Shown: positions 1 through 64,000 of the stretch, piece after piece
Layout of the letters: the number at the start of each line of letters is the position of its first letter
Position numbering within the stretch: position 1 is the stretch's first letter
Assembly: GCF_036323475.1 (NCBI RefSeq)
Contig: NZ_AP028934.1
Span: 62,001-126,000, forward strand
Direction: 5' to 3'
Length of the DNA: 64,000 bases
Source: Solobacterium moorei
Lineage (GTDB): Bacteria > Bacillota_I > Bacilli_A > Erysipelotrichales > Erysipelotrichaceae
Notes under the pieces: generated by a model
The model's database searches: none
Told to the model about the DNA's origin: nothing
What the model saw: only the letters and a program-made list of their open reading frames with translations
Program-made: the position numbers and the translations under genes

Positions 1-374
1 TTTGGCAACTTGCAGGTTTTGGCATCTGGGCAATTGTTGCAGACATAGGGGAAACGAGATGTATGTTTGCATATTGGTGAAGAGATGAAATCGGAACATA
101 GATCATTGCAGTTATCATGTTTACAGAACTTACAACGACCTTGTAGACAGTGAGTACATAACCTTGTGCGATTACATTGATTTTGTCTACCACACTTATT
201 ATGAGTATTGGCACGGACGACAATTCTAAGATGGTGTGTTATCTCATAGCGAATGGCCTTGGGACTCCTGTTAAGAGTAAGGGCAATCATCTTGAGCGTG
301 ATGTTAGGATCAGACAACAGATTTTGAATAATGAGTCGTTCGTCAAAAGAAAGCTGTTTGTATGTGCTAGTCAT
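1..374 (-). CDS. IS30-family transposase, N-terminal part
   Basis: Reading leftward from ATG at 374 gives 124 open codons that run off the window. A good ribosome site (GGAGGAA, complement of 377-383) precedes it. The first 50 residues look like the N-terminal helix-turn-helix of IS30 transposases (opening MTSTYKQLSFDERLII). A cysteine-rich segment follows (CGRQNQC, CTHC, CKFC, CNDLC, CNNCP), the same zinc-ribbon-like insert seen in the transposase at 57387-58691. The DDE catalytic domain would lie off the window, so intactness is unknown. Confidence 0.85.
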   Translation of the reverse strand, partial: MTSTYKQLSFDERLIIQNLLSDPNITLKMIALTLNRSPKAIRYEITHHLRIVVRANTHNKCGRQNQCNRTRLCTHCLQGRCKFCKHDNCNDLCSDFISSPICKHTSRFPYVCNNCPDAKTCKLP

Positions 375-487
375 AAAATATTCCTCCTTTTCTCCACTTT
401 CCTGGCACATATCCCTTGTGCCATTATCATAAAAGGGAACTTTCACTAAGAAAATAGTGCAAAGAGGAACTTTTAAAAATAATTGAG
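1..487 (-). mobile_element. IS30-type element, 5' end (cut by window edge)
   Basis: Right-hand (upstream) end of an IS30-type element whose transposase reads leftward out of the window. The terminal bases AAAATAATTGAG at 476-487 match the right end of the complete element at 57188-58802. The subterminal motif GGGAACTTTCA (about 435) followed by GAGGAACTTTTA (about 461) recurs in the same arrangement there. The target duplication cannot be checked because the other end lies outside the window. Confidence 0.85.
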
Positions 488-507
488 GGTGTTCATACAA
501 CTCTCCT

Positions 508-536
508 ATTAACGTTACTATTATAGATAGTATAAT
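508..536 (+). promoter_or_regulatory. Possible promoter of the rapZ cluster
   Basis: A consensus -10 hexamer TATAAT lies at 531-536, about 90 bp ahead of rapZ and just inside the chromosome from the IS end. The -35 position (about 508-513) is poor, so this is a candidate only. Because the IS ends at 487, the promoter seems to belong to the chromosome and not to the element. Confidence 0.4.
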
Positions 537-628
537 AAGAATGGTATAAAATGAGAAGAACAGTGATGGCCTTCACAAAATTGTGATGGTGAAACTCGGA
601 TGATAAAATAGAAACGAGGTAATTGGAT

Positions 629-1504
629 ATGGAAGTTAGTAAGAGAATCATACTTGTAAGTGGAATGAGTGGTGCTGGTAAGAGTACAGCGACACGCATT
701 TTAGAGGATATGGGCTATCACATTATCGATAACTATCCAGTTGTGCTCGTGGATCAGTTCGTGGATATGATAGAGGCTTCAACCGACCCAAGATATAGCT
801 ATATTGCGCTAAGTACATCGGCAGAAGACTTCCCAATTTTCTCTCGTAAGTTAAATGGAATTAATGCGTCAGTCAGAGTACTCTTTATTGATGCCAGTGA
901 TAGCGTGCTATTAAATCGGTACAAGAGTACAAGACGTATTCACCCATTATTATTGAGCAATACTGCAAATACCCTTGAAGAAGCGATTGCGGAAGAAAGA
1001 CAGAGATTTAAGCAGAATCTCGATAATAACGTAATTATAATCGATACATCCTTCTCTTCTGAAAAGGAGTTTAAGAAGAAGTTGGAATCTTATTTTGCGA
1101 AGAAGCAGATACCATCATTCTCCATTTCATTTATTTCCTTTGGCTATAAGTATGGCGTACCACTCGATGCGGATTTGATGATCGATGTACGTTTCTTGCC
1201 AAACCCATTTTGGGATGAAAATCTTCGTTATTTCTCAGGAAATGATAAAGCAGTATATGACTATGTTATGGATAAACCTGAGACACAGGAATTTATTCAA
1301 CGTTTACTAGCATTTACAGATTATGCATTTGAACAGTATACAAAGGAAGGTAAGAATCATTTTACTGTTGCGATTGGATGTACAGGTGGACAACACCGTT
1401 CTGTTACCATCGCAAACTACTTATATGATGTATATAAGGGAAGATATAACTGTTATTTAGATCACCGTGATCAGAAGGAATGGCTAACGCATGAAGAAGC
1501 ATAA
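629..1504 (+). CDS. rapZ: RapZ/YvcJ-type nucleotide-binding protein
   Basis: Encodes 291 residues of the RapZ (YvcJ) family: P-loop proteins that act as RNase adaptors in enterobacteria and bind nucleotides in Bacillus. The Walker A motif GMSGAGKST is near the N-terminus. The C-terminal domain carries the conserved FTVAIGCTGGQHRSV segment. An in-frame TTG lies 6 bp upstream at 623, but the ribosome site GAGGT (616-620) spaces better to ATG 629. The 3' end overlaps yvcK by 14 bp, and the rapZ-yvcK-whiA order is the conserved Firmicute cluster, which supports the call. The length is normal for the family. Confidence 0.95.
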   Translation: MEVSKRIILVSGMSGAGKSTATRILEDMGYHIIDNYPVVLVDQFVDMIEASTDPRYSYIALSTSAEDFPIFSRKLNGINASVRVLFIDASDSVLLNRYKSTRRIHPLLLSNTANTLEEAIAEERQRFKQNLDNNVIIIDTSFSSEKEFKKKLESYFAKKQIPSFSISFISFGYKYGVPLDADLMIDVRFLPNPFWDENLRYFSGNDKAVYDYVMDKPETQEFIQRLLAFTDYAFEQYTKEGKNHFTVAIGCTGGQHRSVTIANYLYDVYKGRYNCYLDHRDQKEWLTHEEA

Positions 1505-2441
1505 AGTCGTCATCATTGGTGGTGGACACGGACAGTCGCTAATCTGTCGCGGTGTTAAAACAATTCAAAATATTGATTTAAACGCAATCGTTACGGTCGC
1601 TGATGATGGTGGAAGTACGGGACGATTACGTAAGAACTTTCATATTCCTGCGATGGGTGATATTCGAAATGTCATGATTAGTATGGCGGAAAGTGAAAAT
1701 ATGTTGAGTTCTCTGATGGATTATCGCTTTGATGACCCTGATGGAAAAGAAGATGATATTCTTGGACACAATCTAGGAAATCTTATCTTAACAGCACTAA
1801 CCCAACAGACCGGTTCGTTTATGACAGCTATTCAGGAAGTCAGTCACATCTTAAATGTGAAGGGTAATATTATTCCTGCAAGTACAGATGTAATTACTTT
1901 ATATGCACGCATGGAGGATGGTGTAATTGTGCGTGGGGAAGCAAATATTCCAAACCATAATCACCATATTACACGTGTATTCTATCAAGATGAAGTGCAT
2001 GCATGTAAGGAAGCAGTCGAAGCGATACAGAATGCGGATCTTGTAATCTATGGAATTGGTTCTGTCTATACAAGTATTTTACCGAATGTTATTATTCCAG
2101 AGATTCAAGAAGCGTTATGTAGTACAAAAGCGGAGCTAGTTTATTTCTGTAATGCGATGACACAACCTGGTGAAACAGATGGATATACAGTAGAAGATCA
2201 CGTCGACGCATTGTTATATCACCATGCGCCAGTCGATAAAGTCATTGTGGCATGTGATGAGATACCTGAGAAGATATTAGAACGTTACTCCTTAAATGGA
2301 AGTATAAAGGTCAATCTTGTAAAGCAAAACCATCCATATCAGGTAGTAACAAAAGAACTACTAAGTTTCCGCAATGAATTTATTCACCATGATCCAGAGA
2401 AGATCAAGGCAGTGATTCAAGAATTGCTGGAGGTGAAGTAA
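1491..2441 (+). CDS. yvcK: YvcK/GlmR-type gluconeogenesis factor
   Basis: 316-residue protein of the YvcK (GlmR, CofD-like) family, which binds UDP-sugars and is needed for growth and cell-wall precursor balance on gluconeogenic carbon sources in Bacillus. The N-terminus has the Rossmann-like glycine motif IGGGHGQS. The VADDGGSTGRLR segment and the GHNLGNL motif further on are hallmarks of the family. It starts inside the end of rapZ and its stop overlaps the whiA start (TAATG), so translation is probably coupled. No defects were seen. Confidence 0.95.
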   Translation: MKKHKVVIIGGGHGQSLICRGVKTIQNIDLNAIVTVADDGGSTGRLRKNFHIPAMGDIRNVMISMAESENMLSSLMDYRFDDPDGKEDDILGHNLGNLILTALTQQTGSFMTAIQEVSHILNVKGNIIPASTDVITLYARMEDGVIVRGEANIPNHNHHITRVFYQDEVHACKEAVEAIQNADLVIYGIGSVYTSILPNVIIPEIQEALCSTKAELVYFCNAMTQPGETDGYTVEDHVDALLYHHAPVDKVIVACDEIPEKILERYSLNGSIKVNLVKQNHPYQVVTKELLSFRNEFIHHDPEKIKAVIQELLEVK

Positions 2442-3385
2442 TGTCATTTGCGGCAGAGGTTAAACAAGAAGTTGCCCAGAAGATTATGGAGGGCAATGAT
2501 ATACGTGCAGAGCTTTCAGCACTGATTCAAATGACGTCATCACTTTCCTTATCTAACCGTGGTATGACTTTGTTAGTTAGCTTAGAAAATGCGGCTGTTT
2601 CACGTACGATCTATCGTTTGGTAAAAGAAAGATATGGCGTAGAAATTAGCTTGTTTGTAAAAAGAAAGATGAATCTTCGTAAGAATCGTATTTATGGTAT
2701 GCGTATTATGAGTGCTGCCCCAAAGATTCTGGAAGATTTAGGTATTTATAGTACACGTGGTTTATTAGATAAGCCACTTGCAAAAATCGTACAGACCAAC
2801 AATAATGCACGTGCATATTTAGCAGGAGCATTTATGGCGGGTGGCTCTATCAACTCACCAGAGAAGTCATCCTATCATTTGGAAATAACGGCGACCAGTG
2901 AAGAACATGCATTATTTATGGTATCCTTGTTGGAAAGATTTAGCATTCATGCAAAGATTACAACACGTCGAAAGAAAGTAATCTTGTATGTGAAGTCGGC
3001 TGAAAAGATTGCGGATTTCTTACGTTTGATTGAAGCTGACCAGGCGGTCTTGAAGTTTGAAAATATTCGTATTTCGAGAGACTTTAGTAATTCTCTTCAA
3101 CGTATGAATAACATGGATTTAGCCAATGAAGTAAAGGCAGTTGCGGCTGCGAATGGACAGCTTGATGATATTCGTATCTTAGAAGAAAATCAGAAGATTA
3201 AAACGTTGGATCGAAAGTTACAGGATATTATCGCACTTCGTAAGGCAAACCCAGAGGCTTCCTTAATGGAGCTGTGTGGTATCTATGAACGTCAGACAGG
3301 AGGAATTGTTTCTAAGTCAGGTATGAAACATCGCTTTGTGAAAATTCATGAACTAGCGATGAGAGAGGTAAAACAAGATGAATAG
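2441..3385 (+). CDS. whiA: WhiA sporulation-regulator family protein
   Basis: 314-residue WhiA homologue: an N-terminal LAGLIDADG-like fold (residues about 1-200, including LAGAFMAGGSINSP) followed by a C-terminal helix-turn-helix (about 225-310, with LMELCGIYERQTGGIVSKSGMKHRF). In non-sporulating Firmicutes WhiA affects cell division and chromosome segregation. It overlaps yvcK by one base upstream and the next membrane-protein gene by 8 bp downstream, so it belongs to the same operon. Identification rests on motifs and on the cluster order. Confidence 0.95.
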   Translation: MSFAAEVKQEVAQKIMEGNDIRAELSALIQMTSSLSLSNRGMTLLVSLENAAVSRTIYRLVKERYGVEISLFVKRKMNLRKNRIYGMRIMSAAPKILEDLGIYSTRGLLDKPLAKIVQTNNNARAYLAGAFMAGGSINSPEKSSYHLEITATSEEHALFMVSLLERFSIHAKITTRRKKVILYVKSAEKIADFLRLIEADQAVLKFENIRISRDFSNSLQRMNNMDLANEVKAVAAANGQLDDIRILEENQKIKTLDRKLQDIIALRKANPEASLMELCGIYERQTGGIVSKSGMKHRFVKIHELAMREVKQDE

Positions 3386-3665
3386 AACACAACTACAGAC
3401 GGCGGTATCCACAATTGTATTGTTGGTTATCGTGATGTTGATATTCCGCTACCTATGGTGGCTCATCCTATTATTACTATTACCAATTGTGGGATTTGTG
3501 ATTTATGGGCTGATACAAACCAAGAAATTTAATAAGCAGATGGAAAATGCTACTGTAGAAGAATTGGATATTGATCGTACTTTCTATCAGTCATATTCAT
3601 CTCCTAAGAAAAATCAAAGTGATATCATTGATGTCGAATATGAGGAACATACAGACGGAGAATAA
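3378..3665 (+). CDS. Small membrane protein of the whiA operon
   Basis: 95 residues. Residues about 12-48 are strongly hydrophobic (one or two membrane passes with runs of leucine and isoleucine). A hydrophilic, acidic C-terminal tail of about 45 residues follows and ends in EEHTDGE. The start overlaps the end of whiA by 8 bp, indicating translational coupling. I do not recognise a family. The position suggests a role linked to the envelope or to division, but that is context only. Confidence 0.75.
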   Translation: MNRTQLQTAVSTIVLLVIVMLIFRYLWWLILLLLLPIVGFVIYGLIQTKKFNKQMENATVEELDIDRTFYQSYSSPKKNQSDIIDVEYEEHTDGE

Positions 3666-3669
3666 GACT

Positions 3670-4590
3670 ATGGAAAACGTAACCACTGAAATATTAGAAA
3701 ATGATTTTACAACTTTACAAGTGATGGATTGGCCTATGGTTCAAGGATATTTACAGCGTTGTAAATATGAAGAATCAAATCACAATATTATTAATATGAT
3801 TATGTGGTTACAGACATATCCGCTGTTCTACTATAAAAGAGAAGAGTATTTATTATTGTTAGGTATTCATGAGGGATGTTTCTTCATGTATATGCCACTA
3901 TGTGAAAAACAGTATATCGCCGAAGCAATTACCAAGGGTAAGGAAATATTTGACCATTATGGGCATGACTTTACACTCAGTTGTTTTACAAAAGAGATGG
4001 TGGATGAAGTCATTAAGCTTTATCCAGAATATACAGCTATCCATGAAAGCTGGGCAGATGATTATGTCTATAATGGGGAGCGTTTACGTACCTATGCTGG
4101 TAAGAAAATGCAAAAAAAGCGCAATCATTTGAATGCGTTCTATAAAGACTATGAAGGTAGATGGTCATACGAAACTCTTGATGAAACCAATATTGATGAA
4201 TGTATTGGATATTTGAAGGATTGGAAGTCAGAAGATCCAGATGATTTCTTACAGAGCGAAAGAATTGGTACATTCCGTATCTTAGACTTGTATGATGAAC
4301 TACCTTGCAAGGGTGGTTTGATTCGAATCGATGGAAAGGTACATGCCTTTGCGATTGGATCAATGTTATCAGACCGTATGTGTCAAGAGAATATCGAGAA
4401 GGCAGATGGAGATGTAAGAGGTCTTTATCAGTGCATCATGAAAGAGATGTTAAGTCATGAATTCCCTAGCATCGAACTTGTCAATCGTGAAGATGATACA
4501 GGTCGTGAGAATCTAAGAGCCGCTAAACTGTCCTATCACCCAGTCAATATTATTGAGAAGTATCGTATTAAGAAAGGTGTTGAATCATGA
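3670..4590 (+). CDS. DUF2156-family protein (LPG synthase C-terminal domain-like)
   Basis: 306 residues. The acyltransferase-like fold of DUF2156, related to the aminoacyl-transferring C-terminal domain of lysyl-phosphatidylglycerol synthase, is suggested by the W/Y-rich N-terminal part, the central AGKKMQKKRNHLNAF segment and the closing NREDDTGRENLRAAK motif. The frame is open further upstream, but ATG 3670 follows GACGGAG (3655-3661) with normal spacing, 4 bp after the previous stop, and gives a family-like N-terminus. The 3' end overlaps the next acetyltransferase gene (ATGA). The substrate is unknown. Confidence 0.8.
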   Translation: MENVTTEILENDFTTLQVMDWPMVQGYLQRCKYEESNHNIINMIMWLQTYPLFYYKREEYLLLLGIHEGCFFMYMPLCEKQYIAEAITKGKEIFDHYGHDFTLSCFTKEMVDEVIKLYPEYTAIHESWADDYVYNGERLRTYAGKKMQKKRNHLNAFYKDYEGRWSYETLDETNIDECIGYLKDWKSEDPDDFLQSERIGTFRILDLYDELPCKGGLIRIDGKVHAFAIGSMLSDRMCQENIEKADGDVRGLYQCIMKEMLSHEFPSIELVNREDDTGRENLRAAKLSYHPVNIIEKYRIKKGVES

Positions 4591-5501
4591 TTACAAAAGC
4601 AACGAAAGAACAAGCTACCGAAGTAAAGAATCTTTGGAAAGTATGTTTTCCACAAGAGGATGAAGGCTATATCGATTACTATTTTAAGAATCTATTTGTG
4701 CCAGAGAATTGCTTTGTATACGTAGAAGAGGGACATGTGGTCTCTGCAATCATTCGAGCTCCACATGCGATGATGTTTAATGACAAAGTTCTACGTACCA
4801 GCATGATTCTAGGTGTAGGTACATTACCTGCATATCGCAAACGAGGATATATGAAGCGCTTGATGGAAATTGTATTAGATGCATGCGAACATACGGAACT
4901 CATTACTCTAATCCAGGCATATGACCAGAAGCTATATGAACCATATGGCTTCCGTAATATCTACAATCGTTCTACTTATCGTCTAACACGTGATGATGTA
5001 AAGCGTAGCACAAACTTTGGCTGTTCATATGAACCAACAGCGATTGATTTACTAAAGGTATACTCTGCATTTATTCGTCGATTTAACGGTTACTATGCAA
5101 GAGACCTAGAATACTTTGTAAAGTATAAGAAAGAGATCAACGCACAGGGTGGAAAGATCGTAGCCTACTATAATGGCAAAGATCAAATCAGGGGATATGC
5201 GACGATGTTACCAAAGGGAGATGTTCTAGAAATTGAAGAGCTCATCTACCTTGATTCTACTGCACTCTTGAAACTATGTAATGCAGCACTATTTGAAAAG
5301 GATGTTGTGGAATTACATGTATCAGAAGCAGAAGACTTAACGCTCGTGTTCCCAGAGACGAAGGTTGAGACATATGGTTCTACAATGGCAAGACTCAATG
5401 ATGCAAAGCTATTCTCAAAACTAGTGGGAAGAGATATCGCCACTGTTGAACAAGCATTTGCGACAAGTATTAAACCACTTAATCTCAATGAATTTGCATA
5501 A
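4587..5501 (+). CDS. GNAT-family N-acetyltransferase (Eis-like)
   Basis: 304 residues. The N-terminal half is a GNAT domain with the acetyl-CoA binding loop at about residues 74-92 (GVGTLPAYRKRGYMKRLM). The C-terminal half is a longer extension, as in Eis-type multi-domain acetyltransferases. It overlaps the preceding DUF2156 gene by 4 bp, so the two GNAT-fold proteins are probably made together. It is the last gene before a terminator that an IS has split (see 5500-5515). The substrate cannot be deduced. Confidence 0.85.
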   Translation: MITKATKEQATEVKNLWKVCFPQEDEGYIDYYFKNLFVPENCFVYVEEGHVVSAIIRAPHAMMFNDKVLRTSMILGVGTLPAYRKRGYMKRLMEIVLDACEHTELITLIQAYDQKLYEPYGFRNIYNRSTYRLTRDDVKRSTNFGCSYEPTAIDLLKVYSAFIRRFNGYYARDLEYFVKYKKEINAQGGKIVAYYNGKDQIRGYATMLPKGDVLEIEELIYLDSTALLKLCNAALFEKDVVELHVSEAEDLTLVFPETKVETYGSTMARLNDAKLFSKLVGRDIATVEQAFATSIKPLNLNEFA

Positions 5502-5515
5502 GAAGGGTGTATATC
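5500..5515 (+). terminator. Left arm of an intrinsic terminator split by IS1182
   Basis: AAGAAGG at 5500-5506 can pair with CCTTCTT at 7448-7454, which is followed by TTTT. Removing 5516-7442 and one copy of TATATC restores a 7-bp stem with loop GTGTATAT and a T tail right after the acetyltransferase stop codon. The element therefore sits exactly in the terminator loop. In the present arrangement the stem arms are 1.9 kb apart and the terminator should not work. Confidence 0.8.
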
Positions 5516-5540
5516 CGAGACTGCTGAAAAAGTCCTTCAA

Positions 5541-5576
5541 TGAAAACCTCACAAAAAACAGTGAGGTTTTCATTTA
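5541..5576. terminator. Hairpin inside the left end of IS1182
   Basis: TGAAAACCTCAC (5541-5552) pairs perfectly with GTGAGGTTTTCA (5561-5572), with an A-rich loop, a T run in the 3' arm and TTT at 5574-5576. It could stop transcription entering the element from either side. A comparable stem lies at the right end (7326-7378, AACAGGTATAT with ATATACCTGTT). Confidence 0.6.
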
Positions 5577-5585
5577 AATACTTCA

Positions 5586-5610
5586 AACTAGCGGCTAGTT
5601 ATGCTATAAT
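5586..5610 (+). promoter_or_regulatory. IS1182 promoter with palindromic operator-like site
   Basis: A perfect palindrome AACTAG-CGG-CTAGTT (5586-5600) lies 4 bp before a consensus -10 TATAAT (5605-5610), where the -35 region is expected. The first gene downstream looks like a ribbon-helix-helix DNA-binding protein, so autoregulation at this site is a reasonable inference. Confidence 0.55.
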
Positions 5611-5630
5611 ATAGCTGTGAGGTAAGGACT

Positions 5631-5825
5631 ATGAGATCTAAAAATGACAAAGCCAAATATGATATGGATTACCAGAAAAGCAAGATGACAAGAGTAACTG
5701 TATGGTTTAATCTTGATAAGGATAAAGATATTGTTTCATGGCTGGACAAATCCAAAACATCTAAATCTGAGATCATAAAAAAAGCACTGAGAAATGAAAT
5801 GAATCGCAGCGAGAATAACTTATGA
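5631..5825 (+). CDS. Small ribbon-helix-helix-like protein of IS1182
   Basis: 64 residues, basic. The segment TRVTVWFNLDKDKDIVSWLD followed by KSKTSKSEIIKKALRNEM has the strand-helix-helix pattern of ribbon-helix-helix proteins (CopG/Arc type). Its stop overlaps the transposase start (ATGA), so the two are translationally coupled. It lies fully inside the element. The likely role is control of transposase expression or help at the ends. This is inferred from fold pattern and position; no function is shown. Confidence 0.65.
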   Translation: MRSKNDKAKYDMDYQKSKMTRVTVWFNLDKDKDIVSWLDKSKTSKSEIIKKALRNEMNRSENNL

Positions 5826-7297
5826 TCAAGCAGGAAGGTATGATTCTCAGTCCCTATATCGATCTTTACGGCATGATCATTCCAAAAGATCACGAGCTCC
5901 GGCAGCTGAATGAGCTCGTGGATTTCAGCTTTGTAGACGATCTTCTGAAACACACATATACTTCCAGCAACGGCAGACCAGGCTACAGGCCACAGGTCAT
6001 GTTCAAATATCTTATGCTTAAGCGAATGTATGAGCTTTCTGACAGAGATGTTGTAGAAAGAGCCCGTACAGACATGGCATTCAAATATTTTCTTGGTCTT
6101 GCACCCGAAGAAGATGTAATTGAATTTTCAAGTCTTACCAAGTTCAGAAAACTGCGCCTGAAAGATGAATCCGTCATAGATGCCCTGATTTCAAAGAGCG
6201 TACAGATAGCGATGGAGAACGGAATCAAACTGTCTAAAACAATTATTGTTGATTCCACGCATACAGAAGCCAGATATGGAACAAAAAGTGCACGAGAATA
6301 CCTTCTTGAAGTTTGTAAAAATCTCAGAAAGAAAGTATACAGCGTAAATGAAGAATATGTGAAACAGATGCCTAAGAAACCGGACAACAACAGAATCGGG
6401 CTGTATGAAGAAGTAGTTGATTACTGCGAAAAAGTATATAAGTTGGTTGATGGTGATAACAGTTTAAAGGCATATAAGTACATACAGGAAAATATGAATC
6501 TTCTCCGTGAAACGCTGGATGATGTAAATGAAGAGCTGACCTACTCTAAGGACAGTGATGCCAAGACGGGGCACAAAACTGCAGACACAGAATTCTTTGG
6601 GTATAAGACACATATCGCAATGACTCCAGAAAGAATTATTACAGCTGCTGCTGTCACTTCTGGAGAGAAGCACGATGGAAAGGAACTTGCATCTTTAGTA
6701 GACAAGACGGAAGCTAACGGAATAGATGTTGACAATATTGTCGGAGATGGAGCATATTCTGAAAAGGAAAATATAGAGTATGCAAATGAAAATGAAATCA
6801 ACCTTGTATCGAAGCTAAGCAAAACAGTATCATCCGGGAACAGAAAAAACGCCCTTGACGGAGAATTCAGCTACAATAAAGACGCAAAAATGTATGTATG
6901 CCCAGCAGGACATATGGCAATTCATAAATCTAAAACTGGTGTGAAAGATCCAAATAAGCCACAGCGTGAATCCTACTTTTTCGATGTAAAAAAATGTATT
7001 CAATGCCCGCTGAGAGAGAAATGTGGATATAAAGAAAATCAGAAAAGCAAAACATATAACATCACAGTAAAGATGAGTAAAATTCATCAGGACCATCAGG
7101 ATAAGCAACAGACAGAATATTATCAGGAACTGGCTGGTGAACGTTACAAAATAGAAGCTAAAAATGCTGAGCTGAAAAAAGAACATGGATATGCACATAC
7201 TATATATGCAGGAATGAACGGGATGATGCTTCAGGCAGGTGTCACCATTTTTGTGGTGAATTTAAAAAGAATATTGAAGCTGAAAAAAGATAGATAA
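5822..7297 (+). CDS. IS1182-family DDE transposase
   Basis: 491 residues. The N-terminal domain has the family pattern (GRPGYRPQVMFKYLMLKRMYELSDRDVVERARTD is the region around residues 51-85). The DDE core includes IIVDSTHTEA (first Asp), GDGAYSE (second Asp) and KIEAKNAELKKEHGYA near the C-terminus (Glu). A cysteine cluster (CIQCPLREKC) sits between them, as is usual in this family. The gene is intact, so the element may be mobile. Confidence 0.92.
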   Translation: MIKQEGMILSPYIDLYGMIIPKDHELRQLNELVDFSFVDDLLKHTYTSSNGRPGYRPQVMFKYLMLKRMYELSDRDVVERARTDMAFKYFLGLAPEEDVIEFSSLTKFRKLRLKDESVIDALISKSVQIAMENGIKLSKTIIVDSTHTEARYGTKSAREYLLEVCKNLRKKVYSVNEEYVKQMPKKPDNNRIGLYEEVVDYCEKVYKLVDGDNSLKAYKYIQENMNLLRETLDDVNEELTYSKDSDAKTGHKTADTEFFGYKTHIAMTPERIITAAAVTSGEKHDGKELASLVDKTEANGIDVDNIVGDGAYSEKENIEYANENEINLVSKLSKTVSSGNRKNALDGEFSYNKDAKMYVCPAGHMAIHKSKTGVKDPNKPQRESYFFDVKKCIQCPLREKCGYKENQKSKTYNITVKMSKIHQDHQDKQQTEYYQELAGERYKIEAKNAELKKEHGYAHTIYAGMNGMMLQAGVTIFVVNLKRILKLKKDR

Positions 7298-7514
7298 GCA
7301 AAAATATATTGATAAAAACCAAACAAAAACAGGTATATACCTCAATTTTTTTCTGAAATTTGTGAATATACCTGTTTTCATTCTGATTTGTAAACAATTT
7401 GATTAAATCTCGTTTATGACTGATACTTTTTCAACAGTCTCGTATATCCTTCTTTTTTCGTGCTATATAATAGCTAAAAGCACGAATGAAATGGATATCA
7501 TTGAGGTGATTGTT

Positions 7515-8166
7515 ATGGAAAAATATCATTACAACTTTCTTCGCCTTGCAATCTATATCGTAGTCATCATACTTGCCATACGTATCATTCCATATCTTCT
7601 GCCAAGGATTCTAGGTCGACCAGAATTCTTTAATGAAAGAAACATCAATTCTATCAATCAGGATGAAATCAAAGAACTAAAGGAAGAGACGTCAAACGAA
7701 TATCATTTGCGATTTGATTATGATGATGTATTAGGTTGTAAAACTGGTGAACCACCATGGGATTGTGGTATAGAGAACCTACAAATTACAAACATCTATG
7801 TTCAAAGAAATTATTTTGCACATAAGCAGTATATTGGGAAATGTTTTGAATATATTGTAAATTCATATCGAAATAAGAAGGGATATACCTTTCGATTGTA
7901 TGTCACGAAGGAAAATCTGCCGCATCAATTTACAAATTTACATCCTGTCGATTCGGAAAGAGAAGAGTACACCATAGGGGGGGAGAATCGTAACGGTACA
8001 GAAGTTATCTGACGAGGGAGATAAAGCACTGAATTTTTATCTGACTAGTGACGATTGGTATGGCTATAAACTTATGGGACTTATCGTTTATGAAAACCAA
8101 GAAACAATTGCGGATAGTACATCGGAAATTCAAGAGATTCTTGAAAAGTTATTAAAGGACCATTAA
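7515..8166 (+). pseudogene. Membrane-anchored protein, frameshifted at a G7 tract
   Basis: ATG 7515 follows GAGGTGATT. The first frame encodes a membrane helix (residues about 8-30) and a soluble part, and stops at 8012. The codons from about 7984 continue open in another frame (QKLSDEGDKALNFYL onward) to TAA 8164-8166. The two join in frame if the run of seven G at 7977-7983 were six, giving about 216 residues. So the gene is either disrupted, switched by slippage, or carries a sequencing error. The family is not recognised. It lies just downstream of IS1182 in what was probably an independent transcription unit. Confidence 0.7.
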
Positions 8167-8276
8167 AAAATTAGTATAAAAAGTCATTAAATTCACATGA
8201 TGCGCATTTATACAAAAAGTTAGAAGAATTTTTAGTGAAAATCATAGCAATAGCGCTTACATTTAAATGCTCTTAA

Positions 8277-8305
8277 TTGACCGAAAACATATAAAAACAT
8301 ATAAT
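8277..8305 (+). promoter_or_regulatory. Strong sigma-A type promoter of gap
   Basis: TTGACC (8277-8282), a 17-bp spacer and TATAAT (8300-8305) form a near-consensus promoter 35 bp upstream of the gap start. The strength fits a highly expressed glycolytic gene. Confidence 0.85.
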
Positions 8306-8340
8306 ATAAGTGCAACAAAAGGAGGTCTTTGAAAGACAAT

Positions 8341-9360
8341 ATGACAGATGTAAGAGTTGCTATTAACGGTTTTGGCCGTATTGGCCGTCTAGCTTTTAGA
8401 CAAATGTTTGTAGCTGAAGGTTATGAAGTTGTTGCAATCAACGACTTAACAACACCTCACATGCTAGCTTACTTGTTAAAGCATGATACAACACACGGTA
8501 AGTGGGATCATGAAATCTCTGCAGATGATGAAAAGGGAACAATCACTGTAGACGGTAAGGAAATTACAATTTATAAGGAAGCTGATGCTAGCAACCTACC
8601 TTGGGGTCAATTAGACATCGATGTAGTTCTAGAATGCACAGGCTTCTACACAAGCAAAGCTAAGTCTGAAGCACACATCAAAGCTGGTGCTAAGAAGGTT
8701 GTTATCTCTGCTCCTGCAGGAAGTGACTTACCAACAGTAGTTTACGGTGTAAACGAACATGTTCTAACAGCTGAAGACAAGATTATTTCTGCTGCTTCAT
8801 GTACAACAAACTGCTTAGCTCCAATGGCTAAAGCATTAAATGATTTATATCCAATCCAATCTGGTATCATGACAACAGTTCATGCTTACACAGGTGATCA
8901 GATGATTTTGGATGGACCACAGCGTAAGGGTAACTTACGTCGTTCCCGTGCTGGTGCTTGCAATATCGTTCCTAACTCAACAGGTGCTGCTAAGGCTATC
9001 GGTCTTGTAATTCCTGAGTTAAACGGTAAGTTAATCGGTGCTGCTCAGCGTGTTCCTGTTCCTACAGGTTCAACAACACTCTTAATCTCTGTAGTTAAGG
9101 GTAAGGATGTAACTGTTGATTCTATCAACGCTGCAATGAAGGCTGCTGCTTCTGAAAGCTTCGGCTACAATGAAGAAGAAATCGTTTCTTCTGACATCGT
9201 TGATGAAACACATGGTTCTATCTTCGACGCTACACAGACAATGGTAGCTAAGATTGATGACGACACATACCAGGTACAGACAGTTTCTTGGTATGATAAT
9301 GAGAACTCATATACTTCTCAGATGGTTCGTACAATCAAGTACTTCGCTAACGTTAAGTAA
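8341..9360 (+). CDS. gap: Glyceraldehyde-3-phosphate dehydrogenase
   Basis: 339 residues from ATG 8341. The NAD-binding motif [11 protein letters not shown] is at the N-terminus. The catalytic cysteine is Cys154 within [12 protein letters not shown], and the [13 protein letters not shown] segment is near the end. It oxidises glyceraldehyde 3-phosphate with phosphate and NAD in glycolysis. A TTG 12 bp upstream (8329) is in frame; GGAGG (8321-8325) is too close for the TTG (3 bp) and slightly far for the ATG (15 bp), so the start is uncertain by four codons. Codon use is strongly biased (highly expressed gene), with its own promoter and terminator. Confidence 0.97.
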
Positions 9361-9376
9361 TTAACTTAAGCAATCT

Positions 9377-9409
9377 AAAAATCACACTTCTTATGAGGTG
9401 TGATTTTTT
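9377..9409 (+). terminator. Intrinsic terminator of gap
   Basis: AATCACAC pairs with GTGTGATT and is followed by T6. Almost the same 30-nt sequence is found again at 10338-10368. Confidence 0.85.
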
Positions 9410-9490
9410 GATGTTACAAGCATGGTGCGCACCTAACTGGTAGAATGCGGTTTTTCTTATATAAAAAATTAGAAAGAAAGAGTTTCAAAA

Positions 9491-9516
9491 TATTAATCTG
9501 AGATATTAATCTGAGA
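9491..9516 (+). repeat. Tandem 13-bp direct repeat
   Basis: ATATTAATCTGAG occurs twice in a row in the 234-bp space between the gap terminator and the DJ-1-type gene. No gene is seen in this space. TTGACA at about 9593 could be a -35 for the following gene, but no good -10 is placed for it. Confidence 0.6.
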
Positions 9517-9643
9517 AAGTGGAGATTATATAAAATATGCTGGTTATAAGAATGGATATTTAACTTGATTGAATACTAAAATATGAGAATATTGACATAA
9601 TGTGAATCAGATTTGATTTACTAAAATTATGGAGGAACAGTAA

Positions 9644-10285
9644 ATGAAAAAACGTATTGCACTATTAGTATATCCTGATTTTAGTTTACAAGAAGTAACA
9701 AACTTGATGTATTTCTTTCGATGGGCTTTTGATACTTTTACTGATGTTATATATACAGACCTGTGTCCTGTTAGGAGTGAAGAAGGAATTATAGTGCAGC
9801 CTGTAAAAGTGTGTTCTGAATTTTGTAAAGAGAATTATGATTGTTTAATTCTTCCTGGATGCAGTAATTTAACGCAGCCTATACGAAATAAAAAAATCAA
9901 GGAGTTTTTAGAATTATTCGTAAATGATAATACTTTTATTATTGGTGCAATTTGTGCTGGTCCAGTATTCTTAGCGCAAGCAGGTTTATTGAAAAATAAA
10001 AAATATACCGCTTCGTTATATGCTGAAATGATGGAATTGTTTAATTTCGTTGAAGAAGAGAATTTTTTGCCGCAATCAGCAGTTGAAGATGACAATATCA
10101 TCACAGCTGTAGGCGGTGCGTTTAATGAGTTCGCAGTACATGTTGCTAGAAAGCTTGGTTATGATTGTCCGGATAAAATACTAAGTGGTTATATGGATTC
10201 GGACGACGTTAATGATTATATTCATCATCTTACGGAAGAAGATTTACTAGAATTTAAAAAGGCATTTAAAGAATTCATTGCTTAA
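9644..10285 (+). CDS. DJ-1/PfpI family protein
   Basis: 213 residues with the flavodoxin-like DJ-1/ThiJ/PfpI fold. The N-terminus is KKRIALLVYPDFSLQE, and the nucleophile elbow GAICAGPVFLA puts the conserved cysteine at about residue 104. Family members include glyoxalases, chaperone-like deglycases and transcription factors, so the activity is not predictable. There is no C-terminal helix-turn-helix, which argues against the GATase-like AraC regulators. GGAGGA precedes the start. It is a single-gene unit ended by the terminator at 10338-10368. Confidence 0.85.
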   Translation: MKKRIALLVYPDFSLQEVTNLMYFFRWAFDTFTDVIYTDLCPVRSEEGIIVQPVKVCSEFCKENYDCLILPGCSNLTQPIRNKKIKEFLELFVNDNTFIIGAICAGPVFLAQAGLLKNKKYTASLYAEMMELFNFVEEENFLPQSAVEDDNIITAVGGAFNEFAVHVARKLGYDCPDKILSGYMDSDDVNDYIHHLTEEDLLEFKKAFKEFIA

Positions 10286-10337
10286 GAGTATTATTAATTT
10301 CAGATTGATCATTTCTATTTGTCATAGTAAAGCAGTT

Positions 10338-10368
10338 AAATCACACTTCTTATGAGCTGTGATTTTTT
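10338..10368 (+). terminator. Intrinsic terminator after the DJ-1 family gene
   Basis: AATCACAC...GTGATTTTTT hairpin with T6, differing from the gap terminator (9377-9409) by essentially one base in the shared core. Confidence 0.75.
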
Positions 10369-10499
10369 ACTTCTTCTTTTTAGATATTGAATATGTGTAG
10401 CTTACATCACAAAATACGCATCTTAGCGAAAACGGCGAGACAGTATGAAATACTTGCGGTAATATCACAGTAGAAAAGATACCGAAAGGAGAATCAAAG

Positions 10500-10934
10500 A
10501 TGAAAGTGAATGTAGAACTATCAAAAGAGTTCTCTCCTCCACATGTAACGATTTATGCGGATGTGCTTACGGATGAGGTACAAAGAGTTATTGATTTACT
10601 CGACTCTAACGATATACCACTGATAGTGCAGCGCGAAAATCAGATGATAGTTTTGAAAGCGGAAGAGATATATATGATACGTGTGGAGGGTGGAGATACT
10701 GTTATCTATACAGAAAACGAGAGGTATTATTACCGAAGACGTTTGTATGAGATTCTGAACCAGATCGGGACTGGCTTCATGCAAATCTCTAAACAGACGG
10801 TTATTAATCTTTCTTGTATAAAAAGTATAGAAACAGGCTTTAGTGGGACATTATTACTAAAGTTAAAGAATGGCTCTTCTGATTATGTATCACGAAAGTA
10901 TTTACCTGATTTAAAAAGATATCTAGGAATCTAA
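10500..10934 (+). CDS. LytTR DNA-binding domain protein
   Basis: 144 residues. The C-terminal 95 residues form a LytTR domain, including YMIRVEGGDTVIYTE, the RRRLYEILNQIGTGFMQISK segment and VNLSCIKSIE. There is no receiver domain, so it is a stand-alone LytTR regulator. GGAGAATC precedes the start, and the next gene (DUF3021) begins 11 bp after its stop. This pair recurs in Firmicutes, where the membrane partner often restrains the regulator. Autoregulation is likely but no operator was resolved in the 130-bp upstream region. Confidence 0.9.
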   Translation: MKVNVELSKEFSPPHVTIYADVLTDEVQRVIDLLDSNDIPLIVQRENQMIVLKAEEIYMIRVEGGDTVIYTENERYYYRRRLYEILNQIGTGFMQISKQTVINLSCIKSIETGFSGTLLLKLKNGSSDYVSRKYLPDLKRYLGI

Positions 10935-10945
10935 GGAGGTTACAC

Positions 10946-11389
10946 ATGAAAACAAAGAAACACACACTACTATTTAACATATTCGTATCAATGGGTATTG
11001 CTGCTATGATGTTTATTCTGACTGGAGTTATTATTGATAGTATCTTCCATGGAAATATTCAAATGACAAATTATGCATTTTCTAAGATGGCTATCGCAAC
11101 CGTGGTAATTGGATTTGGCTTTGGGGCACCTGCAGTAGTTTATAATAATGAGAGGTTATCTCTTTTTACACAGACAATCATCCATATGGGTATTGGTTGC
11201 ATTGTTATGACAGTTACTGCTTATCTCGTAGGTTGGATTCCTATGCATCGTGGACCACTACTGATCATTGCGAGTATCTTAGGAGAGCTTGCCTTCGCAT
11301 TTGGAATTTGGTTTCTATTCTATCTACAACAAAAGAAGCTTGTTAAACAGATGAATCAACGCATCTCAAAAATTAATAATCATGCATAA
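10946..11389 (+). CDS. DUF3021 membrane protein, partner of LytTR regulator
   Basis: 147 residues with four predicted membrane helices (about 8-30, 45-65, 72-95, 105-125) and a basic C-terminal tail. The composition and the tight linkage to a LytTR gene match DUF3021. By analogy with LytTR regulatory systems it may inhibit the upstream regulator; that is inference. The start is supported by AAGGAGG at 10933-10939. Confidence 0.85.
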   Translation: MKTKKHTLLFNIFVSMGIAAMMFILTGVIIDSIFHGNIQMTNYAFSKMAIATVVIGFGFGAPAVVYNNERLSLFTQTIIHMGIGCIVMTVTAYLVGWIPMHRGPLLIIASILGELAFAFGIWFLFYLQQKKLVKQMNQRISKINNHA

Positions 11390-11392
11390 CAT

Positions 11393-11427
11393 AATGGTCT
11401 ACTTGAGGTAGGCCATTAATCTTTTTT
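11393..11427 (+). terminator. Intrinsic terminator after the LytTR pair
   Basis: AATGGTCTAC and GTAGGCCATT form a 10-bp stem (one G-T pair) with a 5-nt loop, followed shortly by T6. Confidence 0.8.
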
Positions 11428-11489
11428 GATTAGGGTGATAAATTATCAATTACATATTATGATGGTAAGGTACTTTAAAGGAGATTTTT

Positions 11490-13073
11490 ATGAAGTGGTA
11501 TGAGAATGCGGTGTTTTATCATATTTATCCATTAGGATTAACAGATGCACCGAAAAATAATGATTATCAAATTACAGAACATCGTTTGAATCAATTAGGC
11601 CCTTGGATCAAACATATCAAAGAAATTGGCTGTAATGCGCTATATATTGGACCGTTATTTGAATCGGTTGGACATGGATATGAAACAACGGATTACTATA
11701 AGTTAGATTCTAGACTTGGTGATAATGAGGATTTAAAGAAGTTTATACAAGATTGTCATTATCATGGTATCCATGTGATTTTTGACGGTGTATTTAATCA
11801 TACGGGAAGAGATTTCTTTGCGTTTAAGGATATTCAACAGAATCGTGAAGGCTCTCAGTATAGAGATTGGTATTGTAATGTAAATTTCCAGGGGAATAAT
11901 GAATACAATGATGGCTTCTCCTATGATAACTGGGGTGGATATAACTTACTAGTAAAACTTAACCAGCATAACCCTGCAGTGAGACAATACCTGTTGGATG
12001 TGGTGAAGTATTGGGTAAGTGAGTTTGACGTGGATGGTATTCGACTAGACGCGGCGGACGTATTAGACTTTGGTTTTATGCATGAGCTACGTATGCTGGC
12101 GAATGAAATCAAGCCTGACTTCTGGTTAATGGGGGAAGTGATTCATGGCGACTATAGTCGCTGGGTAAATGATGATATGTTGCATTCTGTTACAAACTAT
12201 CAACTATATAAGGCACTGTATTCTGGGCACAATGAACATAACTACTTTGAGATTGCACACACAGTGCGTCATCTATTAGATAAGGGGAATCTACCCCATC
12301 ATCTTTATAACTTTGCGGATAATCACGATGTAGAAAGAATTTATACAAGACTCCATAACAAACAAGAGTTTGTGCCATTACATATTTTGATGTATACACT
12401 ACCGGGTATTCCTTCTATTTATTATGGAAGTGAGTTTGGCATTGAAGGAAGAAAAGAGAAACATTCTGATGCAGTTTTACGCCCTGCTATTCATTTAGAA
12501 GACTATAAAAATGCGGTCAATGAGAATGGCTGTACCAATATCATCGCAAGACTTGGTGAAATTCGACAGAAGAATCCTGTATTCGCAGATGGTATTTATC
12601 AAGAACTACGACTGACAAATCGCCAGTATGCTTTCTTACGTACAAATGAAATAACACAAGCTATCGTTGTAGTGAATAATGATGAAGCGGATTCATCACT
12701 AGAGATTCCAGCGAATGGAACTTATACAGAAGTGCTGAGTGGAGAAGTTCAGAATGTGAATGGAAATCTAAATGTTTATCTGCGTGCATGTTCAGGGCAA
12801 ATCTGGATTCGAAACTATGATGAAACAGTTGCTAAGAAAAAGGAAGTTAAGATTTTGGAAACCAAACAAGCTGAAGTAAAAGAGGAAATAATCAAGCAGG
12901 TAACCGTTAATCATAGTAAATCCTATGAAGAGATGAGTATTGAAGAACTACAAGCATGTGTATTAGAGAAGCTTGCGAAGAATGGCCCAGTGACAGAACA
13001 AATGAAACGGGATGTCGCAAATAACGTTTATTATGATTCGTTGGTCAACTGGGTAAAGAGCTTTAGAAATTAA
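11490..13073 (+). CDS. GH13 alpha-glucosidase/maltogenic amylase-like enzyme
   Basis: 527 residues with all GH13 regions: DGVFNHTG (I), DGIRLDAAD with nucleophile Asp187 (II), MGEVIHGD with acid/base Glu216 (III) and ADNHDVERI with Asp280 (IV). No signal peptide, so it is cytoplasmic and probably hydrolyses maltodextrins taken up by the cell. It starts directly with the (beta/alpha)8 domain and so lacks the N-terminal domain of neopullulanases. After the beta-sandwich it has an unusual extension of about 85 residues: a Lys/Glu-rich linker, then a small helical region (EEMSIEELQACVLEKLAKNG). Single-gene unit with GGAG upstream. Confidence 0.9.
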   Translation: MKWYENAVFYHIYPLGLTDAPKNNDYQITEHRLNQLGPWIKHIKEIGCNALYIGPLFESVGHGYETTDYYKLDSRLGDNEDLKKFIQDCHYHGIHVIFDGVFNHTGRDFFAFKDIQQNREGSQYRDWYCNVNFQGNNEYNDGFSYDNWGGYNLLVKLNQHNPAVRQYLLDVVKYWVSEFDVDGIRLDAADVLDFGFMHELRMLANEIKPDFWLMGEVIHGDYSRWVNDDMLHSVTNYQLYKALYSGHNEHNYFEIAHTVRHLLDKGNLPHHLYNFADNHDVERIYTRLHNKQEFVPLHILMYTLPGIPSIYYGSEFGIEGRKEKHSDAVLRPAIHLEDYKNAVNENGCTNIIARLGEIRQKNPVFADGIYQELRLTNRQYAFLRTNEITQAIVVVNNDEADSSLEIPANGTYTEVLSGEVQNVNGNLNVYLRACSGQIWIRNYDETVAKKKEVKILETKQAEVKEEIIKQVTVNHSKSYEEMSIEELQACVLEKLAKNGPVTEQMKRDVANNVYYDSLVNWVKSFRN

Positions 13074-13078
13074 AATAG

Positions 13079-13102
13079 CCGCAGCATAAGCTGCGGTTGT
13101 TT
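13079..13102. terminator. Terminator between convergent genes
   Basis: CCGCAGC-ATAA-GCTGCGG stem with a T-rich 3' flank (TTGTTTG), placed between the GH13 gene and the convergent DUF1275 gene. It may serve both. Confidence 0.75.
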
Positions 13103-13108
13103 GTATAT

Positions 13109-13765
13109 TTAGGCTTTACGTTCATGCATTAGAATGAGCGGAATCAATAGGATTGCACAAGAAATCCAAATGGTTGGATAACCCAACTGTTTGGATATCA
13201 CACCACCAAGGCCTGCGCCAATTGCGAAGATTACAATAATACCAAAGTAATGCATGGATTGGTGAAGGTATGTTTTATTCTTTGTTCGAAAGAAAGCGGA
13301 AAGTCTTGCGGTAGCGCTCTTAATATTACCGATACACATGGTACTAGCGTATGTGTTTCCATTTACCTTGCGGAAGGATTGTACTTGTAAGGCACAGGAG
13401 AATGATACAAGCATATTTGCGATGTTGTTGAGACTACCCGGAATAAAACCAACAAGTAATAATGTGATAATCTCGATAAGTACGATAAATTGTCTCCAGT
13501 GAAGGGATTTCTTTTCTTTCAGGCGACCTTGCAGTTGTTCAGCAATAAATACACCAACGATAAAAGCGAAGATAGGTAATAGATAGTTTAGGCTATGTGC
13601 TACATTTCCTTCCATCAAGTTCTGTGTCATTAAGACTAGATTACCGGTTTGTGCGTTTGCGAATACATGGTTTCTGGTATTAAAAGTATAGGCATCTTGT
13701 AATCCTCCGCTAAAAGCAAGAAAGGCAGAAGTAATGAATGCATCTGACATTTGTTGTTCTTTCAT
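13109..13765 (-). CDS. YoaK/DUF1275 family membrane protein
   Basis: 218 residues with about six membrane helices. The N-terminal half includes SGGLQDAYTFNTRNHVFANAQTGN, the DUF1275 signature region (residues about 19-42). Function in the family is unknown. It lies 2 bp downstream of the LysR gene on the same strand, so the two are co-transcribed and the regulator may control it. Confidence 0.88.
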   Translation of the reverse strand: MKEQQMSDAFITSAFLAFSGGLQDAYTFNTRNHVFANAQTGNLVLMTQNLMEGNVAHSLNYLLPIFAFIVGVFIAEQLQGRLKEKKSLHWRQFIVLIEIITLLLVGFIPGSLNNIANMLVSFSCALQVQSFRKVNGNTYASTMCIGNIKSATARLSAFFRTKNKTYLHQSMHYFGIIVIFAIGAGLGGVISKQLGYPTIWISCAILLIPLILMHERKA

Positions 13766-13767
13766 AG

Positions 13768-14640
13768 TTATAATCCTCGATAGTATTCTTTAGCAGTCTC
13801 AATATATTTTTGGACTGCTGATGATGGATGTTTACGATAAATAATACCGTAAATGCGTATCCAATCTGTATTTAGTTGAATTACTTTGAGATTTGGTACT
13901 CGATCGATAAATGGGTTCGCTGTTAATAATAATTGACTTGTATTACTAATTTGATACGCTATATGAATTTGATTATCCACATCGCTACGTTTTAATAGGT
14001 TTTCTGGATGTTGAATAAAAGTATCCTTTAACTTTTGGATGTAGTCAGCGGGTACCATCTGATGAAAGTAATAGAGCTGATATTCACATAAGTCTGATAA
14101 ATTGATTGTATCCTTGTTTGATAAAGGATGATTGAAAGACATCGCAACTTTAAAAGGAGTACGGAATAATTCATCAAAGCAATATAATGCATTCTGTTGG
14201 TCGAAGGAGAAGAATGATTCTCCAACATCAATGATACCACTACTTACACGATATTCACCGGAATGATTTGGATGAACAACCTTTTGGAGTTTGATTTCGG
14301 GATAACGTTTTGTAAATAAATCGTTTACTGGATCAAGAACTACTTGGTGTTCAACGGAACCAATACGAATACATTCACTATGGGTAAGTTTGTTACAGGC
14401 TTCAAGAATTTTATCTTGCTCATTCAACAAGTGTTTTGCGCCCTCATAAAATATCTTTCCAGCGTCTGTTAGTTTTACGCCAGTTACGGTGCGTTGAAGT
14501 AATTTGAAACCAACTTCATTTTCTAAACTATTGATATGTTTCATCATAGCCTGTTTAGACATGTAATATGTATGTTCTGCCTTTGAGAAACTGCCGTTAT
14601 CCGCAACGGTTATTAAGATTTTTAACCGTTCGTCATTCAT
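13768..14640 (-). CDS. LysR-family transcriptional regulator
   Basis: 290 residues. N-terminal winged helix-turn-helix (residues 1-60, with ADNGSFSKAEHTYYMSKQAMMKHINSLENE containing the recognition helix) and a C-terminal substrate-binding fold. It is transcribed away from the flavoprotein lipoprotein gene (14748). The 107-bp space between them holds a triple half-site array (14651-14677), the usual LysR arrangement. It probably regulates that gene and itself. The effector is unknown. Confidence 0.9.
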   Translation of the reverse strand: MNDERLKILITVADNGSFSKAEHTYYMSKQAMMKHINSLENEVGFKLLQRTVTGVKLTDAGKIFYEGAKHLLNEQDKILEACNKLTHSECIRIGSVEHQVVLDPVNDLFTKRYPEIKLQKVVHPNHSGEYRVSSGIIDVGESFFSFDQQNALYCFDELFRTPFKVAMSFNHPLSNKDTINLSDLCEYQLYYFHQMVPADYIQKLKDTFIQHPENLLKRSDVDNQIHIAYQISNTSQLLLTANPFIDRVPNLKVIQLNTDWIRIYGIIYRKHPSSAVQKYIETAKEYYRGL

Positions 14641-14650
14641 AGTAGCCTCC

Positions 14651-14677
14651 GGTAACCTTTCGTTACCAATACGGTAA
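14651..14677. promoter_or_regulatory. LysR-type operator array
   Basis: Three half-sites at 11-bp steps: GGTAAC (14651-14656), GTTACC (14662-14667) and GGTAA (14673-14677) make two overlapping palindromes, GGTAAC-N5-GTTACC and TTACC-N5-GGTAA. They lie 10 bp upstream of the LysR start codon and between divergent genes, which fits autoregulation. Confidence 0.7.
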
Positions 14678-14747
14678 TATTAAGATAATTCCCTCTCAAA
14701 AACAAGTGACTTAAAATCAAAGTGTATTTAAAAATGTGAGGGAAAAT

Positions 14748-16184
14748 ATGAAAAAACAAGTAGCAGTTCTTTTGGCAGTCAGCTGTTTGATTGGATGTAA
14801 TGCAAATACAGCAAAGCAACAATCCACATCTGCCACAGAAACAACATATGAAACAACAGCAGATGTAATCATTGTTGGCGCTGGTGCAGCAGGTATGACT
14901 GCTGCGATTACTGCAGCTGAAAATGGCACAAAGGTTATTCTTTTAGAGAAGAGTAATAAAGTTGGTGGTAATACATTCTGTGCTGTAAATGGCATTAATG
15001 CAGCTGATGCAAAAGCTCAATTAGAAAACGCAGAATATCAAGCAAATGGCACCAAACAAGGATTAAAAGAGTTACAGATGAACAATGTGGATGCCAAAGA
15101 GGAACTGGTTGATGCGTTTGTAAATCATAGTGGAGAAGTAATTGATTGGATTTCTGGTTTAGGTGTTCAATTTGAAGTGGACATCCAACATGATCAACGT
15201 AATCAAACAGCAAACTACTATATGTTGAAGGCGGCAGGTGATGAACCAACCTCTATTACAATGTTATCTACCTTAAGCAAGCAATTAGAAAAGACAGACA
15301 ATCTTACACTTTATAAGAATATGGATGTATATGACATTCTTACAAAAGATGGAAAAGTAGACGGCGTAGTCGCTAAAGATAAAGATGGAAAAGAAGTTGA
15401 ATACCATGCAAGCAAGGTTGTTCTAGCAACTGGAGGTTTTGGGCAAAATCGCGAACTAGTTGGAAAAGTAAATCATAGACTTGCGAATGCAATTACAGAT
15501 GAGATTGCACCTACAACAGGTGAAGGTCTACTAATGGCACAAAAACTAGGTGCCGCAACAGTAAATCTCGACGCTATTCAAACATTCCTACATGTTATTG
15601 CAGGCTATGGTCTTGTTACACCGATGAATCTACCTGGTGGATTTGTGCCAGATGCAATCTATGTAAATTCTTCCGCAAAGCGTTTTACAGCCGAAAGATT
15701 TGAAGCAGTTGATGATGTTCTTGCACAAAAGGATGGTGTCGTATACTGCATCTTCACTGAGAAGAATCTTAACGATACTTTACGTTCAATCGTACAAGCA
15801 GGATTCATCAAAGAGGGTGATACGGTTGAGGAACTTGCAGAAAATCTTGGCCTTGATAAAGATGCTCTAAAAGAAACAGTGAATGCATTTAATCAAGATA
15901 TCGCAGATGGTAAGGATGATGAATTTGGTAGGGATAAGAATTTAAATCCTATTGAAGGCAAATTATATGGATATCAATTCGGTGTAGGTGCACATTACTT
16001 CATGGGTGGTATCTTAATTAACGCAAATACAGAAGTATTGAAAGAAGATGGAACAGTTATCAGCGGATTATACGCGGCTGGTGAAGTGACCGGTGGATTC
16101 CATGGAACATTCCGTGTTGATGGATCTGGTTTAGGAGATTCCTTTACATTCGGAAGAATTGCTGGAACAGAAGTATCTAAATAA
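14748..16184 (+). CDS. FAD-dependent fumarate-reductase-like lipoprotein
   Basis: 478 residues from ATG 14748. The N-terminus is a lipoprotein signal (KKQVAVLLAVSCLIGCN, lipobox LIGC), so it is exported and membrane-tethered. The FAD-binding GxGxxG motif VIVGAGAAGMTAAITAAENG follows, then FAD_binding_2 features typical of flavocytochrome c/fumarate reductases (EKSNKVGGNTFCAVNGINA, ATGGFGQNRELV, GGFHGTFRVDGSGLGDSF). No haem-binding CxxCH and no FMN-binding domain are present, so its electron donor is unknown. Extracellular flavin-linked reductases of this kind are known in anaerobic Firmicutes. An upstream in-frame GTG (14736) overlaps the ribosome site and is not preferred. Confidence 0.88.
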   Translation: MKKQVAVLLAVSCLIGCNANTAKQQSTSATETTYETTADVIIVGAGAAGMTAAITAAENGTKVILLEKSNKVGGNTFCAVNGINAADAKAQLENAEYQANGTKQGLKELQMNNVDAKEELVDAFVNHSGEVIDWISGLGVQFEVDIQHDQRNQTANYYMLKAAGDEPTSITMLSTLSKQLEKTDNLTLYKNMDVYDILTKDGKVDGVVAKDKDGKEVEYHASKVVLATGGFGQNRELVGKVNHRLANAITDEIAPTTGEGLLMAQKLGAATVNLDAIQTFLHVIAGYGLVTPMNLPGGFVPDAIYVNSSAKRFTAERFEAVDDVLAQKDGVVYCIFTEKNLNDTLRSIVQAGFIKEGDTVEELAENLGLDKDALKETVNAFNQDIADGKDDEFGRDKNLNPIEGKLYGYQFGVGAHYFMGGILINANTEVLKEDGTVISGLYAAGEVTGGFHGTFRVDGSGLGDSFTFGRIAGTEVSK

Positions 16185-16277
16185 TCTAAAAATTACTAAA
16201 CATAGAAGATATAGCTTAGTAGTTTTTTTACGTAAATGATTCAAAATTATAACATTGGTTTAGCATTCACTAACCCT

Positions 16278-16305
16278 TTGGTCAGAGTATATTGAAAACT
16301 ATACT
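16278..16305 (+). promoter_or_regulatory. Promoter of the HTH/RCC1-like gene
   Basis: TTGGTC (16278-16283), 16-bp spacer and TATACT (16300-16305), 38 bp before the start codon. Confidence 0.6.
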
Positions 16306-16343
16306 TGTAACCATTAAAATAGAAAGGCAGGAGGTCAATACGA

Positions 16344-18419
16344 ATGCTAAATAAATTTCCAGAAAAATTAACACTTCTTCGAAAGCATTACGGTCTTTCA
16401 CAGGGTGATGTCGCAACAAAAATCAATGTGAAATTTACCGATTATATGAACTGGGAAAATGGCAACAGTATCCCATCAATATCAAATATTCGTAAGTTAT
16501 CAGTATTGTTTGGTGTTCCGGTTGAATCATTTATTGATAATCGAAAGGTAATTGAATTACCTGAGGTAAAGGTAGTGCCACAAGTACAGCCACAGCCTCA
16601 ACAACCAACAACAGAACAAAAGCCAGATGAAACTGTTAAGGCTGATACAGTCCATACGCAGAGAGTGAATTCTGTTAAGAACGACTTGGGTAGTACACGT
16701 GCAATGGATGCAGGTAAAATTAAGACAGCCGCAAAGGTTGCAGAACCAAAGGAACCTAAGAAAGAGGTCAGCCAAAAGAAGCGCAAGAAGATTTCTTATG
16801 CGATTATGGCAGGATGCTTAGTTGCGGTAGTGGTAGTTATTGCAATTATTCTTCGTTTTACAACAGGTGGTAAGTCAGGCTTTACGGTAGAAACTTCTGA
16901 ATTAAACCGCATTGCGGAAGGTGATACATATACATTATTTATCAACAAGAATAACTCTTTAGAAGTCTATGGTGATTTCCAATATAAGAATGAATTTCAG
17001 GATGTTGTACAGGTAAGTGCTTATGGAAGTCATGCGGTTGGCCTCAAGAAGGATGGTACAGTCGTAACAACTGATAAGAATGAGGAAGTTGCGAAGTGGA
17101 AGAATATTAAGGCTATCGCTGCTGGTAAAGACCACACTGTTGGTTTAACAAATGATGGTAAGGTTGTTTGTGCAGGTAGCGAGCTTGCATGTCAGGTAAG
17201 TGATTGGTCAGATGTAGATAGTATTTACGCTGGTGATGATGCCACATTTGCGATTATAAATGGACAGGTGAAAGTATCTGGTAACTCTGCAAACTTCAGT
17301 TCGATTAGCGATGCGAAGAAGTTAGCTGTTGGAGAATCACAAGTACTTGTATTAAAGAAAGATGGCAGTGTATCTGCTGTATCCCTAAAGGGGAGCAGTA
17401 CAAGTGATGTGTCTAGCTGGACTAAGATTTCATCAATCGCAGTTGGTAAAAACTATGTGGTTGGTGTGCATGAAGATGGCACAGTTAGTGTTGTTTCGGA
17501 TGATAAAGATTTAAAGGAAGCTGTTGGAGCTTGGACAGATGTGAAATACATCGCAGCGTATGATGATACACTCGTTGCCTTCAACCGTTCTGGTAAGATG
17601 TATGGTTATGGTGATAACTCCAGTAGCCAATATGAAAATTCATTCAAGACAGACGCAAAGCAACTATCACAAGTGAAGAATATTACATTTACAGTCACAA
17701 CAGCGAATGTAAATATCGCTTGGGATCCGGTTGAAAATGCGGATTACTATGAATTAACAGTTAATACGAATCCAATTACAGAACATAAGAATATTATTTC
17801 CAATAGTGATAGTATCGCATCCTCATCCTTAAAGGATGGAGAGACATATGTTGTAACAATCACAGCACATTCTAAGAAGGAAGATAAATATAAGACAAGT
17901 GAGAAGACTTCTATTAACTTTGCCTACAATGCAAAGACAGTACAGCTCAACTCACCAACAGATATTACTGCGACCGGCTTGCAGAATGCATGGCACTTTG
18001 CATGGTCACCAGTAGAGAATGCGGATAAGTATAACATCTCAATCGATGGAACAGTTGCGGCATCAAATGTAGAAGGAACATCTATTACAATTGATGGTAT
18101 CTCATTTGCGGAAGGTTCCGAACATGAGATTAGTATTACAGCTCTATCATCTAATCCTGCATACACAGAAAGTGTACCAACGAAGGCAAAGATGAAGTAT
18201 ACTATCAGCAAAGGTAAAATCAAGATCAATTTTGAAAAACCGGATGGTAGTAGTGCTGGTTCTAAGACATATGAATTAAATGTTGGTTCATACTATGCTC
18301 AAAACATCATCAAACCTAGTGATATTCCAGGTGGATTCAAACTAGCAGATGAGCAGACTACAGCAGAAGTTATGAATGGTCAGACAACAGAAGTAACGGT
18401 CAGATTACAGGCAAATTAA
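16344..18419 (+). CDS. XRE-type HTH protein with TM, RCC1-like and FN3-like regions
   Basis: 691 residues with an unusual order of parts. Residues 1-65 are an XRE/Cro-type helix-turn-helix (LRKHYGLSQGDVATKINVKF). 66-145 is a Pro/Gln- then Lys-rich linker. 151-171 is one membrane helix. About 185-440 contains degenerate repeats of the alpha-tubulin suppressor/RCC1 type (VGLKKDGTVV, VGLTNDGKVV, VLVLKKDGSV, VGVHEDGTVS, VAFNRSGKMYGYGDN). About 445-640 has two fibronectin-III-like domains. The HTH should be cytoplasmic and the propeller and FN3 region outside. It may link an outside signal to transcription, or the HTH may only bind a partner; neither is shown. The GYF-domain gene follows after 15 bp. 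Confidence 0.8.
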   Translation: MLNKFPEKLTLLRKHYGLSQGDVATKINVKFTDYMNWENGNSIPSISNIRKLSVLFGVPVESFIDNRKVIELPEVKVVPQVQPQPQQPTTEQKPDETVKADTVHTQRVNSVKNDLGSTRAMDAGKIKTAAKVAEPKEPKKEVSQKKRKKISYAIMAGCLVAVVVVIAIILRFTTGGKSGFTVETSELNRIAEGDTYTLFINKNNSLEVYGDFQYKNEFQDVVQVSAYGSHAVGLKKDGTVVTTDKNEEVAKWKNIKAIAAGKDHTVGLTNDGKVVCAGSELACQVSDWSDVDSIYAGDDATFAIINGQVKVSGNSANFSSISDAKKLAVGESQVLVLKKDGSVSAVSLKGSSTSDVSSWTKISSIAVGKNYVVGVHEDGTVSVVSDDKDLKEAVGAWTDVKYIAAYDDTLVAFNRSGKMYGYGDNSSSQYENSFKTDAKQLSQVKNITFTVTTANVNIAWDPVENADYYELTVNTNPITEHKNIISNSDSIASSSLKDGETYVVTITAHSKKEDKYKTSEKTSINFAYNAKTVQLNSPTDITATGLQNAWHFAWSPVENADKYNISIDGTVAASNVEGTSITIDGISFAEGSEHEISITALSSNPAYTESVPTKAKMKYTISKGKIKINFEKPDGSSAGSKTYELNVGSYYAQNIIKPSDIPGGFKLADEQTTAEVMNGQTTEVTVRLQAN

Positions 18420-18434
18420 GGCAAGGAGAAATAC

Positions 18435-18641
18435 ATGGACAGACTTTGGTATTACACAAAACGAGGTAGCACAGAAAAATTTGGCCCATTTACAGATGCT
18501 GAATTAGTGCAGTTCATCAAACAAGAAATTCTTTGCAAGGATGACTATATCTGGATGCCTGATTTGAAGAATTGGTTGGAAATATCAAATTCAATCTATG
18601 CAATCTATTTACCAGCTTCAGATACAACAGTAGAAATATAA
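18435..18641 (+). CDS. GYF_2 domain protein
   Basis: 68 residues, almost entirely one GYF_2 domain: WYYTKRGSTEKFGPFTDAEL, then the W-x(4)-LKNW segment (IWMPDLKNWLEI). GYF_2 domains are thought to bind peptides or partner proteins. No membrane segment. It lies 15 bp after the HTH/RCC1-like gene with AAGGAG upstream, so a joint function is plausible. The linker of the partner is proline-rich, and proline-rich peptides are ligands of GYF domains in eukaryotes; that link is speculative. Confidence 0.75.
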   Translation: MDRLWYYTKRGSTEKFGPFTDAELVQFIKQEILCKDDYIWMPDLKNWLEISNSIYAIYLPASDTTVEI

Positions 18642-18643
18642 AG

Positions 18644-18686
18644 AAAAGAATGTATTTGTAGGGAAGCCTATAAATACATTCTTTTA
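18644..18686. terminator. Bidirectional terminator
   Basis: AAAGAATGTATTTGTAGG pairs with CCTATAAATACATTCTTTT around a GAAG loop, with A-rich and T-rich flanks. It serves the GYF gene (+) and the ThrE gene (-). Confidence 0.85.
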
Positions 18687-18694
18687 TACATGCA

Positions 18695-19126
18695 TTATTT
18701 TCTGCGAATGTTATGAAGTGTAGTTGTTCCGATGATTGTACCAAGACTAAGTGCCACAAGAGATAACCCACAATCAAATGCCTGTATTTCTGCTAGTCTG
18801 ATATTACCTGTTACGATAGATGCAACCATGTAGTGGAACATGTCTCCAGGAATAAGTGGAATAATGGATGGATAGATAAAGTAAGCAGAAGGAACTTGAA
18901 GCTTACGTGACATAAATTCTCCATAGAGTGAAGCCGCAAGCGCAGAAATCAAAGTAATCACAAAATGATTCTGCACAAAACTGGAGAGTGTAACATTTAC
19001 AAGACGTACCAAGAATCCACCAAGACCTGCATACAATAACTTGTCTTTTCCGTGAATACCGAACGTTACGCTGAAGCCTAATGAAGCAGTAAAGGATAAT
19101 AGTAAAACTAAAATAGTATTTACCAT
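18695..19126 (-). CDS. Threonine/serine exporter, ThrE_2-type subunit
   Basis: 143 residues with four or five membrane helices, matching the small ThrE_2 (formerly DUF3815) half of two-component threonine/serine exporters; the SAYFIYPSIIPLIPGDMFHYMV segment is typical. It overlaps the ThrE_1-type gene by 7 bp on the same strand. Together they should form an inner-membrane amino-acid exporter. Confidence 0.85.
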   Translation of the reverse strand: MVNTILVLLLSFTASLGFSVTFGIHGKDKLLYAGLGGFLVRLVNVTLSSFVQNHFVITLISALAASLYGEFMSRKLQVPSAYFIYPSIIPLIPGDMFHYMVASIVTGNIRLAEIQAFDCGLSLVALSLGTIIGTTTLHNIRRK

Positions 19127-19899
19127 GCGCCTGCACCTCCCATTAGGATAACGGCGAAGTACATACCAGCTGCTAGAGATGCACTCTCTAAGAATACATT
19201 TAATAGTTGTAAAATACCGTTAAACTCATGTCCACAAATTAAGTTGCGGAATGCATTGACGAGAGGGATACCTGGGATCATGAGTAAACTGATAGAAATC
19301 AAAGTCCACTGTGTATCTGCAATCAATCCTACTTTAACTAACAAGAAGGATAGAACCGTACCCAAGAACATACTAACGATATTGTTGATAATCTTATCTG
19401 TACGTAGTCTTGAAAGAGCACGATTGATCCAGAATAAGCAGAATGATACAAGTGCAGTCGCAATCATATCACTAGGCTTACCACCGAGAATAAAGCATAC
19501 GCTGGTAATCGCTAATACCTGACATAACACAGTTGTTATGAGCTTATACTTCTTTGTGTTTTCAACTTGGTCTAGTATATTCTGTAACTGTTCAGTAGGA
19601 ATTGGGTGGTTGGCTACCTGATGCATAATGTTATTTAAAACACGTAAGTTTTCTAGATTGATTGATATTCCAGAAATATCTAATTGTTTTGTGTATGTAT
19701 TTCCATCCGTACCGCGGAAACATATACTAACGTATTGATGCGTCATAACGGTACTGAGTTCAGTTAACTGATACGCTTCAGCATTCTTTTCAATGGCATA
19801 TTCTACATGTTCAAGGGTTGAACCATTGGCAAGTAATGCTTGGGCTAGTTTTGCCAGGTAATTTAATACCTGTTCCATTTCTAAATGTGAGTTCATCAT
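19120..19899 (-). CDS. Threonine/serine exporter, ThrE_1-type subunit
   Basis: 259 residues of the ThrE_1/DUF1212 family. The soluble N-terminal domain (residues about 1-120, with LLANGSTLEHVEYAIEKNAEAY) precedes five membrane helices, including LISISLLMIPGIPLVNAFRNLICG, where the family has its conserved proline/asparagine motif. Its end overlaps the small partner gene. It is divergent from the cupin gene. Substrate assignment follows the family only. Confidence 0.87.
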   Translation of the reverse strand: MMNSHLEMEQVLNYLAKLAQALLANGSTLEHVEYAIEKNAEAYQLTELSTVMTHQYVSICFRGTDGNTYTKQLDISGISINLENLRVLNNIMHQVANHPIPTEQLQNILDQVENTKKYKLITTVLCQVLAITSVCFILGGKPSDMIATALVSFCLFWINRALSRLRTDKIINNIVSMFLGTVLSFLLVKVGLIADTQWTLISISLLMIPGIPLVNAFRNLICGHEFNGILQLLNVFLESASLAAGMYFAVILMGGAGAW

Positions 19900-20203
19900 T
19901 TTCTCCCTGTTTGGATACTAGTATATATTTATATTTTGATCGATGACAAGTGAAAGCTTAGAGATAGTAATTTCATGTTTATCGGTAGAACAATGCTATA
20001 GTAAAACAGGGTGATGAAATGAAAGAAAAAGTAGGTTTAGTTTACTCGATAGCACAGGATAACCCATGGGTAACAAGCTGACAAATGACGATGAGAAAAT
20101 AGTTAATGTCGGTGGAGCAATCATTGTGAAAACCAATATTCCAGTAGGAATCAAAACAGATCAAGGAACTATTTATACGGAAATCATGATAGGAGAAAAT
20201 AGT

Positions 20204-20530
20204 ATGATGAATAACGCAATAAAACCAGGTGAAGTATTTGGATTAAAGGATTTAGTACCATACCAAGATGGTAAGATTGTAAACATGGATGTTGCACACA
20301 ACGAAAAGATGAAGTTTGTTGTGATGGCATTCGATGCAGGAACAGGCTTATCTGAACACGCAGCTCCAGGAGAAGCGTTAGTATTTGCCTTAGATGGTAG
20401 TGCTACAATTATTTATGAAGGTGTAGCACATGAAATTCATGCAGGTGAACAGTTCTGTTTTGCAAAGGGTGGATTACACGCAGTAACTGCAACAGAAAAG
20501 TTCAAGATGGCTTTACTATTAACTTTATAA
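20204..20530 (+). CDS. Cupin-domain protein
   Basis: 108 residues from ATG 20204. Single cupin barrel (HNEKMKFVVMAFDAGTGLSEHAAPGEALVF, then AGEQFCFAKGGLHAV), with His residues placed for metal binding. AGGAG (20191-20195) sits 8 bp before this ATG. The frame is open back to ATG 20066, adding 46 residues (VNVGGAIIVKTNIPVGIKTD), but no ribosome site precedes 20066. A short upstream frame starts at ATG 20019 behind AGGGTGATGA, overlaps 20066 and stops at 20081. So the 5' part may be a frameshifted gene or fusion. The protein was followed by a terminator now split by an IS. Confidence 0.8.
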   Translation: MMNNAIKPGEVFGLKDLVPYQDGKIVNMDVAHNEKMKFVVMAFDAGTGLSEHAAPGEALVFALDGSATIIYEGVAHEIHAGEQFCFAKGGLHAVTATEKFKMALLLTL

Positions 20531-20537
20531 GAAAGAT

Positions 20538-20551
20538 AAAATGTCTCACTG
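20538..20551 (+). terminator. Left arm of terminator split by IS3
   Basis: AAAATGTCTCA (20538-20548) is complementary (one G-T pair) to TGAGGCATTTT (24087-24097), which is followed by a T-rich stretch. With 20552-24083 removed this is an 11-bp hairpin with a short loop directly after the cupin gene. It is the second terminator in the window with an IS in its loop. Confidence 0.75.
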
Positions 20552-21489
20552 TGAAGTGAACCCCAAAAGTTGGACAACAACTTAGGAGGTTCATTTTTAT
20601 TATGAAATTTACATTTGAAGACAAGGTACAAATCTACAAGGAACGAAAACTTGGAACCACATTTTCTAAGCTCCAGTTAAAATGGAAAATGCAAAAATCT
20701 AAAATTGAATATATTGTTAGGCTAGTTGATAAACATGGATTGGATATTCTACGTCATATTCATCATGATTATTCTATCCAATTTAAAGAAGCAGCCATCT
20801 ATAGAGTATTGACTCTTCATAAGTCAATAATGAGCGTATCAATAGACTTAGGGTTGTCTACCGATAGTCTTCTCTTTCGATGGATTAAAGAATATAAAGA
20901 AAATGGATATAATGTCGTTGTAAGGAAGCGAGGACGACATGCCAAAGAAGAAAACAATCGAGGAGCTGGAGAAAGAAAACAAGCTCCTACGCGAGCAGAA
21001 CTTGAGGCTATTAATAGAGAACGAATTCATAAAAAAATTAGATGCCTTAGTTACGGAAAGAGAAAAGAGAGAAAAGAAGAAATAGTTAGGGCGATATCGG
21101 AACTAAGGCAAGAACTACATGTACCTGTTGGATATATCATCCAAACGATAAATACCAGTACACAATTGTCTTATCATATCAGCCGTTCTGACTACTATTA
21201 TTGGAAAGACAAACAAGACAGTGATTTCAAATATGATGATGTAATGAATGACATCATCAATGTTTTCTATACCCATAAGAGAAGATACGGATATCGACGT
21301 ATTTATCTGGAAATCAGAAAGCTGTATCCAACGATCAATCGTAAGACGATACAAAGGCTTATGCATAAGATGAGTCTATTTGGAAATACACCTAAAGCTA
21401 AATACAAATCATACAAAGGCAATATGAATGGTACAGTAGAGAATCACTTACTAGAAAAGGTAGTTGATGAAGAGAATCACATTACCTAT

Positions 21490-21521
21490 TACAAGCGCAA
21501 CTTCTTACAAGCGCAACTTCT
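21490..21521 (+). repeat. 16-bp tandem duplication inside IS3 orfB
   Basis: Two head-to-tail copies of TACAAGCGCAACTTCT. Deleting one copy restores the transposase frame through TYYKRNFSTSTVNEKW. This is a direct cause of gene loss. Confidence 0.9.
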
Positions 21522-21637
21522 CTACAAGTACAGTTAACGAGAAATGGACAACAGATGTATCAGAGTTCCACATCACTGCAGGCAAGCTGTATCTATCACC
21601 TATTCTCGACATGCATAATAGAGAAATTATATCTTGG

Positions 21638-21690
21638 AATATATCTAATAATCCAAACTATGAGCAGATTGCCAATATGCTTGATATCGC
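21638..21690 (+). repeat. 53-bp target duplication of IS1634, left copy
   Basis: Positions 21638-21690 and 23662-23714 are identical over 53 bp and flank the IS1634-type element; both encode NISNNPNYEQIANMLDIA of the IS3 transposase. Long variable duplications are a known property of IS1634-family elements. Confidence 0.92.
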
Positions 21691-21838
21691 GGGAGTTTTA
21701 CAGTTGTAATTTAACAAGATAATGAATAAACCCTTTATTGATGGTGGATATCCATCTTTTTTTGTTGTCAAAATTTATGTATTTTTATGTAGTGTGGTGG
21801 TGTGCTTTGTGTTATAATATTGATAGAGGTGATCTTGT

Positions 21839-23563
21839 ATGTTTCTACATATACTGAAAGACAGACAATACGAAAGACTCTACATCCGCCATTCCGTTCG
21901 TAAAGGGAATGGTGTCCGTTCCGAGAACGTCAAAAGCCTTGGACGCATAGACTCGCTCATGAAGGAAATGAATCTTTCTAGGAAACAGGTATTGGAGTGG
22001 GCACAAAAGCAGGTAGACCAAATGAACGACTCTCCTTCTGCTCCTCCTGTACTATTATCATTGTTTCCTGACAAGAAGATAGTTATGGATGAACAGCGTT
22101 CCTTCCATGCAGGATATCTATTCTTACAGTCCATCTATTACGGTCTAAAGATGAAGAACGTGTTCCGTACCATATCATCACATGGCAGATTTGATTTCGA
22201 CATTGATGCGATATGTTCAGACCTTGTCTATGCACGCATACTGGATCCCGGAAGCAAACTTTCCTCATATAAGACGGCATCTTCCTTTCTAGAGCAGCCA
22301 AAGTATGAATTGCATGATGTGTATCGTGCACTAGGAACGCTATCTAAGGAGATGGACCATATATTGGCAGAAGTATACAAGAACAGCAATCATATCCTAA
22401 AGAGAAATAACAGTGTCCTATATTATGACTGTACGAACTACTACTTCGAGATCGAAGAAGAGGATGGCTTCAGACAATATGGCAAAAGTAAGGAGCACCG
22501 TCCTAGCCCTATCGTACAGATGGGACTGTTCATGGATGGCGATGGCATTCCTCTGACGTTCGACCTCTTTGAAGGTGCAAGCAACGAACAACCATCCATG
22601 AGACCTCTAGAGCAAAAGATCATACGGGATTTTGGTTTCCAGAGATTCGTTATATGTACAGATGGAGGTCTAGGATCAGAAAACAACCGACTGTTCAACG
22701 ACATCGAAGGACGTGCATTCATTTGTACGCAATCGCTCAAGAAGCTAAACCGCAAGAAACGCGAGGAAGCGATGTCGAACCAAAGATGGAAACGTCTGAA
22801 GGATGGAGCGACAGTTGATATCGAAGAGATACAGAGAGAACCATACAAGCATATCGATGACATCTATTACAAAGAAGAGCCATATGGCACCAAGAAGGTA
22901 GCTGGTCAATTGATGATCGTCACCTATTCACCAAGATATGCGACATATCAAAAAGAGATACGGGATTCACAGATTGCACGTGCAGAGTCCATGGTAGACA
23001 AAGGCTCTATCCAAAAGCAAAGAAGAAACCCAAACGATCCTGCAAGATTCGTAAGGGTCACAGCTACCACATCAGATGGAGAAATCGCATCCGAGGAGCA
23101 CTATGCGATAGACCAGGACAAGATCGATAGTGAAGCGATGTATGATGGCTTCTATGCCATCTGTACCGACCTGGTAAATGACAAGATAGAAGACATCCTA
23201 AAGGTCAGCGAAGGAAGATGGCAAATAGAGGAAGCATTCCGCATCATGAAGACAGACTTTGAAGCAAGACCTGTATATGTCAGAAAGAAGGACAGCATCC
23301 GTGCACACTTCCTGATATGTTATCTGGCCCTACTGATCTTCCGCATCCTAGAAAAGAAGTTAGGTCCAAGCTATACATCATCAGAACTGATTACTACATT
23401 GAGAGAATACAAGCTATTGAAGGTAAACGGACAAGGATACATACCGGAATATAAGCGAACAAAGATAACGGATCATCTACATAAAGAATTTGGATTCTGT
23501 ACGGATACAGAGATCGTTCCAACAGGAACCATGAGAAAGATCATATCTGAAACGAAAAAATAG
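21839..23563 (+). CDS. IS1634-family transposase, copy 1
   Basis: 574 residues, IS4-like DDE transposase of the IS1634 group. Recognisable parts: an N-terminal region with GRIDSLMKEMNLSRKQ, the catalytic VLYYDCTNYYFEIEEEDG block (first Asp), FVICTDGGLGSENN (second Asp) and EGRWQIEEAFRIMKTDF (YREK-like Glu region). GAGGTGATC precedes ATG 21839. Intact and identical in sequence to the protein at 43055-44779. A hairpin near 23590-23640 (AAATGCCAGAAACC with GGTTTATGGCATTTTTT) ends it. Confidence 0.95.
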   Translation: MFLHILKDRQYERLYIRHSVRKGNGVRSENVKSLGRIDSLMKEMNLSRKQVLEWAQKQVDQMNDSPSAPPVLLSLFPDKKIVMDEQRSFHAGYLFLQSIYYGLKMKNVFRTISSHGRFDFDIDAICSDLVYARILDPGSKLSSYKTASSFLEQPKYELHDVYRALGTLSKEMDHILAEVYKNSNHILKRNNSVLYYDCTNYYFEIEEEDGFRQYGKSKEHRPSPIVQMGLFMDGDGIPLTFDLFEGASNEQPSMRPLEQKIIRDFGFQRFVICTDGGLGSENNRLFNDIEGRAFICTQSLKKLNRKKREEAMSNQRWKRLKDGATVDIEEIQREPYKHIDDIYYKEEPYGTKKVAGQLMIVTYSPRYATYQKEIRDSQIARAESMVDKGSIQKQRRNPNDPARFVRVTATTSDGEIASEEHYAIDQDKIDSEAMYDGFYAICTDLVNDKIEDILKVSEGRWQIEEAFRIMKTDFEARPVYVRKKDSIRAHFLICYLALLIFRILEKKLGPSYTSSELITTLREYKLLKVNGQGYIPEYKRTKITDHLHKEFGFCTDTEIVPTGTMRKIISETKK

Positions 23564-23595
23564 AATCCCACACTACACAGATCAACAAAACGAAA

Positions 23596-23639
23596 ATGCC
23601 AGAAACCCTTTCTACATCGTGGTTTATGGCATTTTTTAC
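23596..23639 (+). terminator. Terminator at the right end of IS1634 copy 1
   Basis: AAAATGCCAGAAACC (about 23592) pairs with GGTTTATGGCATTTTTT (ends about 23639): an intrinsic terminator just inside the right end. The same hairpin occurs in copy 2 at about 44808-44855. Confidence 0.7.
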
Positions 23640-23661
23640 ATTTATAACTGTCAAAGATGGG

Positions 23662-24051
23662 AATATATCTAATAATCCAAACTATGAGCAGATTGCCAAT
23701 ATGCTTGATATCGCATTTCATAGATATCCAAATATAGAAGGACTGATATTCCATTCTGATCAAGGATGGCAATATCAAATGAATCAATACCATAAGGCTC
23801 TACATGAACACGGGGTCATCCAATCGATGTCTCGCAAAGGAAATTGCCTAGATAATTGTGTAATGGAGAACTTCTTTGGAAAGATGAAGAATGAGATGTT
23901 CTACGGACATGAATATGAGTTCCATACATTGGAAGAATTGAAATGTGCCATGGAAGAATACATACACTATTACAACGAAGAAAGAATACAGACAAAATTA
24001 AAAGGCCTAACCCCTTGTCAGGCAAGGAATCAAGCCTTATCATGTCGGTAA
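23662..24051 (+). pseudogene. IS3-family transposase orfB, 3' part
   Basis: Begins with the right copy of the 53-bp duplication and continues the DDE domain: IFHSDQGWQYQ (second Asp), MSRKGNCLDNCVMENFFGKMKNE (Glu) and the C-terminal YIHYYNEERIQTKLKGLTPCQ. It is separated from its 5' part by the IS1634 element, so it is not a functional gene. Confidence 0.92.
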
Positions 24052-24111
24052 ATTAACGTGTCCAAGAAATTGGGTTCACTTCATGATGAGGCATTTTTAT
24101 TTAGGTAAAAA

Positions 24112-24155
24112 GAAAACTGTACTTTCTATTATAGAAAAACAGAAAGTGCAGTGAG
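24112..24155 (-). terminator. Terminator overlapping the SanA-like gene end
   Basis: On the minus strand ACTGCACTTTCTG pairs with AGAAAGTACAGT and runs into TTTTCTTTTT. The upstream arm lies inside the last codons of the gene. Confidence 0.65.
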
Positions 24156-25181
24156 AAAGAAACCTACAAATATAAACCAACCTAATATATATCCTTTTAA
24201 ATAATGCTTACATAACGCAATATATTCACGAATCATTGCGCTTGGCCAGAAGTAGAATGCGATAGGAGCACCGATACCGATTGCTGGAATATCTAATGAG
24301 CGACAAAGCAGAAGTGCACGATAGACATGGAAGTTGGAAGTAACTACTGCAATACGCATTCGACCGCCTCTACGCTTGATGATTTCATACGAATTACGCA
24401 TATTTTGGAATGTATTAACACTCTTATCTTCCATAATAATTTGATGATTTTTAATCCCTTTATCGATTAGATATGTACGCATGGCTTCGGCTTCAGATAC
24501 TTTTTCATCAGAGCCTTGGCCACCAGAAACAACGATATAACAGGATGATACGGATTTATTAAATACGCGAATCGCTTTATCGAGACGATTGGCAAGAAGC
24601 TTCGTTGGTCTTAATCCATCGATTAAGCCAGCACCTAGGACAACAACGTAGTCAAAATCAACATGTCGAGGAAGTAGCTGGATAAACATGGAATAGAACA
24701 TGAATGCTACAAATACAAGTGAGATATATAAGACACTGAATCCAAACCCCATTTTAAGCATAGTAGAGAAATCTTGTATTAAATGAGTCGAGTGATCCAT
24801 AAGATTGTTTGTGGCAGTAATCAAAGATGTAAATAAATAAAATTCACCAGCAAGAATAAAGATGCCAAACGCTATGGATAGAAAACTTGTAATATGGAAT
24901 CCTTCCTTTAGAAGCATCTGTACACTGTTCACCATCAATAAGAATGGAATGATGAATATCAAGAACATAAATGTAGTAATAAATATAATTGAGTATATTG
25001 TTGCAATTTTAAAGACAGCTGAATATTTTACCGACCAGACAAAGAGTGCCATCAATAATATTAATAGGAACACGGCATTTCGAAAGCGTCTAGAATCCTT
25101 GAAGAAGGAGTATAAGAATATCGCAAGTGTGACGATCACCATAAATTCTGATGAAAGGATATAATGCATGAGTTTAAACAT
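24129..25181 (-). CDS. SanA/ElyC/YdcF-type membrane protein (DUF218)
   Basis: 350 residues. Residues about 1-170 hold five membrane helices. The DUF218 domain follows, with DYVVVLGAGLIDGLRPTKLLANRLDKAI (about 175-202), the VVSGGQGSDEKVSEAEAMRTYL block and VVTSNFHVYRALLL. A last hydrophobic segment ends the protein. Family members act in envelope or peptidoglycan metabolism (SanA/ElyC) but the reaction is unknown. The ribosome site is weak. No partner gene on this strand. Confidence 0.85.
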   Translation of the reverse strand: MFKLMHYILSSEFMVIVTLAIFLYSFFKDSRRFRNAVFLLILLMALFVWSVKYSAVFKIATIYSIIFITTFMFLIFIIPFLLMVNSVQMLLKEGFHITSFLSIAFGIFILAGEFYLFTSLITATNNLMDHSTHLIQDFSTMLKMGFGFSVLYISLVFVAFMFYSMFIQLLPRHVDFDYVVVLGAGLIDGLRPTKLLANRLDKAIRVFNKSVSSCYIVVSGGQGSDEKVSEAEAMRTYLIDKGIKNHQIIMEDKSVNTFQNMRNSYEIIKRRGGRMRIAVVTSNFHVYRALLLCRSLDIPAIGIGAPIAFYFWPSAMIREYIALCKHYLKGYILGWFIFVGFFLTALSVFL

Positions 25182-25333
25182 GGGAAAATAATATCATAAA
25201 ATGTTCATTATGAGGAAATTGTCAGGAATAAATATAAGTATTTATGAAACAATATTTCGAAGACTACAAGAAAAATAAATAGGATTTAATTAGATATGCC
25301 AGTATTGTACTTTTAAGGTTTCTAGAAGTACGC

Positions 25334-25339
25334 TATAAT
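25334..25339 (+). promoter_or_regulatory. -10 element of the cysS T-box transcript
   Basis: TATAAT at 25334-25339, just ahead of the T-box leader. The -35 (about 25311-25316, TTTTAA) is weak. Confidence 0.5.
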
Positions 25340-25344
25340 CAAAT

Positions 25345-25549
25345 AAACCGTTGATCGGAAATAGTACTACAATATACCGGCATAAGAGAGAAGCGTATTT
25401 GGTGAGAGTGCTTTGGCAAATGGTGTTGATGGGAATGCGCCCGAGAGGGTCTTCTTGATATGTAGAGAAGAACGTTGCACTAATGTTATCAGTGAAATTC
25501 TAAAGAGTGGATACGCATAGCGTCTTTTTAAGAAAGACGCTTTTTTAAC
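25345..25549 (+). promoter_or_regulatory. T-box riboswitch (tRNA-Cys) upstream of cysS
   Basis: A 200-nt leader ahead of cysS. AGAGAG...TGGTGAGAG at about 25384-25408 fits the apical stem I motifs, and TGC at 25436-25438 (in GGGAATGCGCC) is the likely Cys specifier. AGAGTGGATACGC at 25504-25516 is the T-box sequence; its TGGA (25508-25511) would pair with a tRNA ending in U-CCA, and tRNA-Cys has U73. The terminator GCGTCTTT-loop-AAAGACGC-T6 is at 25520-25546. Uncharged tRNA-Cys should open the terminator and raise cysS expression. Confidence 0.88.
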
Positions 25550-25561
25550 AGGAGGAAGAAT

Positions 25562-26896
25562 ATGATCAGACTGTATAATACAAAGACTTTACAAATCGAA
25601 GAGTTCAAACCAATTCATGAGGGACATGTAGACATGTATGTATGTGGACCAACTGTGTATAACTATGCACATATTGGTAATGCACGTCCAATGATTGTGT
25701 TTGATGTGTTGAAGCGTTTATTTGAAGCAGAAGGATATAGCGTTACGTATGTATCTAACTTCACAGATGTAGATGACAAGATTATTAAGAAAGCTGCTGA
25801 AGAAAATACAACCGAAGCTGTAATCGCACAGCGTTATATTGATGCTTATCAGGAGGTGCGTACTTTGCTCAATACAGAGCTTCCAGATATTACACCACGT
25901 GTTACAGAAACAATGGATAAGATTATTGATTTCATTGACCAACTTGTAAAGACAGGTCATGCCTATGAAGCAAATGGTGATGTATACTTCTCTGTTGAAT
26001 CTGTACCTACCTATGGTGAGATATCTCATCAGCACATGGATCAACTAGAGGCTGGTGCACGTATCGAAACAAATGACCAAAAGAAAAATCCATATGACTT
26101 TGCGCTATGGAAGAAGACAGATATGGGTATCAAGTGGAATTCTCCATGGGGAGAAGGTCGCCCAGGTTGGCATACGGAATGTGTTGTAATGATCAACGAT
26201 AATATTGGTGATTGCATTGACATTCACGGTGGTGGTATGGATTTGAAGTTCCCTCACCATGAAAATGAAGCTGCTCAACAGGAAGCTATGCATGGCAATA
26301 CACTCGCAAATTATTGGGTACATAATGCCATGGTCAATATCGATGGGCAAAAGATGTCTAAGTCATTAGGTAATACGATGTGGGCAAAGGATGTTGTTTT
26401 ATCTTTAGGTACAAACTTAACAAGATGGTTAGTATCCTCAGTACATTATCGTAAGGAATTAAACTTCTCTGATGAGACAATTGAAACTGCTCGTAAAGAA
26501 TTAGATAAGGTGTTAACACCACTCAAGCAAGCGTATATCAAGGCTGCACTTGCGGATAATGCCATGGGTGATGACTATGATAAGGATTCTTATCGTGCAT
26601 TCTTGGATTGCTTAGATGATGATATGAATACTCCAAATGCATACGCAGTGATCTTTGAGACAGTGAAAAAATTAAATCAGACACTACGTCAAAGAGAAAT
26701 TGACTTTGCACAGGTAGCTCTTTACAGCAACGCTGTGGAAAAGATGTTGAATGTATTGGGGGTTGTTGTGGATAAACCAGTGATTGGTGAAGCAGAGAAA
26801 GAAGTATTTGCGAAGTGGAATCAAGCTAAGGCAGATAAAGACTTCGATACTGCAGATAAATATCGTAATGAATTAGCAGAAAAGGGCTTGTTGTGA
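25562..26896 (+). CDS. cysS: Cysteinyl-tRNA synthetase
   Basis: 444 residues, class I synthetase. CGPTVYNYAHIGNARP carries the HIGH motif and a zinc-ligand cysteine. GWHTECVVM, the HGGGMDLKFPHHENE zinc site and KMSKSLGNT (KMSKS loop) follow in order. It charges tRNA-Cys. AGGAGGAA precedes the start. It is controlled by the upstream T-box and runs into mrnC with a one-base overlap (TGATG). Confidence 0.97.
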   Translation: MIRLYNTKTLQIEEFKPIHEGHVDMYVCGPTVYNYAHIGNARPMIVFDVLKRLFEAEGYSVTYVSNFTDVDDKIIKKAAEENTTEAVIAQRYIDAYQEVRTLLNTELPDITPRVTETMDKIIDFIDQLVKTGHAYEANGDVYFSVESVPTYGEISHQHMDQLEAGARIETNDQKKNPYDFALWKKTDMGIKWNSPWGEGRPGWHTECVVMINDNIGDCIDIHGGGMDLKFPHHENEAAQQEAMHGNTLANYWVHNAMVNIDGQKMSKSLGNTMWAKDVVLSLGTNLTRWLVSSVHYRKELNFSDETIETARKELDKVLTPLKQAYIKAALADNAMGDDYDKDSYRAFLDCLDDDMNTPNAYAVIFETVKKLNQTLRQREIDFAQVALYSNAVEKMLNVLGVVVDKPVIGEAEKEVFAKWNQAKADKDFDTADKYRNELAEKGLL

Positions 26897-27270
26897 TGAA
26901 TCCATTAGAATGTAATGGTAGAACACTAGCGTTTCTTGGGGATGCGGTTTGGTCTCTTGCAGTACGTGATTTCTTGGTTCAAGAGGGACAAGGAAAAGGA
27001 AAGATGTTACAAAAGCTCAGTATTTCCTATGTCTCTGCGAAATCACAGGCAAGATTTTATTCGTTTCTTCATGAAGAAAATTTCTTTACTGAAGAGGAGG
27101 AAGCGACGTATCGTCGTGGACGCAACGGTAATACAGGTAGTGTTCCAAACAATACAGATGTTGTGACATATCGTATGTCAACAGGATTCGAAGCGATCTT
27201 AGGTGCTTTATATCTTGAAAACAATCAAGAAAGAATAAGACAGATTTGGGACAAAGTACGGACACTTTAG
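26896..27270 (+). CDS. mrnC: Mini-ribonuclease III
   Basis: 124 residues from ATG 26896 (a GTG at 26893 is an in-frame alternative). RNase III catalytic fold without the dsRNA-binding domain: LAFLGDAVWSLAVRDFL carries the signature Asp, and TGFEAILGALYL carries the second acidic cluster. Mini-III matures 23S rRNA ends in Bacillus. The position directly after cysS and before rlmB is the conserved Firmicute order. Confidence 0.93.
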   Translation: MNPLECNGRTLAFLGDAVWSLAVRDFLVQEGQGKGKMLQKLSISYVSAKSQARFYSFLHEENFFTEEEEATYRRGRNGNTGSVPNNTDVVTYRMSTGFEAILGALYLENNQERIRQIWDKVRTL

Positions 27271-27281
27271 GGAGGACTTCT

Positions 27282-27998
27282 ATGGCACAATTTGTGTACG
27301 GGAAAAATGTTGTAAAACAGATGTTGATGGATAACTCCAAAGTCAAACAGATCTATATATCAGTAGACGATAGAGATGTAGAACAGTTGGCTCGCAAACA
27401 ACGAGTACAACTGAAGAGGGTTGATAAGAAGACATTAACACAGATGACCAAGACAGACCGTCATCAAGGTGTTGTGGCTGAAGTCGATCCATATCGTCTA
27501 TATAGTGTAGATGAAATCTTACAGGGTGTTTCTGAGAATGGAAAGGGTCTTATCATCATGCTTGATGAATTAGAAGATCCACATAACTTGGGAGCGATAT
27601 TACGTACAGCTGATGCAATCGGTGCTACAGGTGTCATCTTTAAGAAGACCAACGCGGTTGGTTTAACAGCTACCGTTGCGAAGGTTAGTGCTGGCGCAAT
27701 TGATACGGTGAAATGTGCTTCTGTTACCAATCTTTCCAGAACACTAGAAGACCTTCAGAAAAAAGGTTGGTGGGCTGTGGGAACAGATATGGATGGACAG
27801 GACTATCGTTCTGTAAAGTATGATTTCAATACAGTATTGATTATTGGAAATGAAGGTAAGGGTATCTCTAGACTGCTACGTGAGAAGTGTGACTTTGTGG
27901 TATCACTACCGATGAGAGGAAAGATTGAATCGTTGAATGCGGCGGTATCTGCTGGTATTCTAATGTATTCCATTTACAACATGCGTTTCCCACTATAG
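27282..27998 (+). CDS. rlmB: 23S rRNA (guanosine-2'-O-)-methyltransferase RlmB
   Basis: 238 residues of the SpoU/TrmH family. N-terminal substrate-binding domain, then the knotted SAM domain: LDELEDPHNLGAILRTADAIGATGVIF (motif 1), VLIIGNEGKGISRLLREKCDF (motif 2) and LPMRGKIESLNAAVSAGILMY (motif 3). The frame is open upstream to TTG 27246, but GGGAGGA at 27270-27276 selects ATG 27282. In the cysS-mrnC-rlmB-sigma operon. Confidence 0.93.
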   Translation: MAQFVYGKNVVKQMLMDNSKVKQIYISVDDRDVEQLARKQRVQLKRVDKKTLTQMTKTDRHQGVVAEVDPYRLYSVDEILQGVSENGKGLIIMLDELEDPHNLGAILRTADAIGATGVIFKKTNAVGLTATVAKVSAGAIDTVKCASVTNLSRTLEDLQKKGWWAVGTDMDGQDYRSVKYDFNTVLIIGNEGKGISRLLREKCDFVVSLPMRGKIESLNAAVSAGILMYSIYNMRFPL

Positions 27999-28010
27999 GG
28001 GGAGTGTTAT

Positions 28011-28619
28011 ATGGAGAAGGACAATCCGAGTGAACTATTATATATGTGTAGAATGGGTGATGTGCACGCACAATATCGCTTATTTGCCCAGTATGAAGGT
28101 TTACTCACATCGCTGGTAAATCAAACAATACAAGTATATCCACCAGTGAAGAACTATAAAGATGATTTATTACAGGAAGCACGTCTTGGTTTACTTGTTG
28201 CGATACATTGTTATCGAGAAGATAATCAAGCCAGCTTTAAAACCTTCTTGTGTATCATCGCAAAGAGAAGAGTTTGGAATGTTCTGCGACAACTTTCAAC
28301 GATTGGACGAAATGAAGGTGCTGATGTACTGGCGTTAGATGCGATGATGAATGAGGATGAAACATTCTACGATATTGTGGAACAACCAAATAAGATGTTT
28401 AATCCAGAATATTACTATCAGTACGTCGATGCATTTAAACAAATGACACAAGGCATCATGTCATTATCACAGCGAGAGATAGATGTCATGCAATCTTGGT
28501 ATAACGGGGATTGCTATGAAGAGGCAGCCCGCAATCAGAACTGTACTGTAAAGGCCTATGATGGAAGATTACAACGAGTTCGAGCCAAGATTAAAGATTA
28601 TATCTATCATAATCAATAA
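28011..28619 (+). CDS. Sigma-70-family factor (SigH-like)
   Basis: 202 residues. Region 2 (DDLLQEARLGLLVAIHCYREDNQASFKTFLCIIAKRRVWNVLRQ) is clear, and region 4 (LSQREIDVMQSWYNGDCYEEAARNQNCTVKAYDGRLQRVRAKI) carries a helix-turn-helix. Its place after rlmB matches sigH of Bacillus, but here there is no sign of sporulation, and similar sigma factors control competence elsewhere (ComX/SigH type). GGGGGAG precedes the start. Regulon unknown. Confidence 0.88.
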   Translation: MEKDNPSELLYMCRMGDVHAQYRLFAQYEGLLTSLVNQTIQVYPPVKNYKDDLLQEARLGLLVAIHCYREDNQASFKTFLCIIAKRRVWNVLRQLSTIGRNEGADVLALDAMMNEDETFYDIVEQPNKMFNPEYYYQYVDAFKQMTQGIMSLSQREIDVMQSWYNGDCYEEAARNQNCTVKAYDGRLQRVRAKIKDYIYHNQ

Positions 28620-28671
28620 GAAAACTTGACAGATAGTGTATGATAATAGAGGAAACTGAAACAGATATATT

Positions 28672-28717
28672 AAATGCATGTCAGCGATGAATGTCGATGG
28701 CATGCATTTTGCCATTT
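28672..28717 (+). terminator. Terminator after the sigma-factor gene
   Basis: AAATGCATG (28672-28680) and CATGCATTTT (28701-28710) form a strong stem. The tail is GCCATTTTA, not a pure T run. It could also be part of a leader for the following zinc operon. TTGACA at 28626-28631 has no properly spaced -10. Confidence 0.6.
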
Positions 28718-28795
28718 TATGGAAGATTTGAATATTCGCTCAAATGTGCGGCTATTGAATAATGTTTCAGCGTCATTAGACGAAGGAGGAAAAGT

Positions 28796-29791
28796 ATGAA
28801 ATTTAAAAAGTTAATGACATTTGCACTTGCGGCATTCATGCTTGCAGGTTGCGCTCCAAAACAACAGCAGAACACTACAAAGTTGAAAATCGTAGCTACA
28901 ACATTCCCACAGTATGATTGGATTCGTGAGGTTATCGGGAAAGATAATAAAAATGTGGACTTACAATTATTGATGAAGAATGGTGGAGACTTGCATAGTT
29001 ATCAACCGACGGCAGGTGATATCGCAAATATCTCTGATGCAAATCTATTCGTATACGTTGGTGGTGAGTCTGATGAATGGGTGGATGATGCATTAAAAGA
29101 AAAGACCAACAAAGATATGAAGGTTGTTAACATGATGCAGACACTAGGTGATGACATCGATGAAGAAGAGGAAGGCTTAGAAAAAGAAAGTGAAGACCAT
29201 GATCACAATCATGATGATAAAGATCATGACCATGAAGAAATTGAATATGATGAACATGTTTGGTTATCACTCAAACGTGCACAGAAAATCGTAAAAGCAA
29301 TTGCAGATGAATTGGTAGAACTAGATCCAACAAATGCCAAGAAGTACCAGGCAAATGCGGAAGCATATATCGCTAAGTTAGCTGCTTTAGATAAGTCTTA
29401 TCAATCAACAGTTGGTACAGTCGAAAATAGGACATGGATCTTTGCGGATCGTATGCCATTCCACTATTTAGCAAAGGATTATGGTATTACGACATATGCG
29501 GCATTTAATGGTTGTTCAACAGAGACAAATGCTAGTTTTGCGACTATCGTCAGTCTAGCAAAATACGCAGATGAATTAGGCATCAAACATATTATGACAA
29601 TTGAAGGCTCTGATAAGAAACTTGCAAAAGCAGTCATTGAAAACACAACAACTAAGAATCAAGATATACTAACATTGAATTCGCTACAGTCCGTTAGTCA
29701 ATCAGATATTGACAAAGGCTTAACATACTATGGCGCAATGGAAGAGAATTTAAAGGTACTAGCACAAAGCTTTAACACGGAGGTTAAATAA
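28796..29791 (+). CDS. Zinc-type ABC transporter binding lipoprotein (ZnuA/AdcA-like)
   Basis: 331 residues. Lipoprotein signal with lipobox LAGC, then a cluster A-I metal-binding protein: IVATTFPQYDWIREV, the metal His in GGDLHSYQPTAGD, a His/Asp-rich loop (about residues 133-150, EDHDHNHDDKDHDHEE) typical of zinc-binding members, DEHVWLSLKRAQ, and the closing LTYYGAMEENLK. It captures Zn2+ (or Mn2+) outside and passes it to the permease. First gene of a four-gene operon, with AAGGAGGAAA upstream. No Zur box was recognised. Confidence 0.9.
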   Translation: MKFKKLMTFALAAFMLAGCAPKQQQNTTKLKIVATTFPQYDWIREVIGKDNKNVDLQLLMKNGGDLHSYQPTAGDIANISDANLFVYVGGESDEWVDDALKEKTNKDMKVVNMMQTLGDDIDEEEEGLEKESEDHDHNHDDKDHDHEEIEYDEHVWLSLKRAQKIVKAIADELVELDPTNAKKYQANAEAYIAKLAALDKSYQSTVGTVENRTWIFADRMPFHYLAKDYGITTYAAFNGCSTETNASFATIVSLAKYADELGIKHIMTIEGSDKKLAKAVIENTTTKNQDILTLNSLQSVSQSDIDKGLTYYGAMEENLKVLAQSFNTEVK

Positions 29792-29792
29792 G

Positions 29793-30476
29793 ATGACGCA
29801 TTTGATTACATGTAAAAATCTATCCGTTGGACATGAACGCAATAAAGTTGCGGGACCTTTTAGCTTGGAAATCAACAGTGGGGATTATTTATGTGTAATC
29901 GGCGAGAATGGATCTGGTAAATCCACATTCATGAAAACCATCTTAGGCTTAATCACTCCCATTGAAGGAAGCATTGAACATGATGATTCCTTCAACGCAA
30001 AAGAAATTGGTTATCTTGCGCAACAGACCCAAGTCCAAAAAGATTTCCCGTCTTCAGTTGAAGAAGTTGTTTTATCCGGTTTTGTTGGTCATCTAGGTCA
30101 TCGCTGGTTCTATAACAAGAAAGAAAAAGAACTTGCAAAGGAGTACATGGCAAAGACGGGTGTCGATAAACTTGCGAAACATTGTTATCGTGATTTATCC
30201 GGCGGGCAACAACAGCGTACATTACTCGCAAGAGCACTCTGCGCTGCAGATAAGATGATTCTATTAGATGAACCTGCGGCAGGACTTGATCCAGAAGCGA
30301 TGCAGTATATGTATGATTTAATTTCTAAACTAAACAAAGAAGGCATGACAATCGTGATGATTACACATGATGTGCCTGCAGTTGTGCAATATGCAAATCG
30401 CATCGTTCGCTTTGTGGATGGAACAGTGAAAGAAGTCTCCACAGATGAATATCGAAAGGCGGTGGAGAAATGCTAA
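29793..30476 (+). CDS. Zinc-type ABC transporter ATP-binding protein
   Basis: 227 residues. Walker A GENGSGKST, signature LSGGQQQR, Walker B ILLDEPAAGLD and the H-loop TIVMITHD are all intact. It starts 1 bp after the binding-protein stop and overlaps the permease gene by 7 bp, so it energises the same transporter. Confidence 0.93.
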   Translation: MTHLITCKNLSVGHERNKVAGPFSLEINSGDYLCVIGENGSGKSTFMKTILGLITPIEGSIEHDDSFNAKEIGYLAQQTQVQKDFPSSVEEVVLSGFVGHLGHRWFYNKKEKELAKEYMAKTGVDKLAKHCYRDLSGGQQQRTLLARALCAADKMILLDEPAAGLDPEAMQYMYDLISKLNKEGMTIVMITHDVPAVVQYANRIVRFVDGTVKEVSTDEYRKAVEKC

Positions 30477-31306
30477 CTGAATTATTACGCTATCTAGAAT
30501 ATCCCTTCGTAAGATATGCCATCGTTGCGGCGATGTTAATATCCTTATGTTCTGCACTTGTGGGTGTTATCCTTGTATTAAAGAGATATTCCTATATCGG
30601 TGATGGATTGTCCCACGTTGCCTTTGGCGCAATGTCAATCGCACTCGTACTTGGGATGATTCAACAGAAGATGTATCTTGTCTTTCCGATTACAACAGTA
30701 GCTGCTATCCTAATTCTAAAATCGGGGCAAAATAAAAGAGTCCAAGGAGATGCGATCGTTGGTATGGTTTCTACCGGTGCACTCGCACTTGGGTATCTGG
30801 CAATGAATCTATTTCCACCAACCGCCAATATCAGTGGTGATGTATGTAGTACGCTCTTTGGTTCTACATCAATCCTTACACTCTCTAAAGCGGAGGTTTG
30901 GTTATGTGTTATCGCATCTATCACCGTTCTAATTATATTTGTGATGTTGTATCCAAAGATCTTCGCAGTAACGTTTGATGAAAACTTCTCCAAGGCAACT
31001 GGCCTAAAGGCTGATCAAATTAATTTAATCTTGGCAGTTATCATTGCGGTTATCGTTGTTCTGGCGATGAATCTTGTAGGCTCCTTATTGATTTCTGCAC
31101 TAGTAATCTTTCCGGCACTATCGGTAATGCAGCTGTTTAAGAGCTTTAAAGCTGTATTGATTGGTGCGGCGATTCTATCAGAAATCTGTACGGTTACAGG
31201 TATGCTTGTGGCAATTCTTTGCAGTACACCTGTAGGTGCTACGATTGTTACAGTGGATATTATTGCGTTTATTATCTGTTGGTTGATTCGTGCAATGAAA
31301 GCGTAA
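30470..31306 (+). CDS. Zinc-type ABC transporter permease (ZnuB/AdcB-like)
   Basis: 278 residues, ABC-3 family permease with about eight membrane helices. Family features include RYSYIGDGLSHVAFGAMSIALVLG near the N-terminus and MNLVGSLLISALVIFPALSVMQL around residue 200. Translationally coupled to the ATPase gene. Confidence 0.92.
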   Translation: MLTELLRYLEYPFVRYAIVAAMLISLCSALVGVILVLKRYSYIGDGLSHVAFGAMSIALVLGMIQQKMYLVFPITTVAAILILKSGQNKRVQGDAIVGMVSTGALALGYLAMNLFPPTANISGDVCSTLFGSTSILTLSKAEVWLCVIASITVLIIFVMLYPKIFAVTFDENFSKATGLKADQINLILAVIIAVIVVLAMNLVGSLLISALVIFPALSVMQLFKSFKAVLIGAAILSEICTVTGMLVAILCSTPVGATIVTVDIIAFIICWLIRAMKA

Positions 31307-31312
31307 GTAATT

Positions 31313-31771
31313 ATGAAACATATCAAGAAGTTTATTCTAATCTTTCTAAGTGTGGGGATCATTACATTAGCTTTTCTATATACACATCAACCAAATGCAG
31401 TAAAACCAGAACAGAGTAAAGAAACCGAAGTGGATTACGACTTATCCGTGCTAAGTGGAAATGTTGTGTATTCGCAAGTATATGCGATGATGACAAATCC
31501 AGAAGAATATGTGGATAAAACATTTAAAATCTCAGGAGTCTTTGCGTTAGGCAAAGATAAGGATGGTAATACGATGTATGGTTGTATTATCAAAGATGCG
31601 TTGGGCTGTTGCCAACAGGGTATTCAATTCCAATGGGAAGGAAATCATAAATATCCAGATGATTATCCAGATTTAGGAACGACAATCACAGTCGTAGGAA
31701 CCTTTAGTTATCAAAAGGATGGGAATATTGTTTCCTTATTATTAAAGAACGCAGAAATGAAGGTGGATTAA
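31313..31771 (+). CDS. Exported protein of the zinc transporter operon
   Basis: 152 residues with an N-terminal membrane anchor or signal (residues about 5-25). The domain after it starts with VYSQVYAMMTNPEEYVDKTFKISGVF and contains a CIIKDALGCCQQGIQF motif with three cysteines, then TVVGTFSYQKDGN: beta-rich, OB-fold-like. It begins 6 bp after the permease and ends the operon. The cysteines and the location suggest a role in metal handling outside the cell. The family was not identified with certainty. Confidence 0.78.
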   Translation: MKHIKKFILIFLSVGIITLAFLYTHQPNAVKPEQSKETEVDYDLSVLSGNVVYSQVYAMMTNPEEYVDKTFKISGVFALGKDKDGNTMYGCIIKDALGCCQQGIQFQWEGNHKYPDDYPDLGTTITVVGTFSYQKDGNIVSLLLKNAEMKVD

Positions 31772-31786
31772 AAACCCACCTTTTAA
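31760..31786. terminator. Bidirectional terminator
   Basis: AAGGTGG-loop-CCCACCTTTT overlaps the last codons of the exported-protein gene and faces the convergent lipoprotein gene. Confidence 0.75.
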
Positions 31787-31796
31787 AATACAAATG

Positions 31797-32402
31797 TTAT
31801 TTTGTTTTATCTACCATTTGCTGGTAAATGTTATACAGTTTCTCTTTTTGATTTTCGGATAGTTGGTCATCTTTGTGAATATCATAATCATCCACTAAAG
31901 ATACGTGGTAGGCTACCATTTTTCCATTCTTTACTGCAATTACATCTGGGACGAACATTCCTTTTTTACCATTGTCGTCTTCTTGGAAACTATCAGAAAT
32001 ATATTTTGAAAGATTCTTATAGCTTTCTTCTCTTTCTCTCTTTGTTTCTCCCATACCTTTGTTTGCATCAATATAATAAATTGAAATGTTATTATCTTTT
32101 GCGACGTCATTCAAAATAGGTACGGCTCGTTCACACCATGGGCAACCAACTTTACCATAGTATAGAATCCCTGAATATCCCTCTGTAAAAAACTTGATTG
32201 AGCTTTCAAATGTGATTTCCTTAAATGCAGGATTATCATCGATCAATAGTGAATACTCTTTTAAATCAGAATCTTTTTGATCAACATACTCTAAGTTTAA
32301 TATCTCTGTAGTATTAGAATTTTGACTTTTTGGTGTGGGTTTGCAGCTAAATAAAAGTGCTGATGATATTAGAAGATAAACTAGCTTTCTGAAGTTATGC
32401 AT
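31797..32402 (-). CDS. Thioredoxin-like lipoprotein
   Basis: 201 residues. Lipoprotein signal with lipobox LFSC. A thioredoxin-fold domain has the redox motif CPWC inside YYGKVGCPWCERAVPILNDVA (about residues 87-106), then ISIYYIDANKG and a cis-Pro-like FVPDVIAVKNGKMV. A probable extracytoplasmic disulphide or peroxide-related protein of Gram-positive type. Single gene convergent with the zinc operon. GGAGG is placed well before the start. Confidence 0.85.
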   Translation of the reverse strand: MHNFRKLVYLLISSALLFSCKPTPKSQNSNTTEILNLEYVDQKDSDLKEYSLLIDDNPAFKEITFESSIKFFTEGYSGILYYGKVGCPWCERAVPILNDVAKDNNISIYYIDANKGMGETKREREESYKNLSKYISDSFQEDDNGKKGMFVPDVIAVKNGKMVAYHVSLVDDYDIHKDDQLSENQKEKLYNIYQQMVDKTK

Positions 32403-32442
32403 AATACCTCCATGACTTAATTATTAATAAGTAACCTAAACA

Positions 32443-32532
32443 TTAATGTAATTTGATATTAAATGTTTTGAATATGATATATCCAATCATGATTCCAATT
32501 GTATTGATCAAAATATCCACAACATCAAAGAT
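32443..32532 (-). pseudogene. VanZ-like C-terminal fragment
   Basis: Thirty codons read FDVVDILINTIGIMIGYIIF then KTFNIKLH and stop. This matches the conserved C-terminal motif of VanZ-like membrane proteins (FDxDDIxxNTxGxxxGY). No start codon or N-terminal part is nearby. The N-terminal two thirds of a VanZ-like gene lacking exactly this motif lies 15 kb away on the same strand (47504-47980). The two may be pieces of one gene. Confidence 0.65.
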
Positions 32533-32603
32533 TCATTGGGACTATGAAATGGATACAATTACACGATAGGAAGAAAAATGCACCCACCTTTAAGGTAATA
32601 AAA

Positions 32604-32616
32604 AAGAGACTTGACT
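32604..32616 (-). terminator. Hairpin split by IS3 (32617-34148)
   Basis: AAGAGACTT (32604-32612) pairs with AAGTCTCTT (34153-34161) once the IS and one ACT copy are removed, leaving loop GACTA. On the minus strand the stem runs into T6 (complement of 32598-32603), so it is a leftward terminator. It is the third IS in the window lying in such a loop. Confidence 0.65.
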
Positions 32617-32672
32617 TGTACCGACCCCCAAAAGTTAGGCCAAGAATCTAACGAATGGAGGTCGGTATTTTT

Positions 32673-33251
32673 ATGACAAAACACAGTTTTGAATTCAAGA
32701 AAAAAATAGTTTTAGAATATTTGAATGGTAAAGGAGGAATTCTATATCTTTCTAAAAAATATGGATTAGGCTCTAAATCCCAGCTACACAAATGGGTGAA
32801 AAACTATAAAGCATTTGGAAATGATGGTTTATTGCGCTCACGAGAAAATGAAGTTTATTCTTTCGAAATGAAACTTTCTATTGTAGAGTTGTATTTAACA
32901 AGTGAAATCACATATCAAGAGTTAGCTATACAGAATGGCATTAAGAACCCAGCTACGATTGGCAACTGGGTTAATCGCTTTCGTATAGCAGGTCCTGATG
33001 CGTTAAAATCACGCCGAAAGGGTCGAAGGAAAGCTATGGATAAGACAGATAGAAAGACTCAAAACAAACTCATGGAAGAAGCTTCTGTTAATACAAGTGT
33101 AGAACATATAAAGAAATTAGAAGATGAACTTCTTCGGTTAAGAATAGAGAATGCATTTTTAAAAGAACTGAGGAGGCTGCGTTTAGAGGACGAGGAAAAA
33201 ATGAGAGAATGGCACTCGTCATCAACAGTCTCCGACAAAAGTTCAAACTAA
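32673..33251 (+). CDS. IS3 OrfA
   Basis: 192 residues from ATG 32673, with GGAGGTCGG upstream. Two helix-turn-helix repeats (LSKKYGLGSKSQLHKWVKNY and LAIQNGIKNPATIGNWVNRF) and a C-terminal leucine-zipper-like helix (IKKLEDELLRLRIENAFLKELRRL). The A6 run at 33196-33201 is a plausible -1 slip site that would fuse it to OrfB. OrfA alone binds the ends and limits transposition in related elements. Confidence 0.9.
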   Translation: MTKHSFEFKKKIVLEYLNGKGGILYLSKKYGLGSKSQLHKWVKNYKAFGNDGLLRSRENEVYSFEMKLSIVELYLTSEITYQELAIQNGIKNPATIGNWVNRFRIAGPDALKSRRKGRRKAMDKTDRKTQNKLMEEASVNTSVEHIKKLEDELLRLRIENAFLKELRRLRLEDEEKMREWHSSSTVSDKSSN

Positions 33252-34093
33252 AAGACCTTCTCTCTTATACCGGAATGCCAAAAGCGACATATATGTATTG
33301 GCAAAAGAGATTTGATAGAGAAAATCCTGATAAAAAGCTTGAAGAAAACATACAAGAAATTCGTATAAATAATAAGGATTATGGCTACCGTAGAATCGTT
33401 GGAGAACTTCGCAACAATGGATATACCATTAATAAAAAGAAAGTACAGAGAATCATACAAAAGCTTCACTTACAGGTAACGTCTTATACTCGCAAAAGCA
33501 GAAAATACAGTTCTTATAGAGGAACAGTTGGAAGAGTTGCGCCTAATAGAATTCACAGACGCTTCAAGACACATATACCGCATCAGAAAATAACAACTGA
33601 TACAACTGAATTCAAGTATTATGAAGTCGATAAAAAGGGTCATATGACAATACATAAGCTTTATCTAGATCCATTTATGGATATGTGTAGTGGTGAGATA
33701 CTTAGTTACGAAATTGGTAAGAGACCTTCTGCAGAAAACGTGATGAATGCCTTGGAGAAAGCTATTACAATCACTACAGACTGCCCATATAGAAGAACAT
33801 TTCATTCTGATCAAGGATGGGCATATCAGATGAACGCTTATACACGTAGATTAAAAGAAGAAAGAATCTTCCAGAGTATGTCTCGAAAAGGAAACTGCCT
33901 TGATAACTCAGTTATGGAAAATTTCTTTGGACTGATTAAACAAGAAATATACTATGGAGTCATGTACTATAGTTTCGATGAACTGAAGTTAAAAATAGAA
34001 AGATTTATAAATTATTACAATGAGCAGCGAATAAAAGAAAAGTTAGGATGGATGAGTCCTGTTCAATACAGACAACATCTTCTAGCTTCATAA
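33209..34093 (+). CDS. IS3 OrfB transposase (DDE)
   Basis: 294 residues, -1 frame relative to OrfA with 43 bp of overlap. HTH_21-like N-terminal part (YGYRRIVGELRNNGYTINKKKVQR), then an rve integrase core: TTDTTEFKY (Asp), FHSDQGWAYQM (Asp) and NCLDNSVMENFFGLIKQE (Glu). C-terminal YYNEQRIKEKLGWMSPVQYR. Intact; it is probably made as an OrfAB fusion by frameshifting. Confidence 0.92.
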   Translation: MALVINSLRQKFKLKDLLSYTGMPKATYMYWQKRFDRENPDKKLEENIQEIRINNKDYGYRRIVGELRNNGYTINKKKVQRIIQKLHLQVTSYTRKSRKYSSYRGTVGRVAPNRIHRRFKTHIPHQKITTDTTEFKYYEVDKKGHMTIHKLYLDPFMDMCSGEILSYEIGKRPSAENVMNALEKAITITTDCPYRRTFHSDQGWAYQMNAYTRRLKEERIFQSMSRKGNCLDNSVMENFFGLIKQEIYYGVMYYSFDELKLKIERFINYYNEQRIKEKLGWMSPVQYRQHLLAS

Positions 34094-34216
34094 AAAAGAG
34101 ATGACCAAAGTCATCTCGTAAAAAGTCTAACTTTAGGGGGTCACCTCAACTAAAGTCTCTTAAAATATTTATTAATTATTAAGAGAGTATGATAAAAAGT
34201 CTGTAAATAAGTATTA

Positions 34217-34250
34217 ATAAAAACCACTAGTTGAACTAGTGGTTTTTATT
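34217..34250. terminator. Perfect bidirectional terminator
   Basis: ATAAAAACCACTAG-TTGAA-CTAGTGGTTTTTAT: a 14-bp perfect stem with A and T flanks, between IS3 and ISL3. No neighbouring chromosomal gene ends here now, so its gene was probably displaced. Confidence 0.85.
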
Positions 34251-34409
34251 GGCACTTTAAAATCTCATGGGGTTGGGGATAGGCTATAAACTTTTGTGGG
34301 CGCGAAAAATCATCGTGCTCATTTTTTGTGGGGAGACCAAAATATAATAAAACCTCCATGCTATTATCTTCTTGTCTGGAGAATCAAATAGAAATGGAGG
34401 TAGCCCTAT

Positions 34410-35720
34410 ATGGCTATTCATGATTTTATCACGTCAACCTTAAATCTAACATCAGATTCAATTCAAGAAATCGATGCGATACGTAAGGAAGACCGTCTTT
34501 TTGTATATATCACACTGGTAAACCAACACCCAACCTGTCCTTACAGTGGTGGCCCTACAGTCTCTAAGGGTTATATTCATAGAACTTATAATCACCTTCC
34601 TTTAGGTGATACACCTTCTTCTATTCATTGGAAGCGTAGACGTTATACTTGTAAGGATTGTTTTAAAACATTTTGTGAAGAAAATCCTTTTGGGCCTGAA
34701 TATTTCCATCAAACCTATGCTGTACTGTATAAGATTGCTGCTGACTTTCAAAATCTACATCTATCCTATAAAGATATTGCCGAAAGGTATAATACCTCGG
34801 TTACTACTGTCCAACTATATGCCGACAGTTTCATTCAAGTCCCAAGGTTAACTCTACCGATCAATCTAGGAATTGATGAGCTTCATTCTAATATGGCCAA
34901 ATATGGTGGTTCATATCTATGTTCTTTTGTAGATAATGATGCTCGCGTTCTTAATGAATTATTACCCGATCGTTCAAAACGAACATTATCAGCACATCTC
35001 GAGAAGATACCTCTAGAAGAAAGAAAACGTGTCTTATATGTAACCATAGATATGTGGGAACCTTATAAACAAGTCTCTCTCAAATACTTTCCAAACTGTA
35101 AGATATCCGTCGATCCTTTCCATGTAGTCAAACATCTTTCTGATGGTTTTACTACATTACGTGTATCTTTAATGAACCAGGTTCCTAAAGAAAGTCCTGC
35201 TTACTATCTGCTCAAGCACTTTCACCACCTCTTGGAAACAGATTGCTTTCTGGATAACGAACCTAAATATAATCATTTCTTTCGTCAGAAGATGAACTAT
35301 CGAGATCTATATGACGCACTTCTCAATCTCAACCCGATACTCAAAAAGGCCTATGGGTTAAAGGAAGATTATAGATATTTTAATAGAAATTCTACTTATC
35401 CAGAATGTATTGAAGAACTCACAGATTTAATTAGGTATTTTAAAGAATCTAGACTAGTATGTTATAGCGAGTTCATTAATCTATTGGAAAATTGGTTTGA
35501 AGAAATATGCAATTCATTTCAAAGACCAACAGAAGATAGAAAACAGTCTAATGCACTCGCTGAGAGCCTTAATCAAAAGATGCGAGAATTTATTATGATA
35601 TCAAATGGTCTCAGTAATTTCGAAAGATTCAGAGCACGTGTAATTTATGCACTAAACTACAGGATTGGCTTCTCATTGACATCAAACATTCAAGCATACA
35701 ATCGTAAACAGAAAAAATAA
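34410..35720 (+). CDS. ISL3-family transposase
   Basis: 436 residues. The N-terminal zinc-finger region has CPYSGG and the RRRYTCKDCFKTFCEE motif. The DDE domain includes LGIDELHSN (Asp), RVLYVTIDMWEPYKQVSLKYFPNCKISVDPFHVVKHL (Asp and the DxxHV motif) and, near the end, SNALAESLNQKMREFI (Glu). AATGGAGG precedes the start. The first zinc motif reads CPYSG instead of the usual CP-x-C, so one zinc ligand is missing. Otherwise intact. Confidence 0.9.
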   Translation: MAIHDFITSTLNLTSDSIQEIDAIRKEDRLFVYITLVNQHPTCPYSGGPTVSKGYIHRTYNHLPLGDTPSSIHWKRRRYTCKDCFKTFCEENPFGPEYFHQTYAVLYKIAADFQNLHLSYKDIAERYNTSVTTVQLYADSFIQVPRLTLPINLGIDELHSNMAKYGGSYLCSFVDNDARVLNELLPDRSKRTLSAHLEKIPLEERKRVLYVTIDMWEPYKQVSLKYFPNCKISVDPFHVVKHLSDGFTTLRVSLMNQVPKESPAYYLLKHFHHLLETDCFLDNEPKYNHFFRQKMNYRDLYDALLNLNPILKKAYGLKEDYRYFNRNSTYPECIEELTDLIRYFKESRLVCYSEFINLLENWFEEICNSFQRPTEDRKQSNALAESLNQKMREFIMISNGLSNFERFRARVIYALNYRIGFSLTSNIQAYNRKQKK

Positions 35721-35745
35721 TAAATATATTGTTACCCTCCAGACA

Positions 35746-35790
35746 AAAAGACAATCCCGTAGAGAATCACTCTTTGGAATTGTCTTTTAT
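35746..35790 (+). terminator. ISL3 transposase terminator
   Basis: AAAAGACAATCCC pairs with GGAATTGTCTTTT and is followed by ATAAAA. From the element end (35850) to 36064 there is no gene, only AT-rich DNA with C-runs and an inverted repeat ATTGTTGTTGG/CCGACAACAAT (about 35928 and 35979) that may be an old IS end. Confidence 0.65.
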
Positions 35791-36064
35791 AAAATCTATC
35801 CCCATGGGATTTTATTGCGTGTTTTTTGAAAACCCCACGCTATTTTAAATTACCTTTTTATTTTACATATAGTCGCCCCTCAGATTGTCCCCTAATTAAT
35901 TTTGGATAATTTTAGGTCAGCCCCTCATTGTTGTTGGGAAAACCCTCAAAAATTTTGGATGCCCCGTAAAAAGTCCTCCGACAACAATAATAAAATCTAT
36001 ATTTATTGTGTGTTTTATTTAATTTTAAAGTATGTTTATTTAATAGTTATTATCATTTCTTCTG

Positions 36065-39000
36065 CTACTTTATATATTTTTTGCGTATATATCCAATAAG
36101 TAACAGCAAAGAACCTGATATTAACACAAGCCACCCATATAAAGATAAATTCATTCCATCTCCTGTTTTTGGTAATTCTTTATTTGGTTTTTCAGGCGGT
36201 ACATTTGGTGTTCTAACATTAGTTACTACATAACCGTCTTGAGCTGTTCCTGTAACAACACTTGTATAACCATTTCCTACAGCTTCTTCCTTGACTGTGT
36301 ATTCAATCTTTTTGCCTGCCTTGTATTCATCAAGGTCTGTGAAAGTTCCTGTCCAGTTGTTTGCCTTTGTTAAAGTTAATATCTTTCCACTTACTTCTTT
36401 TCCATCGGCTAGTAACTTGATTTTTACACTGTTTGGTCTTTTTCCGTCTTGGTTATTTCCATCTTCCCAAGCCTTTGTTACCTGTATACTTGTCTTTTCG
36501 GGTGTGTAAGAGTTCTTTACATCATATCCGTTGATTTCAGTTGAGTATCCTTCTACTGCTTCTTCTGAAATGGTATAGGTTATTTCTTGTCCGTTTTCGT
36601 ACTTATCAAGTCCTTCAAACTTCCATTTCCAATCATCTGACTTCTTAACAACCTTTGAATCTATCTTTGTTCCGTTCTTTAACAGATTGATTGTGATTTC
36701 TTCAGGTCTCTTTCCGTCTTGATTGTTTTTATCATTCCAAGTCTTTTTACCTTCTACTTTTATCTTTTCAGGTTCTCTTGTATTTGTTACCTTATAGCCT
36801 TCTTTCATACTTCCTGTAACAACACTTACATAACCTTTTCCGACAGAGTCTTCTTTGATTGTATACTCAATCTTTTTTCCGTCCTTATACTCATCAAGGT
36901 CTGTAAACGATCCTGTCCAGTTATTTTCCTTTGTTAAAGTTAATATCTTTCCGCTTACTTCTTTTCCATCGGCTAGTAACTTGATTTTTACACTGTTTGG
37001 TCTTTTTCTGTCTTGGTTATTTCCATCTTTCCAAGCCTTTGTTATCTGTATACTTGTCTTTTCGGGTGTGTAAGAGTTCTTTACATCATATCCGTTGATT
37101 TCAGTTGAGTATCCTTCTACTGCTTCTTCTGAAATGGTATAGGTTATTTCTTGTCCGTTTTCGTACTTATCAAGTCCTTCAAACTTCCATTTCCAATCAT
37201 CTGACTTCTTAACAACCTTTGAATCTATCTTTGTTCCGTTCTTTAACAGATTGATTGTGATTTCTTCAGGTCTCTTTCCGTCTTGATTGTTTTTATCATT
37301 CCAAGTCTTTTTACCTTCTACTTTTATCTTTTCAGGTTCTCTTGTATTTGTTACCTTATAGCCTTCTTTCATACTTCCGGTAATTACACTTACATAACCT
37401 TTTCCGACAGAGTCTTCTTTGATTGTATACTCAATCTTTTTTCCGTCCTTATACTCATCAAGGTCTGTAAACGATCCTGTCCAGTTGTTTGCCTTTGTTA
37501 AAGTTAATGTCTTTCCACTTACTTCTTTTCCATCGGCTAGTAACTTGATTTTTACACTGTTTGGTCTTTTCCCGTCTTGGTTATTTCCATCTTTCCAAGC
37601 CTTTGTTACCTGTATACTTGTCTTTTCGGGTATTCTAGTGTTAGTAACTATAAATCCATCTTTAGCTGTTCCTGTGATTTTCCCAGTATACCCATCTACT
37701 TTAACTTCCTTTATAGAGTAAGTTATATCTTTTTCACCCGCTTTAGTAGGTAAATCAGTAAAAGTTGTTTTCCAATTGTTTTCTTCACTTAATTGTCTAT
37801 TCTCGATTTCATATTCTTTATTTTCGATATTGGCAATTAATTTAACCGTAACTGATTCCGGGTGCTTTTGATTAACGTTATTATCATCTATCCATTTCTT
37901 TTCTACCGACACACTTGTCGTTCCTTCTGTACCTATAGTAACAGTACCATTGCTACCAATACCTCCACCTCGGGTATTTGATTTGTTGCCACTAATTAAT
38001 ACTTTTTCGAGATTTGAAGTTAATTCATTACCTTTTTCATCTGTGTGTAAAGCTATATATTCATTATTCTTACTTAGAATACCTTTATGCTTACTTTCAG
38101 CTAAAGGAGAATTGTCCTTATTTTTCCAATTGTATGCTACTCCTCCTAACATCCTTTTGGAAATATCATATTCTGGATCACCCCCATGAAGCCCTAGATA
38201 CTTATTACATAAAATATAAATTTCATTAACATTTGATTCAGTCTTATTTCCATATATAGCAGCACCATTTGTCACATAAATTTTAGTTTTTGATATTGGA
38301 CAAGAAGCATATCCCGCTCCCTCATATTTGGATTCATTGTCAGTAATTACTACATTAGTTAAATAAAGCTCACCGTTAGCGCCTTGAACATTATAATTAT
38401 TATTCGCACCATTTACATAAATTCCACCACCGCCGAACATTTTTTCGGTAACTCCACTGGCATCCATTTGGTTATTGGTAATTCTTCCTCCAGCAATATA
38501 AGCCTTGGAAGCACCCCCACTATAATACTTTGCTTGAACAAAAATTCCACCACCGGCTGAACCTGCTGTATTACCATCAATTGTTCCACCACTCATTTTT
38601 AAAATATTAGAAGCACCCCACTGATTAGAGCCGAGGCTTATTCCACCACCAATTTCGCCAGCATAATTATTTAATACCTTTGCGTCAGCGGACATATTTA
38701 TAGTAGATCCCTCATTTGCGAGTATTCCACCACCAGCTGAATACTTTTGTTTACCATAATCGTAATCTATAACCAAATTCGATTTATTATTTTGAACAGT
38801 TCCACCGGAAAAATTCATTGTGGACCTATATAAATAAATTCCTCCACCATATGTTGCTTGATTGTTTTCAACGCTTCCACCAGTCATATTTATGGTTGCA
38901 CTTGAAGCATTAACCGCGCCACCTCGTGTTGCAGTGTTCTGAATGTCCTTTATTTTGTTATTTCTTAATATAGCATTGTTACCAATATTCAGCTCTGATT

Positions 39001-39928
39001 TATCCTCAAGGCTTACAAGGGAATTTTCAATACCAATATTTTCGTCAGAATTTCCATCAATTGTTATATCAGTTAAGGTTGCATTTTTACCAGCTCCCAC
39101 CTTAAACAAATATTTGTTGAAGTCTTTTCCTCTTAGTATTTTTGCATTTGTTCCAGCTAGAGATATATCCCCCGCAATAGGTGTTGTTCCAACTACGATA
39201 ATTCTCTTTATTTTCTGATTGTTAGTAGCTATTTCCTTTGCCCGAGCAAAAGATTTGACAGCTCTGCCCAATTTCCCGTCTAAGCTATCATCGCCTGAAA
39301 CACCATCTAAATATACATTGTTCCTTTCAGGATCAGCTTCGCCAATTTTAATTTCTTTTACAGTAATCAATTTTGCATCTTCGATTGAACCTGTATATGT
39401 TGCCTTTGGTGCAAGTCTTGGAATTTTCAGAATCATTTTTCCATCGGCTTTTTTAAGATATAAATCATAATGAAGTAGATATGGCTCCACCGGATTTCCG
39501 TCATCTTTATTATAATATTCTACTTCTACCTTGTTGTATGGAATCTTTATATCTTCAAAGGATATATTTCCATCCCAGTTGTAGCTCTCTGCCGTATATG
39601 TCATATTTTTTACAACTGTATTTGCTTCTCCCTCTATATGAAGCTCATGCTCAACAAGAAAATCTTTTAATGCCCATTCATCTCGGTCAAAAACCTTTTG
39701 TTCAGGGTCATTCATCCAATAATTTGTGTATGTTGCAAATATGCTATCAAAATCGGAAAAATCAGGACGAAACAATCTGAGATTAAGACTGTATTCATTA
39801 TCCTCAGAATTGTTTTCACCTTGATCATCTGCAAATGCTGTATATCCTGAAAGCAGCTGCCCTAAAAATAGCAGTGACACCAACATGATAGGTAAAAGTA
39901 ATTTAATTTTTCTCTTTCTTTTAACCAT
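36065..39928 (-). CDS. LPxTG surface protein with beta-helix and six Cna_B domains
   Basis: 1287 residues from the ATG at 39928 (an upstream in-frame ATG at 39955 lacks a ribosome site). Signal peptide at residues about 1-32 (KRKIKLLLPIMLVSLLFLGQ). Residues about 200-650 contain right-handed parallel beta-helix repeats (GGGIYLYRSTMNFSGGTVQNN, GGGISLGSN, GGGIFVQAKY). Six Cna_B-type domains follow, each ending in VTNTR or VKNSY-like strands. The C-terminus is ELPKTGDG, a hydrophobic helix and RKKYIK: a sortase anchor. It should be displayed on the cell wall as an adhesin, possibly stabilised by isopeptide bonds. Its original promoter is split by IS elements. Confidence 0.92.
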   Translation of the reverse strand: MVKRKRKIKLLLPIMLVSLLFLGQLLSGYTAFADDQGENNSEDNEYSLNLRLFRPDFSDFDSIFATYTNYWMNDPEQKVFDRDEWALKDFLVEHELHIEGEANTVVKNMTYTAESYNWDGNISFEDIKIPYNKVEVEYYNKDDGNPVEPYLLHYDLYLKKADGKMILKIPRLAPKATYTGSIEDAKLITVKEIKIGEADPERNNVYLDGVSGDDSLDGKLGRAVKSFARAKEIATNNQKIKRIIVVGTTPIAGDISLAGTNAKILRGKDFNKYLFKVGAGKNATLTDITIDGNSDENIGIENSLVSLEDKSELNIGNNAILRNNKIKDIQNTATRGGAVNASSATINMTGGSVENNQATYGGGIYLYRSTMNFSGGTVQNNKSNLVIDYDYGKQKYSAGGGILANEGSTINMSADAKVLNNYAGEIGGGISLGSNQWGASNILKMSGGTIDGNTAGSAGGGIFVQAKYYSGGASKAYIAGGRITNNQMDASGVTEKMFGGGGIYVNGANNNYNVQGANGELYLTNVVITDNESKYEGAGYASCPISKTKIYVTNGAAIYGNKTESNVNEIYILCNKYLGLHGGDPEYDISKRMLGGVAYNWKNKDNSPLAESKHKGILSKNNEYIALHTDEKGNELTSNLEKVLISGNKSNTRGGGIGSNGTVTIGTEGTTSVSVEKKWIDDNNVNQKHPESVTVKLIANIENKEYEIENRQLSEENNWKTTFTDLPTKAGEKDITYSIKEVKVDGYTGKITGTAKDGFIVTNTRIPEKTSIQVTKAWKDGNNQDGKRPNSVKIKLLADGKEVSGKTLTLTKANNWTGSFTDLDEYKDGKKIEYTIKEDSVGKGYVSVITGSMKEGYKVTNTREPEKIKVEGKKTWNDKNNQDGKRPEEITINLLKNGTKIDSKVVKKSDDWKWKFEGLDKYENGQEITYTISEEAVEGYSTEINGYDVKNSYTPEKTSIQITKAWKDGNNQDRKRPNSVKIKLLADGKEVSGKILTLTKENNWTGSFTDLDEYKDGKKIEYTIKEDSVGKGYVSVVTGSMKEGYKVTNTREPEKIKVEGKKTWNDKNNQDGKRPEEITINLLKNGTKIDSKVVKKSDDWKWKFEGLDKYENGQEITYTISEEAVEGYSTEINGYDVKNSYTPEKTSIQVTKAWEDGNNQDGKRPNSVKIKLLADGKEVSGKILTLTKANNWTGTFTDLDEYKAGKKIEYTVKEEAVGNGYTSVVTGTAQDGYVVTNVRTPNVPPEKPNKELPKTGDGMNLSLYGWLVLISGSLLLLIGYIRKKYIK
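36210..37630 (-). repeat. 564-bp tandem repeat coding for Cna_B pairs
   Basis: Domains 2-6 of the surface protein follow the pattern A-B-A-B-A. A begins KTSIQ(V/I)TKAW and B begins KIKVEGKKTWND, with an exact period of 564 bp (188 residues). The copies are almost identical at DNA level, so recombination can add or remove units. Confidence 0.9.
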
Positions 39929-39981
39929 AATTGCCTCTTTTCCATTACATATCAACTCATTTAATGCAACTATACGAATAT

Positions 39982-39987
39982 ATTATA
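39982..39987 (-). promoter_or_regulatory. -10 of the surface-protein promoter, cut from its -35
   Basis: On the minus strand TATAAT lies at 39987-39982, 54 bp before the start codon. The duplicated copy at 44888-44883 still has a -35 TTGTAA (complement of 44906-44911) at exactly 17 bp. IS1634 insertion duplicated the -10 but left the -35 on the far side, and IS1595 later entered next to it. The gene now depends on whatever -35 the IS1595 end can offer; none is obvious. Confidence 0.7.
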
Positions 39988-40064
39988 TGAAAAACCTTAT
40001 TTTGCAGAAGTGTGCTAATCCGCATATAATCTATATGTTATCTTTAGATAACATATGAATGATT

Positions 40065-40140
40065 ACTTAAGCGGGTAACAGTGTCATCTAGTTTGGCGAC
40101 TTCTGCACTGTTATCCACTTAAGTAACAGAGGTCGCCAAA
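40065..40140. repeat. Nested inverted repeats before the IS1595 transposase
   Basis: ACTTAAGCGGGTAACAGTG (40065-40083) pairs with CACTGTTATCCACTTAAGT (40106-40124). TTTGGCGACTTCTG (40092-40105) pairs with CAGAGGTCGCCAAA (40127-40140), whose last base is the A of the start codon. The two hairpins are mutually exclusive and the second would hide the translation start. No Shine-Dalgarno site is visible outside it. Confidence 0.75.
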
Positions 40141-41156
40141 TGAAAAATAATAAATATCATTCTCATTCTAGGAGAAAAACACCTTGGGATGAGGAAGAAG
40201 AAGTTAGTGATGTAGCTTCTTTTGTTCGTGATGAATATAGAAGTCATTATTTCTATCATCACCGTCCTTTAAGTGAAACAGGAGATAGTAAACTGCTAAA
40301 CAAGTTCATTCCTCAATCGTGCCCGTATTGCCATGGTAAGAAGTATAAGAGAAATGGTCATACCACATATGGTCTACAGAAATATAAATGCATTGACTGC
40401 AAGAGAAATTTTACGATTACAACAGGCACTATATTTCAAGACCATAAGCTTTCAATATCCGAATGGATTGAATACTTATTAAACCTATTTGGATATAGTT
40501 CGATCAATCTGAATTCCAGGATAAATAAGAACTCAGAAACCACTTCTAAATATTGGCTTGCAAAAATCTTCATGTTATTGAGTGATTATCAAAAGGATAT
40601 CATTTTAAGTGACTGTGTCATGATAGATGAAACATATTATAGTGTCATCAAGAGTGATATCATCACAAAAGATAAGAAGAAACTAAGAGGTCTTTCAAAA
40701 AATAAATATTGTATTGGGATTGGGTGTGATGACCAATGTCTGTATTGCAAATTAGAAGGAAAGGCCAAGACATCGGATACCAAAACGGTACAGGCATTTA
40801 AGGAACATATCAGACCATATTCACATTTGATTCATGACGATGAAAAATCACATCATGTCCTTGTGCAGGCATTACATCTTAAAAGTGAATCATATAAATC
40901 GACATATCTATCTGAACTTAACGATAAAGATAATCCCTTAGATAAGATCAATCATTATTGTGATTTATTAAAGAAGTTTCTAAATGCCCATTCAGGATTC
41001 AACAGAGAAGAATTACAGGGATATCTGAATCTCTTCTCCTTTATGATGAATCCACCACATAACAAGCTAGAGAAGGTTGAGATTCTATTAAAGTTTGCGC
41101 TAAATTACCGCAAAACAATGACTTTTAGAGGCTACTATATGAAGAATCCCTATTAA
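40140..41156 (+). CDS. IS1595-family transposase
   Basis: 338 residues. N-terminal zinc ribbon CPYCHGKKYKRNGHTTYGLQKYKCIDC followed by NFTITTGTIFQDHKL, the ISXO2-type start. Then the catalytic domain with DCVMIDETYYSVIKSD (Asp) and the LIHDDEKSHHVLVQAL block (second Asp). Near the C-terminus NREELQGYLNLFSFM aligns with the DDE/N final motif. Intact. Confidence 0.9.
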   Translation: MKNNKYHSHSRRKTPWDEEEEVSDVASFVRDEYRSHYFYHHRPLSETGDSKLLNKFIPQSCPYCHGKKYKRNGHTTYGLQKYKCIDCKRNFTITTGTIFQDHKLSISEWIEYLLNLFGYSSINLNSRINKNSETTSKYWLAKIFMLLSDYQKDIILSDCVMIDETYYSVIKSDIITKDKKKLRGLSKNKYCIGIGCDDQCLYCKLEGKAKTSDTKTVQAFKEHIRPYSHLIHDDEKSHHVLVQALHLKSESYKSTYLSELNDKDNPLDKINHYCDLLKKFLNAHSGFNREELQGYLNLFSFMMNPPHNKLEKVEILLKFALNYRKTMTFRGYYMKNPY

Positions 41157-41279
41157 AATGGGGATTTGGTAGCACACTTCTGCAAAATAAGGTTTATATG
41201 AAATAAATCGGGAGTTTTACAGTTGTAATTTAACAAGATAATGAATAAACCCTTTATTGATGGTGGATATCCATCTTTT

Positions 41280-41629
41280 CTATTATGAAATCAGGAATAA
41301 TCTAGTCCTGATTTCAGAGAAAAAACTTCAGAAGAAGAATATGATATAGAGGTCAGGGACACTAGAATGTTTCTGGCCTTTCTCGTACAGGCATGTATGG
41401 GAATTGGTCTGGGTAAAGTGAGAACGTACCTTCTTTTAGACCAGTGATATCATTGAGTCCGTAATAAAAAGCGTTCTGCTTCCCTCCTATATTCTTAGGC
41501 TGCTTTATCAAGATGACAATCCAGGAAACAGTTAGATATGTCGTATATAAGCCAGAAAAATAGTCGGATGTGGGGATGGGGAAGTTTACCAAGACATTAT
41601 GCATATCAGAAAGAAAGGAGTATTCCATC
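41280..41629 (+). ncRNA. Candidate bridge RNA region of IS110
   Basis: Non-coding left end of the IS110 element. IS110 recombinases of this layout are known to use a bridge RNA encoded in the left end. Visible structure: AAATCAGGA/TCCTGATTT hairpin (about 41288-41315), GGTCAGG...CTGGCC (about 41351-41384) and a stem GGTCT...AGACC with an internal loop (about 41407-41443). I could not match its loops to the target or donor bases by eye, so this rests on family knowledge plus position. Confidence 0.4.
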
Positions 41630-42850
41630 ATGGAAGGACCAATCATTACAGTGGATGTATCAAAGGGTTCCTGTCACTACCAGCCCTTCATAGAGAATGG
41701 ACATCCAATGCGAAAACCAAAGCAGCTTTCAGCTACGATCGATGGTTTCCAGAAATTAGGGCAAACTATCAAAGACCTTGAAGCTAAGACAGAACGAGAA
41801 GATATACCAGTTATCTTTGAGGCTACAGGTGTCTATCATCGACCACTACAAAAATATCTTGAAGACCACAAGATAAGGTACTACATCATTTCTCCATTAT
41901 TATCTGCGACCTATCGCAAGACCTCCCTACATAGTAATAAGACAGACGCATTAGACTGTGCACATATCGCAAAAGCGTACTATTGTGAGAAGGAACTAAG
42001 ACAATATCAAGCACAACCACAAGAGTACAAAAGACTCTATCAATTGAGCCGTATATATGAAAGTGAGTTGGTTCATCTTCGGAAACGCAAAGTGAGTTTG
42101 AGATCCATGCTGGATATCATATATCCAAGGATTGATAAGACCTTTAAAGGGAATCAAAATCTGTATGATCCACTCCCAATGGAGATATTAAAAAGATATC
42201 CTCATCCATCCTTACTATTGGGCCATAGAGAGGATACCATCGTTAAGACCGTTGGGCATCGTACAGGTCATTTAAAAGGATATACAGAAAGAATCGTACA
42301 TAAGATCTACGAGAAGGCAAAGGAGTGCTATTCAGGATGTGATATCGATGATATAGAAGTAGTCAAGTTGCCAAGCTTGATAGAGAACGTGCAGGAACAG
42401 AAGAAAAAATGCGATTCACTATTGAAGGAAATGATAGAGATAGCACGAACATGTCCTTATTTTGCATCTGTTGTTAGTATTGTTGGAATCGGAGAGAATC
42501 TGGCAGCCCGTATCATAGCAGAGCTTGGAGATGTAAGCCGATTTGATAACAGAGCGGCTATCGTGGCATATGCAGGCTTGAATCCAAAGATACAACAATC
42601 CGGAGATATTGATGGACTGCATTTCAAGATATCAAAGAAAGGCAATAAGCATTTGCGATGCCTTTTATACCTTGGTGCACAATGTAATTATCGATTGCGC
42701 AAAGAAGATCCACTATATGAATTCACCAAAAAGAAAAGACAGCAGACCCAATGCCCATTGTCGTCTAAAGCTGCCTATACTGCTAGTGCTCATAAATTAC
42801 TGGTCATAATCTATAGCCTATGTAAGAATGGTACTCTATATCATTCTTAG
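41630..42850 (+). CDS. IS110-family transposase (DEDD)
   Basis: 406 residues from ATG 41630, with AAAGGAG at 41614-41620. N-terminal RuvC-like DEDD domain: TVDVSKGSC (Asp), VIFEATGVYHRPLQ (Glu) and the SNKTDALDCAHIAKAY block (Asp-x2-Asp). The C-terminal Tnp20 domain has the catalytic-serine segment SIVGIGENLAARIIAELGDVSRFDN and AIVAYAGLNPKIQQSG. Intact. A TTT-rich tail follows; no terminator hairpin was clear. Confidence 0.93.
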   Translation: MEGPIITVDVSKGSCHYQPFIENGHPMRKPKQLSATIDGFQKLGQTIKDLEAKTEREDIPVIFEATGVYHRPLQKYLEDHKIRYYIISPLLSATYRKTSLHSNKTDALDCAHIAKAYYCEKELRQYQAQPQEYKRLYQLSRIYESELVHLRKRKVSLRSMLDIIYPRIDKTFKGNQNLYDPLPMEILKRYPHPSLLLGHREDTIVKTVGHRTGHLKGYTERIVHKIYEKAKECYSGCDIDDIEVVKLPSLIENVQEQKKKCDSLLKEMIEIARTCPYFASVVSIVGIGENLAARIIAELGDVSRFDNRAAIVAYAGLNPKIQQSGDIDGLHFKISKKGNKHLRCLLYLGAQCNYRLRKEDPLYEFTKKKRQQTQCPLSSKAAYTASAHKLLVIIYSLCKNGTLYHS

Positions 42851-43054
42851 CAACAGTATAAACCTAATCTAGCAAAATGGGAGATATAATTTCTCTTGTT
42901 TTAATAATGCACAAAACGAAAAAGAAGAAATCACTAAAGATTAGAAATTTCTTCTTGACTTAAGTTATCAAGTTTTTTTGTTGTCAAAATTTATGTATTT
43001 TTATGTAGTGTGGTGGTGTGCTTTGTGTTATAATATTGATAGAGGTGATCTTGT

Positions 43055-44779
43055 ATGTTTCTACATATACTGAAAGACAGACAATACGAAAGACTCTACA
43101 TCCGCCATTCCGTTCGTAAAGGGAATGGTGTCCGTTCCGAGAACGTCAAAAGCCTTGGACGCATAGACTCGCTCATGAAGGAAATGAATCTTTCTAGGAA
43201 ACAGGTATTGGAGTGGGCACAAAAGCAGGTAGACCAAATGAACGACTCTCCTTCTGCTCCTCCTGTACTATTATCATTGTTTCCTGACAAGAAGATAGTT
43301 ATGGATGAACAGCGTTCCTTCCATGCAGGATATCTATTCTTACAGTCCATCTATTACGGTCTAAAGATGAAGAACGTGTTCCGTACCATATCATCACATG
43401 GCAGATTTGATTTCGACATTGATGCGATATGTTCAGACCTTGTCTATGCACGCATACTGGATCCCGGAAGCAAACTTTCCTCATATAAGACGGCATCTTC
43501 CTTTCTAGAGCAGCCAAAGTATGAATTGCATGATGTGTATCGTGCACTAGGAACGCTATCTAAGGAGATGGACCATATATTGGCAGAAGTATACAAGAAC
43601 AGCAATCATATCCTAAAGAGAAATAACAGTGTCCTATATTATGACTGTACGAACTACTACTTCGAGATCGAAGAAGAGGATGGCTTCAGACAATATGGCA
43701 AAAGTAAGGAGCACCGTCCTAGCCCTATCGTACAGATGGGACTGTTCATGGATGGCGATGGCATTCCTCTGACGTTCGACCTCTTTGAAGGTGCAAGCAA
43801 CGAACAACCATCCATGAGACCTCTAGAGCAAAAGATCATACGGGATTTTGGTTTCCAGAGATTCGTTATATGTACAGATGGAGGTCTAGGATCAGAAAAC
43901 AACCGACTGTTCAACGACATCGAAGGACGTGCATTCATTTGTACGCAATCGCTCAAGAAGCTAAACCGCAAGAAACGCGAGGAAGCGATGTCGAACCAAA
44001 GATGGAAACGTCTGAAGGATGGAGCGACAGTTGATATCGAAGAGATACAGAGAGAACCATACAAGCATATCGATGACATCTATTACAAAGAAGAGCCATA
44101 TGGCACCAAGAAGGTAGCTGGTCAATTGATGATCGTCACCTATTCACCAAGATATGCGACATATCAAAAAGAGATACGGGATTCACAGATTGCACGTGCA
44201 GAGTCCATGGTAGACAAAGGCTCTATCCAAAAGCAAAGAAGAAACCCAAACGATCCTGCAAGATTCGTAAGGGTCACAGCTACCACATCAGATGGAGAAA
44301 TCGCATCCGAGGAGCACTATGCGATAGACCAGGACAAGATCGATAGTGAAGCGATGTATGATGGCTTCTATGCCATCTGTACCGACCTGGTAAATGACAA
44401 GATAGAAGACATCCTAAAGGTCAGCGAAGGAAGATGGCAAATAGAGGAAGCATTCCGCATCATGAAGACAGACTTTGAAGCAAGACCTGTATATGTCAGA
44501 AAGAAGGACAGCATCCGTGCACACTTCCTGATATGTTATCTGGCCCTACTGATCTTCCGCATCCTAGAAAAGAAGTTAGGTCCAAGCTATACATCATCAG
44601 AACTGATTACTACATTGAGAGAATACAAGCTATTGAAGGTAAACGGACAAGGATACATACCGGAATATAAGCGAACAAAGATAACGGATCATCTACATAA
44701 AGAATTTGGATTCTGTACGGATACAGAGATCGTTCCAACAGGAACCATGAGAAAGATCATATCTGAAACGAAAAAATAG
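43055..44779 (+). CDS. IS1634-family transposase, copy 2
   Basis: 574 residues, identical in translation to the gene at 21839-23563: DDE transposase with YYDCTNYYFEIEEEDG, VICTDGGLGSENN and GRWQIEEAFRIMKTDF. The coding region and its ribosome site are untouched by the IS110 insertion, which lies upstream of the promoter region (TATAAT at about 43030 is retained). Confidence 0.95.
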   Translation: MFLHILKDRQYERLYIRHSVRKGNGVRSENVKSLGRIDSLMKEMNLSRKQVLEWAQKQVDQMNDSPSAPPVLLSLFPDKKIVMDEQRSFHAGYLFLQSIYYGLKMKNVFRTISSHGRFDFDIDAICSDLVYARILDPGSKLSSYKTASSFLEQPKYELHDVYRALGTLSKEMDHILAEVYKNSNHILKRNNSVLYYDCTNYYFEIEEEDGFRQYGKSKEHRPSPIVQMGLFMDGDGIPLTFDLFEGASNEQPSMRPLEQKIIRDFGFQRFVICTDGGLGSENNRLFNDIEGRAFICTQSLKKLNRKKREEAMSNQRWKRLKDGATVDIEEIQREPYKHIDDIYYKEEPYGTKKVAGQLMIVTYSPRYATYQKEIRDSQIARAESMVDKGSIQKQRRNPNDPARFVRVTATTSDGEIASEEHYAIDQDKIDSEAMYDGFYAICTDLVNDKIEDILKVSEGRWQIEEAFRIMKTDFEARPVYVRKKDSIRAHFLICYLALLIFRILEKKLGPSYTSSELITTLREYKLLKVNGQGYIPEYKRTKITDHLHKEFGFCTDTEIVPTGTMRKIISETKK

Positions 44780-44937
44780 AATCCCACACTACACAGATCA
44801 ACAAAACGAAAATGCCAGAAACCCTTTCTACATCGTGGTTTATGGCATTTTTTACATTTATAACTGTCAAAGATGGGAATATATTATATGAAATAAATCA
44901 CTTTATTACAAGCCCCATATGTCATTAATACAATACC

Positions 44938-46640
44938 CTCAAGTGAAAAGTTAAATTCCACTTCTAAGGTATGAAAGTTGAATTTAGTTATTCACCAAGC
45001 TCTAGTTGAATTTACTCTTACACTTCTAGTTCAATATAAGTGCCGATTCTTCGTGTTTTAGGAGGAAAACATTATGTTAACGAAGAATTCACACATGTCT
45101 TATTCAGATAGACAGATCATTGAAACTGGTATCGAAAATGGTTCTACCAAACAAGCTATCGCTACTACCCTTGGTAAAGACAAATCAACCATAGGAAAAG
45201 AAATCAAATTCCATCGTGTCCTTGCATACAAATGTAATCTGCCTCTAGAGTGTGCTAACTACAAACGCTGTAAACATGAACGCCATTGTACTCTGGATTG
45301 TATCGATTATGTCCCTTTCAAATGTACTCGCAGGGACAAGTCACCAGGAGCTTGTAATGGATGTGGAAACTATCGCTCTTGTCGCTATGAAAAATATCGA
45401 TACTCTGCCCTCGATGCACAGCACGACTACCAGATGACACTTACATCTTCACGACAAGGTGTCAATGCGACAGTAAATGATATCAAGCAGCTCGGTGAAC
45501 TCTTATTACCATTGATTAAGAAAGGTCAGTCCATCTACTCTATTCTTCAAAGCCACAAAGAGATCAAGCTATCCGAAAAGACGATATACAACTATATCGA
45601 AAATGGTGTCTTCCAAGATGTGGGTGTATCGATCGGTGCCATCGACCCGAAACGTGTCGTAAGACGAAAGATGTCCAAACAAAAGCGCAATACATACAAG
45701 CCACGTAAAGACAATCGATACCTGACAGGAAGAAAGTACTCCGACTTCTTGATATACATGGAAAAGAATCCAAATGCCAAGGTCGTAGAGATGGATACGG
45801 TATACAACGACGTGTCCAACGGGCCTTTCCTACAGACCTTCAAATTCAGAGAGTATGACCTGTTGATATGTATCTATCAAACCGTAAAGGACTCCTTACA
45901 TATGTTGGATGGGATCCTATTATTGGAAAAGATATTAGGAAAAGAAATGTTCGAAAAAGAAGCCGAGGTCATATTAACAGACAGAGGAAGTGAATTCGTC
46001 CTAGCTGAAGAAGCGGAGATACGTGAAGATGGAACTCGCAGGACACGTATGTTCTACTGTGATTCGATGGCCTCTTGGCAGAAAGGTAGTCTAGAGAACC
46101 TACACCTATTGGTAAGAGAGATATGCCCAAAGGGATGTGATCTCCATGCATTGGGACTTACATCACAAGAAAAGGCAAATCTCATCAGTATCCATATCAA
46201 TTCATATCCAAAAGAAAAGCTGCACGGAAGATCATCCATACAGCTGCTCCATTTCTACAACGAAGAAATGGCCAAGAAACTCTATGATTTTGGAATTACC
46301 GAAATCCCACCAGACGAAGTAATTCTAAAACCATATCTTCTAAAGTAAGAAGATAACCAAGAAGTTTCAAAATCAATTACACACGAAGGATCGGCATATA
46401 ACTTTCACCAAACAACGAAGTAGAATCAACTCTTACAAATTTTTTGAACAGTAGATTCTGCCTACCTTTCATGCGCTCATTTTTCTGTTACTTCACCTTC
46501 ATTCTAACTAAAATAAAATCATTTTCAACTTAAAAATAGTACCATCTTGGATTATCAATCCTTGCCAGTACTATTTCTGAATGACTTACTTCCACTTTAT
46601 TGTTTATTCTTTAGAAGTGGAATTTAACTTTTCACTTGAG
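44938..46640 (+). mobile_element. IS30-type element inserted in hsdM remnant
   Basis: Inverted repeats CTCAAGTGAAAAGTTAAATT at 44938 and the exact inverted copy ending at 46640 (about 26 bp perfect). Flanked by a 14-bp duplication CATTAATACAATAC (44923-44936, 46641-46654), long for IS30. Related subterminal blocks (GTTGAATTTA, TTGAATTTAC, ACTTCTAGTTCAA) repeat inside the left end at 44971-45040. A terminator hairpin (AAATAGTACCATC with GGCA-like partner to ACTATTTCTG) lies at about 46533-46580. Confidence 0.92.
45074..46348 (+). CDS. IS30-family transposase
   Basis: 424 residues, with TAGGAGGAAA upstream. N-terminal helix-turn-helix (MSYSDRQIIETGIENGSTKQAIATTLGKDKSTIGKEI), then a cysteine-rich segment (CNLPLECANYKRCKHERHCTLDC, CNGCGNYRSC), then the DDE core with VVEMDTVYND (Asp), VILTDRGSEFVLAEEA (Asp) and FYCDSMASWQKGSLENLHLLVREICPKG (Glu). 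Intact. Same cysteine-rich subgroup as the other two IS30-type elements but clearly divergent from them. Confidence 0.92.
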   Translation: MLTKNSHMSYSDRQIIETGIENGSTKQAIATTLGKDKSTIGKEIKFHRVLAYKCNLPLECANYKRCKHERHCTLDCIDYVPFKCTRRDKSPGACNGCGNYRSCRYEKYRYSALDAQHDYQMTLTSSRQGVNATVNDIKQLGELLLPLIKKGQSIYSILQSHKEIKLSEKTIYNYIENGVFQDVGVSIGAIDPKRVVRRKMSKQKRNTYKPRKDNRYLTGRKYSDFLIYMEKNPNAKVVEMDTVYNDVSNGPFLQTFKFREYDLLICIYQTVKDSLHMLDGILLLEKILGKEMFEKEAEVILTDRGSEFVLAEEAEIREDGTRRTRMFYCDSMASWQKGSLENLHLLVREICPKGCDLHALGLTSQEKANLISIHINSYPKEKLHGRSSIQLLHFYNEEMAKKLYDFGITEIPPDEVILKPYLLK

Positions 46641-46642
46641 CA

Positions 46643-46774
46643 TTAATACAATACATATTTAAAAAACAATAGTAATAATACATAGTCCTTATATCTTGAT
46701 GGTTCAACACCACCTCTTAATTTATTTGCCGCTTCCCATAATATGGAATATAATTCTGATTTTTTCACTGCCAT
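46643..46774 (-). pseudogene. hsdM: Type I restriction methylase HsdM, N-terminal remnant
   Basis: 43 codons from ATG 46774: the segment LWEAANKLRGGVEPSRYKDYVLLLLFFKYV is the conserved start of HsdM N-terminal domains. The frame hits TAA within the IS30 target duplication (46643-46645). Past the IS (44922 leftward) no HsdM-like sequence continues. GGGAGAATTAAGAGG lies upstream, 20 bp after the Phd-like gene, so the gene was in an operon with it. The methylase, specificity and restriction genes are otherwise absent. Confidence 0.8.
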
Positions 46775-46794
46775 ATCCTCTTAATTCTCCCTTA

Positions 46795-47010
46795 CTAAAA
46801 CTCTGTGATATCAATGCCTGCTTGAATTAATCTGTCATACCTATCTTTAGACATTATTACTGCCTGCGGCTTACCATTTTTCAAAACGAATGCAGCTTCA
46901 TCCTGTTCAGAAATTCTAGTAATTATTTTAGATGATTGACCTCTTAGAAAGTCAGACATATTATAAAAATCCATTTGTGTTTTAACTTCTTTATTGTCCA
47001 CTTTATCCAT
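46795..47010 (-). CDS. Phd/YefM-type antitoxin-like protein
   Basis: 71 residues. Pattern of Phd/YefM antitoxins: FYNMSDFLRGQSSKIITRISEQDEAAFVLKNGKPQAVIMSKDRYDRL. No RelE/Doc-type toxin gene follows; instead the hsdM remnant begins 20 bp downstream. Phd-like genes next to type I restriction genes are seen in other Firmicutes, where they may regulate the operon. A good ribosome site (AAGGAGT) precedes it. Confidence 0.8.
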   Translation of the reverse strand: MDKVDNKEVKTQMDFYNMSDFLRGQSSKIITRISEQDEAAFVLKNGKPQAVIMSKDRYDRLIQAGIDITEF

Positions 47011-47167
47011 AAAATACTCCTTTCAAGCCATTATGATTATAGCACAAAAGAAGTGTGTTTATCAACTTCAATAGTAATTACTTTTACAGTTACTTATGTT
47101 TATAAATATATTAAGTTTATATAAAATGGAGTGAACTATCTATAACTACATGTAATTTACTCTTCTG

Positions 47168-47344
47168 CTATGATTCTATTGTAATTAGAAGTTTATCTTT
47201 ATGACAATCAACATAATACCTCTGCCCAATTCTAAATCCAAATTTCTCTAACCATTTGCCTTTCATCATGATAGTAGGTGTATCATGATATCTATTATTA
47301 TTGCTTGTACCATATACTTTCAATGTTCGATTATTCTTCCTCAT
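47168..47344 (-). CDS. SymE-like small protein
   Basis: 58 residues from ATG 47344 (TTG 47350 is an alternative). LKVYGTSNNNRYHDTPTIMMKGKWLEKFGFRIGQRYYVDCHKDKLLITI matches the SymE toxin-like beta-barrel domain (AbrB/MazE-related fold), commonly found with restriction-modification loci. It precedes the Phd-like gene by 158 bp on the same strand. Whether it is toxic here is unknown. Confidence 0.72.
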   Translation of the reverse strand: MRKNNRTLKVYGTSNNNRYHDTPTIMMKGKWLEKFGFRIGQRYYVDCHKDKLLITIES

Positions 47345-47503
47345 AGTCAACTCATTTTCTAAAATGATATCGTTAAATTATGCACCCTATTACATTATAA
47401 GATACATCGTGGTTATAATTTAACCCTTTGATTTTGTTAAAAGATATTAATTCTAAAATAAAATAGACCGAAATCCCTACTATTTAAGCTACTTTAACCT
47501 TAT

Positions 47504-47980
47504 TCAAATCGTTAGATTGTTCCAAACATGTGGTTGGTACGTTCCATGATGAATAAGAAGTTGTAATATTTCAATAGAAGTTATTAGTAACAAGGATATA
47601 AGTAGTGCTGAACTAATTTTAAATCAGTTAAGCCAATATCCAATAGGTATGAATAAAATCAAATTTAAAGTAACTTGAGATAGATTTGTTGTTTCAAAGT
47701 TAAAGGGTTTGAGAAGATTTAATTTGATGTTGTTATCCTGATAGACTCTGAAAAACAGCAATAAAAACATTACTAAAAAATAAATAATCCAAAGCAGCCG
47801 CAATACAAATGCTGGAATACGATGGGATGGATCTAATAGTAAATAACTACCTCCATAAAAAATGAGAGTTTGACCAATGAAAGTTAAAAGAAATATAGGA
47901 GTCATCACTGCATAGACACCTTGGAAGTGTATCGCTAGAAACTTGCTTGTGACGTAATAAAACAGAAAATAACTTAGCAT
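47504..47980 (-). pseudogene. VanZ-like membrane protein gene with in-frame stop, C-terminus missing
   Basis: From ATG 47980: MLSYFLFYYVTSKFLAIHFQ then hydrophobic helices, LLKPFNFETTNLSQVTLNLILFIPIGYWLN, then TGA (47624-47626). The same frame continues FKISSALLISLLLITSIEIL before a final stop at 47504. This is the VanZ pattern (FIPFG ... IEILQ) but without the closing FDxDDIxxNTxG motif, which is found alone at 32443-32532 on the same strand. Upstream codons are open but no better start is seen. VanZ-like proteins may affect glycopeptide response; this one is broken. Confidence 0.75.
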
Positions 47981-48144
47981 AGAAATTACGATAATGTGTA
48001 GTATGCGAAGTGTTTTTTCATATAAATAGCCTCTTTGCTTGATGTGTTCATTATAACAAGTATCCTTACATTGCTAGATTTTATTTTCGGTCGATGAGAT
48101 ATATAATAAAACCAGATAAGAGATGCAAAAGGAGGATGTGTCTT

Positions 48145-48204
48145 ATGAATGATAATGGTACATATCATAGTTGTGTCGCTAGGTATAAAACAGGAGTTTA
48201 TTGA
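48145..48204 (+). CDS. Possible 19-residue peptide
   Basis: MNDNGTYHSCVARYKTGVY, preceded by a very strong ribosome site AAAGGAGGATG (48127-48137) and a TATAAT-like -10 (about 48103). It lies in the 350-bp space between the broken vanZ gene and the DUF4428 gene, divergent from vanZ. It could be a small peptide, a leader or the remnant of a deleted gene. Confidence 0.3.
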   Translation: MNDNGTYHSCVARYKTGVY

Positions 48205-48334
48205 TTGTTTTTTAAAATGTCATGAGTGTTTCTACGTTTGCAATGGAGCAGTGTAAGATTAAGTGTTAGTTTTGATAATTAAAATATATTGAATGATGCT
48301 AGTACTCATACCTAGATAATGAAGGGAAGGTAAT

Positions 48335-48973
48335 ATGGGCTTATTTGGAAAAAGAGAAAAGAAGCTTTGTCCGATTTGTGGAAAAGAATTGAAATTATTT
48401 GATGGACTTTCGGTAAGCGATGGTGAGATTTGCGGTGATTGTGAAAACATGATTCGTGGAAAATTTAGTATTGTGGAGTATTGGAAAAAGAGATGGGGAG
48501 CAAGTGGAGAGGAACAACAGGATTACATTCTGCAGGCAAGCGATCCTTTAGAGAAAATGACAGTAGAAGAGATAAAGGATATGATTCATTCTATGAAGCA
48601 GGTACAAACATCCATTCTTGAAGATGTTGGCTCAAAATACAGTAATATTGCGAAAGTTGATAATTGTTTTATGATTGCCCCAAGTGTATTAGAGGTTGGA
48701 ATATTTCGAGCAAAAGAGTATAAGAATAAACTTGTTGCGACATCTGAGGTTATCAGTGGTGAGTTTGCGAAAGGTGATGCAGTCACTGTTACCACAGATG
48801 GAAATGATGTGGCGACAAAGATTATTGACGTCTTTTTGTGTAGTAACAGCAGTACTTTTCAAACGGAATTGGCTGCAAATATGGGTAAACATAAAGTCTC
48901 TGTCGGTACCAGCGCTTGGATCATATTGGATATGGCGGAAGGTCTGGCAGAAGGAAGTCTGATTCAAAAATAG
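48335..48973 (+). CDS. DUF4428 zinc-ribbon protein
   Basis: 212 residues. N-terminal DUF4428 zinc ribbon (residues about 12-40): CPICGKELKLFDGLSVSDGEICGDC. A helical linker and a C-terminal beta-rich region of about 100 residues follow, with KEYKNKLVATSEVISGEFAKGDAVTV, resembling a short-chain/PH-like fold. Cytoplasmic. Function unknown. GAAGGTAAT precedes the start, and the gene ends in the terminator at 48995-49027. Confidence 0.8.
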   Translation: MGLFGKREKKLCPICGKELKLFDGLSVSDGEICGDCENMIRGKFSIVEYWKKRWGASGEEQQDYILQASDPLEKMTVEEIKDMIHSMKQVQTSILEDVGSKYSNIAKVDNCFMIAPSVLEVGIFRAKEYKNKLVATSEVISGEFAKGDAVTVTTDGNDVATKIIDVFLCSNSSTFQTELAANMGKHKVSVGTSAWIILDMAEGLAEGSLIQK

Positions 48974-48994
48974 TAGCTATCGAAAGAAAAACAG

Positions 48995-49027
48995 GGAAAC
49001 AGTAGCTGTTGCTATGTTTCCTTTTTT
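48995..49027 (+). terminator. Terminator after the DUF4428 gene
   Basis: GGAAACAGTAGC pairs with GCTATGTTTCC (one bulge) followed by T6. Confidence 0.75.
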
Positions 49028-49161
49028 GTAATCTAAGAAGTGAATGATATGGCAAAGCTGTGATCTGTCCCCGCGGGAATTAAGATTTGAAGAAGTGTGA
49101 TTGTTTAAATGATGGGGAAGATAAATTTTATGATTTTCATATGAAACAGGCGGTTGGTTCG

Positions 49162-49190
49162 TTGCGAGTTTGCAAATTATGTGCTATTGT
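49162..49190 (+). promoter_or_regulatory. Promoter of rpmG-secE-nusG
   Basis: TTGCGA (49162-49167), 17-bp spacer and TATTGT (49185-49190) with an extended TG motif, 29 bp before rpmG. The 130 bp upstream back to the DUF4428 terminator hold no gene. Confidence 0.65.
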
Positions 49191-49218
49191 AATCAAGACT
49201 TTGAAGGAGTTTTTCGTA

Positions 49219-49374
49219 ATGGCAAAAGAGGCAAGAAAAATTATTCTTGCGTGTGAAGAATGTCTTGCACGCAACTATACAACAAACGGTTCGAAAAACA
49301 GCACAAAGAGATTGGAGCTCAAGAAGTTCTGCCCTAAATGTGGTAAGATGACGCTCCATAAAGAAACAAAATAG
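49219..49374 (+). CDS. rpmG: 50S ribosomal protein L33
   Basis: 51 residues: [21 protein letters not shown] and the second zinc pair [15 protein letters not shown], so the four-cysteine (zinc-binding) form of L33. AAGGAG precedes ATG 49219. The location ahead of secE-nusG is the standard one. Confidence 0.95.
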
Positions 49375-49389
49375 AAAGTAGGCAAGGCG

Positions 49390-49686
49390 ATGTCTGAAGA
49401 GATGAAGGATAAAAAGGTTGCGAAGTCTGAAAAGCAACAGGCTAAAGAAGCTAAGAAGTTAGCCAAGAAGAATAAACCAGCAAAAGACCATTGGTTTACC
49501 ATCAGCGGTATTACAAAAGAAGCAAAGCGTGTTCGTTGGCCACATTGGACTAACCAAGGCAGCGAAGAAGGAACATTACAAAATACTGGTGAAGTATTGG
49601 TATTCACAATATTCTTTGCATTATTCTTTGTGTTGTGTGATTTAGGTGTTGCATATCTAATGAAAGTTTTCGGGATTGGAGCGTAA
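49390..49686 (+). CDS. secE: Preprotein translocase subunit SecE
   Basis: 98 residues. A lysine-rich N-terminal extension of about 40 residues, then the conserved ITKEAKRVRWPHW amphipathic segment and a single membrane helix (VFTIFFALFFVLCDLGVAYLM). The protein clamps SecY in the export channel. It lies between rpmG and nusG as in most bacteria. The ribosome site is modest. Confidence 0.93.
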   Translation: MSEEMKDKKVAKSEKQQAKEAKKLAKKNKPAKDHWFTISGITKEAKRVRWPHWTNQGSEEGTLQNTGEVLVFTIFFALFFVLCDLGVAYLMKVFGIGA

Positions 49687-49692
49687 CAATAT

Positions 49693-50283
49693 ATGACAAC
49701 AAACGAAAAAGCAGTAATTTCTGCAATTGATGATGAGCATGAAACTAGGTGGTATGTTGTAAATACATACGCTGGTCACGAAAATAGGGTTAAGGAAAAT
49801 CTTGAGAAGCGCGTTGAAACAATGGGCATTCAGGATTCCTTATTCCGTATTGTAGTAGCAGAAGAAACAGAGACGGTTATTGGTAAAGATGGAAAACCAA
49901 AGGATGTTAAGACAAATGTATTCCCAGGTTATCTCTTCGTTGAAATGAAGATGACAGATGAAGCTTGGTATGTTGTACGTAATACTCCAGGTGTTACAGG
50001 ATTTATCGGTTCCTCTGGTGGTGGTGCGAAGCCATTCCCGGTTGCACCAGATGAAATGGAAGCTATCTTACGCCGTATTGGTCAAAGTGATAAGAAGATT
50101 TCAATTGATTTCGAGATTGGTGATACAGTGAAGATTCTTGCTGGTCCATTCAGTGGAATGGAAGGAAGAGTTGCGTCATTGAATGATCAAACCCAGACAG
50201 CTAACGTATTGATTATGTTGTTCGGTCGTGAGACGCCAACAGATATCAACTATGGTGATTTAGAAAAAGTAGAATTGTTCTAG
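49693..50283 (+). CDS. nusG: Transcription termination/antitermination protein NusG
   Basis: 196 residues. NGN domain with RWYVVNTYAGHENRVKENLEKR and the VFPGYLFVEMKMTDEAWYVVRNTPGVTGFIG core, then a C-terminal KOW domain (GDTVKILAGPFSGMEGRV). It binds RNA polymerase and couples it to termination or translation. Normally followed by rplK-rplA; here these lie 8.7 kb further on. Confidence 0.96.
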   Translation: MTTNEKAVISAIDDEHETRWYVVNTYAGHENRVKENLEKRVETMGIQDSLFRIVVAEETETVIGKDGKPKDVKTNVFPGYLFVEMKMTDEAWYVVRNTPGVTGFIGSSGGGAKPFPVAPDEMEAILRRIGQSDKKISIDFEIGDTVKILAGPFSGMEGRVASLNDQTQTANVLIMLFGRETPTDINYGDLEKVELF

Positions 50284-50292
50284 GAGGTTCAG

Positions 50293-50730
50293 ATGACAGT
50301 AGAATTGACAAAAATCCTAACAAATTATGCAATTTTTGCGGTAATTTGGTATGTCCTACAGACCTTCGGATATTTAAAAGTCTTACGTAAGACGTCTGTG
50401 AATAAGATGCTTGCATTTATTCCTGTACTACGTGAACTTGTGATGTTCAAATTAGTTTGGAAATCTAAGTTTGCTGGAATCATCTGGTTTGTATGTGTAA
50501 TCGGTGGTCTAGCATTATTCTTGGTTGCTGCAAACACAGGATTACAGATTATTGGATGGCTCGGTCTTGTGATGATGATTGCGTCCATCGTAATTCATAT
50601 CAAGAGATCGGGTAAGCAATCAAAGGCATTCAACTTAAGTGGTGGCATTACGACATTGTTGATTTTCGCTAACCCAATCGGAAATATTGTAATCGGTATG
50701 GGACAAGCTGAATATAAAGGTGCGAAATAG
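50293..50730 (+). CDS. Four-helix membrane protein (DUF5684-like)
   Basis: 145 residues with about four membrane helices. The loop LRKTSVNKMLAFIPVLRELVMFKLVWKSK and the C-terminal ANPIGNIVIGMGQAEYKG resemble DUF5684-type proteins, sometimes found near signal peptidases. It starts 9 bp after nusG with TAGGAGG and ends in a terminator, so it is cotranscribed with nusG. Function unknown. Confidence 0.7.
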   Translation: MTVELTKILTNYAIFAVIWYVLQTFGYLKVLRKTSVNKMLAFIPVLRELVMFKLVWKSKFAGIIWFVCVIGGLALFLVAANTGLQIIGWLGLVMMIASIVIHIKRSGKQSKAFNLSGGITTLLIFANPIGNIVIGMGQAEYKGAK

Positions 50731-50732
50731 GA

Positions 50733-50757
50733 GTGTAGGAAACTACACTTTTTCCTT
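50733..50757 (+). terminator. Terminator after the nusG transcript
   Basis: GTGTAG-GAAA-CTACAC followed by T5 and a further T run. Confidence 0.85.
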
Positions 50758-50771
50758 TTTGGGGATATGTA

Positions 50772-52517
50772 ATGAAGAAACAGAAGATCAGTTTAAAGTT
50801 TTTAAAGAAATATCAAAAAGAAAGTATCCTTGCACCTTTATTTAAATTATTAGAGGCGCTGATGGATTTGACAGTACCATTAGTCGTTGCTCAAATCATT
50901 AGAAATGGAATTGGGCAAAATGATATGAGTTATGTCTTAAAGATGTTTGGGCTTTTATTATTGCTCGCAGTGTTGGGAATGGCGTTTTCCTTCACAGCGC
51001 AATGGTATGCGGCCAAAGCAAGTACTGGTTATGCGACAGACTTAAGACAAGAATTATTCGATAACATTCAGGATTTAACATATGCAGAGTTAGATCAACT
51101 TGGAACAGATACTTTAATCACTCGTATGACAAGTGATGTATTGCAGGTACAGACAGGCTTGAATCTAGCTTTACGTCTATTACTAAGAAGCCCGTTTATT
51201 GTCTTTGGGGCGATGATTGTCGCATTTACAGTTGATGTAAAATCTGCACTTATCTTTGTGGTAACGATACCAGTTCTTGCGGTCGTTGTGTTCACGATTA
51301 TGTGGATCAGTATTCCACTGTATAAAAAAGTACAGAGTGCATTGGATAAATTACTAGGAACATTGCGTGAAAACTTATTGGGCGTTAGAGTCATTCGTGC
51401 ATTCCGCAAGGAAGATGCTGAGGTTCAACAGTTTAATCAAGAGAATGATACTTTAACACAATATAACGAACATGTAGGTCGCTTATCAGCGTTAATGAAT
51501 CCATTAACGTATAGTTTAGTTAATGTAGCAATCATCACATTAATTTATGTAGGTGCGATACGTGTTGATGGTGGAAACATTGCACAGGCGGATATTGTTG
51601 CATTATACAACTTGATGGCACTGATTATTGTAGAGCTAATTAAACTATCATCTCTCATTATCACAATCAATAAATCACTTGCGTGTCTAGAACGTATTGA
51701 AGCAGTTCTTATGGTAAAGCGTCAGATGGTCTACCAGCTGGAACCTGTAAAAGAAGATGAAAGTGCTCCGGCAGTTGTCTTTGACCAAGTTTCCTTCGCC
51801 TATCCACAAGCTGGTGCAGATGCGATATCTAACATTAGCTTTGTGGCAAATCGTGAAGAGACAATTGGTATTATTGGTGGGACAGGTTGTGGTAAATCAA
51901 CCATTGCGCAACTAATACCTCGTTACTATGATGTACAAAGTGGAAAAATATGCGTGAATGGTGTAGATGTAAAAGACTATCTACAAGGAGAACTTGTATC
52001 GAAAGTGGGGATGATTCCTCAGAAGGCAGTTCTATTTGAAGGGACAATTCGAGAGAATATGCAGTGGGGTAAAGAGGATGCGACAGATGAAGAAATCTGG
52101 CATGCATTAGAAATTGCGCAGGCTGCAGATGTAGTAAGAAGTAAGAATGGATTAGATGCGATGATTGAACAGAATGGTCGTAATTTATCTGGTGGTCAGA
52201 AACAACGTCTTACAATTGCTCGCGCATTATTAAAGAATCCTGAAATATTAATCATGGATGATTCCGCTAGCGCATTGGACTTTGCGACAGATTTAAAGTT
52301 GCGCCGTGCGATTCATAATTTAGGAAATCAAATGACAGTCTTTATCGTTTCACAGCGTGCATCTACGGTGCGTGCTGCTAATCAGATATTAGTATTAGAT
52401 GATGGTAGCCTAGTTGGAAAAGGAACGCATGATGAACTGATGGAGAATTGTAAGGTATATCAGGAAATCTATTACTCTCAATTTCCAGAAGAAAAACCAA
52501 AGGAGGTTATGGCATGA
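50772..52517 (+). CDS. ABC exporter half-transporter A (BmrC/LmrC-like)
   Basis: 581 residues: six-helix exporter domain, then an ATPase with Walker A GGTGCGKST and signature LSGGQKQR. The Walker B segment ILIMDDSASALD has Asp where catalytic Glu is usual, which marks the degenerate site of heterodimeric exporters. The next gene overlaps by 4 bp and has the complementary features. Drug, peptide or lipid export is possible; the substrate is unknown. Confidence 0.92.
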   Translation: MKKQKISLKFLKKYQKESILAPLFKLLEALMDLTVPLVVAQIIRNGIGQNDMSYVLKMFGLLLLLAVLGMAFSFTAQWYAAKASTGYATDLRQELFDNIQDLTYAELDQLGTDTLITRMTSDVLQVQTGLNLALRLLLRSPFIVFGAMIVAFTVDVKSALIFVVTIPVLAVVVFTIMWISIPLYKKVQSALDKLLGTLRENLLGVRVIRAFRKEDAEVQQFNQENDTLTQYNEHVGRLSALMNPLTYSLVNVAIITLIYVGAIRVDGGNIAQADIVALYNLMALIIVELIKLSSLIITINKSLACLERIEAVLMVKRQMVYQLEPVKEDESAPAVVFDQVSFAYPQAGADAISNISFVANREETIGIIGGTGCGKSTIAQLIPRYYDVQSGKICVNGVDVKDYLQGELVSKVGMIPQKAVLFEGTIRENMQWGKEDATDEEIWHALEIAQAADVVRSKNGLDAMIEQNGRNLSGGQKQRLTIARALLKNPEILIMDDSASALDFATDLKLRRAIHNLGNQMTVFIVSQRASTVRAANQILVLDDGSLVGKGTHDELMENCKVYQEIYYSQFPEEKPKEVMA

Positions 52518-54247
52518 AAAAGAACACATCATTCCAAACCTTAGGGAAAGTCTTAAAGTTTATTGGAAAGTATAAAGTATTGCTTGTATTTAGTGTTACG
52601 TTATCTATTGTTGCGGCGATATTACAGTTGTATGTACCTATCTTGTTTGGCGATGCGATCGATACAGTCATCAAACAAGGAGAGATACATTATTCACAGC
52701 TTATTTCAACGTTAATCAATATTGGAATCTGTATTACGATTGCATCAATTAGTCTTTGGGTGATGAATCTAATTAACAATCGTCTAACATATCATACTGT
52801 TAAAGAGATTCGTGCAAAAGCGATGCGACATATTCCTCTATCTTATTTAGATTTACATAGTACAGGAGATATCGTTCAGAGTGTCATTGCGGATGTTGAT
52901 CAGTTATCTGATGGTTTGTTGTTGGGGTTTACGCAGCTATTTACAGGTATAATAACAATTATTGCGACGTTAGTATTTATGCTTTCGAAGAATGTGCTAA
53001 TTACCTGTTGTGTGATTGTGTTAACACCGGTTAGTTTCCTTGTGGCAAGATTTATCTCAACACGTTCGTATCGTTTGTTTCAAAAGCAGACAAGTACACG
53101 TGGAAAACAGACCGCATTGATTAATGAGATGATTGGTAGTGAAAAGATTGTAAAGGCGTTTGGGTATGAGAAACGCGCATCTAAGCGATTTAAAAAGATG
53201 AATAAGGAACTACAAGAATATACGCAAAGCGCATTGTTTATTAGTTCCCTAACAAATCCATCTACACGTGCAGTAAACAATGTGATTTATGCGATTGTGG
53301 CGGTGCTTGGCTCTTACAGTATTATGAAGGGCAACTTAACAGTTGGTGGATTGACGGTATTACTATCTTATGCCAACCAATATATGAAGCCGTTCAATGA
53401 TATTAGTTCTGTGGTGACTGAATTACAGAATGCGATGGCGTGTGCTGATCGTGTCTTTACATTGATAGAGGCTCCAGCTGAAAGTGAAAATCCAAAACTA
53501 GACTTGGTTGAAAAGGCTGGTGCAATTGATATTCAAAATATCTTCTTCTCATATCTACCAGACCAAAAGCTGATTGAGAATTTTAACTTTAGCGCAAAAG
53601 CTGGTACGACTACGGCTATTGTCGGACCAACGGGTTGTGGCAAGACAACATTTATCAACTTGCTAATGCGATTCTATGATGCAAATCAAGGCACAATTAT
53701 GATTGATGGACAGAATATCTATGATGTAAGTCGTAAATCAATTCGCAAGAACTTTGGTATGGTTTTACAGGATACATGGTTAAAGAATGCAAGTATTCGT
53801 GATAATATCGCCTTTGGTGTGAAGACTGCTAGCGATGAAGAGATCATCGAAGCCGCAAAGGAAGCACATAGTTGGGAGTTTATCCGTCGTATGCCGGAAG
53901 GATTAGATACGGTTGTAACAGATGATAGCTCAAGCCAAGGTCAAAAGCAGTTACTCTGTATCACCAGAGTATTATTGAGTAAGCCAAATATGTTAATTCT
54001 CGATGAAGCAACCTCCTCTATCGACACACGCACAGAACTTGAAATTCAAGCAGCTTTCAACAATCTTATGAAGGGACGTACCAGTTTTGTGGTTGCGCAT
54101 CGTCTGTCAACGATTCGTAATGCGGATCAAATCATTGTCATGAATGCAGGACGGATTATTGAGCAAGGTAATCATGAAACACTCATGGCTCAAAATGGTT
54201 TCTATTGTCAGCTATATAACTCACAATTTGCAACAACACAAGGGTAA
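52514..54247 (+). CDS. ABC exporter half-transporter B (BmrD/LmrD-like)
   Basis: 577 residues: six-helix domain (LYVPILFGDAIDTVI, LTYHTVKEIRAKAMRHIPLSYLDLHSTGDIV) and an ATPase with Walker A GPTGCGKTT. Walker B ILDEATSSID has the catalytic Glu, while the signature is degenerate (SSSQGQKQ in place of LSGGQ). This pairs with half-transporter A to leave one full catalytic site. Both genes end before a relic of an IS30 end. Confidence 0.92.
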   Translation: MKKNTSFQTLGKVLKFIGKYKVLLVFSVTLSIVAAILQLYVPILFGDAIDTVIKQGEIHYSQLISTLINIGICITIASISLWVMNLINNRLTYHTVKEIRAKAMRHIPLSYLDLHSTGDIVQSVIADVDQLSDGLLLGFTQLFTGIITIIATLVFMLSKNVLITCCVIVLTPVSFLVARFISTRSYRLFQKQTSTRGKQTALINEMIGSEKIVKAFGYEKRASKRFKKMNKELQEYTQSALFISSLTNPSTRAVNNVIYAIVAVLGSYSIMKGNLTVGGLTVLLSYANQYMKPFNDISSVVTELQNAMACADRVFTLIEAPAESENPKLDLVEKAGAIDIQNIFFSYLPDQKLIENFNFSAKAGTTTAIVGPTGCGKTTFINLLMRFYDANQGTIMIDGQNIYDVSRKSIRKNFGMVLQDTWLKNASIRDNIAFGVKTASDEEIIEAAKEAHSWEFIRRMPEGLDTVVTDDSSSQGQKQLLCITRVLLSKPNMLILDEATSSIDTRTELEIQAAFNNLMKGRTSFVVAHRLSTIRNADQIIVMNAGRIIEQGNHETLMAQNGFYCQLYNSQFATTQG

Positions 54248-54269
54248 TGATAGGTTTGTATTTTGGTAT

Positions 54270-54380
54270 ATAAAGTTAAATTCCACTTCAAAAGGATAAA
54301 AAGCAAAGTGGAAATAAGTCATTTAGAAATAGTGTCATCAAGAAGGAAACTTCAAGCTTGGCACTATTTTTAAGTCATAT
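54270..54380 (-). mobile_element. Relic of an IS30 end
   Basis: AAGTTAAATTCCACTTC and then AAAGTGGAAATAAGTCATTTAG and a terminator stem (AAATAGTG...CACTATTTTTAAG) follow, in reverse orientation, the right end of the IS30-type element at 44938-46640 (its 46515-46640). No transposase remains. The hairpin may now serve as terminator of the ABC exporter genes. Confidence 0.75.
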
Positions 54381-54400
54381 GGCATAAAAGGCATAAAAGT

Positions 54401-54437
54401 TTGTTATTTTAAGATTATGTAGTATAATTTGTTATAC
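54401..54437 (+). promoter_or_regulatory. Promoter and palindrome of the AbrB-ABC module
   Basis: TTGTTA (54401-54406), 16-bp spacer and TATAAT (54423-54428). A palindrome GTATAA-TTTG-TTATAC (54422-54437) covers the -10 and start region, a good operator position for the AbrB-type protein encoded next. Confidence 0.65.
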
Positions 54438-54471
54438 AAATCATACAAAATATACTCAGGAGGAGAACAGC

Positions 54472-54687
54472 ATGGCGAAAACACCAAAAGGGAAATATGC
54501 TTGGACAGCTACAGTTGGGGAAAAAGGTCAGATAGTAATACCAAAACAGGCACGAGAAGTATTTCATATCAAACCGGGCGATACAATTCTGCTTCTTGGC
54601 GATGAAAAAAGAGGTATTGCTATACCACCAAAGGGGGCATTCGCGCATTTGATGGAAGTAGCTTTTGAAGCGAAGGAGGATGAATGA
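54472..54687 (+). CDS. AbrB/SpoVT-type transcriptional regulator
   Basis: 71 residues with a single swapped-hairpin AbrB domain: WTATVGEKGQIVIPKQAREVFHIKPGDTILLLGDEKRGIAI. CAGGAGGAG precedes the start. It leads an operon with an ABC ATPase and a permease, a common Firmicute module, and probably represses it through the palindrome at 54422-54437. Confidence 0.9.
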   Translation: MAKTPKGKYAWTATVGEKGQIVIPKQAREVFHIKPGDTILLLGDEKRGIAIPPKGAFAHLMEVAFEAKEDE

Positions 54688-54688
54688 T

Positions 54689-55423
54689 ATGGGATATGTT
54701 CTAGAAGTAAATGGTCTCACAAAAATTTATCCGTCTTTTGAACTAAAACCTGTTAACTTTCATGTTGAAGCGGGTGAAGTTATGGGATTTATAGGTAGAA
54801 ACGGTGCAGGTAAAACTACAACACTTAAAGCTATTTTAAATCTTGTCCATCCTCATGCTGGTAGTGTTCGTATTCTTGGAATGGACTATATGGATAATGA
54901 AGATAAAATAAAACAGCAGATCGGTTATGCTGTAGGTGGAATCAATTATTATAAAAGGGCGAAGTTAAAGGATATTGTAGCCATTACTCGTATTTTTTAT
55001 GAAAATTGGGATAATGAGGCGTATCGTCATTACCTTACCTCATTTAAACTTGACGAAAATAAGAAGATTATGGAACTTTCTGAGGGCATGAAGGTAAAGT
55101 TCTACCTCACCTTGGCACTTTCTCATCATGCAAAGCTTTTAATCTTGGATGAGCCGACGAGTGGACTTGACCCAGTATCTAGAGATGAGATGAATGAGAT
55201 TTTCCGAAAACTTGCTAAAAAAGATGTAGCAATTCTATTTTCTACCCATATCACCAGTGACTTGGAAAAATGTGCGGATACTATTAGTTATATCAAGAAT
55301 GGAGAATTACTGTTATCTACAAAGAAAGAAGCTTTTATCCGTCATTACACCAAAGAAATGGGTGGTACACCGACACTTGAAGATATTATGGTGCATATCG
55401 AAAGAGAAGAGGTAAATCTGTGA
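54689..55423 (+). CDS. ABC transporter ATP-binding protein
   Basis: 244 residues from ATG 54689 (AAGGAGG at 54673-54679). Walker A GRNGAGKTT, signature LSEGMKVK, Walker B LLILDEPTSGLD and the switch His in FSTHITSDLEK. The signature LSEGM is the form typical of YtrB/ABC-2-type exporters. Overlaps the permease gene (TGATG). Confidence 0.9.
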   Translation: MGYVLEVNGLTKIYPSFELKPVNFHVEAGEVMGFIGRNGAGKTTTLKAILNLVHPHAGSVRILGMDYMDNEDKIKQQIGYAVGGINYYKRAKLKDIVAITRIFYENWDNEAYRHYLTSFKLDENKKIMELSEGMKVKFYLTLALSHHAKLLILDEPTSGLDPVSRDEMNEIFRKLAKKDVAILFSTHITSDLEKCADTISYIKNGELLLSTKKEAFIRHYTKEMGGTPTLEDIMVHIEREEVNL

Positions 55424-56073
55424 TGAAAAAACTTTTTTATAAGGAAATGAAGCTGTCAGCGAATCCTTTGACTTATTGGTTTATTGCTTTTTCGGCTATG
55501 ACGATGATTCCACGTTACCCTATTCTTGTGGGTTCCTTTTTTATCTGTCTTGGCATTTTTCATACCTACCAGCAGATTCGGGAATATGATGATGTTACGT
55601 ACACGGTTATGTTGCCGGTTAAGAAACGGGACATAGTTACAACGAAATATTTATTTGTTTTGTTTATTGAACTTACGGCTTTTATCTTATGTACATTATT
55701 AACCATTATCAGAATGAAAATTTTAGGGACTGCCGTTCCTTATGCTACAAATCAATTGATGAACGCAAATATGGCGTATCTTGGATATACAATGATTGTA
55801 TTTGCAGTATTTAACAGCATTTTTCTTGCAGGTTTTTTTAAAACAACTTATAAGATTGGGAAACCTTTTTTCATATTCTGTGTAGTCAGTTTTATTATAA
55901 TAATCATAGGAGAGATACTACATCATATTCCTGATTTAGAAAGTTTGAACAATCCTTCGAATTTAAGCATGCCGCAGGTTGTTATATTTGCAATCGGTGT
56001 CGTTGTGTTTATGCTATGTACATGGTTATCATATCAAAAAGCTGTAAAAGATTTTGAAGGTATTGATTTGTGA
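55423..56073 (+). CDS. ABC-2-type permease
   Basis: 216 residues with about six membrane helices and an ABC-2 layout (FYKEMKLSANPLTYWFIAF at the start, DVTYTVMLPVKKRDIVTTKYLF after the second helix). Partner of the preceding ATPase. Possibly exports a peptide or antibiotic, as in related modules. Substrate unknown. Confidence 0.85.
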   Translation: MKKLFYKEMKLSANPLTYWFIAFSAMTMIPRYPILVGSFFICLGIFHTYQQIREYDDVTYTVMLPVKKRDIVTTKYLFVLFIELTAFILCTLLTIIRMKILGTAVPYATNQLMNANMAYLGYTMIVFAVFNSIFLAGFFKTTYKIGKPFFIFCVVSFIIIIIGEILHHIPDLESLNNPSNLSMPQVVIFAIGVVVFMLCTWLSYQKAVKDFEGIDL

Positions 56074-56134
56074 AGTAGAGTACATTAGTGAATTGTTTTA
56101 GTGATAAATTAGAAGTTGATGGAGAACAATCAAG

Positions 56135-56449
56135 ATGAATGAATTTAATGAATATGTTCGCGCTAGTTTTTCTGAATCCGATGATATTGTCATAAAATCT
56201 ATGATGGGCGGATACCTTGTGTATTTTAATGGTAAGCTGATAGGTGACATTTGCAATAATGAACTGTTTTTAAAGAGAACGCCGACATCGGACAGATTGC
56301 TTGCAGATTCCGAACTGCGCTATCCGTATGAAGGTTCCAAGACCCTGATGCATGTGTTTGATAATTTTGATGATAAGACTCTAATTATGAATCTTCTGGA
56401 TGGTATGTATGCTGAACTTCCGGAAAAGCAACCTAGGAAAGCCAGATGA
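56135..56449 (+). CDS. TfoX N-terminal domain protein
   Basis: 104 residues. TfoX_N fold with IVIKSMMGGYLVYFNGKLIGDICNNELFLKRTPTSD. Stand-alone domains of this type are common and not necessarily linked to competence. It stands 61 bp after the permease gene and may be in the same transcript. Function unknown. Confidence 0.85.
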   Translation: MNEFNEYVRASFSESDDIVIKSMMGGYLVYFNGKLIGDICNNELFLKRTPTSDRLLADSELRYPYEGSKTLMHVFDNFDDKTLIMNLLDGMYAELPEKQPRKAR

Positions 56450-56514
56450 GAAAGACAAATACCCGTTTGAAGATATGCAAGTATATATAAATCTAAATTT
56501 GCAGAGGTGCTAAG

Positions 56515-57033
56515 ATGGGAAATTGTGTTTATATTATTTCCGGACCACCGGGTGTTGGGAAAAGTAGTGTTAGTGAAGAGCTGGCTTATTCTTTTGATAA
56601 AAGTGCTGTTATAGAAGGAGACAGCATTTATTTAATGATTAAAAGTGGATTGGTAGCACCATGGGAAGATGATGGCTACTATATGGATTTATTTTGGGAT
56701 AATGTTATTAGTATTACCAATAATTTACTTGCTAGAGATATGACAGTAATAATAAACTATGTACTGTTTGAAGAACAAATTAGAAAAATGAAAGAGTTCC
56801 TAAAAACGAAACAAGTAAACCTAAAATACTGCGTTTTGCTAGCAGAGGAACAAACGCTTAAAGAACGAGATTTGTCTAGAAAAGAAATAGAAAGAACTGG
56901 TGAGTTATCAATTACATCAAGAAATGAGTTTCTATCTAGAAATATGAACAAAAATCATTTACTTTATACGGATCATCTAGGGATTAAAGAAACTGCAAAT
57001 ATAATCAAATCGTCAGAGACCTTCTTCGTTTAA
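56515..57033 (+). CDS. P-loop kinase-like protein (AAA_33 type)
   Basis: 172 residues. Walker A GPPGVGKSS near the N-terminus, an EGDSIYLM segment where small kinases bind substrate, and a LID-like basic region (RDLSRKEIERTG). The layout fits the AAA_33/chloramphenicol-phosphotransferase or shikimate-kinase-like group that phosphorylates small molecules. The substrate cannot be told. TTAAAAGG-type sites are weak downstream, and 57034-57186 holds no convincing gene. Confidence 0.75.
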   Translation: MGNCVYIISGPPGVGKSSVSEELAYSFDKSAVIEGDSIYLMIKSGLVAPWEDDGYYMDLFWDNVISITNNLLARDMTVIINYVLFEEQIRKMKEFLKTKQVNLKYCVLLAEEQTLKERDLSRKEIERTGELSITSRNEFLSRNMNKNHLLYTDHLGIKETANIIKSSETFFV

Positions 57034-57187
57034 AAAGTATACTATAGATTTTAAAAGGAATAACGTTAAAGGGTGATTATGGGTCAGATGAATTTACTAC
57101 TCTTTAGCATTTTTAATAATCCATTCACAACAGAGTATACAAAAAGACGTGTATCTTTTTAAAGAAAAATCGAAAGCCTATACAAAG

Positions 57188-58802
57188 CTCAATTTTCAGT
57201 GAAAGCTCCCTTTAATTGGGGTGCTTTTCCATTTACAGGTTTTGAATTTATATATTTTAAGCTATAATCTAAATAGATATTGGGCATTTTGACCGCACGA
57301 AAAGTATACTTTCAAATGAAATTTTTTTGAATTTCTCTTGAAAGCTCCCTTTGAATATAAAGAGATGGTGCTGTTAGGGTCTGATGCTAATGGAGGATAG
57401 GTGTTAGATCAACTGCCTTGGGTGAAATGGGATGAAGGCGGTTTAGTTCTAACACCTTTTCGTTTAGTACTAGTTTGGCAATGCTGTAGGGTGATTGGTA
57501 ATTTAACTTCCTGCGTACATAATTATTTACCTGATTTGATACGAAATTGATGTCGTATTTTGTAAGGCTGTTCATACTGCATCCTTTTGGAATCTTCTCT
57601 CTGAAGTGCTCGTGGTTCTTTTCACATTTGCCTTTGTCATCAGAACGTCTAGGCCTTGCGAAATAGATACTGATGAGTTTTTCTCCCGTTTCAGGGTCTG
57701 TCTCAAGCGATAGTGGATCATGGAACTCAGTGCCATTATCGGTGAGTATGATAGTGAACGTATCTTTGAATAAGTCGATGCCTAAGAAACTTTTGATAGT
57801 ATCAAATAGATACGTTACCTCAAACATATTCTTGTGTCGTAAGAGAAAATATAATTGAAGATTGGAACGTCTGTGTAACAGGCTCAGTACACACTTCTCA
57901 TCGCTCCCTTTCTTCCCGATGATCGTATCCATTTCCCATACGTTTACATCCGGTCCTGCTGTTTCTAGGGCTGCTAGGAAGTTCTCGTATTTGCGTCCTT
58001 CGAGGAAATCGTAGTCAATCGATATAGGATGATGCCTTGAAGAACTGCGTTGCGTGTAGCGTACCTGACGTTTTAGGTCGATGTTTGAAATCCCGGGAAT
58101 CTGGTGCTCACGAATGTATCTATATGCAGTAGAGGCGGATATATTCAGGTCGTTAGTATGGATAATCGTATCGATGGATTGCTTTTTAGGAATATTATTT
58201 TGAAATGCCTCCACGATAGATTTCATTTCTGCTTCGCTCTTGCGAGGTCCGGACCTCCATTCTAATTTGTCTTGCGTATATTTATCCTGTGCTATTCGTG
58301 CGATGTAGAAGTACTTGGGAAGATGACATTTATGTATGTCAGGACAACCTGAACAGACATAAGGGAATCGCTCTATTCTCTCGCAAACGGGATATGAGAC
58401 GAAGTCATCACATAGCTCGTTGCAGTCCTTATGCTTACAAGACTTACAATCACCGCTTATGCAATATGTGCATAAGCGATGTTTCTTACAAGAATCTTGC
58501 CGTCCACATTTGTTCGTCTTATTCGAGTGGACACGTACGACCCTGTGTGCTCTGATTTCTTCACGTACGCATTTCTGTGAATGATTGATAGAGAGTGCTA
58601 TCTGTTTGAGTTTGATGTCGGAATGATTCAATAGAACTTCTATAGATTTACGTTCTTCTAAAGATAGATGTTTATAACCGCTGGCAACCATATGATTGCC
58701 TCCTTTCTTGAACTGCCAGCACCATCTCTAAAGACATCATATTAAAAAAGGGAACCTTCACCAATAATAAAATCAAAAGAGGAACTTTCAAAAATAATTG
58801 AG
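57188..58802 (-). mobile_element. IS30-type element next to rplK
   Basis: Ends CTCAATTTTCAGTGAAAGCTCC (from 57188) and the inverted AAAGTTCC-like end ...AAAATAATTGAG (to 58802). A 13-bp duplication AAGCCTATACAAA is at 57174-57186 and 58804-58816. Four copies of TGAARGYTCC sit within the two ends (57192, 57335, and inverted at about 58750 and 58781). It lies 46 bp upstream of the rplK promoter and does not disrupt it. Confidence 0.9.
57387..58691 (-). CDS. IS30-family transposase
   Basis: 434 residues with AAAGGAGGCAAT upstream. N-terminal helix-turn-helix (LSLEERKSIEVLLNHSDIKLKQIALSINHSQKCVREEI), a cysteine-rich domain (CGRQDSCKKHRLCTYCISGDCKSCKHKDC, CSGCPDIHKC), then the DDE core: VWEMDTIIGKKGS (Asp), IILTDNGTEFHDP (Asp) and RRSDDKGKCEKNHEHFREKIPKG (Glu). 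Intact. Closest in this window to the partial copy at 1-374. Confidence 0.93.
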   Translation of the reverse strand: MVASGYKHLSLEERKSIEVLLNHSDIKLKQIALSINHSQKCVREEIRAHRVVRVHSNKTNKCGRQDSCKKHRLCTYCISGDCKSCKHKDCNELCDDFVSYPVCERIERFPYVCSGCPDIHKCHLPKYFYIARIAQDKYTQDKLEWRSGPRKSEAEMKSIVEAFQNNIPKKQSIDTIIHTNDLNISASTAYRYIREHQIPGISNIDLKRQVRYTQRSSSRHHPISIDYDFLEGRKYENFLAALETAGPDVNVWEMDTIIGKKGSDEKCVLSLLHRRSNLQLYFLLRHKNMFEVTYLFDTIKSFLGIDLFKDTFTIILTDNGTEFHDPLSLETDPETGEKLISIYFARPRRSDDKGKCEKNHEHFREKIPKGCSMNSLTKYDINFVSNQVNNYVRRKLNYQSPYSIAKLVLNEKVLELNRLHPISPKAVDLTPILH

Positions 58803-58848
58803 GAAGCCTATACAAAACACCATCTAAGCTCTTAGATGTTGAAGGAAC

Positions 58849-58877
58849 TTGACGGATTTGGGCGAGTGTCCTATTAT
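58849..58877 (+). promoter_or_regulatory. Promoter of rplK-rplA
   Basis: TTGACG (58849-58854), exactly 17 bp, TATTAT (58872-58877). It lies between the IS30 duplication and the rplK leader. Confidence 0.8.
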
Positions 58878-58887
58878 ATAAAAGCAC

Positions 58888-58947
58888 TTTTAGTGCGCTC
58901 ATGCGTGGGAGGATAGCAATATCCGCTGACCACTGCATGTGGATTCT
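58888..58947 (+). promoter_or_regulatory. Structured leader of rplK (possible r-protein binding site)
   Basis: GTGG-GA-GGATA-GCAA-TATCC-GCTGA-CCAC (about 58905-58934) forms a hairpin with a GNRA loop and an asymmetric internal loop GA/GCTGA that looks like a kink-turn. A smaller stem GCACTTTTAGTGC precedes it. The place and shape fit autoregulation of the L11/L1 genes by a ribosomal protein, most likely L1. This is an inference from structure. Confidence 0.55.
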
Positions 58948-58967
58948 AATATAAGGAGGAAAACCAC

Positions 58968-59390
58968 ATGGCAAAGAAAATTGCAAAAGTAGCTAAGCTA
59001 CAATTCCCTGCTGGTGGAGCTAAACCAGGACCAGCTCTAGCATCTGCAGGTATCAACATGCCTAAATTCTGTACAGAATTTAACGACAAGACTAAGGACC
59101 GTCACGGTGACATCGTTCCTGTAATTATTACAGCTTACGAAGATAAGTCATTTGACTTCGTCATCAAGACAACTCCAGCTGCTATCTTATTAAAGAAGGC
59201 TGCTGGTATTAACAAGGCTTCTGGAACACCAAAGACAGTTAAAGCCGGTAAGATTACAATGGCTCAGTTAAGAGAAATTGCTGAGTACAAGATGCCTGAC
59301 CTCAACGCAAATGACGTTGAAGCAGCAATGAACATCATTGCTGGTACAGCACGTAACATGGGTATCGTAGTAGAAGGCGAGGCTAAGTAA
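58968..59390 (+). CDS. rplK: 50S ribosomal protein L11
   Basis: 140 residues: [32 protein letters not shown], the conserved proline-rich N-terminal domain, then the RNA-binding C-terminal domain (KTPPA-like [33 protein letters not shown]). AAGGAGG upstream. It begins the rplK-rplA operon, 2 bp before rplA. Confidence 0.97.
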
Positions 59391-59392
59391 CA

Positions 59393-60070
59393 ATGGCAGG
59401 AAAGAAGTACAGAGCAGCGTTAGAACAAGTAGACAGCGCTAAAGTTTATGATTACAAGGAAGCGATTGCTTTAGCTAAGAAGATCAGCACAACTAAGTTT
59501 GATTCTTCATTAGAAGCTAGCTTCGTATTAAACGTTGATCCACGTCAGGCTGAACAAAACATTCGTGGCGCAATGGTATTACCACATGGTACAGGTAAGA
59601 CACAGCGTGTATTAGTAATTACACAGGGTGCTAAGGAAGAAGAAGCTAAGGCAGCAGGTGCTGACTTCGTTGGTGGCGTTGATATGATTCAACAGATCCA
59701 AGGTGGCTGGTTCGACTTTGACATCATCGTAGCTACTCCTGACATGATGGGTCAGTTAGGTAAGTTAGGTAAGCTCTTAGGTCCTAAGGGATTAATGCCA
59801 AACCCTAAGACAGGTACAGTAACAATGGATGTTGCTAAGGCAATTGATGAAATCAAGAAGGGTAAGGTTGAATACCGCGTAGACAAGGATGGAAACATCA
59901 ACGTATTATTCGGTAAGGTATCTTTCTCTGAAGAAGCTCTTGTTGAAAACTTCAAGGCTTTATATGACCGTATCTTAAAGGCTAGACCTGTAACAGTTAA
60001 GGGTACATACCTCAAGGGTGTAACAGTATCCACAACTATGGGTCCTGGTATCAAAGTTACAGTTGAATAA
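59393..60070 (+). CDS. rplA: 50S ribosomal protein L1
   Basis: 225 residues with [22 protein letters not shown], the [26 protein letters not shown] motif, and the [20 protein letters not shown] loop. L1 forms the ribosomal L1 stalk and in many bacteria represses its own mRNA. The operon ends here with a terminator; rplJ-rplL, which commonly follow, are not in the window. Confidence 0.97.
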
Positions 60071-60077
60071 GTAATTT

Positions 60078-60105
60078 AAAAACTCACAGCGATGTGAGTT
60101 TTTTT
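60078..60105. terminator. Terminator of rplK-rplA
   Basis: AAACTCACA-GCGA-TGTGAGTTTTTTT; its A-rich left flank could also serve the convergent gene. Confidence 0.88.
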
Positions 60106-60122
60106 GTATGTCATGGTTTTAA

Positions 60123-60587
60123 TTAAAATCCTTGCTTAAAGAATTTACGGAATGTGGATACTTCTTCGGTAGATTGTGTTACAGATACACAGTACTTTGC
60201 GCGCTCACCAATTCCTGGTTCATAAGTAATTGGTTCAAGTTGGAAGGATGCCGCAGGACTTTCCGCAATACAGTATCCCATAGATGTACGTATTGATGAG
60301 CCATTTTCTTTATTAAAGAATACAGGCTGCTCGTATGTGGAAAGAGATGGATCAACATAAATAACAACCACTTCCCCTGTCTTATATCCCACGATAAAGT
60401 TGTAATGATGAGTGACCGACGTAATAATGGCGTTGTGATAATTTTCGGAATGACAATAGATCAGTTGATAATCATCACCATTTGGAACAGCTGCGTTAAA
60501 GATTTCACGCATGCGAGCCTTATTTTTGATATTATCCTCGTCAGATGCACCAGTTAGTGCTTTTTTGAAAAAACCAAGAACGTTCAT
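60123..60587 (-). CDS. Conserved-type hypothetical protein
   Basis: 154 residues, soluble, no signal or membrane segment. Predicted mainly beta (IITSVTHHYNFIVGYKTGEVVVIYVDPSLS). No motif I recognise. A clear GGAGATC ribosome site (complement of 60592-60598) precedes the start. Monocistronic and convergent with rplA. Confidence 0.7.
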   Translation of the reverse strand: MNVLGFFKKALTGASDEDNIKNKARMREIFNAAVPNGDDYQLIYCHSENYHNAIITSVTHHYNFIVGYKTGEVVVIYVDPSLSTYEQPVFFNKENGSSIRTSMGYCIAESPAASFQLEPITYEPGIGERAKYCVSVTQSTEEVSTFRKFFKQGF

Positions 60588-60713
60588 GTAGATCTCCTTT
60601 ACTACTAGTTATAGAAAAATTATACGGTTAATTTCAACACTCTTCAACAGCAGAACGACAAATTTGGATATCAAGAAAACGTGATAAAATAGAGATAAGT
60701 TAGAGGTGATGCT

Positions 60714-61787
60714 ATGTTAGATAAAAGAAGACTAAGTCGTGTCATTGAGAAGATGACAACAGATTGTTTATTGATTACAGATCCAATTTCGATTGCATAT
60801 CTTTGTGGGAAGAAAATAGAACCAGGAGAAAGATTTCTTGGCTTATTGATTGGAAAGAAAATAGAACCAGTTTTGATTTTGAATCAGCTATTCCGTTTCT
60901 CTGATGAGCTTGGAATAAAAATAGAATATTATAAAGATATAGATAGAATTACAAATATCATTTCACGGTTTATCGATAAAAAGAGCAGTTTAGGTGTAGA
61001 TAAAATCATGCCAGCAAGATTTCTAATACCTATGATGGAAGAGAAGATTGCATCAGAATTTAAACTTGGCTCTTATGCGGTTGATCATACACGTGCTGTT
61101 AAAGATGCTTGTGAACAAGAACTCATGCGTGCAGCCTCCCATATCAATGATCTTGCGATGGCGGAGTTTAAGAAACTTATACATGAAGGTGTAACGGAAG
61201 TGGAGGTTGCTTCACAGATGTTGGGTATCTATCAAAGACTTGGTGCAAGTGGATATTCTTTTGAACCTATCGTAGCCTTTGGCAAGAATGCGGCTGATCC
61301 ACACCACATGCCAGATGATACGGTATTACAGGAAGGCGATACAGTACTCTTCGACGTTGGTTGTGTGGTAAATGGTTATTGTTCAGATATGACAAGAACC
61401 TTCTTCTATAAGAAATATCCAACACCAGAACAAGTAGAAATTTATAATCTTGTTTGTCAGGCAAATGAAAATGCTGAACACTACTGCAAACCAGGGGTAA
61501 GACTTTGCGATATCGATGCGGTAGCCCGCAACATCATCACGGAAGGTGGTTATGGCGAAGACTTTACACATAGACTTGGACACTTCATCGGTACTGAAAC
61601 ACATGAATATGGTGATGTATCACAAATGTTTACAGATTTAATAGTAGAAGGAAATACTTTCTCGATTGAACCAGGAATCTATCATCCAAGCATCTTAGGC
61701 TGTCGAATTGAAGACTTGGTTTTGATTACAAAGGATGGATGTGAAGTATTAAATCATTATCCACACGAGATAGAAGTTATTAAATAA
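60714..61787 (+). CDS. M24-family aminopeptidase (Xaa-Pro dipeptidase-like)
   Basis: 357 residues. N-terminal creatinase-like domain (residues about 1-125), then the pita-bread M24 domain with all five metal ligands visible: VLFDVGCVVNGYCSDMTRTF (two Asp), HRLGHFIGTETHE (His), NTFSIEPGIY (Glu) and GCRIEDLVLIT (Glu). It should remove N-terminal residues next to proline from peptides in the cytoplasm. GAGGTGATG upstream. Confidence 0.92.
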   Translation: MLDKRRLSRVIEKMTTDCLLITDPISIAYLCGKKIEPGERFLGLLIGKKIEPVLILNQLFRFSDELGIKIEYYKDIDRITNIISRFIDKKSSLGVDKIMPARFLIPMMEEKIASEFKLGSYAVDHTRAVKDACEQELMRAASHINDLAMAEFKKLIHEGVTEVEVASQMLGIYQRLGASGYSFEPIVAFGKNAADPHHMPDDTVLQEGDTVLFDVGCVVNGYCSDMTRTFFYKKYPTPEQVEIYNLVCQANENAEHYCKPGVRLCDIDAVARNIITEGGYGEDFTHRLGHFIGTETHEYGDVSQMFTDLIVEGNTFSIEPGIYHPSILGCRIEDLVLITKDGCEVLNHYPHEIEVIK

Positions 61788-61808
61788 AACTATAAAGAGA
61801 AATATCTA

Positions 61809-62785
61809 TTGATTAAGAACACGAAAAAGAGCAAAATCAGCATTCTACTAGTAATCGGAGTAATCATTATTTCCCTGGGAATATTAACTTGGAACAATCT
61901 GAGTAAGAAGTCGGGGGAAATAAATCACTACTCTTTGAATCTTCATCAGGATATTCAATATTCTCTATAAGAAATGGTTTATTTGATACTAAAGTTTATA
62001 CTGTAAACTGCACACTCAATGGGATTAATGGCAGAATTGAAGTGATTAACATTGATGATGGATTAACAGGTGAAATACGTGATACTATCCAATACACAAA
62101 TCCAAATCAGAAAGTAACTACATCACCAGTGATTCATTCAGCGATTTACCGTGTAGCTGAAATTGGTACAAAACTCTACTTTATTGGATATGACATGGTT
62201 CAAGATCAATATGGGCTATTTTATCTAGATGAAGAGATAAATGAGGTCGAATATGTAGACAACTGGCGTTATACTTCAGTTGAATTTGAAGAACTCTTAT
62301 ATGTAAATGGCAAAATTATCATGGTTGAAAATCCATATCATAGTCGTTTTATGGATGGTAAAGATTTACCGGAGACAGCTAGTTTAACAAGTATGGACCC
62401 AGAAACATTAGAATCAATGAATGTTTCTCTAGAAACCAAGAAAATTATTACTGCATATACGTATGATAATCATATCCGCGTAGTGACAGAAGATAATCAT
62501 CTATTGGAATATACAACCGATTTAGAACTAGTAACGGATCAGGATTTATCTGGAACCGATTTTGCGAAACTATTTGCGAATACAGAATATAAGCTACATG
62601 GTATTCGTTATTTAGAAGATAAAGCAGCAGCGATTGTAACACCGAACTCAGAAACAACAGAATTAGGAAAAATCTTAGAATTTGATGCGGATACATTAAC
62701 TCTACAGAAGAGTATTACAATTCCTCTATCAGAAAATACAGGCTGGGAAACGGATTTCACAGATTTACTGATTATTGAAAAATAG
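61809..62785 (+). pseudogene. Membrane-anchored protein, frameshifted at a G5 tract
   Basis: TTG 61809 opens an N-terminal membrane anchor (ISILLVIGVIIISLGILTW) that stops at TAA 61968-61970 (after LHQDIQYSL). The second frame is open from about 61918 (KSLLFESSSGYSIF) to 62785. One more G in the run at 61913-61917 would join the two into about 325 residues. The soluble part has repeated strand pairs (TKLYFIGYDM, NGKIIMVEN, DNHIRVVTEDNHLLEYTT) like a beta-propeller. Family unknown; no good ribosome site for the TTG. Confidence 0.65.
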
Positions 62786-62854
62786 TGAATTAAGTGACTG
62801 TAGATAACTGATGGAGAAATTGCATGGTTTTTACACATGGGGAGGGGAATACTT

Positions 62855-63493
62855 ATGAAGAAAATGTGTAGAATCTTAGCGTGTGTAGGTATACTTTTAC
62901 TTACGGCATGCACAGCATCAACTAACAGTAGTACACAAACAACATCTACATCCGTCACGGAACAAAAGAAAGAAACTCCTGAACCAAAGGAAACCGTTTC
63001 TCCAGAGGTGATGGAAATACTCCGTGCATACAATAAACTGTTAGATAACATTGATGCATATGATTTTGGCATGGGTGATACAGTCTCAGATTATGTAATG
63101 TATGGCATTGTGTATCTGAATCATGACATCCCACAATTGATTGTGGAAAAGTTCTATAATGCTCAATTTATCGCAGTGGCCAAGATTTTTGGATATGATC
63201 CAGAAACCCAAACATGCATTGCTTCCGATGCCGTTTTTCAGATAGATAGTCCATCTCAAATGAGATTGAGTCCATCTGAAACATATGGATGGTTTACGCT
63301 ATTACAGGATCACAAAGGGTTGGTCTATACTGAAAATAATCGTAGTACACATGAAATTCTAAGGTGCGAGTTGTTGACATGGGAAGATAATCAGTTAATC
63401 GTAAAGGAAATTACAAAAATGGAGCTCAATAGTCTTCCTAAGGAACCTAAGTTGATTATGCTTGGAATCAATGATCGTAGATTACTAGAATAG
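62855..63493 (+). CDS. Lipoprotein of unknown function
   Basis: 212 residues from ATG 62855 with GGGGAGGGG just upstream. Lipoprotein signal (KKMCRILACVGILLLTAC, lipobox LTAC), then a Ser/Thr-rich linker (residues about 21-45) and a soluble domain with PEVMEILRAYNKLLDNIDAYDF. It follows the frameshifted gene by 70 bp and could be its partner on the cell surface. Confidence 0.75.
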   Translation: MKKMCRILACVGILLLTACTASTNSSTQTTSTSVTEQKKETPEPKETVSPEVMEILRAYNKLLDNIDAYDFGMGDTVSDYVMYGIVYLNHDIPQLIVEKFYNAQFIAVAKIFGYDPETQTCIASDAVFQIDSPSQMRLSPSETYGWFTLLQDHKGLVYTENNRSTHEILRCELLTWEDNQLIVKEITKMELNSLPKEPKLIMLGINDRRLLE

Positions 63494-63501
63494 ATATTTG
63501 A

Positions 63502-63535
63502 AAAAGTGTATCCTGCGTTAATGGGATACACTTTC
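63502..63535. terminator. Hairpin between convergent genes
   Basis: AAGTGTATCC pairs with GGGATACACTT; on the minus strand it runs into TTTTTC, and the stem overlaps the stop codon of the hydrolase gene. Confidence 0.7.
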
Positions 63536-64000
63536 AGTTTGTTTTAACCACGATTGTAGTAATTGGATGTATTGCGTAGTAGCCTCTGCGAAGACCATGT
63601 GGCGACAGTTTGGAAATAGGTACCATGTAGCATGTTTGATATTATCGTACATTGTCTTAGCAACAAGAGGAGTGCATAAGTCATTTGTTCCAGATATAAT
63701 AAGAGTAGGAATATTGATATTCTTTAATTCATTCGTTACTTCAAAACCTGCAAGACTTCCGGTTGGTGTATATTCATTTGGTCCCCAACCATAGAGGTAC
63801 GATTCTTTTCCCGTCCTCTTTGGGCGTGTTAGGCAATCAGGTGCTTTACCAATCTCATATACACCTGCACAATGTGCATGCATGAAGTGAGTGTTGGCAA
63901 TAATGTACTCTTCACTTTCATAATTACCTGTTTCTTCCGCAATCTCTATTGCGTGTTGGTTGGCTTCAGACATGAAACAAATCATACGATGTTGTTCGCT
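63518..64000 (-). CDS. Alpha/beta hydrolase (proline iminopeptidase-like), C-terminal part
   Basis: Open through the window edge, so the 5' part is missing. 160 residues are visible. The catalytic Asp is in LIISGTNDLCTP and the catalytic His in FPNCRHMVFAE, both in the order and spacing of S33 peptidases. GWGPNEYTPTGSLAGFE is typical of proline iminopeptidases. The nucleophile Ser lies off the window. Apparently cytoplasmic peptide degradation. Confidence 0.82.
   Translation of the reverse strand, partial: SEQHRMICFMSEANQHAIEIAEETGNYESEEYIIANTHFMHAHCAGVYEIGKAPDCLTRPKRTGKESYLYGWGPNEYTPTGSLAGFEVTNELKNINIPTLIISGTNDLCTPLVAKTMYDNIKHATWYLFPNCRHMVFAEATTQYIQLLQSWLKQTESVSH

Follow-up and report, generated by a model that had tools for sequence, protein, structure and literature searches.

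What can a bacterium do with a protein that joins a DNA-binding-type domain to a large predicted outside part through one membrane helix, and that is followed in the genome by a tiny GYF protein? This question is raised by a locus of Solobacterium moorei, which we analysed within a window of 64,000 nucleotides (the whole stretch of DNA considered here). Literature searches found this set of HTH, RCC1 and GYF proteins described nowhere. A sequence-only reading had offered two answers, a one-component membrane regulator or an assembly scaffold; our results strengthened the scaffold half and weakened the regulator half, because the HTH combines an acidic DNA face with the loss of the canonical recognition-helix contacts. 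The open reading frames lie where that reading had placed them, and Pfam and AlphaFold2 recovered the HTH, the membrane helix, an RCC1-like propeller and FN3 in one chain with a GYF_2 neighbour. From the N-terminus, the 691-aa protein runs from an XRE-type HTH through a disordered linker and a transmembrane (TM) helix to an RCC1/BLIP-II-like propeller, which is followed by two FN3 domains and, at the C-terminus, a beta domain. The features of the locus are as follows.

16292..16334, + strand: predicted upstream element, found by eye, with promoter TTGAAA (16292-16297), a 17-bp spacer and TAAAAT (16315-16320), and ribosome-binding site AGGAGG (16329-16334)
16344..18419, + strand: large gene, predicted bitopic protein of 691 aa (ORF list, Pfam, alignment, AlphaFold2)
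16344..16541, + strand: XRE-fold HTH domain, aa 1-66 (Pfam HTH_3, column counts, recognition-helix comparison)
16542..16580, + strand: site at which most homologues carry the '(S)(V/I)xIPF' linker motif, unrecognisable in the window and Pro-rich instead
16686..16721, + strand: linker region 'LGSTRAMDAGKI' with a degenerate form of the Thr motif, a candidate Ser/Thr-kinase/FHA site
16797..16853, + strand: single TM helix, aa 152-170, with KKRKK before it (hydropathy)
16899..17648, + strand: seven-bladed RCC1-type beta-propeller, aa 186-435 (AlphaFold2 pLDDT mostly 95-98)
17169..17192, + strand: cysteine pair C276/C283 in one blade, a candidate extracellular disulfide (alignment)
17667..18179, + strand: two FN3 domains, aa 442-526 and about 535-612 (Pfam, AlphaFold2, alignment)
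18180..18416, + strand: variable C-terminal beta domain, aa 613-691 (homologue comparison, AlphaFold2)
18435..18641, + strand: small gene, 68-aa GYF_2 protein, predicted cytoplasmic, starting 15 nt past the large-gene stop (Pfam)

The HTH and GYF genes share one frame in the window, with a gap of one TAA and five codons, and all three frame relations occur at other loci. Both window proteins were modelled by AlphaFold2 as a single read-through chain in which the intervening TAA was read as Gln. Mean pLDDT exceeded 80 for the HTH, the propeller, both FN3 domains, the C-terminal beta domain and the GYF domain, was about 65 for the TM helix, and fell below 50 in the disordered linker (aa 77-160). 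Among the upstream sequences of 58 loci, inspected by eye, a similar promoter and ribosome-binding site arrangement was present directly 5' of many homologues.

The pair is a real single-copy module. Of 60 genus genomes, nearly all gave a match to the large protein and 55 to the GYF protein; the pair as a whole occurs in about 55. Forty genomes from another family of the order yielded no full-length relative of either protein. In 40/40 fully read genus loci the GYF gene comes directly after the HTH gene, often with overlapping stop and start, and overall it is adjacent in nearly every readable locus. Conservation of the gene pair, on which the sequence-only reading had staked its proposal in advance, is far beyond chance, since it extends throughout the genus and into part of the family. 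In the family sample, 43 of 146 genomes and 14 of 60 Erysipelotrichaceae genera gave a match to the large protein; one genome (G462) matched over the RCC1 part only and was dropped from later counts, leaving 42 genomes and 13 genera. Named carriers, all Erysipelotrichaceae, are Solobacterium MAGs, Bulleidia extructa, Lactimicrobium massiliense, Anaerorhabdus furcosa and Holdemania spp., in a scan that cannot exclude distant relatives because its short peptide patterns came from this family. The carriers are mainly gut and rumen species. Several small-genome genera have retained both genes, and their linker is shorter.

Many species have cysS-mrnC-rlmB immediately downstream of the pair; in the window these genes are separated from it by about 7 kb that include insertion sequences. 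One insertion sequence is present in two identical copies of 1912 bp without a mismatch (21757-23668 and 42973-44884), which encode a 574-aa DDE_Tnp_1 transposase. The copy at 21757-23668 lies within an IS3-type transposase, which it disrupts. On its two sides is a 55-bp direct repeat (21636-21690 and 23660-23714), a long target duplication of the kind reported for IS1634-type elements; no direct repeat was found around the copy at 42973-44884. The window also encodes, at 36068-39955 on the - strand, a 1296-aa protein with at least six Cna_B repeats, probably a surface protein.

No part of the large protein is better conserved than the HTH (68% mean column identity vs 34% for the whole protein). 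In Pfam it matched HTH_3 at aa 12-61 above the gathering score, as well as HTH_19 and, weakly, HTH_31, and its closest solved relatives by profile comparison were DdrO, ImmR and SinR. Across 72 homologues K8, L9, R13, E38, N39 and G40 are invariant, N3, P6, Y34, M35 and W37 are nearly so, and position 33 is acidic in 69/72. The recognition helix has the pattern S-R-Q-[AS]-x-S-K in 18 control XRE domains, but P/S-V-variable-[E/D]-Y-M-variable in 69 family members. The DNA-facing residues carry a mean net charge of -1.4 in the family vs +0.4 in the controls (Mann-Whitney p=4e-8), the controls being few, non-orthologous XRE domains from the loci read whose DNA binding is only presumed; this p-value, like those below, is nominal and uncorrected for how many motifs and family pairs were compared, several analyses having been run in sequence on the same alignments. 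Whole-domain charge did not separate the 69 family domains from the 18 controls in the same direction. Columns 32 and 36, which we take to be base contacts from alignment to the 434 repressor, vary between species, even close ones. That DNA-contact residues might be missing in all homologues had been named at the outset as a finding to look for; in the recognition helix they largely are, but the phosphate-contact Gln20 is kept in 67/72 homologues and the ENG turn is conserved. HTH matches read elsewhere in the class, outside the family, were ordinary XRE and membrane proteins, none with a propeller. A defence-system assignment was rejected, the PADLOC matches being HTH-region matches to unrelated XRE proteins only.

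These data bear directly on the first alternative, a membrane-anchored one-component transcription regulator in which a ligand of the propeller would alter both the dimerisation of the HTH and its binding to DNA at the membrane, and the GYF protein would tune the response. The layout recalls ToxR, CadC and BcrR (the last with an XRE HTH), in which a single chain likewise combines an inside HTH with a sensor in the membrane or outside, and transmembrane regulators are widespread (PMC10269533). The HTH_3 match, the DNA-binding character of the nearest profile relatives and the conserved Gln20 and ENG turn all speak for it. However, the R, Q and S/K residues of the controls have given way to V, a variable, an acidic, an M and another variable residue on a DNA face that is acidic overall, the candidate base-contact columns drift between close species, and no palindrome common to the regions upstream of the large gene was seen in the 58 loci, a visual comparison without statistics. 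The ToxR, CadC and BcrR regulators further differ from the window protein in its recognition helix without canonical contacts, its single TM helix with a propeller, and its GYF partner gene. DNA binding by the HTH is thus disfavoured by the residue comparison, and we read the domain as constrained for something other than sequence-specific DNA reading, although this is not proof. We therefore consider a transcription regulator unlikely, and rank it below an envelope-spanning scaffold or receptor, for which the GYF protein and the linker offer further indications.

In the small protein, Pfam GYF_2 (PF14237) matched aa 5-52 with 38.2 bits against a gathering score of 25.8, the only GYF_2 match in the window's genome. 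The GYF signature residues W5, Y7, G17, P18, W40 and W47 are present and are invariant in a 23-row alignment. The best solved relative by profile was the GYF domain of AgmX/GltJ (PDB 7z3c, E 0.0027), a membrane protein of the gliding machinery; it and bacterial GYF_2 proteins share the small fold and the link of a small cytoplasmic adaptor to an envelope machine. The window protein differs from AgmX/GltJ in being a stand-alone 68-aa GYF domain whose presumed partner has no PPG, and in belonging to a family whose aromatic signature is lost in several genera. In those degenerate proteins a C-terminal (D)(S/T)IYxFYL stretch persists, and part of the GYF role may therefore bypass the aromatic pocket.

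The linker had been described as proline-rich, which holds for the window's own subclade ('PQVQPQPQQP') but not for the 72 homologues at large, in which PP is depleted and PPG is absent. A GYF grip on PPG or polyproline in the linker finds no support in these counts (PPG in 0/72 linkers). Most homologues carry instead the motif '(S)(V/I)xIPF' directly after the HTH. IPF occurs in 48 of the 72 dereplicated homologues, all 48 at loci with an intact GYF signature, and is missing from all eight loci whose GYF is degenerate (five) or absent (three); no locus among the 72 combined IPF with anything other than an intact GYF. Sixteen of the 72, the window included, have a GYF protein and no strict IPF; at L186, for example, the GYF signature is kept and IPF is absent. 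One lineage (L151, L152 and L154) has the large gene with neither GYF nor IPF and keeps an 'EKTQ(V/I)' motif. The joint absence of the GYF aromatic pocket and the 'xIPF' motif supports a connection between GYF and linker, but the association is only suggestive, because phylogenetically related loci enter the count more than once, and because in short-linker genera every linker motif is gone together. AlphaFold2 read-through chains of the window and of L102 (TAA or TGA taken as a residue) had a disordered linker, and in neither species was there a sign of GYF docking on it, in models with confident domains and low pTM (0.51 and 0.44).

Nearer the membrane than IPF, the linkers carry Thr motifs with the family form LGxTRVMDTxxF, as well as EKTQVV and similar. 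The pattern T[RKQ][VIM][VILM] was observed 54 times in the 72 linkers vs 3.9 in shuffled ones, and its Ser form twice vs 2.6. Preference for Thr and a hydrophobic residue at +3 recall FHA-bound kinase sites. In the window's genome there is one PASTA kinase with an adjoining PP2C phosphatase gene, and one FHA protein, which has a 'TTVL' motif of its own. The FHA protein (L203, at about 2,570,000 of the genome) is membrane-anchored, and its gene follows one for a PrsW-type intramembrane protease. An FHA protein was found in 6/6 sampled genus members. Most carriers outside the genus are without one, several of these keeping the Thr motif, so an FHA step cannot be general; at genus level the FHA protein and the large protein showed no significant association (p=0.20). 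The kinase, present in 144/146 family genomes, is nearly universal and its distribution therefore uninformative. In a phosphoproteome of another Firmicute with PrkC, no such motif was found (PMC9674922). The Thr/Ser contrast and the HTH contrast are the strongest statistics of this analysis, and the IPF/GYF association, like the MreB/RodZ association below, is best treated as a lead.

A protein-binding role for the HTH has a precedent in RodZ, a bitopic XRE-fold protein whose HTH binds proteins and not DNA, and which binds FtsZ and occurs also in cocci without MreB (PMC6946637). With its XRE-fold domain inside, linker, single TM helix and beta domain outside (the topology here being predicted), the large protein is RodZ-like in layout, but it is not RodZ. 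It matched HTH_3 and HTH_19, whereas HTH_25 and DUF4115 were unmatched at E up to 1; its outside part consists of an RCC1_2 propeller and fn3, and it has a GYF partner. Neither MreB (at E 1e-30) nor RodZ was found in the window's genome or in 6/6 sampled genus members, which excludes MreB as a partner of the HTH in the genus. Both are missing from 9 of the 13 carrier genera, compared with 12/47 non-carrier genera without MreB and 9/47 without RodZ (Fisher p=0.007 and 0.001, respectively, phylogeny being ignored).

This distribution, together with the layout, the FtsZ binding of RodZ and its occurrence in MreB-less cocci, would suit a protein that stands in for RodZ where the MreB rod system has been lost, its HTH binding a protein of cell division or morphogenesis (FtsZ or FtsA, for instance) and its outside part a cell-wall synthase. 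Against this, four carrier genera (Holdemania-type g201, g24, g198 and g191) have both RodZ and MreB beside the large protein, so that the pair is no mere replacement for them; several genera without RodZ and MreB are also without the large protein, and the latter is unmatched by HTH_25. We regard such a substitution as improbable, and return to the scaffold or receptor reading with the outside part.

A TM helix was predicted by hydropathy in 72/72 homologues (minimum mean 2.2); AlphaFold2 places it at aa 159-173 in the window protein. The KKRKK before it, by the positive-inside rule, predicts an inside N-terminus and an outside propeller. Pfam matched RCC1_2 in three stretches of the latter (65 bits, above the gathering score), and the model aligned to UVR8, RCC1 and BLIP-II at Z 20-24, which places it among the seven-bladed RCC1-type propellers. 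BLIP-II gave the top Foldseek matches, and in VIA-align CRINKLY4 (CR4) ranked first (Z 25.1), with UVR8 at 24 and BLIP-II at 22.8 (about 25% identity). By structure the propeller is thus closest to CRINKLY4 ectodomains, UVR8 and RCC1, and among bacterial proteins to BLIP-II. The nearest solved bacterial propeller by sequence is also BLIP-II (E about 3e-5), a secreted seven-bladed protein of Streptomyces exfoliatus; the propeller here is membrane-tethered. After the 'AG' turn the blades of BLIP-II have mostly aromatic residues (NY, AW, VY, IF, EW), which we take to be its beta-lactamase-binding hot spots, whereas the window propeller has SH, KD, DD, ES, KN and DD; because these are non-aromatic, beta-lactamase binding is not expected. 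The ectodomain of plant CRINKLY4/ACR4 likewise sets an RCC1-like propeller outside, one TM helix and a signalling part inside, but that part is a kinase instead of an HTH and the protein is of plant origin, so that only the layout is analogous. The C276/C283 pair is invariant in 41 aligned genus members, and its motif occurs in 67/72 homologues; such a pair is unusual in an extracellular domain of an anaerobe, and it may form a structural disulfide or serve in redox chemistry.

FN3 is present as the sequence-only reading had claimed, but as two domains plus a C-terminal beta domain and not as one. The first was matched by Pfam fn3 at aa 442-523 above the gathering score, and the second is recognised from AlphaFold2 strands and a repeated W-V-A-Y pattern. 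In other homologues the C-terminal part is a third FN3-like domain or a Pro/Thr-rich tail, and LPxTG is absent in 72/72. A surface adhesin or a receptor for host or neighbouring cells, with cytoplasmic domains of little weight, would account for the propeller, the FN3 domains and the variable Pro/Thr-rich tails, which are common in surface proteins, and for the gut and rumen carriers, but it is the least likely alternative, as the cytoplasmic HTH is the part most conserved and the obligately adjacent cytoplasmic GYF gene is left unexplained.

The best explanation, which we hold tentatively and at somewhat less than an even chance, is that the pair forms an envelope-spanning protein-protein scaffold or receptor with GYF as its adaptor. 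Outside, the propeller and FN3 domains would bind a protein or polymer that is extracellular or part of the cell wall, and one helix would span the membrane. Inside, the XRE-fold domain, stripped of its DNA-reading residues, would form a docking hub with the disordered linker and the GYF protein, the latter sitting on the conserved 'xIPF' motif beside the HTH. The membrane-near Thr motifs may be sites of the PASTA kinase, read by the FHA protein where one exists. A more specific version, which we think doubtful, would be an undescribed RodZ-like hub of Erysipelotrichaceae without MreB and RodZ, with a protein-binding XRE fold, a GYF protein clamping IPF and a Thr switch operated by the PASTA kinase.

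Among membrane proteins, RodZ is the one well-known case in which an XRE fold serves to dock other proteins. If the explanation is true, the pair would be a second case, built independently and equipped with its own GYF partner, in gut bacteria without MreB and RodZ. It would also suggest what a bacterial GYF_2 protein that stands alone may bind in nature, and offer a testable lead on how the cell wall and the cytoplasm are linked in such cells.
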